This document shows, in pieces, positions 1 to 50,992 of a stretch of 50,992 nt of DNA. The notes beneath the pieces are model-generated. The model had not been told where the DNA came from. It made no database searches and saw nothing but the letters and a program-made list of their open reading frames with translations. The translations under genes and the position numbers were made by a program. The DNA comes from Anaerolineales bacterium (lineage in GTDB: Bacteria > Chloroflexota > Anaerolineae > Anaerolineales > Villigracilaceae). Each line of letters opens with the position of its first letter. Position 1 is the stretch's first letter. The DNA is taken from NCBI GenBank assembly GCA_030680795.1, contig JAUXUL010000047.1, positions 1 through 50,992 on the forward strand. Reading direction: 5' to 3'.

Positions 1-672
1 AAGGCACTGGAAAGCGCCAGCACGGACAAGGATGCGCCCGAATATGCCTGCATCAAGGAATTACTGCGTGTCGTGGACGAATACATCCCCGAACCGAAGC
101 GCGAAACAGACAAGCCCTTCATGATGACTGAGGAAGACGTGTTCACGATCAATGGACGTGGTACAGTTGTAACCGGACGTATTGACCGCGGCATTATCAA
201 GATCGGTGAGCCGATTGAGATCGTGGGTCTGCGCGAGACAAAGAATTCGGTTGTGACGGGTGTGGAGATGTTCCACAAGCAGTTGGATGAAGGTATGGCA
301 GGCGATAATGTTGGTTTGCTGCTGCGTGGTATCGAGCGCGAGGATGTCGAGCGCGGGCAAGTGCTTGCCAAGCCGAAGTCGATCACGCCGCACAAGAAAT
401 TTCTTGCGGAAGTGTATGTGTTGAAGAAGGAAGAAGGCGGACGACACAAAGCCTTCTTCAGCGGCTATCGTCCGCAGTTCTACATTCGCACGATGGATGT
501 GACGGGTGATATTACCCTGCCAGAAGGCGTGGAAATGGTCATGCCTGGCGACAATGTGAACTTGACAGTTGAGTTAATCGTGCCTGTGGCTCTTGAGCAG
601 GGTTCCAAGTTCGCCATTCGTGAAGGCGGTCTGACCGTCGGCGCGGGTGTCGTGACCAAGATCAGCGAGTAA
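1..672 (+). CDS. tuf: Elongation factor Tu, C-terminal part (5' end outside window)
   Basis: This is the last 223 codons of EF-Tu, the GTPase that delivers aminoacyl-tRNA to the ribosome. The frame is open from base 1, so the gene starts upstream of the window and the GTP-binding domain is largely missing. The visible part covers domains 2 and 3: a segment with [13 protein letters not shown], then DNVGLLLRG and [10 protein letters not shown], then the domain 3 signatures [19 protein letters not shown] and [15 protein letters not shown]. The end, VVTKISE, is typical of the family. It leads a translation/transcription cluster (rpmG, tRNA-Trp, secE, nusG), a common bacterial order. Identification is secure; only the 5' end is unknown. 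Confidence 0.98.
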
Positions 673-692
673 TTAGAAAGTAAGGTTTAAAG

Positions 693-863
693 ATGGCTTC
701 CAAGAAGAAAGATGTCCGCCCGGTTATTACACTTCAATGTAACGACTGCAAAGAGCGGAATTACACCACCGAGAAAAATCGCCGCAACGATCCGAATCGG
801 TTGGAGTTTAACAAATACTGTTCGCGTTGTCGGAAACACACACAACATCGCGAGACCAAGTAA
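693..863 (+). CDS. rpmG: 50S ribosomal protein L33
   Basis: This 56-residue protein is a zinc-type L33 of the large ribosomal subunit. It has two Cys-x2-Cys pairs (QCNDCK and YCSRCR), with the usual [11 protein letters not shown] stretch between them and a basic KHTQHRETK tail. The ATG lies 20 nt after the tuf stop. The spacing and order tuf-rpmG-tRNA-Trp-secE-nusG support the call. The cysteine form is the zinc-binding (C+) version; a cysteine-free paralogue might exist elsewhere in the genome, which cannot be seen here. Confidence 0.95.
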
Positions 864-949
864 TAATATTAGTCGGGTAGTCGTTAGTCAAGTAAGTTGG
901 ATGGTTTTTGACTAAAAGACCAAAGACAAGTAGACTATCTGACTAACCT

Positions 950-1022
950 AGGCCAGTAGCTCAATTGGCAGAGCACTCGTCTCCAACACGAGGGGTTGTG
1001 GGTTCAATTCCTGCCTGGCCTG
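950..1022 (+). tRNA. tRNA-Trp (anticodon CCA)
   Basis: A complete cloverleaf can be drawn. The acceptor stem AGGCCAG (950-956) pairs with CTGGCCT (1015-1021), with discriminator base G at 1022. The anticodon stem CTCGT/ACGAG encloses the loop CTCCAAC with anticodon CCA at 983-985. The T loop TTCAATT is present. The 3' CCA is not encoded (the following bases are CCT). It sits between rpmG and secE, a known position for tRNA-Trp in many bacteria. Confidence 0.96.
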
Positions 1023-1082
1023 CCTGTAGCACCGCCGCATCACGCGGCGTTCTAGCCGTAAAAACAAAGAAGGAGTATTGCC

Positions 1083-1301
1083 TTGGCTGAGAAAGCAAAG
1101 AAAGTCAAGAAAAGCGAAAACGCTGTTCAGCGTTACTACCGTGAAACATCGGGAGAGCTTCGCAAAGTAAGCTGGCCTACATGGCCCGAAGCAAAGCGCC
1201 TGACAGGACTTGTTCTGCTTGTGATGGTTGTCGTTGGAATCTTCCTATCGGGTATGGATTATTTCGCCGGTGAGTTGCTGGGTTTGGTACTTGGCATTTA
1301 G
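1083..1301 (+). CDS. secE: Preprotein translocase subunit SecE
   Basis: This 72-residue protein is the small single-span SecE subunit of the SecYEG translocon. The Lys-rich N-terminus is followed by the conserved amphipathic helix ending in GELRKVSWPTWPEA, then one membrane segment (about residues 41-64). It starts at TTG, with AAGGAG about 9 nt upstream; no ATG is available in a suitable place. It is followed after 17 nt by nusG, the standard secE-nusG pair. The length fits the one-TM bacterial form. Confidence 0.95.
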   Translation: MAEKAKKVKKSENAVQRYYRETSGELRKVSWPTWPEAKRLTGLVLLVMVVVGIFLSGMDYFAGELLGLVLGI

Positions 1302-1318
1302 TTTGAATTGAGGATTTG

Positions 1319-2011
1319 ATGGATTTACCGGAACCACAAGAGCAAATCGAACAGGTTACGACGGATAAAAAAGCCGAGGAGCAAATCGCGCCTGCGGATG
1401 ATAGCGCTTCCTCTTCGGACTTGAAACCTGCTCCCAGCTCCGAGACAAAGATTCCCACCGATCTGCCTCCCGTTGAGGCGGTTGTTGAGGGTCCTGCCTG
1501 GTACGTGATCCATTGTTATTCAGGTTATGAAAACAAAGTGCGTCACAACCTTGAACAACGCATCGAGACTATGGGCATGAAAGACAGAATCTTTGATGTT
1601 GTGATTCCGACCCAGGAAGAGATCGAAGTCAAAGATGGCAAGCGCCGCACGGTGGAACGTCACATTTTCCCCGGCTATGTGCTTGTGAACCTGGCACTTT
1701 CTGAAGAATCCTGGTATGTGGTTCGCAACACACCCGGTGTAACAGGTTTCGTTGGTATGGGAAATAACCCCACGCCCTTACGTCCGGAAGAAGTGGCGCA
1801 GATCGTCAAACGCATGGAGGCCGAAGCGCCCACAGTCAAAGTCACTTTCAAAGTTGGCGAGCGTGTCCGAATTGTGGATGGGCCCTTCAACGATTTTCGC
1901 GGCATGGTTGCCGAGATCGATATGGATCGAACGAAGGCGCGTGTCATGGTGAGTTTCTTTGGACGCGAAACGCCGGTTGAATTGGATTTCTTGCAGGTTG
2001 AGAAAGCGTAA
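1319..2011 (+). CDS. nusG: Transcription termination/antitermination protein NusG
   Basis: This is a NusG of about 230 residues, an RNA polymerase-binding factor that couples transcription to Rho and to the ribosome. The NGN domain starts at WYVIHCYSGYENKV (about residue 61) and includes HIFPGYVLV and TPGVTGFVG. The KOW domain near the C-terminus has FKVGERVRIVDGPF and ends with VSFFGRETPVELDF. An acidic, Ser/Pro-rich extension of about 55 residues precedes the NGN domain; such extensions occur in some phyla. I place the start at ATG 1319 because GAGGA at 1309-1313 is well spaced for it; TTG 1316 is also in frame. rho lies further along this window at 37450-38730. Confidence 0.95.
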   Translation: MDLPEPQEQIEQVTTDKKAEEQIAPADDSASSSDLKPAPSSETKIPTDLPPVEAVVEGPAWYVIHCYSGYENKVRHNLEQRIETMGMKDRIFDVVIPTQEEIEVKDGKRRTVERHIFPGYVLVNLALSEESWYVVRNTPGVTGFVGMGNNPTPLRPEEVAQIVKRMEAEAPTVKVTFKVGERVRIVDGPFNDFRGMVAEIDMDRTKARVMVSFFGRETPVELDFLQVEKA

Positions 2012-2079
2012 GTAATGTGATGCCGAAGCGGCCTCCAAAATAAATTAGACAGTAACAGGCCTCGCGTAGGTCTGATGCG

Positions 2080-2114
2080 GTGGGAGGGTCTCCCAAATGA
2101 CCCGCTAATACCAC
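2080..2114 (+). promoter_or_regulatory. Putative ribosomal protein L1 binding site (operator) upstream of rplK
   Basis: The RNA can fold as an outer stem GTGG (2080-2083)/CCAC (2111-2114), an asymmetric internal loop GA/GCTAATA, an inner stem GGGTC (2086-2090)/GACCC (2099-2103) and an 8-nt loop. This resembles the L1 operator that mimics the 23S rRNA L1 site and lets L1 repress L11-L1 translation. It ends 17 nt before rplK. A second copy with compensatory changes lies before rplA. Confidence 0.75.
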
Positions 2115-2131
2115 GAAGGAGTTAAGTCATA

Positions 2132-2557
2132 ATGGCAAAGAAGTTAAAAGCAATCGTTCGTCTTCAGCTCGAGGCTGGCAAGGCCAATCCTGCGCCTCCG
2201 GTTGGGCCCGCGCTGGCAAGCCATGGTATTAACATCATGGCGTTCTGTAAGGAATACAATGCGCGTACATCCAATCGTCCGGGTGAGGTTCTTCCCGCGG
2301 AAATCACCATTTATAGCGATGGTTCATTTACCTTTGTACTTCGTACCCCGCCTGCCGCAGTTTTGCTTCGCAAAGCTGCAAAGGTTGAGAAGGGCTCCGG
2401 CGTGCCGAACAAGGAAAAGGTCGGCAAGGTGACTCGCGCTCAGGTGAAGGAAATCGCTGAATTGAAAATGAAAGACCTCAACGCGATCAGTCTTGAAGGC
2501 GCAATGAAGCAGGTTGAAGGCACAGCCCGTTCGATGGGTATTACAATAACCGACTAA
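2132..2557 (+). CDS. rplK: 50S ribosomal protein L11
   Basis: This 141-residue protein is L11, which binds the GTPase-associated region of 23S rRNA together with L10/L12. The family signatures are clear: [21 protein letters not shown] near the N-terminus and [21 protein letters not shown] in the rRNA-binding C-terminal domain, ending in [15 protein letters not shown] lies upstream of the ATG, right after the putative L1 operator. The length is standard. It forms an operon with rplA and is probably repressed by L1 at the leader. Confidence 0.97.
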
Positions 2558-2561
2558 TTTT

Positions 2562-2597
2562 GTGGGAGGGTGGCAGCATGCCATCCGCTTGCACCAC
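2562..2597 (+). promoter_or_regulatory. Second putative L1 binding site, between rplK and rplA
   Basis: This repeats the architecture of the site at 2080-2114: outer stem GTGG (2562-2565)/CCAC (2594-2597), internal loop GA/GCTTGCA, inner stem GGGTGGCA (2568-2575)/TGCCATCC (2579-2586) and a GCA loop. The inner stems differ in sequence but keep pairing, which supports a conserved RNA fold. The Shine-Dalgarno GGAGG of rplA (2598-2602) starts right after the outer stem. Confidence 0.7.
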
Positions 2598-2607
2598 GGA
2601 GGAAAAA

Positions 2608-3321
2608 ATGACCAAACACGGAAAAAAATATACAGCGGCGGCCGCCAAAGTTGATATTGATAAGGTATATTCCGCCCGCGAAGCAGTTGCACTTGCAAAA
2701 GAAACCTCGATTACCAAATTCGATGCAACCGTTGAAGTTCATATGCGAACTACGCTTGATTCACGTCAGGCGGATCAGCAATTACGGGATGTAGTTGTAC
2801 TTCCTCACGGACTCGGTAAGATGGTGCGCGTGCTCGTTTTCGCTTCAGGCGAAGGCGCAGTTGCCGCTCGTGCGGCTGGCGCTGACCTGGTTGCGGATGA
2901 TGATGAGACGATGAAGAAGATCGAAGGCGGCGCGCTTGATTTTGATGTCGCCATCTCCACACCTGATGCGATGGGTAAGGTGGGCCGCCTGGGTCGTGTG
3001 CTTGGTCCGCGCGGACTGATGCCGAACCCGAAGGCCGGCACAGTGGTTGCTCCGCAGGATATGGAGCGTGCGATCAAGGAAGCCAAGGCGGGACGTGTGG
3101 AGTTCCGCCTCGATAAGACCAATAATATTCACGTTTCAATCGGTAAGGTCTCTTTCACTGCCGAGAAACTTTACGAGAACTACATGACTTTGGTGGATGC
3201 GGTAAATAAATCCCGCCCATCGGGTGCGAAGGGTAACTTCGTGAAACGCATCACCCTCACCACCACCATGGGACCTGGCGTGAAAACAGATCCCAATGAA
3301 CATATGCAAGGTGCCGAGTAG
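2608..3321 (+). CDS. rplA: 50S ribosomal protein L1
   Basis: This 237-residue protein is L1, the mobile stalk protein of the large subunit near the E site and the likely repressor of its own operon. Family signatures include VVLPHGLGK, the nearly invariant [21 protein letters not shown] segment (about residues 130-150), and the C-terminal GPGVKTD. I chose ATG 2608 because GGAGG at 2598-2602 is ideally spaced. The upstream in-frame extension would run through the operator hairpin and is not expected to be translated. The length matches the family (about 230). Confidence 0.97.
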
Positions 3322-3552
3322 AGATACTCGTTTATCCCCAAAATCCACTTCGCCGATGAAGGCGGGTGTCCCTCTTGGTCAGGTCTCAATACGTGCTTCG
3401 CACTACTTGATCTCCCTGTGGGACTTAATTTCCTGCTCAGGTGGAGACTGATAGAAAAATTCAGCGCAGTCGTGCTGATTCCCTGCGGGGACTAAAAGTC
3501 TTTGCCTGTGTAAGTGGCAAAGACTTTTAATTTGAAAGGAGGTGAATAACCA
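3322..3552 (+). promoter_or_regulatory. L10-type leader upstream of rplJ
   Basis: There are 231 nt without a gene between rplA and rplJ. The stretch at 3425-3446 (TTAATTTCCTGCTCAGGTGG and following bases) resembles the conserved core of the bacterial L10 leader, which is bound by the L10-L12 complex. Several G/C-rich arms lie upstream (around 3359-3370 and 3410-3425). It ends in a strong hairpin (separate entry) and the rplJ ribosome binding site. Regulation by L10(L12)4 is inferred from the family and position. Confidence 0.6.
3493..3534 (+). terminator. Attenuator-like hairpin in the rplJ leader
   Basis: A perfect 14-bp stem (3493-3506 with 3516-3529) encloses a 9-nt loop. It is followed by a short U-containing run (ATTTG), so as a terminator it is weak to moderate. 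It lies just before the AAAGGAGGTG ribosome binding site of rplJ (3535-3544). It could act as a partial terminator or attenuator setting rplJL levels relative to rplKA. Confidence 0.55.
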
Positions 3553-4086
3553 TTGGCAATTTCAAAGCAACGCAAGGAAGAAGTGCAGGCTCAGTATGCG
3601 GATTGGATCAAGCGTAGTGAAGCGGTGATTCTCGTGGAGTATACCGGCGCGACCATGAAGTCTATTAATTCAATTCGCGCGAAAGTCCGTGAATCGGGCG
3701 GTGAATTCCATATCGTTAAAAACACACTTGTCCGTCGTGTGTTTGCAGAGAGTGGCATGGAACTCCCCCAGGATTACCTGGTGAAGTCCACTGCAATCTC
3801 CTTTGCATTTACAGACCCTGCTTCCACCGCGAAAGCATTGACCGATGCAACCAAGGGCAATGAGTTCGTTAAAGTGAAAGGCGGTTTGATGGGCGGCAAA
3901 GCCCTCAACGCTTCACAGGTCAAGGCTCTTTCTGATCTACCGCCGTTGCCTGTTATGCGCGCAACATTGTTGGGTGTTTTGCAGGCTCCTGCCGGCAAAC
4001 TCGTTCGCACGCTCGCAGAACCCGCCCGCGGCCTCGCGGCTGTTATCAAGGCGCGTTCTGAAAGCGCACAGGCTGCTACAGCCTAG
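3553..4086 (+). CDS. rplJ: 50S ribosomal protein L10
   Basis: This 177-residue protein is L10, the base of the L7/L12 stalk. The N-terminal domain has the signatures EAVILVEYTGATMKSINSIR and GGEFHIVKNTLVRRVF, followed by FVKVKGGLMGGKAL. The Ala-rich C-terminal helix (PARGLAAVIKARSESAQAA) is the L12-docking part. Translation starts at TTG 3553 behind a strong AAAGGAGGTG site 8 nt upstream; no better ATG exists. It is paired with rplL 74 nt downstream, the normal order. Confidence 0.95.
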   Translation: MAISKQRKEEVQAQYADWIKRSEAVILVEYTGATMKSINSIRAKVRESGGEFHIVKNTLVRRVFAESGMELPQDYLVKSTAISFAFTDPASTAKALTDATKGNEFVKVKGGLMGGKALNASQVKALSDLPPLPVMRATLLGVLQAPAGKLVRTLAEPARGLAAVIKARSESAQAATA

Positions 4087-4160
4087 TTTTCAAATATTCA
4101 GCGAGTTTATCTCGCATAAAATATTCAAATTTCAATTTAATTAGCAAGGAGTGCTAAACA

Positions 4161-4538
4161 ATGTCTGACAAGCTCGCAAAATTCGTGGATGAATTATCCA
4201 CACTTTCCGTCCTGGAGGCGGCTGATTTGGTAAAAATGCTCGAAGAGAAGTGGGGCGTTTCCGCCGCCGCGCCTGTAGCGATGGCTGTTGCTGGCGGCGC
4301 CGCTGCGGCTGAACCTGTGGAAGAGAAGACCGAGTTCGATGTGGTCATCAAGGATCCCGGCGCCAAGAAGATTGACGTGATCAAGGTCATTCGTCAATTG
4401 ACCAGCCTCGGTCTCGGCGAAGCGAAGACCCTCGCTGAAACCGCCGGCGGAAAAGTCCTCACCGCTGTTGGCAAGGACGCCGCGACGGACGCCAAGAAGA
4501 AACTTGATGAGGCCGGCGCAAACGTCGTCGTCGAATAA
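4161..4538 (+). CDS. rplL: 50S ribosomal protein L7/L12
   Basis: This 125-residue protein is the acidic, multicopy stalk protein that recruits translational GTPases. The N-terminal dimerisation helix ([20 protein letters not shown]) is followed by an Ala/Gly-rich hinge with several AAP/GAAAA stretches. The C-terminal domain has the expected [32 protein letters not shown] and [27 protein letters not shown] precedes the ATG. It ends the ribosomal block and is followed by an intrinsic terminator. Confidence 0.97.
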
Positions 4539-4561
4539 AGTTTCAAAACTCAGTAAAAACG

Positions 4562-4592
4562 AAGACGGCTCGCAGTAGCCGTCTTTGCATTT
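4562..4592 (+). terminator. Intrinsic terminator after rplL
   Basis: The stem AAGACGGCT (4562-4570) pairs with AGCCGTCTT (4577-4585) around a 6-nt loop and is followed by a T-rich tail (TGCATTT). It separates the ribosomal protein operon from the next promoter at 4627. Confidence 0.8.
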
Positions 4593-4626
4593 AAGTAAGG
4601 TAGTACCAATATCCTATACCAACTCG

Positions 4627-4655
4627 TTGACTTTTCTTCCAAGTTTCGCTATAAT
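4627..4655 (+). promoter_or_regulatory. Sigma-70 type promoter of the ubiquitin-like operon
   Basis: TTGACT (4627-4632) and TATAAT (4650-4655) are separated by exactly 17 nt, close to the housekeeping consensus. The start point would fall around 4661-4663, about 30 nt before the first gene. No other gene lies between this promoter and the E1 gene. Confidence 0.8.
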
Positions 4656-4664
4656 TGTATTAAT

Positions 4665-4675
4665 TGGTCTGACCA
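4665..4675 (+). promoter_or_regulatory. Putative GntR/FadR-type operator at the transcription start
   Basis: The perfect palindrome TGGTC-T-GACCA matches the TNGT-N3-ACNA pattern of FadR/PdhR/LldR-type GntR repressors and is flanked by A/T on both sides. It sits immediately downstream of the -10 box, where a bound repressor would block initiation. The first gene of the operon encodes a GntR-type winged helix, so autoregulation is the obvious hypothesis. Confidence 0.7.
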
Positions 4676-4691
4676 TAATACCACAGGAAAT

Positions 4692-6338
4692 ATGATGAAA
4701 ATTCAACCGATCGTCCACAAAACTTTAGCTGAAGCAGTTGCAGGGAAGTTGACTGCATCACTTCTGGATGGAAGCCTCCAGCCGGGCACTCAATTGCCGC
4801 CGGAGCGTGAATTGATCACCCGCTTTGGCATCAGCCGCACTACGTTACGCGAGGCGCTCAAAACCCTGGAGAAAAACGGGTTGGTAGAGTCACGGAAAAA
4901 TGTAGGATGGTTCGCTCTGCAAGTTGATCAGTCGAATATGACTCAGGCGCGGGAAATGGCCGGGCCGGCACGGCAGGCTGAACGTCTGGCACGAAACGAG
5001 CCTCCAACTGGACCTATTCGCCTGCCCATCGCGTCCGAGAAGCCGATCCACATCCCGAATTTGAGCAAAGATCGTCTCGGTACTTTTGAATTCATCTCGT
5101 GGTGGGATCGTGAGAAAGTCCAAAATGCGAAAGTGATGGTGATTGGTGCGGGGGCGCTGGGAAATGAAGTGATCAAGAACCTCGCGTTGATGGGCATTGG
5201 ACATATCTTTATTGTGGACTTTGACAAGATCGAAGCGGCCAATTTGAGTCGTTCGGTATTGTTTCGTGAGGCCGATAATAATCGCAGCAAAGCTGAGATT
5301 GCGGCTGCGCGGGCAAAATCGATCAACCCGGATGTGCATGTGCAGTATCTCAACGGCGACGTGACAACAAAACTTGGTCTTGGAATTTTCCGCCGCATGG
5401 ATGTGGTGATCGGGTGTCTTGATAACCGTGAAGCGCGACTCGCCGTGAATCGTTTTTGTTATTGGATGAACAAGCCGTGGGTGGATGGCGCGATCCAGGA
5501 ATTGCTTGGGCTCGTGCGTGTCTTTGTGCCGGGGCAGGGAGCCTGTTATGAATGCACACTCACTGAACAAGCCCTGAGAGATTTGTCGCTTCGCTATTCC
5601 TGTCCGTTACTGGCGCGTCAAAATATTTTGCTTGGCAAAGTGCCGACGACTCCAACCATCGCTTCGATCATCGGTGCGATGCAATCACAGGAAGCTTTGA
5701 AATTGATCAATAGTATACCGGTTGAACCCGGCAAAGTGACTCATTTTAACGGGATGGTCAACGAGATGCATACCACCGCATATTCGCCCCGCGAGGACTG
5801 CGAATCACACTGGACTTATGGTGATGTGACTGAACTACCGGCGCGTGCCGAGCGGACGACCCTTGACGACATCCTGCGTATTGCCTGCGCAGACCTTGGC
5901 TTGAATGCAGTGATCGAATTGGATCAGGAATTGGTCACGAAACTGGAGTGCAAGAATTGTCACACTGTGGAAGAAACTTTAAAACCGCTAAGCGAGGTGA
6001 CCTTTGAATCGGGTCATTGCTCGACATGTGGTGAATTACGTGAAGCCAGCATGACACATTTGATCACAGGCGAAGAAACATTTTTGCATCGAACATTGGT
6101 CAGCGTAGGTATGCCGCCGCTTCATATAATCCGCGCTCATAATGGTGTGGAATATCGTTTCTATGAATTAAGCGCTGACCTGCCGGATACTCTTCATTTT
6201 CGGGATTATGAGTCAACTATAAAGATAGAGGATAAAAAACAATCCCGTATTCGCATTAAGGACAAAATCCAGATAAAAGTTGTAAAAGATGCATCTGTTC
6301 TAAAAGTGCGTAGCAGCCGCGTCCGATTACGAGATTAG
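4692..6338 (+). CDS. GntR-type winged helix fused to a ubiquitin-activating E1-like (ThiF/MoeB family) enzyme
   Basis: This 548-residue protein probably adenylates the C-terminus of the ubiquitin-like protein encoded downstream. Residues 10-78 form a FadR-like GntR winged helix (LPPERELITRFGISRTTLREAL). Residues 130-345 are an E1/ThiF Rossmann domain: nucleotide loop GAGALG (152-157), DFD (176-178), NLSR with Arg187, and CLDN (242-245). Candidate zinc ligands are C285/C288 (CYEC) with C370/H373 (CESH). C304 in RYSCPL is a candidate catalytic cysteine, placed roughly where UBA3-like E1s have theirs. A further zinc ribbon has C420/C423 and C443/C446. The last 100 residues are basic and unassigned. 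ATG ATG at 4692 and 4695 are both possible; AGGA at 4685-4688 fits 4695 better. The fusion implies a modifier-activating enzyme that also binds DNA. Confidence 0.88.
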   Translation: MMKIQPIVHKTLAEAVAGKLTASLLDGSLQPGTQLPPERELITRFGISRTTLREALKTLEKNGLVESRKNVGWFALQVDQSNMTQAREMAGPARQAERLARNEPPTGPIRLPIASEKPIHIPNLSKDRLGTFEFISWWDREKVQNAKVMVIGAGALGNEVIKNLALMGIGHIFIVDFDKIEAANLSRSVLFREADNNRSKAEIAAARAKSINPDVHVQYLNGDVTTKLGLGIFRRMDVVIGCLDNREARLAVNRFCYWMNKPWVDGAIQELLGLVRVFVPGQGACYECTLTEQALRDLSLRYSCPLLARQNILLGKVPTTPTIASIIGAMQSQEALKLINSIPVEPGKVTHFNGMVNEMHTTAYSPREDCESHWTYGDVTELPARAERTTLDDILRIACADLGLNAVIELDQELVTKLECKNCHTVEETLKPLSEVTFESGHCSTCGELREASMTHLITGEETFLHRTLVSVGMPPLHIIRAHNGVEYRFYELSADLPDTLHFRDYESTIKIEDKKQSRIRIKDKIQIKVVKDASVLKVRSSRVRLRD

Positions 6339-6359
6339 GCGAGATAAACGGAACTTGAA

Positions 6360-7229
6360 ATGTCCATTCGTACAGTCACGATGAGTAACTCTTATTCTCC
6401 CGCGACCCGTCGCCCCGGTTTTTTTCAAAAACTGGTCGTTACATTGCTGTTTGTCGTCGGTATTGCAGGTTTTATGGCGCTGTTCAATGTTTACCAAAAG
6501 AACCTTTCTTCGTTTTGGATGACGGTCTTCGCGATCCTGAGTATTGGCCTGGCTTCTGGAGCTGCTTCTCGAATAACCTTTTACCAATGGTCAGGATTTA
6601 TACGTTTTTTTGTAATACTACTTGCCTTGCCATTGGGACTGTTTGTATTGGGTGTGCTTACAAACTGGCAGATGGGAATTGGTCCGCTGAATCCCTGGGC
6701 CAAAGGGATCATTCCTCAAGACGAACTGATTCAATTAGGTGGCGCGCTTCTCGTTGCAATCATCAGTCTGGAAGCGTGGTGGAAACCCCCGTTAAAAATT
6801 GAAGATGTGGCAGAAGTGCAGCGTTCATCAAGAAGCCGGGAACAAACGCCGGTAACAGCCGCCATGCAATCGGTCCAACCGAGGCGACAGGCTCACACTC
6901 AGGAAAGTTTGACGTACCTGCCAAAAAGAAATTCGCGCCTGAAGTTATTAAAAGCGAGCAAGGCTCGCAGCCATACGAATCCTGCAATTGATAAATTAAT
7001 TCTCACGCACACAGCGCAGCCAACCCGTTCGAGGCGTAAAAGTTTGTTCAACCGTAAACCAACTTTACAGGTCTCACTTTATGAAGAACATCGATGTCCG
7101 TTCTGCCTGGACGAGGTCAAGCGCAACGACCCGCGCGGTGTGAAGAAATGTGAGGTTTGCAATACATTGCATCATGCAGATTGTTGGGCGGTCACTGGTA
7201 TGTGCCAGGTGCCCCATTTAAATTCATGA
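6360..7229 (+). CDS. Membrane protein with C-terminal RING-like zinc domain (candidate E3)
   Basis: This 289-residue protein has about four membrane segments (roughly residues 21-43, 52-71, 78-101 and 124-140), a basic, Ser/Gln-rich linker, and a cysteine-rich C-terminus. The zinc domain has C246-x2-C249, C264-x2-C267, H271/H272 followed by C275-W, then C282 and H286. The order C-C, C-C, H-C, C-(H) resembles the C4HC3 RINGv/PHD class of treble-clef domains, with a final His instead of Cys. It lies between the E1 and E2 genes, so a membrane-anchored ligase (E3) role is the natural inference. No known substrate is visible. The gene starts 22 nt after the E1 stop and ends 15 nt before the E2 start. 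Confidence 0.72.
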   Translation: MSIRTVTMSNSYSPATRRPGFFQKLVVTLLFVVGIAGFMALFNVYQKNLSSFWMTVFAILSIGLASGAASRITFYQWSGFIRFFVILLALPLGLFVLGVLTNWQMGIGPLNPWAKGIIPQDELIQLGGALLVAIISLEAWWKPPLKIEDVAEVQRSSRSREQTPVTAAMQSVQPRRQAHTQESLTYLPKRNSRLKLLKASKARSHTNPAIDKLILTHTAQPTRSRRKSLFNRKPTLQVSLYEEHRCPFCLDEVKRNDPRGVKKCEVCNTLHHADCWAVTGMCQVPHLNS

Positions 7230-7243
7230 CGGAGGAATTCATT

Positions 7244-8092
7244 ATGCCTGATTTAAGTATCACGATCGTTCTACCCAGCGGCGGTGCGCGTGCCGCCGAA
7301 ATACCAGATGATGTGTCCCTGCGCGAATTGATGCCTGAATTGACATCCCTGTTGGAGCTTCCAACTGTCGGCCCGGATGGAAGACCGATGGGATATCGCC
7401 TGGATAGTAAGGCGCTTGGAAGGGAATTGAAAGAGAGTGAAACGTTGTCTATGGCCGGCGTTCCTGAAAATGATCGCCTGATGCTTACCGCAGATATTAC
7501 GGCAGGAGGAATTATCTCCGTTGCGGGAAGTCCGCGCATGCGGCGCCTGAAAGCCGATTACGAATTGATGCAGGATCTAAATGCCCGCAGTGATCTTATT
7601 TCCTTCAAAGCAGTGGATGCCCGTCCCGGTGTGCCGCCTGAACGATATATCGTCACATTTACCTGCAAGAGTATTTCCAGTGTAGACCGATCAGGCAATC
7701 CGAAATTTTCCAATCACCATCAAGTGGAAATCTATCTCCACAACCAGTATCCGCAACGCTGGCCGGGCATGAAATGGCTGACGCCCATCTGGCATCCGAA
7801 TATTAATCATTTGAATGGCAGTGTCTGTATTGATGCAGCCTGGTGGACAGCCAGCCGTTCGCTGGATCGTCTCATCATTATGTTGGGCGAAATGCTGCAA
7901 TGGAAGAACTTCCATGATGATCCCACGAAGCCGCCATTTCCCTGGGATGCAGAAGCAGCTCGCTGGTCCCGTGAGTACCGTAAGAAACATGCGAATGAGT
8001 TCCCTGTGGATCGTCGCGAATTACTAAGGCCGGAACGAGTGAAGGTTAAACCCATCGAAACGAAAAAGAAACCTGTCATTCGATTGAAATAG
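7244..8092 (+). CDS. E2 ubiquitin-conjugating-like enzyme with N-terminal ubiquitin-like domain
   Basis: This 282-residue fusion has two parts. Residues 1-88 are a YukD/ubiquitin-like beta-grasp domain nearly matching the free modifier encoded next, ending in TAGG (86-89). Residues 100-245 are a UBC fold: the active-site region has HPN (184-186) and Cys195 in the context NGSVCID, the canonical E2 HPN...G-x-hC pattern, followed by W200/W201. The last 35 residues are basic. ATG 7244 is chosen because GGAGG (7231-7235) is correctly spaced; an in-frame ATG at 7226 lies upstream of that site. It would accept the modifier from the E1 as a thioester. The attached modifier-like domain may be an internal regulator, a priming acceptor or a processing substrate. 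Confidence 0.9.
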   Translation: MPDLSITIVLPSGGARAAEIPDDVSLRELMPELTSLLELPTVGPDGRPMGYRLDSKALGRELKESETLSMAGVPENDRLMLTADITAGGIISVAGSPRMRRLKADYELMQDLNARSDLISFKAVDARPGVPPERYIVTFTCKSISSVDRSGNPKFSNHHQVEIYLHNQYPQRWPGMKWLTPIWHPNINHLNGSVCIDAAWWTASRSLDRLIIMLGEMLQWKNFHDDPTKPPFPWDAEAARWSREYRKKHANEFPVDRRELLRPERVKVKPIETKKKPVIRLK

Positions 8093-8150
8093 TCTATTGC
8101 CGTGCGCACCAATCGATATTCGTTCAATACAAAAAGAAAAGGAGAAAACC

Positions 8151-8417
8151 ATGTCTGATATACCTGTTACCCTTGTACTTCCCTCTGGAGGCAGTCGTAA
8201 TGCCGAGGTTCCTGATGATGTAGTCGTGAAGGATTTGATCCCGGAACTGACCACTTCCCTCGAACTGCCCACCACCGGCCCCGATGGACGTCCCATGTCC
8301 TATCGGATAGATAGCAAGGCCCTAGGCCGTGAATTGAAGGAGGAGGAAACCCTCTCTCAAGCCGGTATTCCACAAAACGACCGTTTAATGATGACCGCGG
8401 ACGTTACCGCGGGATAG
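8151..8417 (+). CDS. Free ubiquitin-like modifier (YukD-type beta-grasp)
   Basis: This 88-residue protein shares, by my count, 64 of 88 positions with the N-terminal domain of the preceding E2. Shared blocks include VLPSGG, PELT, LELPT, GPDGRPM, DSKALGRELKE and NDRLM. It ends exactly in ...ADVTAG, so the carboxyl terminus is already a glycine, ready for adenylation without proteolysis, unlike ubiquitin precursors with tails. The start at 8151 follows AAAGGAGA. Similar YukD-like modifiers next to E1, E2 and JAMM genes have been described computationally in bacteria. A long hairpin follows the stop codon. This is the most likely conjugated protein of the operon. Confidence 0.88.
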   Translation: MSDIPVTLVLPSGGSRNAEVPDDVVVKDLIPELTTSLELPTTGPDGRPMSYRIDSKALGRELKEEETLSQAGIPQNDRLMMTADVTAG

Positions 8418-8425
8418 TCCACTTT

Positions 8426-8461
8426 GATTGGGCTGCCCCGGTCAACCGGGGCAGCCCAATC
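8426..8461 (+). repeat. Perfect 17-bp inverted repeat after the ubiquitin-like gene
   Basis: GATTGGGCTGCCCCGGT (8426-8442) is the exact reverse complement of 8445-8461, leaving almost no loop (effectively 16 bp with a TCAA loop). No T-run follows, so it is not a standard terminator. It may protect the 3' end of a shorter transcript and raise the modifier level, or partially stop transcription before the peptidase gene. Confidence 0.75.
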
Positions 8462-8486
8462 AATCCTGCTAAAAATGGAATCATAA

Positions 8487-9134
8487 ATGACAAGCATAGG
8501 TATCCGCGTCTCAGCTCCAAACGACGAAAGGCCCAGGAAAGCCTGTATGCCTCTCGCGCGTTCGAAGCACTGGGAGTCGCCTCATGAGTACAAAGGTGCG
8601 CGGCCACTGGTCAAAGTTTTTCTTTCCCAAGCGGCCTATTGCCGAATCAGCCTGCATTCGACCAGTGAGATGGACGATGAAGTTGGCGGCGCATTGCTTG
8701 GTTTATGGTGTCATGATCGCGATTCCGACGAACAATTTGTTGTGGTGCAACACATGTTGCCCGCCCGTCATACCCGGCAGGGCAGTGTCTATCTTACTTT
8801 TACACAGGATACCATCGTGCAGTTTCATGAAGAATTAGAAACCCACCATAATGGTAAAAGGATTGTCGGCTGGTATCACACACATCCGCGCATGGGTATA
8901 TTTCTATCTCACTATGATACGTGGTTGCATAACAATTTCTTTCCCGAGCCATGGCAAGTGGCGCTGGTAGTGGAGCCGTATACTTCGGTTGCCGGGTTCT
9001 TCATCCGCCGCGACGATGGTGCACTCGATCCCGCACGTTACTTTGGCTTTCGTGAACTAAATGGCAACATGGGAAGAAGCATGGTCGAATGGAATAACCT
9101 TCAAGGCGCTGACGAAGAGAGTGAAGGAGTCTAA
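8487..9134 (+). CDS. JAMM/JAB1-type metallopeptidase (candidate deconjugase)
   Basis: This 215-residue protein carries the full JAMM zinc-peptidase signature: Glu65 in EMDDEVGG, then H131-T-H133-P, S141 and D144 (HxH-x7-S-x2-D). JAMM proteins remove ubiquitin or process its precursors. Since the free modifier here already ends in glycine, removal from targets, or cutting after TAGG in the E2 fusion, seems more likely than maturation. The first 40 residues show no conserved pattern and the start (ATG 8487) is uncertain; Met21 (8547) is an alternative. It follows the modifier gene after the long hairpin and ends 3 nt before the FHA gene. Confidence 0.88.
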   Translation: MTSIGIRVSAPNDERPRKACMPLARSKHWESPHEYKGARPLVKVFLSQAAYCRISLHSTSEMDDEVGGALLGLWCHDRDSDEQFVVVQHMLPARHTRQGSVYLTFTQDTIVQFHEELETHHNGKRIVGWYHTHPRMGIFLSHYDTWLHNNFFPEPWQVALVVEPYTSVAGFFIRRDDGALDPARYFGFRELNGNMGRSMVEWNNLQGADEESEGV

Positions 9135-9137
9135 ATT

Positions 9138-9995
9138 ATGAACAGACGAATGCGTACATATTTTTACGCTGTATTTGGCGCGATCGGCGGGTTGATCGGC
9201 TGGCAGATGAGTAATTTCCTCGGCTTGTCTTTCATTACGAATCTCTATCTAAGTGAAGCGATTGTCGGTGCGCTGATCGGATTTGTGATTGGTTTATGTA
9301 TTGGCGTTACCGAGGGCCTGCTTACACAAAATTTTGTTCAGGCCATCAGGGCCGGTTTGTTCAGCGCTTTGCTCGGTCTCGTTGCTGGAGCCATTGGGCT
9401 GCCGCTGAGCGAGTACCTGTTTCAAGCAGTGGGGGCAGGTTTTCTCGGGCGGGCTTTGGGCTGGGGCGTATTTGGCTTGCTGCTTGGGCTTGCAGAAGGA
9501 GTGGTTGGCAAAAGCCAGGCTTGGAAAGGCATGCTCGGTGGATTGATCGGCGGTGCATTCGGCGGCGTTTTGCTCGAGAGCGCACCCAACTGGCTTGGCA
9601 ATCCTCTCAGCGGAAAAGCCGCGGGCCTCGTTTTGCTGGGCGCTTCGGTCAGCGCATTCATCTCACTGATCGTCGTCCTGCTCTCACGCGCATGGCTCGA
9701 AGTTATTTCCGGCAAACTTAAAGGAACCGAGTTCATTCTCGATAAATTCATGAAAGCAGGCGGCCCGTCCATTGCCATTGGCAGTTCCGCCCTCAAATCT
9801 GAGATCGTTTTACCCGACCCCGATATTGCCCCCCAACATGCCATGCTCAACGGTGATGGAATGCGTTTTTTCCTCAAAGATATGAGCCTGGCAGGTACGT
9901 ATATTAACGGCAAAAAGATCGAACGTACACAATTATCAAACGGACAAATGATCCGCATGGGCAATACCGAGATGATTTACCATGAAAAGAGGTAG
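9138..9995 (+). CDS. Multi-spanning membrane protein with C-terminal FHA domain
   Basis: This 285-residue protein has a Gly-rich hydrophobic part of five to six spans (residues 8-190), with Gly-zipper-like repeats. The C-terminal FHA domain (about 205-283) has SIAIGSS, SEIVLPDPDIAPQHAML and GTYINGKKI. FHA domains read phosphothreonine. The usual Arg after Gly in the first loop is Ser here, and the Ser of SxxH is Ala, so canonical phosphothreonine binding may be weakened. The ATG is 3 nt after the JAMM stop, so the genes are translationally coupled. It probably brings a signalling or scaffold function to the membrane-bound ligase system. The exact role is unknown. Confidence 0.8.
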   Translation: MNRRMRTYFYAVFGAIGGLIGWQMSNFLGLSFITNLYLSEAIVGALIGFVIGLCIGVTEGLLTQNFVQAIRAGLFSALLGLVAGAIGLPLSEYLFQAVGAGFLGRALGWGVFGLLLGLAEGVVGKSQAWKGMLGGLIGGAFGGVLLESAPNWLGNPLSGKAAGLVLLGASVSAFISLIVVLLSRAWLEVISGKLKGTEFILDKFMKAGGPSIAIGSSALKSEIVLPDPDIAPQHAMLNGDGMRFFLKDMSLAGTYINGKKIERTQLSNGQMIRMGNTEMIYHEKR

Positions 9996-9997
9996 CC

Positions 9998-11158
9998 ATG
10001 CAAATAAAATGGATTCGCATCTTACTTAACTTTAGCCTGCTTCTGCTCCTCGTGTTTTTGTCAGCTTCGACAGTTTTCGCGCAGAGCGATACACAGGTCC
10101 GCATTACGCAGGTGGATAATTCTAAATTTCCAACTGTGACAGTTTATGTTTCGGTCACAAATTCAGCCGGTGAGCCTGTTGGTGTGGAGCCTGCCACAAT
10201 TCAAATTTCTGAAAACGGCGAGACAATGCAAATTGTGGACGCCCGAGGCGGAGGTCAGGGAGACGAAGGCGCAGCTGAACCGCTAACGACCATGTTGGTG
10301 ATCGATATATCCGGGAGCATGGATAAAAATAAAAAACTTACAGCCGCAAAGGATGCCGCGAAAGCCTACGTCAATCAAATTCGCGCCGGTGATCAGGCTG
10401 GCTTGATGACATTCGATACAAAGACATATTATATCCAGCAGATCACAACGGATACCGCGGCATTGACCAGCGCCATTGATGGACTCAAAACTGGCGGTGA
10501 TACAGCTATGTTCGACGCTTTGGTCGAGGCGGAAAAAGCCTTGAATGCTGTCCCTGGCCGCAAGGCGATCATTGTCCTGGCTGATGGTTTGGATAACCAA
10601 AGTCAGAATACGGTTGATACTGTGATCGAGCAGATAGGCCCAAGCGGCCTCACGATTTCAACAGTCGGCTTTGGTGACGCCAGCACTGCTTCACAGTCCG
10701 GGCTTGATGAGGGTGCGTTGAAATCCCTGGCTGAAAGATCTGGCGGTCTTTATAGCTTTGCCGCAGACTCTGAATCCCTGAGTGCGCTCTATCAGCAGTT
10801 GGGTCGTACCTTGCAAAGTGAATATGCAATTACCTATGTTTCCCCTTCAACTCTGCGAGATGGCATTAATCGTAACTTGACTGTGTCGCTTTCAGGTGTA
10901 GGTGCAACTACTGAAACGAACTACAATCCCGGCGGTGTTTTGCCCGAAGTCACAAGTACGTCGTGGACTCTGTTTGGGCTGATCCTGGCTGGATTACTGC
11001 TCTTTCTATTTGTCCCGCTTTTGATCGGTCGCGGCGCAGGGTTGTTCAGTGGCATGAAGAAAAAAGGGAAGGTTAAAATGCTAAATACAGCGAACGCGGC
11101 GAGTAACAGAAGTCCAGGCGGAAGCGCTGGTAAGAAACCGCGCATAAAGCTCAAGTAG
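9998..11158 (+). CDS. Membrane-anchored von Willebrand factor A domain protein
   Basis: This 386-residue protein has an N-terminal signal sequence (residues 1-28, hydrophobic core LLNFSLLLLLVFL, likely cleavage after VFA). Residues 97-275 form a VWA domain with an intact MIDAS metal site: DxSxS at D103-S105-S107, T169 and D196. A membrane segment at about 323-343 is followed by a short basic cytoplasmic tail (KKKGKVK...PRIKLK). The bulk is therefore outside the membrane. It starts 2 nt after the FHA gene and closes the operon before a strong terminator. VWA proteins bind protein partners through the metal site; here it may be the external sensor or scaffold of the membrane complex. Confidence 0.85.
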   Translation: MQIKWIRILLNFSLLLLLVFLSASTVFAQSDTQVRITQVDNSKFPTVTVYVSVTNSAGEPVGVEPATIQISENGETMQIVDARGGGQGDEGAAEPLTTMLVIDISGSMDKNKKLTAAKDAAKAYVNQIRAGDQAGLMTFDTKTYYIQQITTDTAALTSAIDGLKTGGDTAMFDALVEAEKALNAVPGRKAIIVLADGLDNQSQNTVDTVIEQIGPSGLTISTVGFGDASTASQSGLDEGALKSLAERSGGLYSFAADSESLSALYQQLGRTLQSEYAITYVSPSTLRDGINRNLTVSLSGVGATTETNYNPGGVLPEVTSTSWTLFGLILAGLLLFLFVPLLIGRGAGLFSGMKKKGKVKMLNTANAASNRSPGGSAGKKPRIKLK

Positions 11159-11169
11159 ATATTCCAAAC

Positions 11170-11207
11170 AAAAAAGGGGCTGCCCTCTTTTTGGACAGCC
11201 CTTTTTT
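11170..11207. terminator. Bidirectional terminator between the VWA gene and lexA
   Basis: The arm AAAAAAGGGGCTGCC pairs with GGACAGCCCTTTTTT around a short loop, with A- and T-runs on both sides. It can end the ubiquitin-like operon on the plus strand and lexA on the minus strand. Confidence 0.85.
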
Positions 11208-11221
11208 GTTATTGTTTTTAT

Positions 11222-11902
11222 TTAGTTATATTTTTCCACTTTACGGATGACCATGACCACTTTGCCTTTGATCTCCAGGGCTTCGGTCTTTTTGAGCATG
11301 ATCGGCTTCATGGTTGGGTTTGCGGGTTGCAGACGGTAGCCGTCTTTTTCCTTGTAATAATATTTAAGAGTGGTTTCATTGCGATCTGAAAGCCAGACTG
11401 CCACCATTTCGCCGTTGCGCGCATCCTGCGTCGGTTTGAGGATGACGATGTCGCCATCGTTGATCATGGCGTCGATCATAGACTCTCCCTGTACCTGAAG
11501 TGCAAACAACTCTTTGCCCTTTTCTTTTGCGGGCATGAGTGAGGTTGCGATCTCGACGGAGTCTTCAGGGGTGAATGAGCCGAAATCCGCATTTGTGGGA
11601 ACAGGGATGGGTTCGCCTGCCTGAATTACACCCAGAATAGGCACACGGAACATATCACCGAGTGGGGTGTTACCGGTCAGTCGCAGCCCGCGCGAAATTT
11701 TGCGATCACGTTCGATGTGACCTGTTTTCTCAAGCTGATCGAGATAATAATTCACAACCGATGTGGATGAAATATTACAATGCTCGCCTATTTCGCGGAT
11801 TGAAGGGGGGTGTTTATGTTCGCGTTGATAGGATGCAATAAAATCCAGAATTCTCTGGTGACGTTCGCCTAATCCTTTGCTCTTTCGGACCATCATCATC
11901 AT
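11222..11902 (-). CDS. lexA: LexA repressor
   Basis: This 226-residue protein is LexA, the SOS repressor. The N-terminal winged helix (about residues 12-75: QRILDFIASYQREHKHPPSIREIGE... and SSTSVVNYYLDQLEKTGHIERD) precedes an S24 self-cleavage domain. The Ala-Gly cleavage site is in GVIQAGEP. The catalytic Ser is in QGESMIDAMI, and the Lys in TLKYYYK. Four consecutive ATG codons open the frame; GGAGA lies just upstream. The promoter carries a LexA box in its spacer, so autoregulation is expected. The length is close to the family norm (200-230). Confidence 0.96.
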   Translation of the reverse strand: MMMMVRKSKGLGERHQRILDFIASYQREHKHPPSIREIGEHCNISSTSVVNYYLDQLEKTGHIERDRKISRGLRLTGNTPLGDMFRVPILGVIQAGEPIPVPTNADFGSFTPEDSVEIATSLMPAKEKGKELFALQVQGESMIDAMINDGDIVILKPTQDARNGEMVAVWLSDRNETTLKYYYKEKDGYRLQPANPTMKPIMLKKTEALEIKGKVVMVIRKVEKYN

Positions 11903-11962
11903 TTTAAGTCTCCTGCCAGATACCTGGCACAGCTAAGCATTCTTCGCTCATTTGTGCTACAA

Positions 11963-11991
11963 ATAATACTCGAACGCCTGTTCTGTGTCAA
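11963..11991 (-). promoter_or_regulatory. lexA promoter with SOS box in the spacer
   Basis: On the minus strand TTGACA (11986-11991) and TATTAT (11963-11968) are 17 nt apart. The spacer holds CGAAC-GCCT-GTTC (11971-11983), matching the CGAAC-N4-GTTC LexA/DinR box seen in Gram-positives and some Chloroflexota. Bound LexA would cover the promoter. Confidence 0.88.
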
Positions 11992-12018
11992 GGATTTGAT
12001 GATGTCAGAATCTGGGCG

Positions 12019-13005
12019 CTAGACCCAGGTGCGGCGGCGCATCCAGAAGAACATAAAGACCGGGGTCAGCAGCATCAGGCCCAGGGTTCCATAAAAGATC
12101 GTGGGTAGAGTCCAACTTGCGTAAGGTGGATTCGCGGCGAAGAAGTTCATCCCAAAGAAGCCGGTCACAAAAGTCAAAGGCATGAAGAGAGTGGTGATGA
12201 TGGTCAGGGTCTTCATCACTTCGTTCATGCGATTGTTAATGACGGAAAGATAAGTATCCAGCGCGCCGCCTACCAGATCGCGCAGACTTTCGTTCACATC
12301 ATGCAGGCGCACGAGATGGTCGTAAATATCGCGGAAGAAGATGCGGTCTTTGCGGTCAATGACCTGGTAATCGTCACGCGCCATTTTGTTAAGCACTTCA
12401 CGTTGGGGGAGCAGGATGCGTCGCATGGCAAGCAGGACGCGTTTTAAGGTGAACAATCTTGCCAGTGTTTGTGAACTCGGGCGGTCAAAAAGCTGGTCTT
12501 CTATAATATCTATTTCCTCGTCGATTTTTTCGATGACCGGCATGTAGTTCATCACGATTTCATCAATGATCTTGTAAAGCAAATGATCTGCGCCGTCTTG
12601 CGCGTAGCGTGGATCGCGCTGGCTTGCAACCCATGTTTCATCTATGGATGTTATGGGATTGTCATGATGCGTGATGACGTAATTACGTCCGAGGAAGATA
12701 TCCAATTCATCGATTTCCGTGTCCCAGGATTCAGTGTCTTTTACCAGGCGCATGTAATTTAAAACAATATAAAGATAATCGCCCCAATCATCTATTTTGG
12801 GTGCGTGAGTCTCCTGTAATGCATCATCTATGGCAAGATGATGGAATCCGAAACTTTGCAAAATGGGCAGTGCTGTTTCAGGCGGTTCTGACATAAAGTC
12901 AACCCATAACATGCCGCGCTTGTCACGCAGAAGGCGGGGGAATTCTGCAGGGGAAATATCTGTACGAGCAGGTTTACTAGGTGATAAGAAAATGGAACGG
13001 ATCAT
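12019..13005 (-). CDS. corA: CorA-type magnesium/cobalt transporter
   Basis: This 328-residue protein is a CorA family divalent metal channel. A large cytoplasmic domain with a long acidic helix region (EKIDEEIDIIEDQLF) precedes two C-terminal membrane segments. The first ends in the family signature GMN (GFFGMNFF), and the protein ends in the usual basic MRRRTWV. I start at ATG 13005 because GGAG is about 9 nt upstream; a TTG five codons earlier is in frame but would overlap that site. It is transcribed toward lexA, with its own upstream region at 13006-13090. Confidence 0.93.
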   Translation of the reverse strand: MIRSIFLSPSKPARTDISPAEFPRLLRDKRGMLWVDFMSEPPETALPILQSFGFHHLAIDDALQETHAPKIDDWGDYLYIVLNYMRLVKDTESWDTEIDELDIFLGRNYVITHHDNPITSIDETWVASQRDPRYAQDGADHLLYKIIDEIVMNYMPVIEKIDEEIDIIEDQLFDRPSSQTLARLFTLKRVLLAMRRILLPQREVLNKMARDDYQVIDRKDRIFFRDIYDHLVRLHDVNESLRDLVGGALDTYLSVINNRMNEVMKTLTIITTLFMPLTFVTGFFGMNFFAANPPYASWTLPTIFYGTLGLMLLTPVFMFFWMRRRTWV

Positions 13006-13094
13006 GGAATTGGGCTCCAAAATAGGCAGATTATTGATTTTATTACATCGAAATCAATAATATTGAAGTTGATCTTGATATTATTAATTACTAC

Positions 13095-13122
13095 TTGACA
13101 AAGTGTAAATTATTAGTATAAT
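13095..13122 (+). promoter_or_regulatory. Consensus-like promoter upstream of the MFS exporter leader
   Basis: TTGACA (13095-13100) and TATAAT (13117-13122) are both perfect hexamers with a 16-nt spacer in an A/T-rich region. Transcription would begin near 13130, leaving a leader of about 200 nt before the first ORF at 13335. Confidence 0.8.
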
Positions 13123-13158
13123 TTTATTAGAAATCATGGTAAAAACATTAATTTCATT

Positions 13159-13292
13159 GACTTGAGCTTAGAGTTCAAATTTCGGATGCCCGTATTTGGT
13201 TGTAAGAGTGGCAAAAACGCCATATATAGGCAGGAAAATCCCACTTTTCGCTGATTTTATGGCAATTCTGGCTCGAAATCTAAACTCAAGTC
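13159..13292 (+). ncRNA. Structured 5' leader (candidate cis-regulatory RNA)
   Basis: The arms GACTTGAGCTTAGA (13159-13172) and TCTAAACTCAAGTC (13279-13292) pair at 13 of 14 positions across a 106-nt interior, closing a multi-branched domain. Inside there is at least one short GGC/GCC hairpin (near 13209-13225). It lies between a consensus promoter and a small ORF plus MFS exporter, where a riboswitch or antibiotic-responsive leader would sit. I do not recognise a known class. Confidence 0.45.
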
Positions 13293-13334
13293 ATTAAAGA
13301 ACTGTTGAAATAAGTTAATTTGAAAGGAGTTTCC

Positions 13335-13559
13335 ATGAATATGTATCCTGAAATTGTATCTGAATTGAATCGAGAAAGAATCAAGGAAGAACTGGATGCC
13401 ATTCGTTTGGAGGAAGAAGCTACCAAAGGCCAAACCCTTCTTGATAAGAATCTGGCACTTCTTGGCAATTGGATGATCTCCGGTGGCGAGAAGTTGCGCA
13501 ATCGTTATCATTCTTCACAGGAAACGGGATCTGTGAAATTAATAAACAAGGCTGCATAA
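13335..13559 (+). CDS. Small hypothetical protein, upstream partner of the MFS exporter
   Basis: This 74-residue ORF has a strong GAAAGGAG site 7 nt before ATG 13335 and ends 1 nt before the exporter start, so the two are translationally coupled. The N-terminal half is a charged helix (LNRERIKEELDAIRLEEEATKG) with coiled-coil character; the middle has LALLGNWMISGGEKL. No membrane segment and no recognised domain. I do not know its function; its position suggests a regulator or accessory of the exporter, or a leader ORF that controls exporter translation. Confidence 0.65.
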   Translation: MNMYPEIVSELNRERIKEELDAIRLEEEATKGQTLLDKNLALLGNWMISGGEKLRNRYHSSQETGSVKLINKAA

Positions 13560-13560
13560 C

Positions 13561-14817
13561 TTGTTGCACGATACTCTTCAAAAAATCTCAAAACTCTATC
13601 ACGAATACCCGCGTACTTTCTGGATCGTGATTGTCATTACTTTTATTGATCGCATCGGTGGCTCGTTGCTCTTTCCATTCTTTGCGCTCTATATTACCAG
13701 TAAATTCAACGTGGGCATGACCGATGTCGGCGTCCTCTTCGCGGCCTTTTCAGTTTCCAGTTTTGCCGGCTCTGCAGTTGGTGGCGCGCTGACAGACCGT
13801 TTTGGGCGCAAAGGAATCATCGTCTTCGGGTTGATCGCCTCATCTTTTAGTACAGTGGCGATGGGTTTGATAAACTCATTTCAAGCGTTCTTTTTTCTGG
13901 CGCTCTTTGTCGGTATTTTGACAGATGTGGCTGGCCCTGCGCATCAAGCCATGATCGCGGATATTTTACCCGAAGAAAAACGCGCAGACGGATATGGGAT
14001 CCTGCGGGTGGCGTTCAACTTATCAGTGGTGATTGGTCCCGCCATCGGTGGACTTCTAGCAGCTCGTTCCTACCTTTTGCTGTTCCTGTCCGATGCGGTG
14101 ATTTCCCTCCTGACGGTGATCCTGATCGCCATCTTTCTGCCCGAGACAAAGCCTCAAGCGCATCCCGATGCTCCGCAGGAAACAATGGCTGGCACCTTCG
14201 CCGGTTATGGACAGGTCTTCCGCAATACGGCTTTCATGTTGTTCCTCGGCGCAGTCTCGTTGCAAGTATTTACCTACATGAATATGAATACGTCTCTGGG
14301 TGTATATTTGCGGAACGAACATGGCACGCTTGAATCGGGTTACGGTTTATTGCTCAGCATGAATGCCGCCATGGTAGTGCTCATGCAATTCCCAATTACG
14401 AGACGTATCACAAAATATCCGCCCATGCTGATGATGGCGTTTGGCACCTTCCTATATGCGCTTGGATTTTCGATGTTCGGTTATACCTCAACTTTTGTGT
14501 GGTTCATCATCGCAATGGTAATCATTACGGTTGGTGAAATGATCGTCGCGCCTGTTTCGCAGGCGCTGGTGGCATCCTTTGCCCCCGAAGATATGCGCGG
14601 ACGTTACATGGCGGTCTCCGGGTTTTCATGGGGCATTCCGTATGCGGTGGGACCGTATCTGGCGGGTTTGATTATTGATGGCCCCAAGCCGTATCTCCTC
14701 TGGTACGCGGCGGGATTGGTTGGGTTGTTATCAACAATTGCCTTCCTCGCTTTATATCGTATAAGAGGCAAGCAGGAACAGAAAGTAGAAACCCTGCCAG
14801 AAGATGTGGCATTATAA
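13561..14817 (+). CDS. MFS transporter (DHA1-like drug efflux type)
   Basis: This 418-residue protein has about 12 membrane segments. The loop 2-3 motif A is present (GGALTDRFGRKGIIVFG), and motif C-like GPAIGG occurs in TM5, both typical of proton-driven multidrug exporters. A TTG TTG pair opens the frame at 13561; AAGG at 13548-13551 serves as the ribosome site within the end of the preceding small ORF. It follows a promoter and a long structured leader, so inducible expression is possible. The substrate cannot be predicted from the sequence. Confidence 0.88.
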   Translation: MLHDTLQKISKLYHEYPRTFWIVIVITFIDRIGGSLLFPFFALYITSKFNVGMTDVGVLFAAFSVSSFAGSAVGGALTDRFGRKGIIVFGLIASSFSTVAMGLINSFQAFFFLALFVGILTDVAGPAHQAMIADILPEEKRADGYGILRVAFNLSVVIGPAIGGLLAARSYLLLFLSDAVISLLTVILIAIFLPETKPQAHPDAPQETMAGTFAGYGQVFRNTAFMLFLGAVSLQVFTYMNMNTSLGVYLRNEHGTLESGYGLLLSMNAAMVVLMQFPITRRITKYPPMLMMAFGTFLYALGFSMFGYTSTFVWFIIAMVIITVGEMIVAPVSQALVASFAPEDMRGRYMAVSGFSWGIPYAVGPYLAGLIIDGPKPYLLWYAAGLVGLLSTIAFLALYRIRGKQEQKVETLPEDVAL

Positions 14818-14835
14818 AATTGGAGGAACTTAATT

Positions 14836-15219
14836 ATGCGACCTGCACCCACTCGTTGCCCGATCTGTCAATCTGAATTAACCGTTGTTCGATTGCATTG
14901 CTCATCCTGCGACACAACCATTGAAGGTCATTTTGTCTCGGGTCAGTTTTCAAATCTGACTCCCGAACAATTGGAATTTGTTTTTACCTTCGTGCGCTGT
15001 GAAGGCAAGATCAATCGCATGGAGCAGGAGGTTGGGTTGTCTTATCCAACCATTCGTAATCGGTTGCACGAGATCATCCGCGCTTTGGGCTATGAACCTG
15101 GCAAGGATGAGTCTCCGGAAATTGACGCTGACAAAAGAAGCAGTGCCATTGCCGACCTTGAAGCCGGCAGGATCACTGCGGATCAAGCCATGCGCATTTT
15201 GCGCGGCGAAGAGGAGTAA
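14836..15219 (+). CDS. DUF2089 family zinc-finger/helix-turn-helix protein
   Basis: This 127-residue protein matches the DUF2089 pattern: an N-terminal zinc ribbon with CPIC (about 8-11) and CSSC (about 24-27), then LTPEQLEFVFTFVRCEGKINRMEQEVGLSYPTIRNRLHEII, a helix-turn-helix region, and a short C-terminal helical hairpin (LEAGRITADQAMRILRG). The family is predicted to regulate transcription and often precedes cell-envelope genes with DUF4097-like domains. It starts at ATG 14836 after GGAGG and is followed 3 nt later by such a gene. The C-terminal hairpin recurs in the next three proteins. Confidence 0.85.
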   Translation: MRPAPTRCPICQSELTVVRLHCSSCDTTIEGHFVSGQFSNLTPEQLEFVFTFVRCEGKINRMEQEVGLSYPTIRNRLHEIIRALGYEPGKDESPEIDADKRSSAIADLEAGRITADQAMRILRGEEE

Positions 15220-15222
15220 ATC

Positions 15223-16323
15223 ATGTCCAAAACTATTTCTGCAGGGCTTGCACCAAAGATAATAATTGAATCGATCGGCGGCGATCTCAGCCTGGTCGGC
15301 TGGGAGGGGGATGACATCCTTCTAAAAGCCGATGATGATGTAATCCATGTCAGCCAGGATGGCGACCAGGTCAATCTCTCCTGTGATGACGATCTTTCCT
15401 TGCGAGTGCCCAAAGCCGCTTCCATCCTTATCAATAAAATTGGAGGGGATGCGTCCATTCGAGGCGTGATGGGCGGCATTGAATTGAAAGAGATCGGCGG
15501 TGACCTTTCGATTCGCGATGTGGATTCTGTCTCGATTGATACGGTTCATGCCGACTTTAGCCTGCGAGGTGCGAAGGGGCATTTGTCCATCAAAAGCGCC
15601 AACAGCGACGTATCCATCCGTGATGTGGATGGAAATGTAAGCCTCGATACGGTGGCTGATGACCTTGCCTTGCGCGATGTACGTGGAAATGTCAACGCGA
15701 ATGTAGCCGAGGATGTGGTCATGTATTTGAATCCGCAGGCTGGTAATGTGTATTCGGTCACAGCAGGTGACGATATTCTACTGGTCATGCCTCCGAAGGC
15801 CAATGCCACACTGACACTCAACGCAGATCAAATTGATGTTGATTGGAAAGGGGTTGAGAAAGATGAAGATGCCACCAGTCGTGTGATTACCCTCGGGGAT
15901 GGTTCAGCCACAGTGACTTTGAATGCAGGGGGTGACATCCGTGTCAGCAATCAAGCAGATGCCGGTGAATCGGCTGAGGACTTTGGTAACTTCGCAGGCA
16001 TTGGCCTGGATTGGTCTGGTTTTGGCGAACGGATTTCACGACATGTAACAGCAGCAACCCAACGCGCCCAGCGTAAAGTGGAGGAAGCGGCGCGCCGTAT
16101 TGAAAATAAGACTCGTGAGGCAGAACGACGCTCCCGCCGCGGCAGAGGTGGTTTGGAAATTGGTCCTTGGAATTGGGACTTCTCACCAAAAGGTGTACCA
16201 ATGCCGCCCAAACCTCAGGCTTCTGATGAAGAGCGGATGGTGATCCTTAAGATGTTGCAGGAAAAGAAGATCACCTCAGAAGAAGCAGATAAATTATTAG
16301 CATCATTGGAAGGAGGTTCGTAA
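15223..16323 (+). CDS. DUF4097-like beta-helix protein with C-terminal SHOCT-like module
   Basis: This 366-residue protein consists mainly of repeating short beta strands (GGDLSLVGW, GGDASIRGV, GGDLSIRDV, SDVSIRDVDG and so on, about every 20 residues from 19 to 165), as in DUF4097/LiaX-type adhesin-like folds. A charged Arg/Glu-rich helical stretch (about 272-312: ATQRAQRKVEEAARRIENK...) follows, then a C-terminal hairpin ILKMLQEKKITSEEADKLLASLEG. There is no signal peptide. LiaX/YvlB-like proteins act in envelope stress, but a specific role here is inference. It overlaps the next gene by 1 nt (TAATG). Confidence 0.8.
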   Translation: MSKTISAGLAPKIIIESIGGDLSLVGWEGDDILLKADDDVIHVSQDGDQVNLSCDDDLSLRVPKAASILINKIGGDASIRGVMGGIELKEIGGDLSIRDVDSVSIDTVHADFSLRGAKGHLSIKSANSDVSIRDVDGNVSLDTVADDLALRDVRGNVNANVAEDVVMYLNPQAGNVYSVTAGDDILLVMPPKANATLTLNADQIDVDWKGVEKDEDATSRVITLGDGSATVTLNAGGDIRVSNQADAGESAEDFGNFAGIGLDWSGFGERISRHVTAATQRAQRKVEEAARRIENKTREAERRSRRGRGGLEIGPWNWDFSPKGVPMPPKPQASDEERMVILKMLQEKKITSEEADKLLASLEGGS

Positions 16324-16949
16324 TGTCTTCTGAAGAGCGCAGGAAAATCTTGCAAATGGTGGCTGATGGAAAGATCAGCGCGAAGGAAGCAGCGACGCTG
16401 ATGCGGACGTTGGAAGATTCTGCTGGGGAGGAGATGGAAGTCATCGGAGCAGTCCCAGGCGCGGGCGGACACGAAGCGAGAAGCGATGGTCCAGAGTTTG
16501 ATGAAGTCCGAAAGCGCGCGCTGCGATTCGCCATGATCCCGCTTTGGGTCGGCATCGTCTTCACAGTCTTGAGTGCGTGGGCTATGTTTTCCATCCAACA
16601 GAATGCAGGCTTGAACTTCTGGTTTTTTTGTATGAGCATGCCGTTTGTGCTGGGTGTTTTGTTGATCGCGATGGGAGCGGGGAACAGGTCTTCGCGTTGG
16701 TTGTACGTGAACGTGGATCGCTCACAGCAAAATGAGTGGCCGAGATATATTACGATTGCCCTGCCTCTACCGCTTGGATTGGTCAACTGGTTTTTGAAAA
16801 ACTTTGGTTCGCACATCGAAGGCTTAAAACGGACGACAGTTGATGAAGTGGTTATGGCGATCTCGATGGCGAAATCCATTACCGAACCGCTGATCATTAA
16901 TGTGGATGATACTGATGACGGCGAGCGTGTGCAAGTATTCATAGGATAA
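16323..16949 (+). CDS. Two-span membrane protein with N-terminal SHOCT-like module
   Basis: This 208-residue protein opens with SSEERRKILQMVADGKISAKEAATLMRTLE, the same helical hairpin that ends the preceding protein. Two membrane segments follow (about residues 72-93 and 98-120). The C-terminal part has a basic Trp/Arg-rich loop (RSSRWLYVNV) and ends in INVDDTDDGERVQVFIG. The ATG overlaps the previous stop codon, and the ribosome site GGAGG lies within the end of that gene. The C-terminal end resembles the end of the next protein (VVDEDGEHVEIFVE), suggesting duplication. Function unknown; possibly an envelope-stress membrane partner. Confidence 0.75.
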   Translation: MSSEERRKILQMVADGKISAKEAATLMRTLEDSAGEEMEVIGAVPGAGGHEARSDGPEFDEVRKRALRFAMIPLWVGIVFTVLSAWAMFSIQQNAGLNFWFFCMSMPFVLGVLLIAMGAGNRSSRWLYVNVDRSQQNEWPRYITIALPLPLGLVNWFLKNFGSHIEGLKRTTVDEVVMAISMAKSITEPLIINVDDTDDGERVQVFIG

Positions 16950-16959
16950 AAGGTGTGAT

Positions 16960-17340
16960 ATGGCAAACAGCGAAGAAAGAATGAAGATATTGAAAATGAT
17001 CGAGGAGGGCAAGATCAGCGCAGATGAAGGTTCGAAACTGCTTGCGGCGTTGAGTGATACGCGCCGTGGTATTCCTACACCTCCACGTCCGCCAGGTGCG
17101 AGTGGTGCGCGCTGGCTTCGTATCCGTGTGACGGATACCCGCACTAATCGTTCGAAAGCGTCAGTGCAAATTCCGCTTGAGCTGGTGGATGTAGGCATGA
17201 AGATCGGCGCGCATTTTGCCCCCGAAGTCCAGGGTGTGGACATGAGCAATGTGATGGAGGCCCTGCGCATGGGCGTGACCGGCAAGATCATTGATGTCGT
17301 AGATGAAGATGGCGAACATGTTGAGATTTTTGTCGAATAA
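16960..17340 (+). CDS. Small soluble protein with N-terminal SHOCT-like module
   Basis: This 126-residue protein starts with NSEERMKILKMIEEGKISADEGSKLLAALSD, the same hairpin as in the neighbouring proteins. The rest (WLRIRVTDTRTNRSKASVQIPLELVDVGMKIGAHFAPEV...GKIIDVVDEDGEHVEIFVE) is a small alpha/beta domain found after the same module in other bacteria. It lacks membrane segments. It completes a four-gene run from 14836 that is probably one operon. No enzymatic motif is visible; the module is likely a protein-protein contact. Confidence 0.75.
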   Translation: MANSEERMKILKMIEEGKISADEGSKLLAALSDTRRGIPTPPRPPGASGARWLRIRVTDTRTNRSKASVQIPLELVDVGMKIGAHFAPEVQGVDMSNVMEALRMGVTGKIIDVVDEDGEHVEIFVE

Positions 17341-17457
17341 ATTTACCAGGAAAAGCTAGTGTGACTTGACGTTCAACCTCAATAAATTGCTGCAATAGCC
17401 TCCTCTGTTATTAATAATGGCTATGAACTGGCTTTCACCTTTGCGAATAAACGCTAA

Positions 17458-17799
17458 TCTTTATTAATTCACTTTTCCCAGAATGTCCTGCAGGGGCGCG
17501 TTTTCTCCGCGCGCCGTTTGATCGCCTGGTTTACCAATCCCATCTCACCGATCATCGCAGGCACCCTGGCAGATTTTGTGCTCGAACCGCAAATGCGTGT
17601 GACGAGCTCCCTCTCTGAAACTTTTGGCTGGCTGGTTGGCATCGGTCCCGGTGCGGGCATGGGCCTGCTCATTTTTTTATGCGGTCTTGGTGGCGCTCTC
17701 GTTGGCCTTGTTGGATATTTCGTCCCTGCCATTCACAACGCAGAGGCCATCCTTCCCGATCACGATGCACTTCCAAAAGCGGATGCGGTTCCTGCTTGA
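17458..17799 (+). pseudogene. 3' relic of an MFS transporter
   Basis: About 110 codons read as the C-terminus of an MFS permease: QGRVFSARRLIAWFTNPISP, a segment with AGTLADFVLEP, then GPGAGMGLLIFLCGLGGALVGLVGYF and a soluble tail NAEAILPDHDAL. The frame is closed by a stop at 17455-17457 and nothing upstream continues the protein, so most of the gene is gone. A TTG at 17518 could be called as a start, but the homologous pattern extends upstream of it. Differs from the intact exporter at 13561. Confidence 0.75.
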
Positions 17800-18029
17800 T
17801 AAATCTTTTTGATTCTTCGCCTCTTTCGCTCATCTTATGCCTGCGTGGTGTACCTGAACAGTTCCTTCCTGAAACAGGATGCGCTCCACGTAAAGAATAG
17901 TCCGGTTTCCATAATCAATTCACATTATCGTATAAGATATAGTTACATTAGAAAGCTGCTTGAGACTATCGTAAGTGGTCTATTGAATTTTCATATTGTA
18001 TATCAATAGGAATGAAATTGGAGAGCCCC

Positions 18030-18959
18030 ATGAAAATAGCGATCTTTGGTTCAGGTGCCGTTGGCGGATACTTTGGCGGCAGACTCGCGCAAGCCGGGCA
18101 GGATGTGACATTCATTGCCCGCGGGGCACACCTTGCCAAGATAACGGGATCAGGCTTACGGGTCGATTCGATCGGCGGCGATTTTTTGGTGAATCCCGCC
18201 CAGGCGACAGATTCGCCGCAATCCATTGGCCGCGTGGATTTGGTCATTCTCGCCACAAAAGCCTGGCAGTTGGATGCCGTCATCGAGCAGATGACGCCGC
18301 TGATGGACGAGGGGACGATCATCCTGCCGTTGTTGAATGGCATGGAACACATGGACACCTTGCTTGCCGCCTTTGGGCGCGAGCATGTGCTGGGTGGGTT
18401 ATGCCGCATCAGCGCCTTTGTTGCCGCACCGGGACACATCCGTCACGTGGGTATCCAACCATTCATCGCATTGGGTGAATTGGATAATTCCAAAAGCACA
18501 AGAGTTGATTCATTGCGGGAAATGTTTGCCGCGCTGAAGGGTATCACAGTGGATATACCCGCCGATATCAATGCTGCGATGTGGGAAAAATTTGTATTTA
18601 TTTCCGGTACGAGCGGCGTGGGCGCTTTCACCCGCCAGCCAATTGGAGAATATCGTGCCAATCCGAAAACACGCACAATGCTCATCAACGCCATGGAAGA
18701 AACTGCCGCAGTTGCGCGCGCGCGCGGCATCCCGCTTTCAGAAAACCTTGTTCCAGACACAATGAAACGCATTGACACTATTCAACCGGACATGATGGCC
18801 TCAATGCAAAAGGATATTATGGAAGGACGTCCCTCCGAGTTGAATGAACAGACTGGCGCTGTGATCAGCATGGGTCGCGCAATGGGCGTGCCAACTCCCA
18901 CGCATGAAATGATCCATGCCAAATTATTGCCGCTTGAACAAAAAGCGCGCAGCGTTTAA
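18030..18959 (+). CDS. panE: 2-dehydropantoate 2-reductase family protein
   Basis: This 309-residue protein belongs to the PanE/ApbA family, NADPH-dependent reductases that make pantoate for coenzyme A. The N-terminal nucleotide-binding loop is clear (IFGSGAVGGYFGGRLAQAG), followed by LVILATKAWQ, LLNGMEH and the C-terminal helical domain with a conserved Lys in AMWEKFVF and a segment MEGRPSELNEQTGAVI. I choose ATG 18030 because GGAGAG is just upstream; an ATG six codons earlier lies before this site. Distant homologues include other 2-oxoacid reductases, so substrate assignment is moderate. It stands alone, with a decayed MFS gene upstream. Confidence 0.82.
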   Translation: MKIAIFGSGAVGGYFGGRLAQAGQDVTFIARGAHLAKITGSGLRVDSIGGDFLVNPAQATDSPQSIGRVDLVILATKAWQLDAVIEQMTPLMDEGTIILPLLNGMEHMDTLLAAFGREHVLGGLCRISAFVAAPGHIRHVGIQPFIALGELDNSKSTRVDSLREMFAALKGITVDIPADINAAMWEKFVFISGTSGVGAFTRQPIGEYRANPKTRTMLINAMEETAAVARARGIPLSENLVPDTMKRIDTIQPDMMASMQKDIMEGRPSELNEQTGAVISMGRAMGVPTPTHEMIHAKLLPLEQKARSV

Positions 18960-19099
18960 ACACAAGTGAATATTTTCCACTCCGCTTTTTACGTTTTACA
19001 TAACAGCCCCACCTACCCAAATTTCCAGTACCCATCCAATCCTTTTGGCGATACACTCGAGGTAATATCTTCGCTATACTCGCAAAAAAGGAGAATCTC

Positions 19100-20023
19100 A
19101 TGAGTAAAAATATTTTTACTGAACTTTCAAATGCAATGGCTGATGCTGTCGAACAAGCCGGAAAATTCACAGTCCTAGTGGAAGCGCGCCGCCGCTTCCC
19201 AGCCAGCGGGATTGCTTTTGCAAAAGATATGATATTGACCGCCGACCATGTAGTGGAACGCGACGAAGACATCAAAGTGCTTCTCGGTGATGGGACGGAA
19301 ATCAACGCCCGTCTCATTGGCCGGGACCCGGGAACTGACCTGGCGGTTTTGAAATTAGATCCTTCGGCACTCCCTTCGGCCGCAAGGCACTCAGCCACTC
19401 CCGCTGAAGTTGCAAAGACTCCCGCTCGTGTGGGACAGTTTGTTCTGGCAATTGGCCGCCCATCCAAAAATGGGATCGAATCCAGCTTTGGCACAATCAA
19501 TGCCATTGGCGGACCTGTCCGAACTGGACGCGGCGGCATGTTGGAAAGTTATATCAAAACGGATGTGATTTCATACCCGGGCTTTTCGGGCGGACCGCTT
19601 ATTAATGGAGAAGGTCAGGTTTTCGGTATCAATACCTCTGGCTTCCGCAGCGGCGGAGCGATTACCATTCCTGCTGAGGTTGCGTGGATAATTGCCGAGA
19701 CCCTCACCAAATATGGCAGGATCAAACGCGGCTATCTTGGTATTCGAAGTCAAACTGTCAATATCCCCGTTGAGGGGCAACAGCAATTGAACCGCAAACA
19801 GGAGACGGGGCTCTTGATCGTTGGCTTGGAATTGGACAGTCCCGCAGGCAAAGGCGGATTAATGGTGGGTGATATTCTTGCAGGGGTTGCGGACGAAGCC
19901 ATTGAACATCACGATGAGTTGTTCACGCGCTTGAGCGGAGAGGTTGTCGGAAAATTCGCATCACTGGATGTTTTGCGCGGCGGCAAATTGCAGGTGATGG
20001 ATGTGGTTGTTGGAGAAAGATAA
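19100..20023 (+). CDS. HtrA/DegP-like serine protease without signal peptide
   Basis: This 307-residue protein is a trypsin-fold S1C protease with a C-terminal PDZ-like domain (about 215-305: GYLGIRSQ...LDSPAGKGGLMVGDILAGV). The triad is H50 (TADHVV), D80 (GTDLAVL) and S163 (GFSGGP). The usual GNSGGP is GFSGGP here. Most HtrA proteases are exported, but this one has no signal sequence or membrane segment, so it should act in the cytoplasm. A LuxR-type regulator starts directly at its stop codon, so the two are co-expressed. The ATG follows AAAGGAG. Proteolytic activity is plausible since the triad is intact. Confidence 0.85.
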   Translation: MSKNIFTELSNAMADAVEQAGKFTVLVEARRRFPASGIAFAKDMILTADHVVERDEDIKVLLGDGTEINARLIGRDPGTDLAVLKLDPSALPSAARHSATPAEVAKTPARVGQFVLAIGRPSKNGIESSFGTINAIGGPVRTGRGGMLESYIKTDVISYPGFSGGPLINGEGQVFGINTSGFRSGGAITIPAEVAWIIAETLTKYGRIKRGYLGIRSQTVNIPVEGQQQLNRKQETGLLIVGLELDSPAGKGGLMVGDILAGVADEAIEHHDELFTRLSGEVVGKFASLDVLRGGKLQVMDVVVGER

Positions 20024-20632
20024 TTGATCCGAGTAACGATTGTCTCGCCGAATCATGCCTTGCGGGTTGGCTTGCGTGAAATGCTGGCAGGTCATTCAGG
20101 GATCAGCGTGATAGGCGAATCGGTTAATCTTGAAAATATAAATGAAACAGAGACCGAGGTGATTTTGCTGGACTCGGTCTCCTCCGCTTCCTTGCTGGAT
20201 GATAAAATGGATTATGCGATTTTGTTTCTGACGGACGATGTCGTGTCTGTTCGGGCTATGTTGAATTCAAAAGTGCGGTCGTGGGGCCTGCTTTCTGCAG
20301 ACGCAACGGAAGCTGAATTGGCGGCGGCGATCCATGCAGTGGGGGAAGGGCTTTGGGTTGGCGCACCAGGCCTGGTCGAGAGTCTGATGCGTTTTCAAAG
20401 AGCAGGGGAATCTTCAGGTGAAGAGTCGCTGATTGAGCCGTTGACTGCCCGGGAGAAGGAGGTCCTGCAATTGATGGCACAGGGGCAGGCGAATAAACAG
20501 ATCGCGCTTTCGCTTGGCATCAGTGAACACACGGTGAAATTTCATCTTTCGGCTTTGTATGTGAAGTTGGGAATTTCGAGCAGAACCGAGGCGGTGCGGC
20601 GGGGCGTTGAGCTTGGGTTGATTTCGTTATAA
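20024..20632 (+). CDS. LuxR/NarL-type regulator with degenerate receiver domain
   Basis: This 202-residue protein has an N-terminal receiver-like domain and a C-terminal LuxR helix-turn-helix (LTAREKEVLQLMAQGQANKQIALSLGISEHTVKFHLSALYVKLG). In the receiver, D51 (VILLDSV) stands at the phosphoacceptor position, but the acidic pair near the N-terminus is replaced (SPNHAL) and the conserved late Lys is missing, so it is probably not controlled by phosphorylation in the usual way. TTG at 20024 immediately follows the protease stop codon (zero spacing), so the genes are coupled. The protease may control the stability of the regulator or its partner. A 13-bp terminator follows. Confidence 0.85.
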   Translation: MIRVTIVSPNHALRVGLREMLAGHSGISVIGESVNLENINETETEVILLDSVSSASLLDDKMDYAILFLTDDVVSVRAMLNSKVRSWGLLSADATEAELAAAIHAVGEGLWVGAPGLVESLMRFQRAGESSGEESLIEPLTAREKEVLQLMAQGQANKQIALSLGISEHTVKFHLSALYVKLGISSRTEAVRRGVELGLISL

Positions 20633-20663
20633 AAAGTCCACTGACTTTGACAGTGGACTTTTT
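20631..20663. terminator. Bidirectional terminator
   Basis: AAAAAGTCCACTG (20631-20643) pairs perfectly with CAGTGGACTTTTT (20651-20663) around a 7-nt loop. It ends the regulator gene on the plus strand and the small membrane protein gene on the minus strand. Confidence 0.9.
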
Positions 20664-20667
20664 ATTG

Positions 20668-20925
20668 TTATTTCTTTTGTTTTCGGAACAAGAGGGGTGT
20701 GATGACGATCACCACGATGACAATGCCCATGACTAGGATGCCATCTGTTGAGCCGATTTCGGATTGATCCTGTGCAATCGGGGTGGGAGTGCCTTGTTGA
20801 AGCGCAGGGGCCGCATTCGTGTTTTGCGCGAAGACTACCGGCTGGTTGAAATTTGTGATTGCCAGGCCAAAGACAAGCATGATGCATAATGAGGCCAGCA
20901 TTCCTGAAATATGATTTGTTTTCAT
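20668..20925 (-). CDS. Small secreted or membrane protein
   Basis: This 85-residue protein starts with a signal-like segment (ISGMLASLCIMLVFGLAITNF, probable cleavage near VFA), then a Gln/Thr/Pro-rich stretch of about 25 residues (APALQQGTPTP), and a C-terminal membrane segment (ILVMGIVIVVIVITPLLF) followed by RKQKK. This is a signal-plus-anchor layout exposing a short loop outside. ATG 20925 is preferred over an in-frame codon 16 residues earlier since the signal peptide begins there, but the ribosome site is weak. No known family is recognised. Confidence 0.55.
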   Translation of the reverse strand: MKTNHISGMLASLCIMLVFGLAITNFNQPVVFAQNTNAAPALQQGTPTPIAQDQSEIGSTDGILVMGIVIVVIVITPLLFRKQKK

Positions 20926-21004
20926 TATTTTGTTCGATATAATTGTATCATGGTTCGAATGTGTATAATTCAACCCTTATATGTACTTTATTACACTTTC
21001 GATG

Positions 21005-21010
21005 TATAAT
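21005..21010 (+). promoter_or_regulatory. Putative -10 box of the alternative complex III cluster
   Basis: TATAAT preceded by TG (TGTATAAT) fits an extended -10 element; no good -35 hexamer is visible at 16-18 nt. It precedes the small ORF at 21065 and actA. A further TATAAT lies at 20963-20968. Confidence 0.4.
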
Positions 21011-21064
21011 CCGCCGAGTTAATTTGATGATGGGGTTCAGCAATTGATTATTATGGAGAATGTC

Positions 21065-21235
21065 ATGGAAGTACTCATGAAATTATTACTGCCAATTTTC
21101 GTCCTGATGCTCGTCGGGACGGGTTTTATGTACCTTCATGCCATGATGGATTCCTCTTCATACTTTTGTTTTCGTTGCATCGAGTTAGCAATTCAGCCTT
21201 CGCCGCCGTTGCAAATACGGCGGCGTTGCGCTTAA
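21065..21235 (+). CDS. Possible small membrane protein upstream of actA
   Basis: This 56-codon frame starts at ATG 21065 with GGAG 6 nt upstream and encodes one hydrophobic segment (VLMKLLLPIFVLMLVGTGFMYL) followed by a Cys-containing tail. A perfect 9-bp hairpin (21201-21209 with 21217-21225) lies inside its 3' end and may be an mRNA element, which casts doubt on the last codons. The gene would be the first of the alternative complex III transcript. I do not recognise the protein; it could be a small accessory subunit or a chance ORF. Confidence 0.35.
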   Translation: MEVLMKLLLPIFVLMLVGTGFMYLHAMMDSSSYFCFRCIELAIQPSPPLQIRRRCA

Positions 21236-21254
21236 GTCCATTTCAGGAGCATCC

Positions 21255-21809
21255 ATGTTCAAAAGACTTTTTGACTGGCTGATACAGCCGCTCGGTCTGA
21301 TTGCCGTGGGGATCGCAGTCCTGGCGGTGTTCAGCCTTGCGGCTTATGGGATTAATTACACCCAACAGCCGCCCGAACAACCCATTCAATTTCCTCACAA
21401 AACGCATGCTGCCTTTGGTGTTCAGTGTTTATACTGCCATCCAGGTGCGGCGAAAGGACCTTCAGCGGGGATTCCCGCTCAGGCAAAGTGTTGGGCTTGC
21501 CATCAACAGATCGCAAAGACCCAGACAAGCGTGCTCCTTGCGCCGTTGAAACAGGCGGTGGAGAGCGGCACACCCATTGAATGGGTGCCTGTTGCCATGG
21601 TGCCGGATTTCGTTCAGTTCAATCATCGCGCGCATGTTGCAGCGGGACAAAACTGCGAAAATTGTCATGGCGATATGACCAAGGTAACCGTTGCTCAAAA
21701 CCCCCAGGTGTTCAACATGGGATGGTGTTTGAACTGTCATGTTAAGTCCGCGGGTGATGATCAGGAAAAACTTGTCAAGCTCAGCGACTGCGGCACTTGT
21801 CATTATTAA
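21255..21809 (+). CDS. actA: Alternative complex III pentaheme cytochrome subunit ActA
   Basis: This 184-residue protein has one N-terminal membrane segment (about residues 12-33) and five CxxCH haem c sites: CLYCH (58), CWACH (79), CENCH (134), CLNCH (158) and CGTCH (179). ActA is the pentahaem subunit that relays electrons from the iron-sulphur subunit to the monohaem subunits. The protein ends one residue after the last haem motif. The bulk faces outside the membrane. It starts at ATG 21255 and is followed after 20 nt by actB1. Order A-B1-B2-C-D-E is the usual one. Confidence 0.92.
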   Translation: MFKRLFDWLIQPLGLIAVGIAVLAVFSLAAYGINYTQQPPEQPIQFPHKTHAAFGVQCLYCHPGAAKGPSAGIPAQAKCWACHQQIAKTQTSVLLAPLKQAVESGTPIEWVPVAMVPDFVQFNHRAHVAAGQNCENCHGDMTKVTVAQNPQVFNMGWCLNCHVKSAGDDQEKLVKLSDCGTCHY

Positions 21810-21829
21810 ACCGGGCAAAAGGAATCAAT

Positions 21830-24016
21830 ATGAGCGAAAAATTTTCCCGGCGTGATTTTCTAAAACTGGCTGGTGTAGGCGCGGCGACCACTGCGGTTCT
21901 CACCGGTTGTGGGCCTGCTTCGCGTTATGTCAAACGTGAACCCTATATGCAGATGCCCGAATACAACTATAACGGCCAGAGCACTTATTACGCCACTACA
22001 TGCCGCGAATGTGCGGCCGGCTGCGGACTCATCGTCCGCACCGTACAAGGCCGCGCGATCAAGACCGAAGGCAATGTGAACAATCCGCTTAACCTCGGCA
22101 AGACCTGCGCACGCGGACAGGCAACCTTACATGGTTTATACAACCCAGACCGCGTCATGGATCCGCTCAAACGCAATTCACGCGGCGGTGAATCCACGGA
22201 AGTCATGGATTGGGAGGCTGCCATTCAAGTGGTGGCTGATGCTCTTAAAAATAACAAACCCGAAGAAATTGCCTTCTTGATGGGCATGGCTCCCGATCAT
22301 CTTTTCGATCTCGCTACTGATTTTGCGAACGCGACGGGTATCAACGCCCCTGTTCGCTTTGGCGCCTTGGGCATGTTTGAAGCCCGCGCTACCCTAAGCA
22401 AAGCTTCAGAGAATCTTTTTGGTGAAGCCAGCCTGCCCTTCTTTGATGTGGGTGGGGCACAGGTGGTCTTCTCCTTTGGCGCGAATTTCCTCGAAACCTG
22501 GCTCTCGCCGGTTTCCTACACGCGAGGTTTCGCAAGCTTGCGCGAATCCAAAACCAAACAACGCGGAACATTCGTGCAATTTGAATCACGCATGTCCCAA
22601 ACTGGCGGCAAGGCGGATGAATGGATCCCGCTTCGCCCCGGGAGCGAGGCACTGGTTGCGCTTGCCATCGGCAGACTCGCCTCTGAATCACGCGGCGGTC
22701 CCATGCCGCGCGCTTTCTCAAGTGTGGACCCGCTTGAAGCAGCTTCGAAGTCAGGTATCAAACTTGAAACGCTTGAACACCTCGCGGAGATGTTTGCTGG
22801 TTCAAACAACGCGCTTGCCATCCCCGGCGGTGCGGCACTCGGTCAAAGCAATGGACTTGCCGTTGCTGAAGCCGTGCTGGCTTTGAATGCCATCTCCGAT
22901 AATTTCGGCAAACCCGGCGGCGTGTACTTCTCAGCACTGGCCCCAAATCAGGCAGAATACCAAGGTCCTGCATCTGCAAAGGAAATGGTGGAACTTATTC
23001 AAAAAATGTTCGATGGCAAGATCAAAGTGCTGTTCGTGCATGGTGTCAATCCGCTTTTTGAATTGCCGACCTCGCTTGAATTTGGCGGTGCAAGTAAATA
23101 TGTTTCCCAGATCATTTCGTTTGCAACCTTCCCCGATGAAACTGTACGTGAAGCGGACTATGTCTTCCCCGACCATCATGGACTTGAGTCATGGGGTTAT
23201 CAGCGTGTAACCACTGGTTCAGCGCAACCTGTATTATCCGGCGCACAGCCAGTCGTTTCACCTTACTACAATACCCGCGCAACTGCAGATGTATTGATCG
23301 CCGCTGCTCAACTGGCTGGCGGCATATTTGCCGAAGCGCTTCCTTTCAAAGACGAAGTCGAATTTCTGCAAAGCAAAGCCGCTTCTTTGATGAACGCAGC
23401 TGATGGCTCCATTTCTGCGGCGGATATTAATACTTTCATGGCTTATTTCCAGCAGCATGGCGGCTATTGGAAGTTGTCCGATGCGCGCGGCATTCCCAAT
23501 GCAGTGGATGTGCTTAACCGCAATTTCAGCGCTGAAGAAGCACAGTTTGAAGGTGAGGGCGAGTTCTTCTTCGTCCCGTTCGTTTCGCCGACCTTGGCTG
23601 AGGCTGGCGCGAACAAACCCTGGCTGCAGGAATTGCCCGACCCGACTACCACAGTCATGTGGAATACATGGGTCGAGATGAATCCTGAAACTGCCCATGA
23701 ACTCGGTATCGAAAATGACGATGTGGTCAAGATCATCAGCGAAGCCGGGGAGTTGGAAGTGCCCGTTTATGTCTACCCAGCCATCCGTCCCGACACGATC
23801 GCGATGCCTTTTGGTCAGGGTCACACTGCTTATGGCAGATATGCTGAGCAGCGCGGCGTCAATCCCGCTGATCTGCTTGGTCAACATTTTAACGAAGCAG
23901 GCGATCTCGCGTTTGCTGGTATGAAAGTCAAAATCGAAAAGACTGGGAAGAAACAACCGCTTTCACGCCTTGAAAGCATGATGGGTGTCTACGGCATTGG
24001 TCTTGGCGAGGAGTAA
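21830..24016 (+). CDS. actB: Alternative complex III ActB, molybdopterin-oxidoreductase-like part (B1)
   Basis: This 728-residue protein resembles molybdopterin oxidoreductases. It has a twin-arginine signal (SRRDFLKLAGVGAATT) followed by LTGC, so lipid anchoring is possible. Four cysteines form a CxxC-x3-C...C pattern (C58, C61, C65, C93), usually a 4Fe-4S site. From memory, structures of complex III homologues showed no molybdenum cofactor in the B1 part; whether a cluster is bound here is open. The start is ATG 21830 behind AAAAGGA; an in-frame TTG upstream overlaps the end of actA and lacks a ribosome site. In several Chloroflexota B1 and B2 are fused; here they are separate genes 6 nt apart. 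Confidence 0.9.
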   Translation: MSEKFSRRDFLKLAGVGAATTAVLTGCGPASRYVKREPYMQMPEYNYNGQSTYYATTCRECAAGCGLIVRTVQGRAIKTEGNVNNPLNLGKTCARGQATLHGLYNPDRVMDPLKRNSRGGESTEVMDWEAAIQVVADALKNNKPEEIAFLMGMAPDHLFDLATDFANATGINAPVRFGALGMFEARATLSKASENLFGEASLPFFDVGGAQVVFSFGANFLETWLSPVSYTRGFASLRESKTKQRGTFVQFESRMSQTGGKADEWIPLRPGSEALVALAIGRLASESRGGPMPRAFSSVDPLEAASKSGIKLETLEHLAEMFAGSNNALAIPGGAALGQSNGLAVAEAVLALNAISDNFGKPGGVYFSALAPNQAEYQGPASAKEMVELIQKMFDGKIKVLFVHGVNPLFELPTSLEFGGASKYVSQIISFATFPDETVREADYVFPDHHGLESWGYQRVTTGSAQPVLSGAQPVVSPYYNTRATADVLIAAAQLAGGIFAEALPFKDEVEFLQSKAASLMNAADGSISAADINTFMAYFQQHGGYWKLSDARGIPNAVDVLNRNFSAEEAQFEGEGEFFFVPFVSPTLAEAGANKPWLQELPDPTTTVMWNTWVEMNPETAHELGIENDDVVKIISEAGELEVPVYVYPAIRPDTIAMPFGQGHTAYGRYAEQRGVNPADLLGQHFNEAGDLAFAGMKVKIEKTGKKQPLSRLESMMGVYGIGLGEE

Positions 24017-24022
24017 TTAATT

Positions 24023-24751
24023 ATGGATATAAAAATCTCCGAAGTAAAACTGAGCGAGGAACAGGCCGGTAAATGGGGCCTGGTCATTGACCAGGATATT
24101 TGCACGGGCTGCCAGGCTTGTGTGGCCGCCTGCGCGATGGAAAATAATCTTTCCTTCGTAGGTGAAGAGGATTCAGGCTATGGCCGTTCGATGCACTGGA
24201 TCCGCATCGAGCGCTTTTGGGAGGGCGAGTATCCCGAAGTGAAGATGACTCCCAACCAGCCAATGATGTGCCAGCAGTGTGGAAGCGCGCCTTGTGAACC
24301 CGTCTGCCCTGTGTTTGCAACCGTACACTCAGAGGCTGAGCAACTTAACTTGCAGGTTTATAACCGCTGCGTGGGTACGCGTTATTGCGCGAACAACTGT
24401 CCGTACCAGGTGCGTTCCTTCAACTGGCGTGATTATGAACGCCCTGAACCTTTGCCAAACCAATTGAATCCGGATGTGACCGTCCGCCGCCGTGGTGTGA
24501 TGGAAAAATGCACATTCTGTATCCAGCGCATTCACCAGGCACAGGATCAGGCGAAAGCGGAGGGCCGCGAAGTAGTGGATGGTGAATTCACCACTGCTTG
24601 CGCGCAGGCTTGCCCTGCGAGCGCCATCATCTTTGGCCGCGTGGATGATCCCGAATCGCTTGTCTCACAATTGGGTCGACGGAGTCACGGTGTAAAACAT
24701 CTTGAAGAACTCGGCACGCTTCCAAACGTGACCTACTTTAAGGGAGGGTAA
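24023..24751 (+). CDS. Alternative complex III iron-sulphur subunit ActB2
   Basis: This 242-residue ferredoxin-like protein has four cysteine groups: C27/C30/C33/C37; C83/C86/C91/C95; C116/T119/C122/C126; and C163/C166/C193/C197. In the third group the second cysteine is Thr119 (CVGTRYC), which fits one 3Fe-4S centre next to three 4Fe-4S centres, the published cofactor set of ActB. The N-terminus lacks a signal peptide; export would rely on the Tat partner B1. It sits directly after actB1 and 2 nt before actC. It probably accepts electrons from quinol oxidation at ActC. Confidence 0.92.
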   Translation: MDIKISEVKLSEEQAGKWGLVIDQDICTGCQACVAACAMENNLSFVGEEDSGYGRSMHWIRIERFWEGEYPEVKMTPNQPMMCQQCGSAPCEPVCPVFATVHSEAEQLNLQVYNRCVGTRYCANNCPYQVRSFNWRDYERPEPLPNQLNPDVTVRRRGVMEKCTFCIQRIHQAQDQAKAEGREVVDGEFTTACAQACPASAIIFGRVDDPESLVSQLGRRSHGVKHLEELGTLPNVTYFKGG

Positions 24752-24753
24752 TT

Positions 24754-26181
24754 ATGGCTGAAAAGAAAAATCATGCTGAACATGCACATGGCGAAGAACA
24801 CCTCCGCAAAAAACACTTGATGCTCGACCCGCTTCCGCGCGGGCAAATGAATGCAATGGTGATGGAGTCCATGCACACCACCTCATGGAAGTTCTGGGCG
24901 GTGTTCGGTCTTCTTGCGGCCATCACTGCGTATGGTCTATTCTACTCATGGGGCGTAATGATCGCAGAAGGCCTGGGTGTCGCGGGCGTCAATCGTCCGG
25001 CTTACTGGGGTATCTTCCTCGTCAATACCGTGTTCTGGATCGGTATCAGCCACGCAGGGACATTTATCTCCGCCATCCTGCGGGTGTTCAAGGCTGAGTT
25101 CCGCCGTCCGTTCACCCGCGCCGCAGAGTTGATGACCACCTTTGGCTTGGTGCAGGCTGGTTTCAGCATCTTCATGCACATGGGCCGTGTGTGGCTTTCC
25201 TACTGGCTCATGCCTTATCCAAACCAGCGTATGTTGTGGCCCAACCTCCATTCCCCGCTTTCATGGGACTTGCTGGCCATCACCACATATTTGCTTTCAT
25301 CTACAATGTATTTGTTCCTGCCGTTGATTCCCGATGTGGCCATGGCGCGTGATCGTTCCACCGGCTGGCGCAAGACTTTCTATAAAATTCTTGCGCTTGG
25401 TTTCCGTGGCACAGAAGGCGAGTGGACTCACCTTCGCAACGCGATGAACATCTTCGCATGGGCAATCATCCCAGTTATGTTCTCGGTGCACACCATCGTC
25501 TCCTGGGACTTTGCCGCAGCCACGCGTCCAGGTTGGAATTCCACCATCTTTGGTCCATACTTCGTGGTTGGCGCTCTTCATTCTGGTATGGGCGCTGTCA
25601 TTATGGTGTTGGCGATTGTGCGCGGCACTATGAAGAACATGAAATACTTCATTCGTCCCGAACACTTCGAGGCCATCGGAAAACTCATGCTGATCATTTC
25701 CATGACATGGGCTTATTTTTTCTTCAACGATTACATGGTGCAATGGTATGGCGGAGACAAGTGGACGAAACAATTGCTGCATTTTCACGAAGCTGGACCC
25801 ATGGGTTGGATGTGGTTTGTCATGCTCATCTTCAATGTGGCAATTCCCTGGGCTGTATTATGGAATCGCAAGTGGCGCTCCACACCCTGGATTGTATTCA
25901 CCGTTGGTTTGCTGATCAACGTTGGCATGTGGTTTGAACGCTACATCATCATCCCCATTTCTCTCAGCATTAACCGCATGCCTTTCACCTGGCGTCTCTA
26001 CCAGCCCGGTATAGAAATTCCGCTTGGTATCGGCACCCTGGCCTTCTTCATCCTGCTCTACATGGCCGCATCCAGATTGATCCCGCTTATCCCGGTTTGG
26101 GAAGTACAGGAAGGCCAGATGGCGCATGAACTCAAGAAATATGGACGCGAGACCGTTGTCACGGTTAGCGAATTGGAATAG
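24754..26181 (+). CDS. actC: Alternative complex III NrfD-like membrane subunit ActC
   Basis: This 475-residue protein has about ten membrane segments and belongs to the NrfD/PsrC family, which binds quinol. Characteristic stretches include SWGVMIAEGLGVAGVNRPAYWGIFL, TFISAILRVFKAEFRRPFTRAAE and SLSINRMPFTWRLY. The His-rich N-terminus (NHAEHAHGEEHLRKKH) is unusual but may simply be charged. It starts 2 nt after actB2 with GGGAGG as the ribosome site. This is the only NrfD-type gene in the cluster; the related ActF is absent here. Confidence 0.92.
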   Translation: MAEKKNHAEHAHGEEHLRKKHLMLDPLPRGQMNAMVMESMHTTSWKFWAVFGLLAAITAYGLFYSWGVMIAEGLGVAGVNRPAYWGIFLVNTVFWIGISHAGTFISAILRVFKAEFRRPFTRAAELMTTFGLVQAGFSIFMHMGRVWLSYWLMPYPNQRMLWPNLHSPLSWDLLAITTYLLSSTMYLFLPLIPDVAMARDRSTGWRKTFYKILALGFRGTEGEWTHLRNAMNIFAWAIIPVMFSVHTIVSWDFAAATRPGWNSTIFGPYFVVGALHSGMGAVIMVLAIVRGTMKNMKYFIRPEHFEAIGKLMLIISMTWAYFFFNDYMVQWYGGDKWTKQLLHFHEAGPMGWMWFVMLIFNVAIPWAVLWNRKWRSTPWIVFTVGLLINVGMWFERYIIIPISLSINRMPFTWRLYQPGIEIPLGIGTLAFFILLYMAASRLIPLIPVWEVQEGQMAHELKKYGRETVVTVSELE

Positions 26182-26190
26182 GAGGACGAT

Positions 26191-26727
26191 ATGACTGAAT
26201 CTAAAATTGTAGATTTATTGGCGGTCTTTCCTGACCTCGAACCTGCCGCTGATGCGATAGAGCATCTTCGCTCCATCGGAGTCCATGATGGCTGTATGAA
26301 TGTCATATCTGGCATCCCCGTTACTGAAGCCATGCTTGGACGTCCCAGCCAATGGACGAACGTCCCTCGCATTGCATTGGGTGGTGCATTACTGGGATTT
26401 GGCGCAGGTTTCTTTCTTGCGTTCGTTGCCCCTTATCTCTACCCTTACCCAATTCAAGTAAGCACACAATCATATGTCCCAGGCCCGCCAGCGGTTGTTG
26501 TGTTATTTGAATTGACCATGCTTGGAATGTTGCTCTCCACCTTCCTCGGTGTATTTTTGGATAGCTTCTTCCCCAACTACCGCCCGATGAAGTATGTGCC
26601 TGAGGTGAGCGATGGGAAGATCGCCATCCTGGTTGAATGCCCGTATGGTGATGAAATGAAAATTATAGATGCCCTGAAAAAATCGGGCGCTGAATCCGTA
26701 AGACCTGCGGAGGCGCAACACCTATGA
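26191..26727 (+). CDS. actD: Alternative complex III subunit ActD (DUF3341-type)
   Basis: This 178-residue protein has a cytoplasmic alpha/beta N-terminus (LLAVFPDLEPAADAIEHLRSIGVHD), two membrane segments (about residues 62-85 and 102-124) and a C-terminal soluble part with DGKIAILVECPYGDEMKIIDALKKSGAESV. This is the ActD layout, a structural subunit placed near ActC and ActE. The start follows GGAGGACG. The stop overlaps the start of actE by 4 nt (ATGA), implying coupled translation. No cofactor motif is present, as expected. Confidence 0.88.
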   Translation: MTESKIVDLLAVFPDLEPAADAIEHLRSIGVHDGCMNVISGIPVTEAMLGRPSQWTNVPRIALGGALLGFGAGFFLAFVAPYLYPYPIQVSTQSYVPGPPAVVVLFELTMLGMLLSTFLGVFLDSFFPNYRPMKYVPEVSDGKIAILVECPYGDEMKIIDALKKSGAESVRPAEAQHL

Positions 26728-27281
26728 GACTCTTTAAACAACTTGTTGTCGTATTTGCGGTGCTTGGCGTGTTTGTCGGCGTGCTGATGATCTTCGCCTA
26801 CGATGTAATCAAGATTGACTGGATCGTCTTCATGGAAATCCAGGACTCTTATTCCACGCAGGAAAAACCCCTGCCCGTGCCTGCTCAATCCATACCAGTG
26901 GAAGGCCCTGCCTACATTCCTGGCATGGGCGCGCCGCTTAACCCTGTGCCTGCTGATGAAATATCCATTGCACGCGGTGCACAACTATATAGCATTCATT
27001 GCCAGATGTGTCATGGAGAGGATGGACAGGGAAATGGAACGATCGCGGCCTTTCTTATCAAGAAAAAACCATCCAACTTGACCAGCGAACTGGTACAGAG
27101 CAAGAGCGATGGCAGTTTATTCCTGACCATTTCAAATGGCATATTTAACCCAAATAACAGCTTATTCCCGGATGTGCAATTCTCCGGGCAAATGCCGCCA
27201 CTAAACGAAAATCTTACCGTGCGTGAGCGCTGGGATGTAGTTAATTACATCCGCATGCTCAATGCGGCAGAAGGACAATAG
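26724..27281 (+). CDS. actE: Alternative complex III monohaem cytochrome c ActE
   Basis: This 185-residue protein has an N-terminal membrane segment (residues 5-26) and one class I cytochrome c domain with CQMCH (about 93-97) and GQMPP, whose Met is the likely axial ligand. ActE hands electrons to downstream carriers. The Pro-rich linker (EKPLPVPAQSIPVEGPAYIPG) spans from the anchor to the haem domain. The 4-nt overlap with actD and the 13-nt gap to the next cytochrome gene show a single transcript. Confidence 0.9.
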   Translation: MRLFKQLVVVFAVLGVFVGVLMIFAYDVIKIDWIVFMEIQDSYSTQEKPLPVPAQSIPVEGPAYIPGMGAPLNPVPADEISIARGAQLYSIHCQMCHGEDGQGNGTIAAFLIKKKPSNLTSELVQSKSDGSLFLTISNGIFNPNNSLFPDVQFSGQMPPLNENLTVRERWDVVNYIRMLNAAEGQ

Positions 27282-27294
27282 GGAGGTATATCCA

Positions 27295-27957
27295 ATGAAT
27301 GACGATGTAAGAAAATATATCTATGGCACATTGACCGTTTTTGTGGTTGGCATCCTGGCATGGATCGGTTTTCTATATGTCAATGCTTGTGGGTTTACAT
27401 TAACATGTAATAGGGGTGCATTACCTGTTGAACGAACGCCCATCCCAACCCTTATTCCAGCCACCCTGCCTGCCATGCAAACCACCACTGGTGAAGTTGC
27501 CGTCCCCGACCAATGCCATGTTGCTGCCGTGGACTTGATTGGCGCATGGGTTGGGGCTGGTTCCTCTGAAACGGATGTGTTCCAATTTACGGATATCAAT
27601 GGACATAATTGCGAATCCACTTTTGAAGAAGTAAAGCCTCTTTTCATCGAAGGCAACCTTTGGTATTCCGGTTCGCTTTCCTGTGTTTCCTGCCACTCAG
27701 TGGATGTGGCGGTCTCACCCGCACAACTGGACTTGAGCAGTTATGCGGGCATCATTGCCGGTTCCCGCCGTGCCGATGCCGAATCCAGTGGCACAGACAT
27801 TCTCGGCGCTGGCAACTGGGAATCATCCTTGCTGTATGAATTCATTTCCGCCATCCACGCGGATGCGCCAGGTCATACCGAAGAGATCGCAGATCTGGTA
27901 ATTTTTGCGGGTAAACCAATCCCAGAACCGAATCAGACAGCAACCCCGATTCCGTAA
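27295..27957 (+). CDS. Additional membrane-anchored monohaem cytochrome c of the cluster
   Basis: This 220-residue protein has an N-terminal membrane segment (about residues 8-31), a Thr/Pro-rich linker, a non-haem domain of about 60 residues containing two cysteines (VPDQCHV and NGHNCES), and one CxxCH haem site (CVSCH). No obvious Met ligand follows; a His in FISAIHADAPGH is a candidate. ATG 27295 is preferred because GGGAGG is 9 nt upstream. It takes the place where actF or a cytochrome partner gene often follows actE. It could be an ActG-like or terminal donor protein; I cannot assign it more exactly. Confidence 0.7.
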   Translation: MNDDVRKYIYGTLTVFVVGILAWIGFLYVNACGFTLTCNRGALPVERTPIPTLIPATLPAMQTTTGEVAVPDQCHVAAVDLIGAWVGAGSSETDVFQFTDINGHNCESTFEEVKPLFIEGNLWYSGSLSCVSCHSVDVAVSPAQLDLSSYAGIIAGSRRADAESSGTDILGAGNWESSLLYEFISAIHADAPGHTEEIADLVIFAGKPIPEPNQTATPIP

Positions 27958-27969
27958 TAGCTGGATGAC

Positions 27970-28003
27970 AAAAAAGGCCTGATCAAACGAACAGGCCTTT
28001 TTT
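27970..28003 (+). terminator. Intrinsic terminator of the complex III cluster
   Basis: AAAAAAGGCCTG (27970-27981) pairs with CAGGCCTTTTTT (27992-28003) around a 10-nt loop; it ends the plus-strand operon. Confidence 0.92.
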
Positions 28004-28048
28004 GTTGCATATATTCCTATCAAGGAGGCGCGAGATACCTAAATAAGG

Positions 28049-28078
28049 AAAACGCCCCGACTATGAGGCGTTTTTTTT
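28049..28078. terminator. Terminator adjacent to tRNA-Ser
   Basis: AAAACGCC (28049-28056) pairs with GGCGTTTT (28067-28074), with T8 on the plus strand. On the minus strand it lies 2-30 nt beyond the 3' end of tRNA-Ser and can end that transcript. Confidence 0.75.
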
Positions 28079-28079
28079 C

Positions 28080-28169
28080 TGGCGGAGAGGGCGGGATTCG
28101 AACCCGCGAACCTTTGTGGGTTACACGCTTTCCAAGCGTGCGCGCTAAGCCAGACTACGCGACCTCTCC
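28080..28169 (-). tRNA. tRNA-Ser (anticodon GGA)
   Basis: On the minus strand the acceptor GGAGAGG (28163-28169) pairs with CCTCTCC, with discriminator G and an encoded CCA (28080-28082). The anticodon stem CACGC/GCGTG encloses the loop with GGA. A long variable arm (class II) and the T loop GTTCGAATC confirm tRNA-Ser. Unlike tRNA-Trp in this window, the CCA is encoded. Confidence 0.96.
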
Positions 28170-28264
28170 AAATTTGGTTCAAGCGGGCAAATTATACCAA
28201 CGTGTTGTTTATATGACAAGCGATAGATATAATTCTAGATTTTGACTTATTTTTCTTCATTTGC

Positions 28265-29164
28265 TTATTCTGCGCATCGAAACCCGCGGCTTAAACCAGC
28301 GGATTGCGGTTCGTGCCGATAGCGGCTGGTGATTGCGATTTCGCGTCCATCTTCGTTATAAGAACCGCTGCGCATGGAATTTTCAATTCCATTTTCAGGA
28401 CCTTGAGGATTTGTACGCGGGGATGAAAGGTAGTATTTTGAATCGTACCAATCAGTGACCCACTCGCGGGCATTCCCAGACATATTGAGCGCGCCGTAGG
28501 GACTTGCCCCAAGCGGATAGCGATAAACCGAAACGGCTTCGTGGATCATGCTCCCGCTGAAATTTGCAAGGCGCGGATTTGGCGCTTCGTCGCCCCACGG
28601 ATACATGCGTCCATCTGTTCCGCGTGCGGCTTTCTCCCATTCGGCTTCTGTTGGTAAACGCCTGCCCACCCATTGACAGTACTCATTTGCCTGATGCCAG
28701 GTGACATAGGTGACGGGATGATTTCGATAAACCCAATTCTGATAATAAATATTATCAGAAGCCAGTTCTGTGCAAATGCCAGCCTGTATGCATTTCACAT
28801 ACATCGCATTGCTTACTTCCACTATATCAATCCAAAATGCATCCAGGAAAACAGTATGCTGGGGGGAATCGGCGTTTTTGTACACCTCGCCTTTCCCCAT
28901 CAGGAATTCGCCCTCTGGCACATAGACTTGCACCATGCCATCCGGGGCGGACGTTTTTATGTCAACTGGTACAACGGATGACTTTCTGCCGAAATTGAAG
29001 GCGGCAATATCCAGCCGGACCCTTTCCATCGTCAACGTACCGTTTTGGAAGGAATGATAGAAGCGAATAAGAATATCCAAATTCCAAATAGAGATGGCAG
29101 CCATTGAAATAAAGAGAGACAAAAGTAAGGTGATATTAGATTTTTTATTTTTGAATAAATTCAT
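28265..29164 (-). CDS. Membrane-anchored formylglycine-generating-enzyme-like (SUMF1) protein
   Basis: This 299-residue protein has an N-terminal membrane anchor (about residues 8-30: NITLLLSLFISMAAISIW) followed by an FGE-sulfatase/SUMF1 fold: VPEGEFLMGKG, TVFLDAFWIDIVEVSNAMY, RRLPTEAEWEKAARG, YPWGDE, NMSGNAREWVTDWYD and the C-terminal SRYRHEPQSAGLSRGFRCAE. In most bacteria such proteins are not sulfatase activators but bind or modify other partners. The start at ATG 29164 is preferred for the signal anchor; the ribosome site is weak. The neighbours do not suggest a substrate (no sulfatase gene nearby). Confidence 0.85.
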   Translation of the reverse strand: MNLFKNKKSNITLLLSLFISMAAISIWNLDILIRFYHSFQNGTLTMERVRLDIAAFNFGRKSSVVPVDIKTSAPDGMVQVYVPEGEFLMGKGEVYKNADSPQHTVFLDAFWIDIVEVSNAMYVKCIQAGICTELASDNIYYQNWVYRNHPVTYVTWHQANEYCQWVGRRLPTEAEWEKAARGTDGRMYPWGDEAPNPRLANFSGSMIHEAVSVYRYPLGASPYGALNMSGNAREWVTDWYDSKYYLSSPRTNPQGPENGIENSMRSGSYNEDGREIAITSRYRHEPQSAGLSRGFRCAE

Positions 29165-29291
29165 TCTATTTATGCCTTTATTGTTTAGAATAAGTTTGTC
29201 TGATTTTACACGGTTTAATTGCAAAGAACCCCGGGTTTTTTGAAAAACTCGGAGTTCTGCTTGTTACCTGTTAACGTGTCTACTTGTCTAC

Positions 29292-30305
29292 TTATTTACC
29301 AAGTTTCTTCTTCAACACCTCCGTCAGTGCTGGGAGGATCGCGAACAGATCGCCAACCACGCCATAGCGTGCAACTTTGAAGATCGGCGCATCGGCATCT
29401 TTGTTGATGGCGACAATGATTTTTGCATTGCGCATACCAACGATGTGTTGAATGGCGCCAGAGACACCACAAGCGATATACAAATCGGGTGTGACAACTT
29501 TGCCAGTTTGCCCCACTTGATGTGAGTAGGTGATGTAACCGCCGTCAACTGCCGCGCGGGAGGCGCCGACTGCGCCGCCGAGCAAGAGGGCCAGATCAGT
29601 GACGAGCGCAAAGCCTTGTTGGGCGCGCCAGACCTCGGCTTGCTTTTCATCCATGCCGGCGGGCGGAATTAAAGATGGGTTATTTGACACGCCGCGCCCG
29701 CCAGTAACGATGATACCTGCGTCGCCGAGGTTTACTGCGCTTTCAGACGCGGAGTAGCCTTGTACGGTTGTGAGCGCGTCTGTTTTGGCGGCGGCTTTCG
29801 TGAGCGTGCCAGTCTTGCCTGCGACATGTTCGGGTTTGGGGAAGGCGCGCCCAGGGATGGTGGCCATGACGGGCTTGCCTGAGCAAACTGTCTTTTCTAA
29901 CACTTTGCCTTCGTAGATGGGACGTGTGGCAACCAACTGCTCACCGTTCATTTCAAATTTTGCGACATCGGTCAACACGCCTGTGGACAAATCCACTGCG
30001 GACATGGCGGCTAACTCACGAGTTCGAGCAGTCGCCGGAAACAGGATCAGGTCTGGGGTGGAGGATGATGCGAGCGCCGAAAGGGTGGAGGCATACGGTT
30101 CAGCGCGGTAATCTGTCAGCGTTGAATCATCCACAACGATCACTTCATCGGCGCCATATTCAAAAGCGGCTTTTGTAATTTCATCGAGACCCGTGCCAAA
30201 TACCAAAGCGACGGCTGTGCCAAAAATTTTTGCGAGACCGAGCGCCTCCCACGCAGCAGGCTGGACTTCGCCTTTGAAATGGTCAATGTAAACAAAAGTT
30301 TTCAT
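29292..30305 (-). CDS. etfA: Electron transfer flavoprotein alpha subunit
   Basis: This 337-residue protein is EtfA, which binds FAD and shuttles electrons from acyl-CoA and similar dehydrogenases to the quinone pool. The C-terminal FAD domain is typical: GGRGVS, LALLLGGAVGASRAAVDGGY, HQVGQTGKVVTPDLYIACGVSGAIQHIVGM and INKDADAPIFKVARYGVVGDLFAILP. It overlaps etfB by 4 nt and both are on the minus strand, a standard operon. Length is normal. No bifurcating-type extension is visible; partners such as an ETF dehydrogenase are not in the window. Confidence 0.96.
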   Translation of the reverse strand: MKTFVYIDHFKGEVQPAAWEALGLAKIFGTAVALVFGTGLDEITKAAFEYGADEVIVVDDSTLTDYRAEPYASTLSALASSSTPDLILFPATARTRELAAMSAVDLSTGVLTDVAKFEMNGEQLVATRPIYEGKVLEKTVCSGKPVMATIPGRAFPKPEHVAGKTGTLTKAAAKTDALTTVQGYSASESAVNLGDAGIIVTGGRGVSNNPSLIPPAGMDEKQAEVWRAQQGFALVTDLALLLGGAVGASRAAVDGGYITYSHQVGQTGKVVTPDLYIACGVSGAIQHIVGMRNAKIIVAINKDADAPIFKVARYGVVGDLFAILPALTEVLKKKLGK

Positions 30306-31072
30306 AGCACTTTCTCCGCGAAAATTTTGTCGGCGAGTTTTTCGGCGATCTCGGCGGGGCTTTCGCCTGTGATCATCTCGACTTCTCTTTCTTGTGTCGG
30401 CGGATTCATCAACTCGATGCGCGTGACGACGGGTGCGGGCGCGGTTTCATTGACATCGCTTAGAGACCAAACGGGGATTTCAGCTTTGGAGGCTTTGCGG
30501 ATGCCCATGAACGATGGGTAGCGCGGTTCGCCAATGCTTTGGACGACGCTAAGCACGGCTGGCAATTTTGCGCTGACGGTTTGCCTGCCCTCTTCGATGA
30601 CTCGGTCTACGGTCACGCTTCCATCCTGGACTTTGATCTGCCCAGCCAACCCAAGCATCGGCCACCCGAGAACACGAGCGGTCTGCGCGGGGGTGAGTCC
30701 TGAGCCATTGTCGAGGGTCTGACGGCCAAAGACGACCATATCTGCGCCGCCGATCTTGTTTATGGCAGCGGCCAGCACGCGCGCCGCGCCGACGGTATCT
30801 ATTTCGGCGAGTGCCGCATCTGAGACAAGCACTGCGTCATCTGCGCCCATTGCAAGCGCGTGCTTGAGCGCATCTCTGGCGGACTCAGGGCCGATGCACA
30901 AGGCTGTCACTGTGCCGCCCAGAGCCTCTTTCTGCTGAAGCGCGCCTTCGACTGCGTACTCGTCGAACGGGTTGATGACCAACGGCGCGTCCCCCCACGA
31001 TACCTTCCCATCCTCGGCTTTGACTTTCGCTTCCGAGTCGGGTACTTGCTTGATACATGCGATGATTCTCAA
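30302..31072 (-). CDS. etfB: Electron transfer flavoprotein beta subunit
   Basis: This 256-residue protein is EtfB, the partner of EtfA. It starts with MRIIACIKQVPDSEAKVK and has INPFDEYAVEGAL, then the nucleotide-binding stretch VFGRQTLDNGSGLTPAQTARVLGWP and LPAVLSVVQSIGEPRYPSFMGIRKASK, all typical of the family. GGAGT is found upstream of ATG 31072. It is the first gene of the etfBA pair, which may serve fatty acid or amino acid oxidation. Confidence 0.96.
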   Translation of the reverse strand: MRIIACIKQVPDSEAKVKAEDGKVSWGDAPLVINPFDEYAVEGALQQKEALGGTVTALCIGPESARDALKHALAMGADDAVLVSDAALAEIDTVGAARVLAAAINKIGGADMVVFGRQTLDNGSGLTPAQTARVLGWPMLGLAGQIKVQDGSVTVDRVIEEGRQTVSAKLPAVLSVVQSIGEPRYPSFMGIRKASKAEIPVWSLSDVNETAPAPVVTRIELMNPPTQEREVEMITGESPAEIAEKLADKIFAEKVL

Positions 31073-31221
31073 GATGGACTCCTTGATTTGAAATCAATTT
31101 TTTTACAACGAAGGACACAAAGGAGTACTAAGATTTCCCTTTGTGTAATTTCGTGTATTTTATGGTTAATAAGGTAATTACCTGCCAAACATGAAAGTCA
31201 TGGTCACCAAAATATCCACGC

Positions 31222-31325
31222 TTCCGTCATTGCGAGGAGCGAACGATAGTAAGCGACGAAGCAATCTCGCTCACGGGGTGGGGGATTGCTTCGGGCGAAA
31301 ATTCATCGCCCTCGCAATGACGGAA
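31222..31325. repeat. Long palindromic intergenic repeat, copy 1
   Basis: The 16-nt end arm TTCCGTCATTGCGAGG (31222-31237) is repeated in inverted form at 31310-31325. A nested inverted pair, GAAGCAATC (31258-31266) and GATTGCTTC (31284-31292), lies inside. Related, more decayed elements occur at 43549-43656 and 44649-44773. It lies between etfB and the minus-strand gene at 31326. Confidence 0.85.
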
Positions 31326-31613
31326 TTATTTTATAAACGCCATCATCACCAAAACATCTGCGCCAACAACTGCCGCAAATCCAATCATGCTAAAAAACTT
31401 TTGCTCCACTTCCCAGCGCTTTCTGTTTTCCAATCGGTTTAGAAAGAATTCCTTGAATGGATAGAGAGCAGGGGAGCGGGTGAGGCTATTATAAATATCC
31501 TGGTAGTACGAGTCCGTTTTGAACCACAGTTTGTAAGTGTTCGAGAAGAACAGTCCACTGAAGAGCAGGAAAACGAGCACAAATCCGAAGGGAGGTTTAT
31601 CGAAACTTGACAT
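31326..31613 (-). CDS. Small membrane protein with two segments
   Basis: This 95-residue protein has two hydrophobic segments (about residues 9-25 and 76-94) joined by a charged, aromatic-rich loop (YKLWFKTDSYYQDIYNSL and FLNRLENRKRWEVEQKFF). I start at Met 31613; an in-frame TTG 14 codons upstream gives a longer form. The ribosome site is weak. Its stop codon abuts the palindromic repeat, which may serve as its 3' processing element. No family is recognised and no neighbouring partner is obvious. Confidence 0.55.
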   Translation of the reverse strand: MSSFDKPPFGFVLVFLLFSGLFFSNTYKLWFKTDSYYQDIYNSLTRSPALYPFKEFFLNRLENRKRWEVEQKFFSMIGFAAVVGADVLVMMAFIK

Positions 31614-31698
31614 TAATATAATGTTTATCTTTTTCGCTAAGCAATTATATCCCAAATCACCAAAACCAACCGCTCGGTAGGGAATGTTGTCATTATGT

Positions 31699-31738
31699 AA
31701 AAAATAGCCCGACGCGTCTTGTGATGCGCGTCGGGCTA
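31699..31738 (-). terminator. Intrinsic terminator of the 38-residue gene
   Basis: A 12-bp stem (31705-31716 with 31727-31738: TAGCCCGACGCG and its complement) is followed on the minus strand by six Us. It stands directly after the small ORF at 31759-31875. Confidence 0.88.
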
Positions 31739-31758
31739 GGAGATTGGGGAGTCAGCCG

Positions 31759-31875
31759 TCATTGCTCTTGAACTCCCATGTTGCTGAGTTCATCCGGGCT
31801 GTACTGGGCTATAAACAGGTCCGAGCCAGCCAGGGCGAGCAATAGGATGGTGACTACAATGGGAATTACGAGCAT
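31759..31875 (-). CDS. 38-residue single-span membrane protein
   Basis: The ORF begins at ATG 31875 behind AAAGGAG with ideal spacing, runs for 38 codons, and is followed within 60 nt by a strong terminator, so it looks like an independent gene. The protein is a short hydrophobic segment (LVIPIVVTILLLALAG, residues 2-17) followed by an acidic, Tyr/Gln-containing tail (SDLFIAQYSPDELSNMGVQEQ). Such tiny proteins can be toxins, transport accessory subunits or regulators. Nothing here identifies the partner. It is too short for most gene callers. Confidence 0.7.
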   Translation of the reverse strand: MLVIPIVVTILLLALAGSDLFIAQYSPDELSNMGVQEQ

Positions 31876-32085
31876 AATGCAACTCCTTTCTATGATTAAC
31901 AATATAACAATCCTGGAACTGAAAAGATATACCCCCTATCAATACTGTAAGGGGATCACAATATATTTTTGAAAGGGATGGAGAGTTAACGAAGGGATGC
32001 TCGGTTTTGTTCCTGAAAAATAACAGGATGTCCATCTTATTGACATTCCACTTATTTGAGATAAAATACATCTCGCACAACCTAA

Positions 32086-32172
32086 GCCGAAGTGGCGGAA
32101 TTGGCAGACGCGCTACGTTCAGGACGTAGTGAGAGCAATCTTATGAGGGTTCAAGTCCCTCCTTCGGCACCA
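32086..32172 (+). tRNA. tRNA-Leu (anticodon CAG)
   Basis: GCCGAAG (32086-32092) pairs with CTTCGGC (32162-32168), with discriminator A and encoded CCA. The anticodon stem CTACG/CGTAG encloses TTCAGGA with CAG at 32120-32122. A long variable arm (TGAGAGCAATCTTATGA) and T loop GTTCAAGTC complete the class II tRNA. Confidence 0.96.
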
Positions 32173-32173
32173 T

Positions 32174-32209
32174 AAAAGAGACCTGCGAAAGCGGGTCTCT
32201 TTTATTTTT
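32174..32209 (+). terminator. Terminator after tRNA-Leu
   Basis: AAAAGAGACC (32174-32183) pairs with GGTCTCTTTT (32194-32203) and is followed by ATTTTTC. It ends the tRNA transcript. Confidence 0.88.
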
Positions 32210-32328
32210 CGCTCCGCTGTATTTAACGGGAAAAGGTCAACCTATGGCAGATTTACCCAAAAAATTGGGACATTCTACACGAATGAGTAAACCTGCGGAT
32301 AAATCCTACAAAAAATGGATCGGGGTGG

Positions 32329-32334
32329 TATAAT
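32329..32334 (+). promoter_or_regulatory. Putative extended -10 promoter of gyrA
   Basis: TGG-TATAAT is an extended -10 element (the -10 hexamer is 32329-32334). A good -35 box is not seen, as often with extended -10 promoters. Transcription would begin near 32341, about 100 nt before gyrA. Confidence 0.6.
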
Positions 32335-32369
32335 TGCACTATAAAAAATAGTTTCTTTCATCTAATGCG

Positions 32370-32403
32370 GACACGAAGTTTCCCCCCATCTTCGTGTCTT
32401 TTT
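32370..32403 (+). terminator. Terminator-like hairpin in the gyrA leader
   Basis: GACACGAAG (32370-32378) pairs perfectly with CTTCGTGTC (32390-32398), followed by five Ts. It lies between the -10 element and the gyrA start, so full-length gyrA mRNA requires read-through. It may be an attenuator. Confidence 0.7.
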
Positions 32404-32443
32404 ATGCCAATTTGGTTCGTTTTTTCCAATTTTAAGGATAATT

Positions 32444-34963
32444 ATGGCTGAAGAAAATTTGATCGCAGGAAACATCGAGTCCGTTGACATTGACGCCCAG
32501 ATGCGCTCTGCGTACCTCGATTACGCCATGAGCGTGATCGTGGCGCGCGCTCTGCCAGATGCCCGTGACGGACTAAAACCTGTCCACAGGCGCATTTTGT
32601 ACGCCATGCATGAATTAGGCATGCGCTCGAACTCTTCTTACAAGAAATCTGCGCGTATTGTGGGTGAGGTATTGGGTAAATACCATCCACATGGTGACTC
32701 GGCTGTCTATGAATCCATGGCGCGCATGGCACAGGATTTCTCCTTGCGTTATCTGCTGGTGGATGGTCAGGGTAACTTCGGCTCAGTGGATGGGGATGCT
32801 CCGGCCGCAATGCGTTATACCGAGGCGCGCCTGCAAAAAATGGCTGAAGAATTGCTGGCCGATCTTGAAAAAGACACAGTCGATTTTGGACCTAATTTCG
32901 ATGATTCACTGCAAGAACCGCTTGTCCTACCGGCGCGTTTGCCAAATCTTTTGTTGAACGGCTCATCGGGTATTGCTGTGGGAATGGCAACCAACATCCC
33001 ACCGCAGAACTTGCGCGAATTGATTGGTGCGATCAATTATCTGATCGATAATTACGATCAGATTGAAGATGTCACTGTTGATGATTTGATGAAGTTCGTG
33101 CTCGGCCCGGATTTTCCCACTGGCGCTATGATCGTCGGTACGGAGGGAATCCTCTCGGCCTATGGAACAGGCCGCGGCCGAATCGTGATGCGCGGCGTCG
33201 CTCATATCGAAGAGACCAAGGCTGGGCGTTATCACATCAACATCACCGAGATTCCATACCAGGTCAATAAATCTACTTTGATCGAGCGTATCGCTGAATT
33301 GGTGCGTGAAAATAAGATCGATCAGATCTCGGACTTGCGTGATGAGTCTGACCAGCGCGGTATGAGCATCGTGATCGAGTTGAAACGCAGTGCTCAGCCC
33401 AAGAAAGTTCTTAACCAACTTTATAAATACACGGCTTTGCAATCCACTTTTGGCGTGCAAATGCTGGCACTTGTGGATGGGGAACCGCGCACCTTGCCGC
33501 TCAAACGCATGTTGCAGATCTTCATCGAGCATCGTCAGACGGTGATCGTGCGCCGCTCCAATTTTGAATTGGCCAAGGCGCGCGCGCGCCTGCATATTTT
33601 GGATGGGTACAAGCTTGCGCTGAATAATATTGAGGCGGTCATCAAGACCATCCGCGAAGCGGAAGATGCAGATGTAGCCAAGACTAATTTAATGAAACGC
33701 TTCAAATTGAGCGAATTGCAGGCGCAGGCAATTTTGGATATGCAGTTGCGCCGCCTTGCCGCTTTGGAACGCTGGAAGATCGAGGAAGAACACAAGCAGG
33801 TACGCGGGACCATTGATTATCTTGAAGACCTGCTTGCGCATCCAAAGAAAATACTTGCGCTGATCAAATCCGACTTGCTTGAGCTGGTGGAAAAATACGG
33901 CGATGACCGCCGCACTCGTATTGCCGCCGAAGCAAAAGAAGATATTCACGATGAAGATCTGGTAGCGGATGAATCCGTGCTGATCAGCCTGACCGAGCGC
34001 GGATATATCAAACGCGTTGCCGCCTCTGCCTTCCGCTCGCAAAGCCGCGGCGGACGCGGTGTGATGGGACACACCACCAAGGATGAAGATGAAGTGGTCA
34101 TGCTCATTCCCGCGCGCAGTTTGAACACGATGTTATTCTTCTCGGATAAAGGCAAAGTGTATTCTGAAAAGATTTATCAAATCCCGGATTCGGACCGCGC
34201 CACAAAAGGCATTCCTTTGGTCAATGTATTGTCACTTGATCCAAACGAAAAAGTGACAGCGGCAATGGTCGTAGGGGATTTCTCCTCGCACAATTACTGT
34301 ATGTTGATGACTGGGCGCGGTCGGATCAAGCGCGTTTCAATGGAAGAATTCGCCTCGGTCCGCCCCTCGGGCCTGATCGCCATGACTTTGGAAGAGGGCG
34401 ACCAGTTAGGCTGGGCTCGTCTAACATCTGGCAAAGATGAGATCATCATCGTCACTGAAAATGGACAGGCTTTGCGCTTTAGTGAAACCAAAGTCCGTTC
34501 CATGGGACGTCAGGCAGCGGGTGTGCTGGGTATCCGCCTCGCGAAGGGTGATGTCGTCACCAGCATGGATGTGGTAGAAAAGGATGGCGCATTGTTGATC
34601 GTTACAACCAAAGGCTTTGGCAAACAAACCCCGCTGACCGATTACACCGCCAAGGGACGCGCAACGCGCGGCATTTCCACAATTGATCAAAAGGCGATCA
34701 AGGAAGTTGGCAAGATCGCCGCCGCGCGCGTTGTGCAAAAAGCCGATGACCTGACGATCATGACCTCCAACGGTGTCACCTTACGCCTTAATGTGAAGGA
34801 TGTCAAACAGTCGGGCCGCGCAACCAGAGGCGTGCATCTCATCAAACCACAGGAAGGCGATAGTGTCGCCTCAGTGGCGCGCATCTCAGCCGATGATTTG
34901 ATAAAGGCCGGTGCGCAAGTAAATGAAAACGAGATGGCGGAAGCGCAGCCAAAGTTGGTATAA
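32444..34963 (+). CDS. gyrA: DNA gyrase subunit A
   Basis: This 839-residue protein is GyrA, the DNA-cleaving subunit of the type II topoisomerase that adds negative supercoils. The catalytic Tyr125 is in [10 protein letters not shown]. The quinolone-determining region reads [12 protein letters not shown], with Ser86 and Glu90 at the positions of Escherichia coli Ser83 and Asp87, so no classical resistance change is seen. The C-terminal beta-pinwheel carries the GyrA box QSRGGRG (about residue 530), which separates it from ParC. Start ATG 32444 follows AAGGATA. A terminator-like hairpin in the leader suggests attenuation. gyrB is not in the window. Confidence 0.97.
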
Positions 34964-34999
34964 AAAAATGGGCGAGGTTTCGAACCTCGCCCATTTTTT
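34963..34999. terminator. Terminator after gyrA
   Basis: AAAAAATGGGCGAGGTT pairs perfectly with AACCTCGCCCATTTTTT around a TCG loop, with A/T runs on both sides. It can also end the convergent small gene at 35018-35248. Confidence 0.92.
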
Positions 35000-35017
35000 C
35001 TTTTATAGTAAGTCAGA

Positions 35018-35248
35018 TTATAACCCGATCTTGTTGGCCACCAGCAAACACAATGCACCAATCACGCAGACTGCCAACAACAACATCACGGCGATCACAA
35101 ACCGCTGAATGGATGTCATCCCTAATAAGCGGCTGGAACGCCTTGCAAAGGGCATCTCTACCTCGGTTTCAGTGGCGGATTCGAATTTTACTTCGTCTTC
35201 TTCGTAATAGGATGTGGGAGCGGTTTCATCACGGAGATTATCAAACAT
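35018..35248 (-). CDS. Small membrane protein with acidic N-terminus
   Basis: This 76-residue protein has an acidic N-terminal half (ETAPTSYYEEDEVKFESATETEVE), a short basic stretch (FARRSSRLLG), and a C-terminal hydrophobic segment (FVIAVMLLLAVCVIGALCLLV). ATG 35248 is chosen because GAGGTG is directly upstream; an in-frame codon two residues earlier overlaps it. It converges with gyrA at a shared terminator. It is probably an inner-membrane protein with a cytoplasmic acidic tail. No function can be assigned. Confidence 0.6.
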   Translation of the reverse strand: MFDNLRDETAPTSYYEEDEVKFESATETEVEMPFARRSSRLLGMTSIQRFVIAVMLLLAVCVIGALCLLVANKIGL

Positions 35249-35363
35249 GGTCACCTCGATTTTTCACAGGGTATCGCATAATTTACCAAACCGAAATCGT
35301 GATGTTTATTCGCAATTTTCACCAAAAAGTTCAGTAATTTATGAGATAAGCGATAAAAGTATA

Positions 35364-36146
35364 TCACGCCGTTGGCCTCAGGCTGACATCCCCGAATCGA
35401 ATGATAACGGATTCGTCATGCGCATTTCGTAATCTCAGACTACCATCCGACTCAAGCCCAAGCAGTTCACCGATGACGGGCGCTCTGCCTCCTGCGCATA
35501 CCTGGACCTGTTTACCGCGAAAGGCAAGCAGCTCCTCCCAGGCATTGATCAACTTATCCGTGCACATGTGTTCGCGCCATGAAAGGAATGCGCTCAAAAT
35601 ATCGAACAGAATTCCCTCGCATTCAGGCGGTTCCCTGCCAAGTTCATGTTCGATGCTCGTTGCAGGGAATTGCAGCACTTCAGCAGGCGGCACAGCTGTT
35701 TTATGGACATTGATCCCCACGCCGATCACCAGCGCTTCCACATCAGCTCCAGACCATACCATTTCGATGAGAATACCTGCTGTTTTTTTTCCGTTTAATA
35801 GAATATCATTCGGCCATTTGATGCGCGCAGCGAGACCGTGCTTGAGACAGGAGTCTGCAATTGAAAGCGCCGCTAGTCCTACGGTGCGCGTGAGATGCGG
35901 GCGCAGGGGCGCGGAGGGGCGCAGGATCAAACTAAAAGCGATGGCACTCCCTTTAGGTGTGAACCATTTTCGGTTGAGTCTGCCGCGTCCCTGTGTCTGT
36001 TCATCCGCGATCACAAGCGATAGGTCTTTCGCGTCACCTGCCGCCCAAGCCAAAGCTTCATCGTTGGTGGAGCCGATTGAATCAAAATAGCGCAAGCCGC
36101 CAAGGTTTAGGTTTGAAAGTGTTTTATTGAGGGAATGTCCGTTCAT
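35364..36146 (-). CDS. birA: Biotin-protein ligase
   Basis: This protein of about 260 residues is a biotin ligase, which attaches biotin to carboxylase carrier proteins. Signatures are STNDEAL, the biotinyl-AMP loop GRGRLNRKWF, IKWPNDILL, KTAGILIE and VIGVGINVH, followed by a C-terminal SH3-like segment (GELLGLESDGSLRLRN). It lacks the N-terminal DNA-binding domain of E. coli BirA, so it is a monofunctional ligase. ATG 36146 is preferred; a GTG eight codons upstream is also in frame, and neither has a clear ribosome site. Confidence 0.92.
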   Translation of the reverse strand: MNGHSLNKTLSNLNLGGLRYFDSIGSTNDEALAWAAGDAKDLSLVIADEQTQGRGRLNRKWFTPKGSAIAFSLILRPSAPLRPHLTRTVGLAALSIADSCLKHGLAARIKWPNDILLNGKKTAGILIEMVWSGADVEALVIGVGINVHKTAVPPAEVLQFPATSIEHELGREPPECEGILFDILSAFLSWREHMCTDKLINAWEELLAFRGKQVQVCAGGRAPVIGELLGLESDGSLRLRNAHDESVIIRFGDVSLRPTA

Positions 36147-36232
36147 GGGGAGGCCAGGAAACAAATACACAAGTACACAGTGAAGGTTCGTATTTCCGTG
36201 TTTACCTGTCTACTTATGTACATGATACGTTC

Positions 36233-37417
36233 TTACTGAACAATATCATAGGGGTTGATGTTCGTGCCGCCAATACGGATCTCGAAGTGCAAATGCGCGC
36301 CAAATGAGTTGCCTGTATTGCCAGAGTAACCAATGACCGTGCCCTGCCCCACAGGTTGGCATACGCCAACATTGATCTGGCTTAAGTGAGCATACACCGT
36401 CACATAGCCACTACCGTGATCAATTTGCACGACATTGCCATAACCATAATTGTAGCCGACCTGCGCCTGGGTTACGATACCTGAACCTGCCGCATAAACA
36501 TTGGATCCTTCAGGAGCAGTAATATCAATACCGAGATGTCCCGGCCCGTAGCCATTACCAGAAAGAGAATACGCATCTGCGGGCCAGCCAAAGCCCGCAG
36601 CAACCGGGCCGCCGCCGCATGCATTTCCGCCAATTTCTGATGTGCCTGTACCCCCTGCGGGGTTGCGTCCTACAGTTTGCAAATCTGCCGCCCAATTACG
36701 CAATTCGCGTGAGCCGCCGGGAATCATCACCAATGTACCGGGTTCTATTTTGGGGTCGGTGAGATCAACCTTGTTGCCGGGGAAAGTGATGATGTCCTCG
36801 GCATTCGCTTGCGACACATATGAGAATTTTTCCGCAACAGTTTCAAAAGTATCGCCGTCTTTCCATTCATAGTACAAGCCATCCACAGGCGGAATGATCA
36901 ACTCCATGCCGGGCTTAAGGCTATGCGGGTTATCATCCATTTGTTTGTTAACGTAAAGAATGGATTCGTATTTGATCTTAAATTCACCCGCAATTTTAAG
37001 CATGGCATCACCACGCGAAACGCGATAGAGGATGGATTTATAGCGTGGTCGTTCGGGGATATTCGTCTTCAATTGCAGGTCGCGCAGGATGGACGAAATA
37101 CCGCTTCCCTCCACGCCGGTAATGGGTACGCCAACCTGGGGTTTATCAGCGCCTGGTGCGCTTGTTGGTTGTGCGGCCGGCACAAAGGTGGTTGGGAGCG
37201 AACTTTTATACAGCAGGGTTGATCCCAACAAGCCAACCACGACAATACCAGTCAAAACCCAACTGAGGATTGTAAAACGATCCACCTTGCTGCTCGCGTT
37301 TAGCGAGCGTGGTGTTATGGGCGGCTGATTGACAGCTGCTGCAATTTTTGGTTTCCGTTTGAACTTTTGACTAGCAGTGGAAAAAAAGGATCGTATTTTC
37401 TTTAAAAAGTTTTTCAT
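36233..37417 (-). CDS. Membrane-anchored LysM/M23 peptidoglycan endopeptidase-like protein
   Basis: This 394-residue protein has a Lys-rich cytoplasmic N-terminus, one membrane segment (about residues 49-68), two LysM-like domains (about 122-172: VSRGDAMLKIAGEFKIKYESIL, and 177-230: YYEWKDGDTFETVAEKF), and a C-terminal M23 domain. The metal site is intact: HLGID (His and Asp) and HLHFE. It probably trims or cross-links the cell wall outside the membrane. The gap of 32 nt to rho upstream suggests a shared transcript (rho first). The Gly/Cys-rich loop before the M23 domain (GGNACGGG) is a little unusual. Confidence 0.9.
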   Translation of the reverse strand: MKNFLKKIRSFFSTASQKFKRKPKIAAAVNQPPITPRSLNASSKVDRFTILSWVLTGIVVVGLLGSTLLYKSSLPTTFVPAAQPTSAPGADKPQVGVPITGVEGSGISSILRDLQLKTNIPERPRYKSILYRVSRGDAMLKIAGEFKIKYESILYVNKQMDDNPHSLKPGMELIIPPVDGLYYEWKDGDTFETVAEKFSYVSQANAEDIITFPGNKVDLTDPKIEPGTLVMIPGGSRELRNWAADLQTVGRNPAGGTGTSEIGGNACGGGPVAAGFGWPADAYSLSGNGYGPGHLGIDITAPEGSNVYAAGSGIVTQAQVGYNYGYGNVVQIDHGSGYVTVYAHLSQINVGVCQPVGQGTVIGYSGNTGNSFGAHLHFEIRIGGTNINPYDIVQ

Positions 37418-37449
37418 TCTCTAATCGTGGCGCACATTGGCAATTTGCG

Positions 37450-38730
37450 TTACGCATCCTTGGTGAGGTTCTCAAGAAATTCCATATTATTTTTCGCGCG
37501 TTCCATGCGGGTGAGGATGGCTTCGGTGGCTACGGAATTGTCCATGCCGGCGCCTTGGGGCGGCGAGGAGATCATTTGAATGAACATACGACGCATCAAC
37601 CAGACCCGCTGAAGAAGATCGGGTCCAAGTAACAGGTCTTCGCGGCGGGTGGAAGAGCGTTCGATATCCACTGCGGGGAAGATGCGGCGTTCCTGCAGTT
37701 TGCGAGAGAGAATCAATTCCATGTTGCCGGTACCTTTGAATTCCTCGTAAACCACGTCATCGAGCCGGGAGCCGGTATCCACGAGGCAGGTGGCAATGAT
37801 AGTGAGTGATCCGCCGTCTTCCACATTACGCGCCGCACCAAAGAAGCGCTTGGGCGGGTAAAGTGCGGATGGATCCATACCGCCAGAGAGAGTACGCCCG
37901 GATGGGTTGACAACCAGGTTATAGGCGCGAGCCAGACGCGTGATCGAGTCCATCAAGATAACAACGTGACGACCGATCTCAACCAGTCTTTTGGCGCGTT
38001 CCAAAGCCAGTTCCGCCGTACGGACGTGGGCGGTAACGGGTTCGTCAAAGGTGGAGGCGACTACCTCCGCATCGACAGAGCGATCCATGTCGGTTACTTC
38101 TTCGGGACGTTCACCAATCAGGGCAATAATCAGGTGTACATCGGGATATTTTGTTGAAATGGAATTTGCAATTTGCTTGAGGATAGTGGTCTTACCCGCC
38201 TTGGGAGGAGAAACAATTAATCCGCGCTGGCCTCGGCCGATTGGAGTGATCAGATTGATGAGCCGAGGAGCGAGTGTGTCGTGTTCAATTTCAAGGTCAA
38301 AACGTACTTCTGGGAAGATCGGGGTCAGGTTTTCAAAAATAACTCTGCGAGAGGGGCCTGTATCTGGTTCCAAGCCATTAATCGATTCTACTTTGAGTAG
38401 CCCGAAATGTCTTTCACTTTCACGCGGCGGGCGGACTTGACCAATCACGAGATCGCCTGCGCGTAAGTCGTATTTTCTTAACTGCGCCTGTGAAACGTAA
38501 ACATCCTGATCACTGATGCGGTAGTTTGTGGCTCGCAGGAAGCCAATGCCTTCGCTCATGATCTCCAAAATACCGCCGCGCAGTTCAATGCCTTCCTTTT
38601 GCGCTTCCGCCTCGCGGATCATCATCGCGAGGGACTCCTTTTTCAAACGGTTGTAATTTGGAATATTCAGGTTTTTTGCAATGGCCCGCAGTTTTGAAAG
38701 CGGTTCGTTCTCTAGTTCGAGTATTTTCAT
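37450..38730 (-). CDS. rho: Transcription termination factor Rho
   Basis: This 426-residue protein is the Rho hexameric RNA helicase. The N-terminal Rho_N region ([24 protein letters not shown]) and RNA-binding cold-shock-like domain ([40 protein letters not shown]) precede the ATPase domain. Walker A is PPKAGKTT, Walker B is [17 protein letters not shown], and the Q/R loops are in [26 protein letters not shown]. It is standard length, without the long insertions seen in some Actinobacteria. Its leader (38731-38920) is long. It and NusG (at 1319) are the expected termination partners. Confidence 0.97.
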
Positions 38731-38927
38731 GTTCAGTTCTCTTATGGGGGATTGGAATGGGAAAACAAAACTAACCAGCCTCCTTTGTGACAGGCTGATA
38801 AATCCTTAAGCAGTTGTTGGTGAATCAGGGAGTTCGGTCAAGGTTCTCGTTACGTTCTCCGCACGCCGGTATTTTGATGCATGCGGGCCTTATAAGTTCA
38901 TTGTCAAAATTCTGGGGAAGTGACAAT

Positions 38928-38956
38928 ATTATAGCACTCTCGCGGGGATGATGCAA
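38928..38956 (-). promoter_or_regulatory. rho promoter
   Basis: On the minus strand TTGCAT (38951-38956) and TATAAT (38928-38933) are 17 nt apart. This gives a leader of about 190 nt before the rho start codon. Confidence 0.7.
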
Positions 38957-39161
38957 TGCGAATTTTTCTGATTCAGCAATTTTGCTCTTCACCCTTCGTC
39001 GCTTTCAGGAATCGTGGCCACACCATTTCCAATAACCCGCGCTTGCTTTTCCAGGTCATTGGGATGCTTCTCCGGGTGGCTTTTGTGCATCGAAAAGTAA
39101 CATACTTTTTGTTGGAAATTTATTCATCAAAGGAACATTATACGTGGCGCAATTCGCAGGG

Positions 39162-39190
39162 TTGCCAACTTTACCATTCACTTGTATAAT
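39162..39190 (+). promoter_or_regulatory. Promoter of the S1 gene
   Basis: TTGCCA (39162-39167) and TATAAT (39185-39190) have a 17-nt spacer. The start would be about 28 nt before ATG 39226, with GGAG in between. Confidence 0.75.
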
Positions 39191-39225
39191 CCAACCTACA
39201 TTTCAGTTAATTGGAGCCACGAGTG

Positions 39226-40554
39226 ATGGATCAAAATGAACCCCTGAGCGGGGCAACAAATGCGCAGGGAGACCAGCCAAATAATCATCAAACCATGGAG
39301 TCACTGCTTGAATCAGAATCTTTAAGCGTTGAATTGCCTCAGTCAGGCGAAATCCGCAAAGGGATGATTGCGAGCATTGGCTCAAACCAAATTCTCATCA
39401 GTATCGGAGCAAAATCCGAAGGTGTTGTTGCGGGACGTGATTTGGAACAACTCACCGAGGAAGAACGTGCCGAGTTAAAAGTGGGACAGGAAGTTAACGT
39501 TTACGTGGTTAACCCTGAAGACCAGAATGGCAATGTTGTCTTGTCCTTCAAACGCGCCCAGGAACAAATGTCCTGGGAAAATGTTGAGAAGATGGTCGCC
39601 GATGAAACCGTGATCGATACGAAGATCATCGGCTTCAACAAGGGTGGGTTGATTGTTGCTGTTGGCAACTTGCGAGGTTTTGTTCCATCTTCCCAGATCA
39701 GCGCCACACGCCGGGCACAATCCTCAGGCGATACGCCTGAGCAGCGCTGGCAGAAAATGGTCGGAGAACCGATCTCGGTCCGCATCATCGAAGTGGATCG
39801 CGAACGCCGCCGTCTCATCCTTTCTGAACGCGCAGCCAACGCTGAATCGCGTGCATCTATGAAAGACCGGGTCATTAGCGAGTTGGAAGAGGGTAAATCC
39901 TATACTGGACGTGTTACCAGCCTGGCTGACTTTGGCGCATTCGTCAATGTCAACGGCGCGGATGGACTCGTGCATCTTTCCGAACTATCTTGGGACCGCC
40001 TCGCGCATCCCAAGGAAATTCTCGAAATCGGCCAGGATGTGCAGGTCAAAGTCATCAACATTGACCGCGAGAAGAAACGCATCGGCCTCTCCATTCGTGC
40101 TTTGCAAGATGATCCCTGGAAGAACCGCGTGGAGAAATTCAGCGTCGGGCAACTTGTGGAAGGTGTCATTACCCGTCTGACAAAGTTTGGCGCGTTTGCC
40201 CGCCTCGAAGGTGATATTGAAGGTCTCATCCATATCTCCGAGTTAAGCGAGAACCGTGTCGAACACCCGAAGGAAGTTCTCAAAGATGGTGATGTCAAAA
40301 CCCTGCGCGTCATCCGCATTGAGTCAGACCAGCATCGCATCGGTTTGAGCCTTCGCAAGGTTGACTCAGCCGCCTTCGCCGACAAAGACTTCAAAATGCT
40401 CACACAGGAATTCAACGAGCAGGACGAAGAAATCCAACCTGATGAAGATATCCAGCCAGATGAAGAAATCCAGCCATTTGAAGACAGCCAACCAAGAGAA
40501 GAAATTAAGCCAGACGAAGTCAGCCAGACAGACGAAGAAAAAAAATCAGAATAA
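39226..40554 (+). CDS. rpsA: 30S ribosomal protein S1 homologue with four S1 domains and acidic repeat tail
   Basis: This 442-residue protein has four S1 RNA-binding domains, at about residues 46-115, 128-205, 218-290 and 303-375, each with the pattern of a five-stranded barrel; the third and fourth have the FGAFVNV / GLVHLSEL and FGAFARL / GLIHISELS signatures. It helps mRNA binding to the small subunit; E. coli S1 has six domains. The C-terminus is a run of acidic repeats of 6-7 residues (DEEIQPDED, DEEIQPFED and so on) that expanded by duplication. Start ATG 39226 is supported by GGAG; GTG 39223 and TTG 39211 are in frame but less well placed. Confidence 0.9.
   Translation: MDQNEPLSGATNAQGDQPNNHQTMESLLESESLSVELPQSGEIRKGMIASIGSNQILISIGAKSEGVVAGRDLEQLTEEERAELKVGQEVNVYVVNPEDQNGNVVLSFKRAQEQMSWENVEKMVADETVIDTKIIGFNKGGLIVAVGNLRGFVPSSQISATRRAQSSGDTPEQRWQKMVGEPISVRIIEVDRERRRLILSERAANAESRASMKDRVISELEEGKSYTGRVTSLADFGAFVNVNGADGLVHLSELSWDRLAHPKEILEIGQDVQVKVINIDREKKRIGLSIRALQDDPWKNRVEKFSVGQLVEGVITRLTKFGAFARLEGDIEGLIHISELSENRVEHPKEVLKDGDVKTLRVIRIESDQHRIGLSLRKVDSAAFADKDFKMLTQEFNEQDEEIQPDEDIQPDEEIQPFEDSQPREEIKPDEVSQTDEEKKSE
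40424..40530 (+). repeat. In-frame acidic tandem repeat in the S1 tail
   Basis: A degenerate 18-21-nt unit encoding (D/E)EIQPDE recurs about five times (DEEIQPDEDIQPDEEIQPFE). The repeats are imperfect at DNA level and keep frame, so they were formed by slippage or unequal exchange. Confidence 0.75.
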
Positions 40555-40564
40555 AATAATCCAG

Positions 40565-40587
40565 AGCGCACCGAAAGGTGCGCTTTT
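40565..40587 (+). terminator. Intrinsic terminator after the S1 gene
   Basis: AGCGCACC (40565-40572) pairs with GGTGCGCT (40577-40584) around a GAAA tetraloop, with only four Ts. The next ATG is 12 nt further on. Confidence 0.75.
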
Positions 40588-40598
40588 CAATAATCCCC

Positions 40599-41687
40599 AT
40601 GCCGTTAATAGTTGACGCTCACGCTGATATTGCCTATAACATGTTGAAATACGGGCGCGATTACACGCGTCCCGCAGCGGAAACCCGCCGCCTCGAAGCT
40701 GGCACTCAAACCATCGCGGAAAACGAAGCTTCCCTGCTCGGCTGGGACGATTACCAGCGCGGACAGGTTGCTGTCATTTTTTCCACACTCTTTGCCACTC
40801 CAATCCGTTTTAGGAAAACTGAAACTGAAAAACAAGTTTACAAAAACTTTGATGAAGCTCACAAACTATACCGTGAACAACTGCTGATCTATCATCGCAT
40901 GACCGATTCCATCCCGGACAAATTTCGAATCATCGCCTCCACCTCCGACTTGGACCTGATTCTGAGCCATTGGAAATTCTCCAGCCAGAGCGGACATCCC
41001 GTCGGCATGGTTGTTCTCATGGAAGGTGCGGAGGGCGTGCGTCACTCCTCCGAATTAGAGGAATGGTATGAAATGGGCGTACGCCTCATCGGCCCCGCCT
41101 GGGTAGGGACGCGTTACTGCGGTGGCTGGCGTGAACCAGGCCCGCTTACCGATGATGGTCGCGAATTGCTCGCCGCCATGGCGGAGTACAACTTCACCCT
41201 TGACCTCAGCCACATGGATGAACCTGCCGCAATCGAAGCGCTGGATATTTATCGTGGAGCGATTGTCGGCACACATTCCAACTGTGCCGCGCTTATGCCT
41301 AACTCAAATTCAAACCGTCATTTTTCAGACCGCATCATCGGGGGCATCATCGGACGCGATGGGGTGGTGGGGGTTGTCCCGTTTAATTCATATTTAAAAG
41401 TTGGCTGGGTATCGGGTAAAAACCCGCGCACAGAAGTCCCCTTGCACCATGTTGCAAACCACATAGATCACATTTGCCAGCTCGCCGGAGATTCTCTTCA
41501 CGCCGGTATCGGCTCGGATTTCGATGGCGGCTTTGGTTTGCAATCTGTCCCGCCGGAAATTGATACCGTTGCCGACCTGCAAAATCTGGTATCCTTATTA
41601 CAGGCGCGTGGTTATTCGGAACCTGATATTTCAAACATACTTGGCGGTAACTGGCTTGCGCGCCTCAAAAGGGATTTACCCTCCTGA
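40599..41687 (+). CDS. Membrane dipeptidase (peptidase M19)-like protein
   Basis: This 362-residue protein resembles renal dipeptidase (M19), a zinc enzyme. It starts with the motif DAHADIAYNM (the HxD metal site), and contains VLMEGAEG (bridging Glu), LDLSHMDE and GTHSNC (His ligands), and the C-terminal GSDFDGG, all typical metal and substrate residues. No signal peptide is present, so it acts in the cytoplasm. It begins just after the S1 terminator, with no clear ribosome site before ATG 40599; translation could be leaderless or low. An in-frame GTG at 40578 sits inside the terminator and is unlikely. The substrate may be dipeptides or related compounds. Confidence 0.85.
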   Translation: MPLIVDAHADIAYNMLKYGRDYTRPAAETRRLEAGTQTIAENEASLLGWDDYQRGQVAVIFSTLFATPIRFRKTETEKQVYKNFDEAHKLYREQLLIYHRMTDSIPDKFRIIASTSDLDLILSHWKFSSQSGHPVGMVVLMEGAEGVRHSSELEEWYEMGVRLIGPAWVGTRYCGGWREPGPLTDDGRELLAAMAEYNFTLDLSHMDEPAAIEALDIYRGAIVGTHSNCAALMPNSNSNRHFSDRIIGGIIGRDGVVGVVPFNSYLKVGWVSGKNPRTEVPLHHVANHIDHICQLAGDSLHAGIGSDFDGGFGLQSVPPEIDTVADLQNLVSLLQARGYSEPDISNILGGNWLARLKRDLPS

Positions 41688-42199
41688 TGAGCAATCACAA
41701 ACCCCTCCCTGCCTCAACTCCTGTCGAAACCCCGCTGGTTGAGCCTGTCGAAACCCCATCTCGCATGGACGATTTGATCACGCCTCGAATCCGTATCAGC
41801 CTTGCCATCACATTGATCGGTATGTTCATCTTTGCCATCGGCGCCAAACCAGGCTTGTTCGGCTGGGATCGCAGTCCAGTGGTGGGCTTCGTTCAAATCG
41901 CAGTCTTCCTGATTGGGCTGGCCTTTATTTGCCTGGGCGGATACATCGGTTTGCACACGCTCTGGTGGGGCAGTCAACGCACGATCATATCAGACATCGG
42001 TTCAAGGCTGGTTGGCACAGGTTTTGTGATTGCCGTCTTTGCAGGCTTGGCGGATGTCTTTGGAATGGGCTCGCATACCTTTCCACAGGTTCCCTATTTT
42101 GGCCCGTGGCAGGCAACGGGGGTATTGATCGGTCAGGGAGTGGTCGCGTTGGGCTTCCTGCTCATGATCCCATTTAATCTTCATTGGAATCGCAGATGA
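41687..42199 (+). CDS. Four-span membrane protein of unknown function
   Basis: This 170-residue protein has a Pro/Thr/Glu-rich N-terminus (about residues 6-24) followed by four membrane segments (about 38-52, 67-86, 105-125 and 141-160). It overlaps the dipeptidase stop by 1 nt (TGATG), so the pair is coupled. The N-terminal region is encoded by two 24-nt tandem units that share CCTGTCGAAACCCC, a sequence also seen as a dispersed repeat; see findings. No family is recognised. It might support uptake or retention of the peptides handled by its partner, but this is speculation. Confidence 0.7.
   Translation: MSNHKPLPASTPVETPLVEPVETPSRMDDLITPRIRISLAITLIGMFIFAIGAKPGLFGWDRSPVVGFVQIAVFLIGLAFICLGGYIGLHTLWWGSQRTIISDIGSRLVGTGFVIAVFAGLADVFGMGSHTFPQVPYFGPWQATGVLIGQGVVALGFLLMIPFNLHWNRR
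41720..41757 (+). repeat. Tandem 24-nt unit inside a coding region
   Basis: CCTGTCGAAACCCC occurs at 41720-41733 and again at 41744-41757, exactly 24 nt apart and in frame, giving the peptide repeat PVETP. A related CCTGAGCCTGTCGAAGGG is present in an intergenic repeat at 46648-46664. Confidence 0.8.
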
Positions 42200-42212
42200 T
42201 TTTTGTAGCACA

Positions 42213-43529
42213 TTACGAAATCTTTCTTGCTTCCATGTAAAAGCGTTTCCCACGCGCCTCGCCCATCGAAAAAGTTTTTCGCGGCAAAGCGCCATCAAGG
42301 ATGACCGTCTTGAACAATTCAGATTTGTGCATGCCCGCCAGATAGAAGCCGGCATTGCCAGGCTGCAAAGCGAGTCGTTCGACCACATCCTCACCATGCA
42401 CATAATCAATTTTTTCCGCGCCGCCAGCTTTCAAGAAGGCATCCAGGAAGGATTGGATGGTGCCGACCGCCAGATTTGATGTAGGATTCGCAATTTCGAT
42501 CACGCCGAATTGTTTTCCGCCTCCAACCAGACCGATAGCCTGCTTCTCACCCTCGGCAGAGTCTACTCGTTGAGTCATTTCCGCGCCGTTTTCAGAGGGT
42601 GTGTAATTAAAGTTGGCGCCGAAGGTTTTTTCAAGCTCTGCGAACAGATCCTTCTTCAACCCAAACAATACACGATGGATCGGCTCAACCATCACCCCTT
42701 CGTCATGGACATTTTCAATTTCAACCAGCGCGTACCGCGAGGGATGATCCATGCCAACCTGGGTTTTCATCTTTTCCCAAATGGCTTTGGCTGTTGCCAG
42801 CGAATGATTGCCGTCGCCCATGGCAAATAGCAGTACTGGTTCATCTTTGCCGATCCCATATTTCGCCGCGAAAGTTTCAGGTTTGGCAAGTTCGCGCAAG
42901 GCTTCAATGACCTGATTTTCATGCGCTGTATTGATCGCATATCCCGTCAGGTGACCGCTGTCCAGCATGAGATCGAAATCATATAACTTTTCGAGTTTGG
43001 ATTTATTCGCGCTCAGCGGCTCAATGACTGTGTGGTGCGGGTCATCAATCAACACCAGAATGTGCGGTAACTCCAGCGCTGCGCCCTGACGGATTTTGAT
43101 GCGGGGAGGCAGGCGCTCCATAATCGTCCCTTCCGTAGCGCGGATCAGGCTGGATGAACCTTTGTTGTAATCATAACGTTCAAGGTCAAGGCTTAGAATG
43201 ATGCCCTTGCGGGTTTTTCCGGAAACTGTGCGTTCCACATAAATGAGCCCATCCTGCGATTGGAGAAAGCCTTGATCCATGTATCTTCGCATAGCCAATT
43301 GGATGCTTTTAATACGCTCTTCTTCACCTGGCTTTTCAATATGCACTTCGGGGAATGTCAAATTCAAAGTGGAGGGTGCATCCCCGACGATCTTTTCCAC
43401 TGCATGCCAATACTCTGGCTCTGATGTGAACTGGTCGCAGGCAATGACAGCCCATTTCTTTAAGTCCAAGCCTGCTTTAGGCAAATATACCTGAGGGATT
43501 TGAATGCCGATATCATTGATATTTTTCAT
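42213..43529 (-). CDS. DUF1015 family protein
   Basis: This 438-residue protein matches the DUF1015 family (IPQVYLPKAGLDLKKWAVIACDQFTSEPEYW, FAMGDGNHSLATAKAIW, PIHRVLFGLK). The family commonly sits beside serA and serC, as here (serA lies 136 nt upstream on the same strand, serC further right). Its biochemical role has not been settled as far as I know. A phosphoserine or serine-metabolism role is a reasonable inference from neighbourhood. ATG 43529 is selected because GGAG is spaced 6-9 nt before it. A palindromic repeat separates it from serA. Confidence 0.85.
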   Translation of the reverse strand: MKNINDIGIQIPQVYLPKAGLDLKKWAVIACDQFTSEPEYWHAVEKIVGDAPSTLNLTFPEVHIEKPGEEERIKSIQLAMRRYMDQGFLQSQDGLIYVERTVSGKTRKGIILSLDLERYDYNKGSSSLIRATEGTIMERLPPRIKIRQGAALELPHILVLIDDPHHTVIEPLSANKSKLEKLYDFDLMLDSGHLTGYAINTAHENQVIEALRELAKPETFAAKYGIGKDEPVLLFAMGDGNHSLATAKAIWEKMKTQVGMDHPSRYALVEIENVHDEGVMVEPIHRVLFGLKKDLFAELEKTFGANFNYTPSENGAEMTQRVDSAEGEKQAIGLVGGGKQFGVIEIANPTSNLAVGTIQSFLDAFLKAGGAEKIDYVHGEDVVERLALQPGNAGFYLAGMHKSELFKTVILDGALPRKTFSMGEARGKRFYMEARKIS

Positions 43530-43548
43530 GGAGGTCTCCAATAAATTT

Positions 43549-43656
43549 ATGTCGTTGCGAGGAGGACTTTAGCCCGACGATGCAATCCCTTTGCTGAGAT
43601 GGAGATTGCTTCGGGCTGCGAAAACATGCGGAGCAAGAGGGCCCTCGCAATGACAT
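43549..43656. repeat. Long palindromic intergenic repeat, copy 2
   Basis: ATGTCGTTGCGAGG (43549-43562) and CCTCGCAATGACAT (43643-43656) are inverted arms with one mismatch. The internal pair TGCAATC (43581-43587) and GATTGC (43604-43609) matches the nested arms of the copy at 31222-31325. Confidence 0.8.
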
Positions 43657-43665
43657 GATACTTAT

Positions 43666-44571
43666 TTATTTTCCGTTCTTTGCAAACGCGATTAACTTCC
43701 CTGCCACTTCTGCGCCGACGCGCGCCTGCGCTTCTTTTGTGGCTGCGCCGATGTGCGGGGAGCCAATTACATTATCCAGTTTGAGTAATTTCCAGTCGGT
43801 GGGGGGCTCCTCATTGAGGACATCCAACGCTGCGCCGGCGACCTTGCCTTTGGTCAAGGCTGCGTAGAGTCCATCCTCATCAAGGATGCCGCCGCGCGCG
43901 CAGTTGACAATGCGGACGCCATTCTTCATTTTAGCGAACTGCTCCACGCCGATCATACCCGCTGACTCCTTCGTCTTTGGCAAATGCAGGCTGATGTAAT
44001 CAGCCTGAGCCAGCAATTCATCCAGTGTGACTAATTTTATTCCGTCCATTTCCTTCACATATGGGTCATAGGCAAGGACAGTCATGCCCATCACGAATGC
44101 GCGTTTGGCAACTTCCCTGCCGATATTTCCCACGCCGATCAGGCCGAGAGTCTTACCGCCGATCTCATCGCCATTAAAACTTTTCTTGTCCCATTTTTCA
44201 GCTTTTACCGAAGCAGTCGCCTGATAAAGGGAACGTGCCATCATGAGCATATAGCCAATGGCTAACTCAGCCACCGAAGCGGAATTTGCCAACGGCGTGT
44301 TCATGACCGCAATACCCCTGGACTTGGCGTACTCATGATCAATGGTATCCAGTCCAGCGCCGCCGCGCACGATCACTTTCAGGTTGGGACAAACATCAAT
44401 CAGCGATTGACGTACCTTGGTCCTCGAACGGACGACCATGCCATCGTAGGCCGGCAGAACATTCGGGAGTTCTTCGGGAGTGATTTCATCACGCACGTCC
44501 ACAGTGAGACCTGCGGCGCGCATTTGTTCGATATACTCCTCTTCTGTTTTGTCGCAAATTAGAACTTTCAT
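43666..44571 (-). CDS. serA: D-3-phosphoglycerate dehydrogenase, short form
   Basis: This 301-residue protein is a D-2-hydroxyacid dehydrogenase with the SerA pattern, catalysing the first step of serine synthesis. It has the NAD-binding loop GLIGVGNIGREVAK and the catalytic Arg (NCARGG), Glu (NEEPP) and His (GSPHIGA). The substrate-binding part includes VRSRTKV, RGGAGLD and NTPLANSASVAELAIG. It lacks the C-terminal ACT domain that gives serine feedback in longer SerA, so it is probably not inhibited by serine that way. It is divergent from serC, which makes the following transamination step. serB is not in the window. Confidence 0.92.
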   Translation of the reverse strand: MKVLICDKTEEEYIEQMRAAGLTVDVRDEITPEELPNVLPAYDGMVVRSRTKVRQSLIDVCPNLKVIVRGGAGLDTIDHEYAKSRGIAVMNTPLANSASVAELAIGYMLMMARSLYQATASVKAEKWDKKSFNGDEIGGKTLGLIGVGNIGREVAKRAFVMGMTVLAYDPYVKEMDGIKLVTLDELLAQADYISLHLPKTKESAGMIGVEQFAKMKNGVRIVNCARGGILDEDGLYAALTKGKVAGAALDVLNEEPPTDWKLLKLDNVIGSPHIGAATKEAQARVGAEVAGKLIAFAKNGK

Positions 44572-44648
44572 TAAAATTCTCCTCTAAATGATTTATATGA
44601 AAATCATTCTAACAACGGGGATTTGCTTTGTCAACGATATTATGAATA

Positions 44649-44773
44649 ATGTCGCTGTGAGGCGTTCTTGTCCTCCCTGGCACCGCCCGCCAGGGCAGGT
44701 GTAGCCGAAGCAGTCTCCCAATAACAGGGGATTGCTTTGTTGGGAAGAACAAGTGCCCTCCTCGCAATGACAC
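44649..44773. repeat. Long palindromic intergenic repeat, decayed copy 3
   Basis: The right arm CCTCGCAATGACAC (44760-44773) is intact. The left arm has decayed (ATGTCGCTGTGAGG, 44649-44662). The GATTGCTTTG segment (44730-44739) matches the inner arm of the other copies. It separates serA from the serC promoter. Confidence 0.6.
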
Positions 44774-44845
44774 ACCGCACTCCCGAAAGTGCGTCGGGAC
44801 GATGTGGCGTACGGCGCAAGTGTAATGAGAATTGCTGAATTGTTC

Positions 44846-44875
44846 TTGTATATTTGTCTGACAAAAAGATATAAT
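44846..44875 (+). promoter_or_regulatory. Putative serC promoter
   Basis: TTGTAT (44846-44851) and TATAAT (44870-44875) are 18 nt apart. The leader of about 135 nt (44882-45018) contains short inverted pairs (GGGCTTAGCCC near 44903-44913) and no gene. Confidence 0.5.
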
Positions 44876-45018
44876 GAAATAGTAATATTGCTTATGCTCT
44901 TTCGGGCTTAGCCCTAAAAGAACATAGTCTCAGTGATGCACATGTTGATCGAAACAGAATCAGCTCAACGGTCAGGAATGAACCGTAAAAAATCACCATA
45001 AAACAGGAGTCCCAATCA

Positions 45019-46110
45019 ATGTCTGATTTAAAACGCGCTTATAATTTTAATGCCGGTCCGGGCGTCTTACCGCTGGAAGTTTTGCAGGAAGCCCAGGCAG
45101 AGTTGCTGAATTTCAAAGGGACAGGCATGTCTGTGATGGAGATCAGCCATCGCTCGAAGGAGTTCGAGGCTGTCATCCAATCCGCCGAAGCGGACTTGCG
45201 TGAACTGCTTAACATTCCCGCCAACTATAAAGTGATGTTCCTGCAAGGCGGCGCGACCCTGCAATTTGCGATGCTGCCGATGAACCTGCGCCCGGCTGGC
45301 GCTTCGGCTGATTACATTGTGACGGGCACATGGAGCAGGACCGCCATCAAGGAAGCCAGAAAACTCGGCACAGCCCGCGCCGCCGCCAACACCGAAGCGG
45401 ACGGTTTCAACTGCATCCCTGCGGGCCTTGACCTCGACCCAAAAGCCGCCTACCTGCATTTCACATCCAACGAGACCATTCACGGCGTGGAGTATTTTAG
45501 CGAGCCAACGCCGCCCGCGGGAGTGCCGTTGGTTTCTGACAGCTCATCCGATTTTATCAGCCGCCCGATTGACATTGCAAAATACGCATTGCTTTACGCC
45601 GGCGCGCAAAAGAATGCGGGACCTTCCGGTGTAACCGTTGTCATCATCCGTGATGACATGCTAGAACGGGTGCCTGAAAACCTGCCTGTGATGCTGGATT
45701 ACAAAACATTGGCGGCCAGTGGCTCCTTGCACAATACCCCGCCATCCTTTGCCATCTATATGGTGGGATTGGTCTTCAAGTGGGCGAAGAAGATCGGCGG
45801 TCTTGCGGCTGTTGAAAAAAACAACCGTGCCAAAGCGGACCTGGTTTACAAAACCATTGACGGAAGCGGCGGTTTCTATCGCGGACATGCCAAACCCGAG
45901 GCTCGCTCCCTGATGAACATTCCCTTCCGCCTGCCCAGCGAAGAACTCGAAGAGACTTTCGCGAAGGAAGCCAAGAATGAAGATCTAATCGGTCTAAAAG
46001 GTCATCGGTCTGTCGGGGGCATGCGCGCCTCCATTTACAACGCCATGGATCTCGCAGGTACGCAGGAATTGGTTAAGTTTATGAAGGATTTCCAGAAGAA
46101 GAACGGGTAA
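45019..46110 (+). CDS. serC: Phosphoserine aminotransferase
   Basis: This 363-residue protein is SerC, a PLP-dependent aminotransferase (class V) making phosphoserine from 3-phosphohydroxypyruvate. It opens with YNFNAGPGVLPLEVL and has GMSVMEISHRSKEF, VMFLQGGATLQFAMLPMNL and SDSSSDFISRPIDIAKYALLYAGAQKNAGPSGVTVVIIR, where the Lys of AQKN is the PLP Schiff-base residue. The end, GHRSVGGMRASIYNAM, is typical. It is preceded by AGGAGT and followed by a terminator. It works with SerA encoded divergently. Confidence 0.96.
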   Translation: MSDLKRAYNFNAGPGVLPLEVLQEAQAELLNFKGTGMSVMEISHRSKEFEAVIQSAEADLRELLNIPANYKVMFLQGGATLQFAMLPMNLRPAGASADYIVTGTWSRTAIKEARKLGTARAAANTEADGFNCIPAGLDLDPKAAYLHFTSNETIHGVEYFSEPTPPAGVPLVSDSSSDFISRPIDIAKYALLYAGAQKNAGPSGVTVVIIRDDMLERVPENLPVMLDYKTLAASGSLHNTPPSFAIYMVGLVFKWAKKIGGLAAVEKNNRAKADLVYKTIDGSGGFYRGHAKPEARSLMNIPFRLPSEELEETFAKEAKNEDLIGLKGHRSVGGMRASIYNAMDLAGTQELVKFMKDFQKKNG

Positions 46111-46127
46111 GAGTTATAGAGAAATAT

Positions 46128-46168
46128 AAAGAGACCTCCGAGTTTTGTGAATTTGGAGGTCTCTTCGT
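46128..46168. terminator. Terminator after serC, shared with higA copy 1
   Basis: AAGAGACCTCC (46129-46139) pairs with GGAGGTCTCTT (46155-46165) around a 15-nt loop. It ends serC and, from the other side, the minus-strand higA. Confidence 0.85.
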
Positions 46169-46193
46169 TAACACCTTGTGTACACGCTTTTTG

Positions 46194-46520
46194 TTAAACG
46201 TGACTTGGTGTTTGGTCTGATACTTTGACTTCGCGATTGATTCTGGCACTCAATTGTTTTTCCGCAACTTCCAAATCATAGCGAACCTGTAAACGAAGCC
46301 ATACCCCTGCGCTTGTACTAAAATAACGAGCCAGTCTCATGGCAGTATCTACGGTAATGGCGCGTTGACCATTAACCATTTGGCTAATGCGAATCGGCGT
46401 AACGCCAATGTCGTGAGCCAAACGATACTGACTCAACTTGAGCGGCTTCATAAAATCTTCAAGCAGGACTTCGCCAGGGTGAATAGGTGATAAATTACCG
46501 TCCATCATATTTTCTCTCAT
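46194..46520 (-). CDS. higA: HigA-type antitoxin, orphan copy (cassette array distal end)
   Basis: This 108-residue protein is an XRE-family HigA antitoxin: an N-terminal LSPIHPGEVLLEDFMKPL and a helix-turn-helix (SQYRLAHDIGVTPIRISQMVNGQRAITVDTAMRLARYF). By my count it shares 100 of 108 residues with the second copy at 50187-50513. Its toxin partner is gone; only the last 20 codons of higB remain upstream (46517-46579). As an orphan it may still bind DNA or buffer the intact HigB of the other locus. It is the last cassette in the array, next to the serC terminator. Confidence 0.9.
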   Translation of the reverse strand: MRENMMDGNLSPIHPGEVLLEDFMKPLKLSQYRLAHDIGVTPIRISQMVNGQRAITVDTAMRLARYFSTSAGVWLRLQVRYDLEVAEKQLSARINREVKVSDQTPSHV

Positions 46521-46579
46521 CCGTGATAATCCACGATTTCACATTTCGCTTTGTTATCCGAACATTTGAAAAAAATTCT
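46517..46579 (-). pseudogene. 3' remnant of a HigB toxin gene
   Basis: Read on the minus strand in the frame that ends at the TGA overlapping the higA start, this encodes RIFFKCSDNKAKCEIVDYHG, matching RICFKWSENKAQNVEIVDYHG at the end of intact HigB (50510-50794). The upstream sequence switches directly into the middle of an attC-type repeat around 46573-46579 (ATTCTGC is shared by both), so a deletion removed the toxin body and half of an attC site. Confidence 0.8.
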
Positions 46580-46687
46580 GCTTGGAAGCAGGAAAAACCC
46601 GAAGCCAGAGAAATGCTCAAAAATGGCGACGAATCCCACCTGCCTGTCCTGAGCCTGTCGAAGGGTCAAGTGTACGCGGTGTTAGGC
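46573..46687 (-). repeat. attC-like site A, truncated
   Basis: The R'' box GCCTAAC (complement of GTTAGGC, 46681-46687) is intact, and CACC/GGATTCG arms and the GGAAGCAGG...CGAAGCCAG core are recognisable from the other sites. The R' half is missing because of the deletion joining it to the higB remnant. A CCTGAGCCTGTCGAAGGG segment is inserted at 46648-46664. Confidence 0.7.
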
Positions 46688-46751
46688 GCATTCACGGAAC
46701 GCAGAGGGAGGTAATATCTTAAAGTTTGATTGATTTATTTTCTCATCGAAT

Positions 46752-47357
46752 TTACTGATCATTCAATCCCTTTCCATCGAGAATTTGCTCCATATATTTT
46801 TCAACCCTTGCCGCACGGGTTTTGGATTGTTTGGGTGCAGAAAAATATAGGATATATGCTCTTTGCCGTCCTGGCGTCAATGCCTCAAAAGCCTCTTGTA
46901 ATCCATGAACTTCCTCTAACTTAGAGATAAATTCTTCAGGCATTGAGAATTCTGTAACCTTTTTATAATTCACTTTCAAGCCCGCTATTTCTGCTTGAAT
47001 GGACTCATTGATATAGGCTTTCAATATGGTTTCCATTTCAACTATGTCTCGAGCATTGGTGAACCGAATCTGGCGCGCCGCTTGTACATTCTCCGTTTGT
47101 TGAATCAAGATGCCTTCGGTGTCTTTTAACAAGGCGCCTTTGACAAACAGGATCGCGCAGTATTCTTTAAACCCATGTATTAAAACCATGTTCTTATTCT
47201 CAAATGTGTAACAAGGAACACCCCACTTTAATTCTTCGGTCAGTCCGCAATCAAGAATGATTCTTCTCAATTTCTCAAATTCTTGTTTCCATTGTTCGGC
47301 TTTATTAAAAAAGAAATCAACTTTAGGATTTGGTTTATATTTTGTCTGTTTAACCAT
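46752..47357 (-). CDS. YdeI/OmdA-like DUF1801-type protein (cassette gene)
   Basis: This 201-residue protein resembles YdeI-type proteins: an N-terminal DUF1801 domain (NPKVDFFFNKAEQWKQEFEKLRRIIL, EELKWGVPCYTFENKNMVLIHGFKEYCAILFVKGALL) and a C-terminal OmdA-like part (EEFISKLEEV, FEALTPGRQRAYILYFSAPKQSKTRAARVEKYMEQI). YdeI has been linked to bacteriocin and stress resistance; the molecular role is not settled. Such genes are common integron and island cargo. The start at 47357 follows AGGAAAT. It is bounded by attC sites A and B. Confidence 0.85.
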   Translation of the reverse strand: MVKQTKYKPNPKVDFFFNKAEQWKQEFEKLRRIILDCGLTEELKWGVPCYTFENKNMVLIHGFKEYCAILFVKGALLKDTEGILIQQTENVQAARQIRFTNARDIVEMETILKAYINESIQAEIAGLKVNYKKVTEFSMPEEFISKLEEVHGLQEAFEALTPGRQRAYILYFSAPKQSKTRAARVEKYMEQILDGKGLNDQ

Positions 47358-47379
47358 ATTTCCTCTTAGGTTGAAAAGC

Positions 47380-47516
47380 GCTTAACGGTTTGCGTTCGCG
47401 AAGCATGGCGCTGGGGCGGGCGTGGACAATGTTTGGGAGCAGAAAAAACACGAAGCCAGAAAAATGCTTGTAAAACGCGCAGACTCCCACAAGTCAGGTG
47501 CACGCTTTTGACTTGC
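47380..47516 (-). repeat. attC-like site B
   Basis: On the minus strand the R' box is GTTAAGC (complement of 47380-47386), fitting GTTRRRY. The arms and core match the other sites (AACGCAAACC near R', GCGTGCACCTGAC near R''). The R'' box at about 47507-47516 has decayed (GCAAGTCAAAAGCG). It lies between the DUF2726 gene stop and the YdeI-like gene start. Confidence 0.8.
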
Positions 47517-47525
47517 AAGACTCAC

Positions 47526-48257
47526 CTATGCAGTGACAGGTTTCATTTCACGGCAACGAGGATAATTTTGGCAACCGTAAAATTGTTTTCCTTTATGTTC
47601 ACCTTGCGCCACTGTTCTTAAAACCATTGGAATACCACATTTAGGGCAAAGCGGAACAGAATTAACTTGCTTATTAATTTCTGGTTGCGGCGAAGCAACT
47701 GGAGCGCTAACTATATCTTTCAAAAACGGCGCAATTTGAGCCGCAATTTCTCTTGTATTGTACTCTCGCTGAGCTGGCAAACGCAATAATGGCAAACCCG
47801 CAACTTGGAAAATCTTTTCAACAAAATCATCACGTTCTTGCCTATCATCTCGCTTGTGACTGGAATCATCCAATTCGATGCCAAGTAACGGTTTCATTGT
47901 GACGGAATCGCAAACAAGAAAATCTAAATGCTTTTGAGCGATTCTGCTGAAATAAGTCATATTCTCATTTGGGCGCGACACAAAGAAAATATCAGCCAAC
48001 CTTACTTTTGACTGAATTATTATTCGTGTGCCACCAAGAGAAGAAAGGACTTTGTAAAACGAGAATTCCGCAGGCGAAAGAAAATCATCACGGACACGAT
48101 AGGGAAGTGCTTCAGGAATAATTGTTTCAACTGTGGGAATAGAATCGTTGGACGAATTATAGTCACTCGCTTTGAAAATAGTCTTTGTTGTTTTGCGTCC
48201 CAAAAACGGAAAAATGACGCTTAAGCAACCTTGTTTCTGTTTAGTTTTCGTTGCCAT
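47526..48257 (-). CDS. DUF2726 nuclease-like protein with topoisomerase-type zinc finger (cassette gene)
   Basis: This 243-residue protein has a DUF2726 domain (about 55-180: FLSPAEFSFYKVL, HLDFLVCDSVTMKPLLGIELDDSSHKRDDRQERDDFVEKIFQVAGLPLLRLP), a Vsr-like PD-(D/E)XK fold with D (LDFLV) and E (GIELDD) at the putative metal site. The C-terminus (about 205-240) is a topoisomerase-type zinc finger: CPKCGIPM...KGKQFYGCQNYPRC. The combination suggests binding of, and perhaps cutting, DNA, possibly in defence. Start ATG 48257. Flanked by attC sites B and C. Confidence 0.85.
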   Translation of the reverse strand: MATKTKQKQGCLSVIFPFLGRKTTKTIFKASDYNSSNDSIPTVETIIPEALPYRVRDDFLSPAEFSFYKVLSSLGGTRIIIQSKVRLADIFFVSRPNENMTYFSRIAQKHLDFLVCDSVTMKPLLGIELDDSSHKRDDRQERDDFVEKIFQVAGLPLLRLPAQREYNTREIAAQIAPFLKDIVSAPVASPQPEINKQVNSVPLCPKCGIPMVLRTVAQGEHKGKQFYGCQNYPRCREMKPVTA

Positions 48258-48304
48258 ATTCTAGATTTTATCTCCACCGAAAATTACATGATTTGCAAGG
48301 GGCG

Positions 48305-48443
48305 TGCCAACGGTTTGCGTTCGCGGAGCATTGCGCTGGGGCGGGCGTGGATTCTGCTTGGGAGCAGAGAAAACTCGAAGCCAGAAAAATGCTTGCCGTA
48401 GGTGCCGCAGAATCCCACTTCATCTGTGCACGCTTTGTTGGGC
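48305..48443 (-). repeat. attC-like site C
   Basis: R'' is GCCCAAC (complement of 48437-48443) and R' is GTTGGCA (complement of 48305-48311), a slightly off-consensus box. Inner arms GTGG-ATTCTGC (about 48347-48357) and GCAGAAT-CCCAC pair with a bulged base, as the extrahelical bases of attC hairpins do. Confidence 0.85.
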
Positions 48444-48500
48444 GCGTTCTTTGCCTTAAGTGTACTGCCATTTAACAAGACCATATTTTATCAATCGGTT

Positions 48501-49055
48501 TTACTCAAACCCATCAACTTTGTTTTCCCGATTTACCGTCAAAATGCGTATACCAAACCTCTGAATTAGAGGAGCTTCACGCCACCGTTTAGCTAAGGCT
48601 TCGAACTTATCTGAATAAGGTATGGCGACGGCTAATATATCTTTATCGCCTACTTTTTCAATTGTTAGTAGTTGCCCAAGTGCCTCACGAATAAGAGGAT
48701 ATTCTTGGGAGCTTTTACTCTTTGCGAGTGGTCCCTTTTTACTCTCAACGCGAAGTGTCTGACCTGATTGTAATGTGGCTGTTATATCGCCCCGACCAGG
48801 GAATGAATGGATTTGAATATGCGGTTGCCATTGTTGATTCGTATAAACACCTTGCCAACTATTTTCATTAGAAATCTTCGTCCAGCCATACGAATTAAGG
48901 AAATCAATAATAGGAAAATGGACAGTTTGCTCAGTTTTTATCTGAGCACCATCTATAGCAACCTTTACATCTGAAACTGTAAGTCCTTGCTCAATAAGAA
49001 AGAATGCAATTCGGAGACTGACTTCAGTTTCAGCCATTTTATCAATTGGCAACAT
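48501..49055 (-). CDS. Putative PD-(D/E)XK nuclease-fold protein (cassette gene)
   Basis: This protein of about 184 residues has no family I can name. The middle contains GRGDITATLQSGQTLRVESKKG (about residues 90-112), where Asp and the E-x-K pair fit a PD-(D/E)XK metal site, followed by a helix LIREALGQLLTIEKV and a strand DILAVAIPY. This is the layout of many restriction-type nucleases. A short winged-like N-terminus (SLRIAFFLIEQGLTVSDVKVAIDG) precedes it. Start ATG 49055 has AAGGA at 6 nt; the ATG two codons earlier overlaps that site. It lies between attC C and attC D. Confidence 0.6.
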   Translation of the reverse strand: MLPIDKMAETEVSLRIAFFLIEQGLTVSDVKVAIDGAQIKTEQTVHFPIIDFLNSYGWTKISNENSWQGVYTNQQWQPHIQIHSFPGRGDITATLQSGQTLRVESKKGPLAKSKSSQEYPLIREALGQLLTIEKVGDKDILAVAIPYSDKFEALAKRWREAPLIQRFGIRILTVNRENKVDGFE

Positions 49056-49079
49056 ATTCATTCCTTATGCAAGGGCAGC

Positions 49080-49238
49080 GCCCAACGGTTTGCGTTCGCG
49101 AAGCATGGCGCTGGGGCGGACGTGGACTCTGTTTGGGAGCAGGAAAAACTCGAAGCCAGCCTGTCCTGGTGCTCGTCCAGGGAAAAATACTCGAAAATGC
49201 CGCAGAATCCCACTTCATCTGTGCACGCTTTGTTAGGC
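49080..49238 (-). repeat. attC-like site D
   Basis: R'' is GCCTAAC (complement of GTTAGGC, 49232-49238) and R' is GTTGGGC (complement of 49080-49086), both on consensus. At 159 nt it is longer than the others because of an extra hairpin (about 49159-49181, CCTG...CCAGG). R' exactly complements R'' of site C, as expected if the gene between them moved as one cassette. Confidence 0.88.
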
Positions 49239-49253
49239 GCGGTTTTGCATTAC

Positions 49254-50009
49254 TTAACCAAATTTTGCGTCGAGATAATGCCATAAGGTTCGTGCCGCAT
49301 TTATCACAAGCATTGCTTCATCTTTTTCAAGCAAATCATTGTTTGGATGAGCAACACTCGCGTTATTTCTGATTGGATTAAGCGCGTCCAGAACACTTGC
49401 AAATGATTGAAACACACGTTCAATATCTTGTGACCGTGAACCTAAGTTCTGCAATGCTGGATGACTTTGACGAAGCGATTTAAATAATTTAGCCATACTA
49501 TCATCTTTTGCATAGGTTATTTTTTCACTGTCGCAAACTGCTTGCAAATAACCATGCAACGCTGTGTGAATTCTATCAACTCCACTTATTGCGCCATTCG
49601 ATTGAAGTAAGGCTTCGACATCGCTTATAGCGCGTTCAACAATTACACTTGTAGTTTTTGGATCGGGAGTGGCGATTGGGGATGCGCCTTCTAGCCTTCT
49701 TGCTATTTCGATTAATTCATCAAAAAGTTCCTGCGTTCTTGTCGCTGGTTTATTTTCAGCAACAATTGGAAATCTTTCTAAAACACCGCGCACAATATTT
49801 GCTTGTACATCGGGCGACGAAATTTTTAGAATTTCAATAAACCTCTCGCGTGTTGTTCCTTCAAGTGGATGAGGGTTTATATCAAGGTTGCAATATTCGG
49901 GATAAAAATCAGCATGAGTTCGATAACTGAAATCGCCAAGATAACCGCCAGTTACGCCAATGTAGCGATTTACGATTTTCATAATGTCTGGATTCGATAA
50001 CCCTGCCAT
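49254..50009 (-). CDS. AbiJ/Abi_C-like abortive infection protein with HEPN motif (cassette gene)
   Basis: This 251-residue protein has an N-terminal part resembling the AbiJ-type N-terminal domain (MKIVNRYIGVTGGYLGDFSYRTHADFYPEYC, RFIEILKISSPDVQANIVRGVLERFP) and a C-terminal Abi_C/HEPN domain (about 130-248). The HEPN signature Arg-x6-His is present in IRNNASVAHPN, the usual RNase motif. Such proteins cut RNA to abort phage infection. Start ATG 50009. The gene is placed between attC D and attC E, so it is mobile cargo. Whether it needs a partner is not known. Confidence 0.82.
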   Translation of the reverse strand: MAGLSNPDIMKIVNRYIGVTGGYLGDFSYRTHADFYPEYCNLDINPHPLEGTTRERFIEILKISSPDVQANIVRGVLERFPIVAENKPATRTQELFDELIEIARRLEGASPIATPDPKTTSVIVERAISDVEALLQSNGAISGVDRIHTALHGYLQAVCDSEKITYAKDDSMAKLFKSLRQSHPALQNLGSRSQDIERVFQSFASVLDALNPIRNNASVAHPNNDLLEKDEAMLVINAARTLWHYLDAKFG

Positions 50010-50041
50010 AATTTTTAATCCTTATTTTTATATAGCGAAGC

Positions 50042-50177
50042 GCCTAACGGTTTGCGTTCGCGAAGCATGGCGCCGGTGCGGGCGTGGACAATGTTTGGGA
50101 GCAGAAAAAACCCGAAGCCAGAAAAATGCTTGTAAAACGCGCAGACTCCCACAAGTCAGGTGCACGCTTTGTTGGCA
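50042..50177 (-). repeat. attC-like site E
   Basis: R' is GTTAGGC (complement of 50042-50048), on consensus and an exact complement of R'' of site D. R'' is TGCCAAC (complement of 50171-50177), one base off. The core GGGAGCAG...CGAAGCCAG matches the other sites. It lies between higA copy 2 and the Abi gene. Confidence 0.85.
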
Positions 50178-50186
50178 CGCTCTATG

Positions 50187-50513
50187 TTATACGTGACTTG
50201 GCGTTCGATCTGAAACTTTGACTTCCCGATTGATTTTTTTGCTCAATTGTTTTTCTGCTACTTCCAAATCATAGCGAACTTGTAAACGAAGCCACACTTC
50301 TGCGCTTGTACTAAAATAACGAGCCAATCTCATCGCAGTATCTACGGTGATGGAGCGTTGACCATTAACAATTTGGCTAATGCGAATCGGTGTGACGCCA
50401 ATATCATGAGCCAAACGATACTGACTCAAATCAAGCGGCTTCATAAAATCTTCAAGCAAAACTTCGCCAGGGTGAATAGGTGATAAATTATCGTCCATCA
50501 TATTTTCTCTCAT
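50187..50513 (-). CDS. higA: HigA-type antitoxin (intact pair)
   Basis: This 108-residue XRE-family antitoxin (PGEVLLEDFMKPLDLSQYRLAHDIGVTPIRISQIVNGQRSITVDTAMRLARYF) is encoded directly after higB with a 4-nt overlap (toxin first, antitoxin second, as is typical for higBA). It neutralises HigB and represses the pair. It differs from copy 1 at eight of 108 positions, mainly in helix 2 and the C-terminal tail. The stop is 9 nt from the attC E R'' box, the canonical layout of an integron cassette. Confidence 0.92.
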   Translation of the reverse strand: MRENMMDDNLSPIHPGEVLLEDFMKPLDLSQYRLAHDIGVTPIRISQIVNGQRSITVDTAMRLARYFSTSAEVWLRLQVRYDLEVAEKQLSKKINREVKVSDRTPSHV

Positions 50514-50794
50514 CCGTGATAATCCACAATTTCAACATTTTGCGCTTTGTTTTCTGACCATTTGAAACAAATTCTCCATTGGTCATTAATACGAATACTA
50601 TGTTGCCCAGCCCTATCACCCTTTAACTTTTCAAGCCTGTTTCCAGGTGGAGCAAGTAAATCCTGTAAATCTACCGCGTCATTCAGGTAAAGCAATTTGC
50701 GGCGGGCAGTGCGCTGAATATCTTTCGGCAATTTTGTAGAAGTTTTGCCACGAAAGATTTTCTCTGTTTCGTCGGAAGCGAATGATTCAATCAC
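50510..50794 (-). CDS. higB: HigB-type RelE-superfamily toxin
   Basis: This 94-residue protein is a HigB mRNA interferase: IFRGKTSTKLPKDIQRTARRKLLYLNDAVDLQDLLAPPGNRLEKLKGDRAGQHSIRINDQWRICFKW and a short end EIVDYHG. Conserved residues of the family are in the NRLEKLKGDR and QWRICF segments. It cuts translated mRNAs in the ribosome A site when free of HigA. It has the usual length. It is the first gene of its cassette; the promoter would be in 50795-50850. The C-terminal 20 codons have a decayed relative at 46517-46579. Confidence 0.92.
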   Translation of the reverse strand: MIESFASDETEKIFRGKTSTKLPKDIQRTARRKLLYLNDAVDLQDLLAPPGNRLEKLKGDRAGQHSIRINDQWRICFKWSENKAQNVEIVDYHG

Positions 50795-50844
50795 AACCCG
50801 ATAATATCACGAAGCGATAATGTTTTCAAGTCTTTTGTTATGCA

Positions 50845-50858
50845 AGGGGCAAGCTAAC
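50845..50858 (-). repeat. Partial attC-like/attI-like box F
   Basis: ATGCAAGGGGCAAGCTAACG resembles the bases flanking the R' box of site D (ATGCAAGGGCAGCGCCCAACG). The box read on the minus strand is GTTAGCT, off-consensus at two positions. Beyond 50859 the sequence shows no attC core, so the site is cut here by an insertion or is an attI-type simple site. Confidence 0.45.
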
Positions 50859-50992
50859 GAGACTGTCGAAAAACCATGTTTTCAGACAGAACGCAAGTCC
50901 GATGGTGGGTCAATCGCCTGATTATTCGCTATGAATGCGGCTGAACAGGACTGTGCGGGCTTAGGTCAACGTCCCAAAGGCGTGGATTTTGC
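50859..50992. other. Unassigned right edge
   Basis: No gene or RNA is recognised. The stretch begins GAGACTGTCGAAAAACC and contains a short unsupported frame (MFSDRTQVRWWVNRL...). It may be the end of an insertion sequence or the beginning of the integron platform; the window is too short to tell. Confidence 0.3.

Follow-up and report, generated by a model that had tools for sequence, protein, structure and literature searches.

Results

Layout of the locus

The window is the whole stretch of DNA analysed, 50,992 nucleotides from an Anaerolineales genome of 3.45 Mb in 54 contigs. Seven genes lie on the + strand at 4692-11158 and encode, in order, an E1, a membrane RING-like protein, an E2, a free ubiquitin-like modifier (Ubl), a JAMM peptidase, an FHA protein and a VWA protein. 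The initial annotation had named these seven parts, and the open reading frames (ORFs) and Pfam matches agree with it on identity and place. Matches above the Pfam cut-offs are ThiF in the E1, YukD and UQ_con in the E2, YukD in the free Ubl, JAB in the peptidase, and FHA and VWA in the last two proteins. Three features do not appear in that annotation: a fusion of the E1 to a GntR domain, with an operator; a fusion of a Ubl to the E2; and C-terminal tails shared between proteins.

All features given below are on the + strand unless stated otherwise. The operon is preceded by a near-consensus sigma-70-type promoter, TTGACT-17-TATAAT (4627..4655, 11/12 matches). It is the best of the five promoters found by the scan, a number that is not above shuffles (mean 7.2). 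Directly after its -10 box is a putative palindromic operator, TGGTCTGACCA (4665..4675). VWA and lexA are convergent, and the hairpin that lies between them (11177..11201, reported on the - strand) is likely a terminator for both; overall, the terminator scan does not exceed shuffles (9 vs 8.0).

Enzymatic core

By profile matches, the E1 (4692..6338) consists of a GntR winged helix (aa 12-74, 4725-4913), a ThiF adenylation domain (aa 133-370, 5088-5801), a C-terminal Cys-rich region and a tail that holds repeated I/V-R/K-L/I motifs. The ThiF match is strong (1.8e-56, Pfam), and the nearest solved structures are the adenylation domains of eukaryotic UBA7/UBA1 (2e-31). G152, G154-ALGN and Cys304 (5601-5603), the candidate catalytic residue, are invariant in 64 sequences. 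C420, C423, C443 and C446 of the Cys-rich region are conserved and may bind zinc.

The E2 (7244..8092) is a Ubl-E2 fusion with its own N-terminal ubiquitin-like domain (about aa 1-88). The HPN motif and Cys195 (7826-7828), catalytic by motif, had been read correctly when residues are counted from the ATG at 7244. Cys195 is invariant in 43 aligned sequences, HPNI is present in 70/70 E2s and the wider string VC[IVL]DAAWW in 67/70. Against solved E2s, the best match of the E2 profile is 4.6e-9. The AF2 model of the E2 has a pLDDT of 74, falling below 50 around the active site (188-193 and 195-199). In this model, the N-terminal Ubl has Caldiarchaeum ubiquitin as its best fold match and the E2 domain matches Ubc2b/UbcH5-type E2s. 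In 68/70 sequences, the fused Ubl carries D[IVL]TAG with A, G or S as the next residue.

The free YukD-type Ubl (8151..8417; YukD match 5.3e-10) ends in ...TADVTAG. A TAG end is found in 67/67 sequences, which bears out the annotated terminal Gly; unlike ubiquitin, the modifier has a single terminal Gly and not GlyGly. Its ubiquitin fold is judged on the close E2-fused copy. In the JAMM/JAB peptidase (8487..9134; Pfam JAB), the stretch HTHPRMGIFLSHYD (8877-8918) holds a complete HxH-x7-S-x2-D motif. The motif had been annotated as full and is intact in 66/67 members of the family.

Unlike a CBASS-type single-chain E1-E2, the two enzymes are encoded by separate ORFs, both in the window and in the other loci that have the two genes. 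The sequence features of a ubiquitin-like system are present: an E1 adenylation domain with a candidate Cys, an E2 with HPN and Cys, and a Ubl with a C-terminal Gly.

RING-like, FHA and VWA membrane proteins

The second gene (6360..7229) encodes a membrane protein, with spans read from the sequence, that has a C-terminal RING-like (Prok-RING_1) domain with ligands from Cys246 to His286 (7095-7217). In the window the Prok-RING_1 match is below the Pfam cut-off (24.6 vs 29.1 bits). Of the 68 RING-like proteins, 45 were scanned and each matches the family at E<=0.01; the eight Zn ligands are kept in 68/68. An AF2 model of the domain based on 65 sequences has high confidence (pLDDT 88, about 94-97 in the core). 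Its Foldseek matches are weak, with PHD fingers leading at E 0.04 and none under 0.001; in VIA, RING E3s come first at a weak Z of 4.3 (44 residues at 1.8 A), a score that PHD equals. The domain is modelled as a zinc-binding cross-brace whose resemblance to RING and PHD folds is weak, and so E3, as in the initial annotation, is a candidate role for the protein.

The sixth gene (9138..9995) encodes a multi-pass membrane protein with a cytosolic FHA domain (9699-9977), its topology read from the sequence rather than predicted by a tool. FHA domains usually contact phosphothreonine through GR, SRxH and NGT motifs. Pattern counts for this family, together with an alignment with FhaA, give [IVL]GR..L[KR] in 0/65 and GSS in 50/65, SR.H in 1/65 and PQH in 61/65, and, where NGT is expected, LAGT, LSGT or a similar form. 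Since the usual contact motifs are replaced, phospho-dependence is unlikely and a phospho-sensing role doubtful. The membrane-localised conjugation machine that the initial annotation proposed fits the anatomy of the operon.

The last gene (9998..11158) encodes a membrane VWA protein with a signal peptide, a MIDAS, a TM segment and a cytosolic tail, again with topology read from the sequence. It is above the cut-off for TIGR03436. The MIDAS start, D.SGSM, is present in 60/62 sequences.

Co-occurrence and gene order

The locus set was built from 82 sequences (the window and L031-L111). Four were dropped (L043 and L111, one frameshifted locus; L044 and L045, a distant type), then eight with identical E2 ends, leaving 70 non-redundant loci. 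All seven genes occur on one strand and in one order in 60/70. The scripted order check gave 59 loci, in some of which the contig ends within the first or last gene; L088 was added because its seven genes are present and stop-to-stop ORF limits only made the order look different. Nine of the 70 lose genes to contig ends. In the remaining locus, L102, FHA and VWA are truly absent beside the JAB gene and the E2 tail is kept. Co-travel of the RING, FHA and VWA genes with E1/E2, which had been set beforehand as a refutation check, is found in 60 of the 61 loci that have no whole gene lost to a contig end. Two JAB ORFs are present in L085 and L097.

The scan of genome contigs gave 66 E2-relative loci (one scan: 200 stretches matched, 69 relatives). 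Relatives of the E2 are found in 16/61 near genomes, including that of the window; two of the 16, G015 and G036, are weak matches with a different operon type. Across the phylum, 19/400 genomes have E2 relatives (10 of the strong cassette type, two of the type of L148/L149, seven weak). The relatives found belong to Chloroflexota/Anaerolineae, and one locus (L078) is from Pelolinea submarina strain MO-CFX1. In L147, an outgroup from another class, the seven genes, the GntR domain, the operator and the tails are present, and the E2 has no fused Ubl. In the two operons of the L148/L149 type, the E1 has no GntR domain, and FHA, VWA and the tails are missing.

For all seven genes, dN is lower than dS in the five pairs computed (2/35 dS values are saturated), with the highest dN in RING and VWA. 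Judged from sequence, the seven genes are a real, conserved, membrane-linked cassette for ubiquitin-like conjugation, with conjugation itself as its predicted activity.

Genomic site and inheritance

The cassette lies between rplKAJL and lexA-corA in many loci; for others, neither neighbour is in the stretch covered. Of 23 genomes from the same genus that have a lexA locus but no cassette, 20 carry rplL and lexA as neighbours, 64-589 bp apart, and a near sister has zinc-ribbon genes upstream of lexA instead (G001). The empty sites hold no cassette remnants beyond short hairpin-like matches in two, so loss and gain are not distinguishable there. On a quick LexA tree with some long branches, built from 25 rows with the cassette and 23 without, presence changes 10 times, with at least seven changes forced by starred branches. 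Compared with shuffles (mean 16), presence nonetheless clusters more strongly.

Identities within the cassette do not always follow those of the flanks. Between the window and L034, identity is 0.91-0.98 in the flanks and 0.67-0.87 in the cassette. Between the window and L047, it is 0.77-0.90 in the flanks, 0.90-0.91 in E1 and E2, and 0.66-0.85 in JAB, FHA and VWA. Over 19 loci, the cassette-flank correlations of identity are 0.66 and 0.65, compared to 0.72 from flank to flank. Between rplL and lexA, the cassette is present or absent as one block. The pattern agrees with descent that is largely vertical, with repeated loss and perhaps a degree of exchange at the one site, and with an accessory function of conditional use.

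Repeated loss or regain at one site, together with the conflicting cassette and flank identities, would also be expected of an anti-phage defence system of the Bil/Bub/CBASS kind, and the E1 and JAB match the PADLOC E1-E2 and JAB models. The E2, Ubl, RING, FHA and VWA proteins, however, have no PADLOC match at E<=0.01, no effector is recognisable in the block, and the site between ribosomal genes and lexA is chromosomal in many loci. In viral contigs, 22 pattern matches include no confirmed relative. A defence role is on this evidence somewhat unlikely. Distant E1s occur in 375 plasmid records, with coverage of the query below 80% in all; the top match, on a Crinalium plasmid, lies beside E2 and Mov34 genes and two small proteins that look Ubl-like by eye.

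A shared C-terminal tail

The E1, E2 and VWA proteins have a common short C-terminal motif, roughly KPRIKLK. In the window, it is KPVIRLK in the E2 (8069-8089) and KPRIKLK in the cytosolic tail of the VWA protein (11135-11155). Position counts give K-P-[RK]-I-[RK]-L-K for the E2 and a close form for VWA. Among complete ends, [IV][KRH][LIVF][KRHN] is found in the last eight residues of 68/70 E2s, 50/60 VWA proteins and 31/68 E1s, and in 0/624 ORFs of at least 120 aa from the flanks. The E1 tails repeat the motif, with 2.1 copies in the last 60 residues compared to 0.23 in shuffles (slightly wider pattern).

In eight cassette genomes, the strict pattern has 25 matches compared to 35 for a control pattern, and 19/25 end in a stop (both strands). 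Stop-ended frames of at least 100 aa are the E2s of two genomes (G044 and G057), the VWA of the window, two permeases that are DppB-like by eye (G000 and G009) and one doubtful 128-aa frame. The permease in the genome of the window, its one unrelated gene with such an end, terminates in PRIRLK. Because these permeases also match, the tail is rare but not strictly unique to the cassette. From the patterns of L147 and L148/L149, the tails track the membrane cassette independently of the Ubl-E2 fusion.

The shared tail is probably a docking tail. The AF2 model of the E2, in which the tail is unstructured and undocked, does not support intramolecular docking on the fused Ubl. FHA as an obligate tail receptor is rejected, as L102 keeps the E2 tail in a locus without FHA or VWA.

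The tail could instead be an acceptor tag, with Ubl joined to its lysines by autoconjugation of E1 and E2 and with VWA as a dedicated substrate. A K is present in the last six residues of 69/70 E2 and 59/62 VWA ORFs (a few VWA ends are contig-cut), and the Caldiarchaeum E2 is auto-modified on a C-terminal lysine, according to the part of the report available (PMC5654768). Against such a tag, E1 copies often have R or H in place of K, which is present in the last six residues of only 36/68 E1s, and conservation of the lysines is about equal to that of the hydrophobic positions. An acceptor tag is unlikely on these counts.

The E1 is fused to a GntR domain and faces a putative operator

GntR and ThiF occur together in 64/64 E1s scanned, including that of L147; five contig-cut E1s were left out. 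The nearest solved relative of the GntR domain is PdhR (2.4e-12), and FadR is also matched. R39, R49 and R53 of the domain are invariant and align by eye with R35, R45 and R49, the DNA contacts of FadR. The winged helix is like that of FadR/PdhR-type regulators, and the palindromic operator is of the same type. The difference is in the second domain: those regulators have an effector domain, and here no FCD or UTRA effector domain is matched in the E1s and ThiF stands in its place.

A FadR/PdhR-type palindrome, TGGTCNGACCA, is present within 150 bp upstream of the E1 in 51/64 loci, and the looser TNGTN3ACNA in 59/64. Four of the five loci without the loose site have, by eye, one- or two-base variants at the same place; in the fifth, L101, the assigned start cuts the site off, also by eye. 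At its position just downstream of the -10 box, a bound protein would be expected to block transcription. With a GntR domain in every E1 scanned and the palindrome upstream of most of them, the E1 is very probably a transcriptional regulator, and probably the repressor, of its own operon.

Genome-wide, TGGTCWGACCA has 41 sites in 14 cassette genomes and 54 sites in 14 cassette-free genomes. It is no commoner in cassette genomes, so no wider regulon is seen and other regulators may share the site. One cassette genome, G216, has no exact copy.

The similar frequency in cassette-free genomes could mean that the GntR domain acts on another promoter and that TGGTCNGACCA belongs to an unlinked FadR/PdhR-like regulator. 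This is very unlikely, because the 51 E1 leaders account for nearly every strict copy (53 in total) in the 1,122,992 bases (1.12 Mb) of loci that hold an E1. In addition, the cassette copy is the only exact match in the genomes G044, G051 and G057, and the pairing of GntR domain and operator also holds in another class, since the operator is present in L147. To our knowledge, E1 enzymes are otherwise known as enzymes only. Among the literature matches listed, no title concerns a GntR-ThiF E1 or conjugation in Anaerolineae.

Discussion

FHA domains also occur in type VII secretion systems (T7SS). YukD domains do too, according to the available part of PMC1779556, yet a T7SS-like module with structural YukD domains and nothing conjugated is extremely improbable, as no EssC/FtsK or WXG100 gene is among the seven, the E1, E2 and JAMM motifs are intact and the C-terminal Gly is invariant. 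A link to T7SS is rejected with YukC/EssB in 0/61 genomes, as is a link to the proteasome (proteasome/HslV in 0/61 with a model that also catches HslV).

We consider it likely that the seven genes form a self-contained Ubl conjugation cassette tethered to the inner membrane, with tail docking and autorepression by the E1. This reading builds on gene content, gene order, motifs, the E1 fusion and the conservation of operator and tails, which are observed directly. Its biochemical steps are predicted. The E1 would activate the free YukD-type Ubl by adenylating its C-terminal Gly and then hand it on to Cys195 of the E2. The membrane RING-like protein, as a presumed E3, would recruit E2~Ubl to membrane targets, and the JAMM peptidase would remove the Ubl. 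The VWA protein, its MIDAS probably outside and its tail inside, may together with the membrane FHA protein couple the machine to a partner or an event on the outside; the FHA domain probably binds without phosphothreonine. The shared C-terminal peptide would dock E1, E2 and VWA on one common cassette partner, at best guess the RING-like protein or the Ubl. As a GntR-type autorepressor, the E1 would bind TGGTCTGACCA next to the promoter of its operon; expression would then be set by the amount of E1 and possibly also by whether it is charged with Ubl.

Parts of this system resemble predicted or known ones. Prok-RING_1 was reportedly defined, and bacterial E1-E2-RING-JAB-YukD operons predicted, by Burroughs, Iyer and Aravind in 2011. 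Those operons are reportedly alike in enzymatic core, Prok-RING_1 family and YukD-type modifier; the present cassette adds a GntR domain on the E1 together with its conserved operator, as well as a Ubl fused to the E2 and the C-terminal tails that three of the proteins share. The initial annotation called the biology undescribed. This is unsafe for the core, which had reportedly been predicted already. The E1 is very probably its own transcriptional regulator, and no report of this is among the literature matches listed.

Bub operons have a similar composition. In Bil, the Ubl, E2, JAB and E1 are in one operon, as here, and the regulators of Bil/Bub are separate genes (CapW, CapH+CapP, CapK+CapS), as far as the available parts of PMC11354881 and PMC13373217 describe them. 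Here the E1 itself carries the DNA-binding domain, and membrane RING, FHA and VWA proteins are added. The available part of Iyer et al. 2006 describes bacterial E1/E2/JAB/Ubl operons and places YukD only in the context of ESAT-6 export, and the text has no occurrence of FHA (PMC1779556).

The archaeal cascade of Caldiarchaeum subterraneum has a similarly compact operon with adjoining E1, E2, RING-like, ubiquitin and JAMM genes (PMC5654768, available part). That E1/E2/RING/Rpn11 cascade has been shown biochemically, while the present one is known from sequence. Its modifier is a di-glycine precursor with a tail, compared to a mature single Gly here, and GntR, FHA and VWA are not mentioned in the same part of that source (PMC5654768).

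In this cassette, bacteria with no proteasome match have a compact E1-E2-(E3)-JAMM system tethered to the membrane, which is relevant to the role of such tagging before degradation. Pelolinea submarina strain MO-CFX1 is a named strain that carries it and is available to work with. If real, the conserved fusion of an E1 to a repressor, with its operator, would be a direct link of conjugation to transcription. We tentatively regard it as possible that the GntR-E1 is the transcription factor of the pathway, with Ubl loading or thioester state altering DNA binding, and that a tail code assembles E1, E2 and the exposed VWA protein into a membrane machine. If so, the cell would read modifier consumption directly at the promoter.

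Cassette variants and other operons

In genome G017, the seven-gene cassette (a single locus, L043/L111) has several frame breaks, which fall in the E2, FHA and VWA genes. The source is a two-contig assembly with 78% completeness. The breaks perhaps reflect sequencing error rather than decay.

In the cassette-free near sister genome G001 (L209, 880-7454), a row of six zinc-ribbon-like ORFs lies 5' of lexA, in the place occupied by the cassette in sister genomes. Most of the six share similar Cys-rich starts.

The Crinalium epipsammum plasmid pCRI9333.03 (7001-10478) encodes ThiF, two tandem small proteins that are Ubl-like as read by eye, E2 and Mov34. Next to these genes lie one for plasmid replication and one for conjugative transfer.

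The operon of L044 (genome G015, 79-5572) contains an E1, two E2-like proteins, two JABs and one small soluble RING-like protein. It is of a distant type, distinct from the cassette; the L045 fragment (genome G036; E2 and two JABs) belongs to this distant type as well.

L148 (genome G200) and L149 (genome G424) have a simpler operon consisting of E1, Ubl, E2 and two JABs; L149 also has a soluble RING-like protein. The E1 lacks both the GntR domain and the C-terminal tail, and the Ubl has a C-terminal TAG. This type of operon looks like the core from which the cassette could have arisen.
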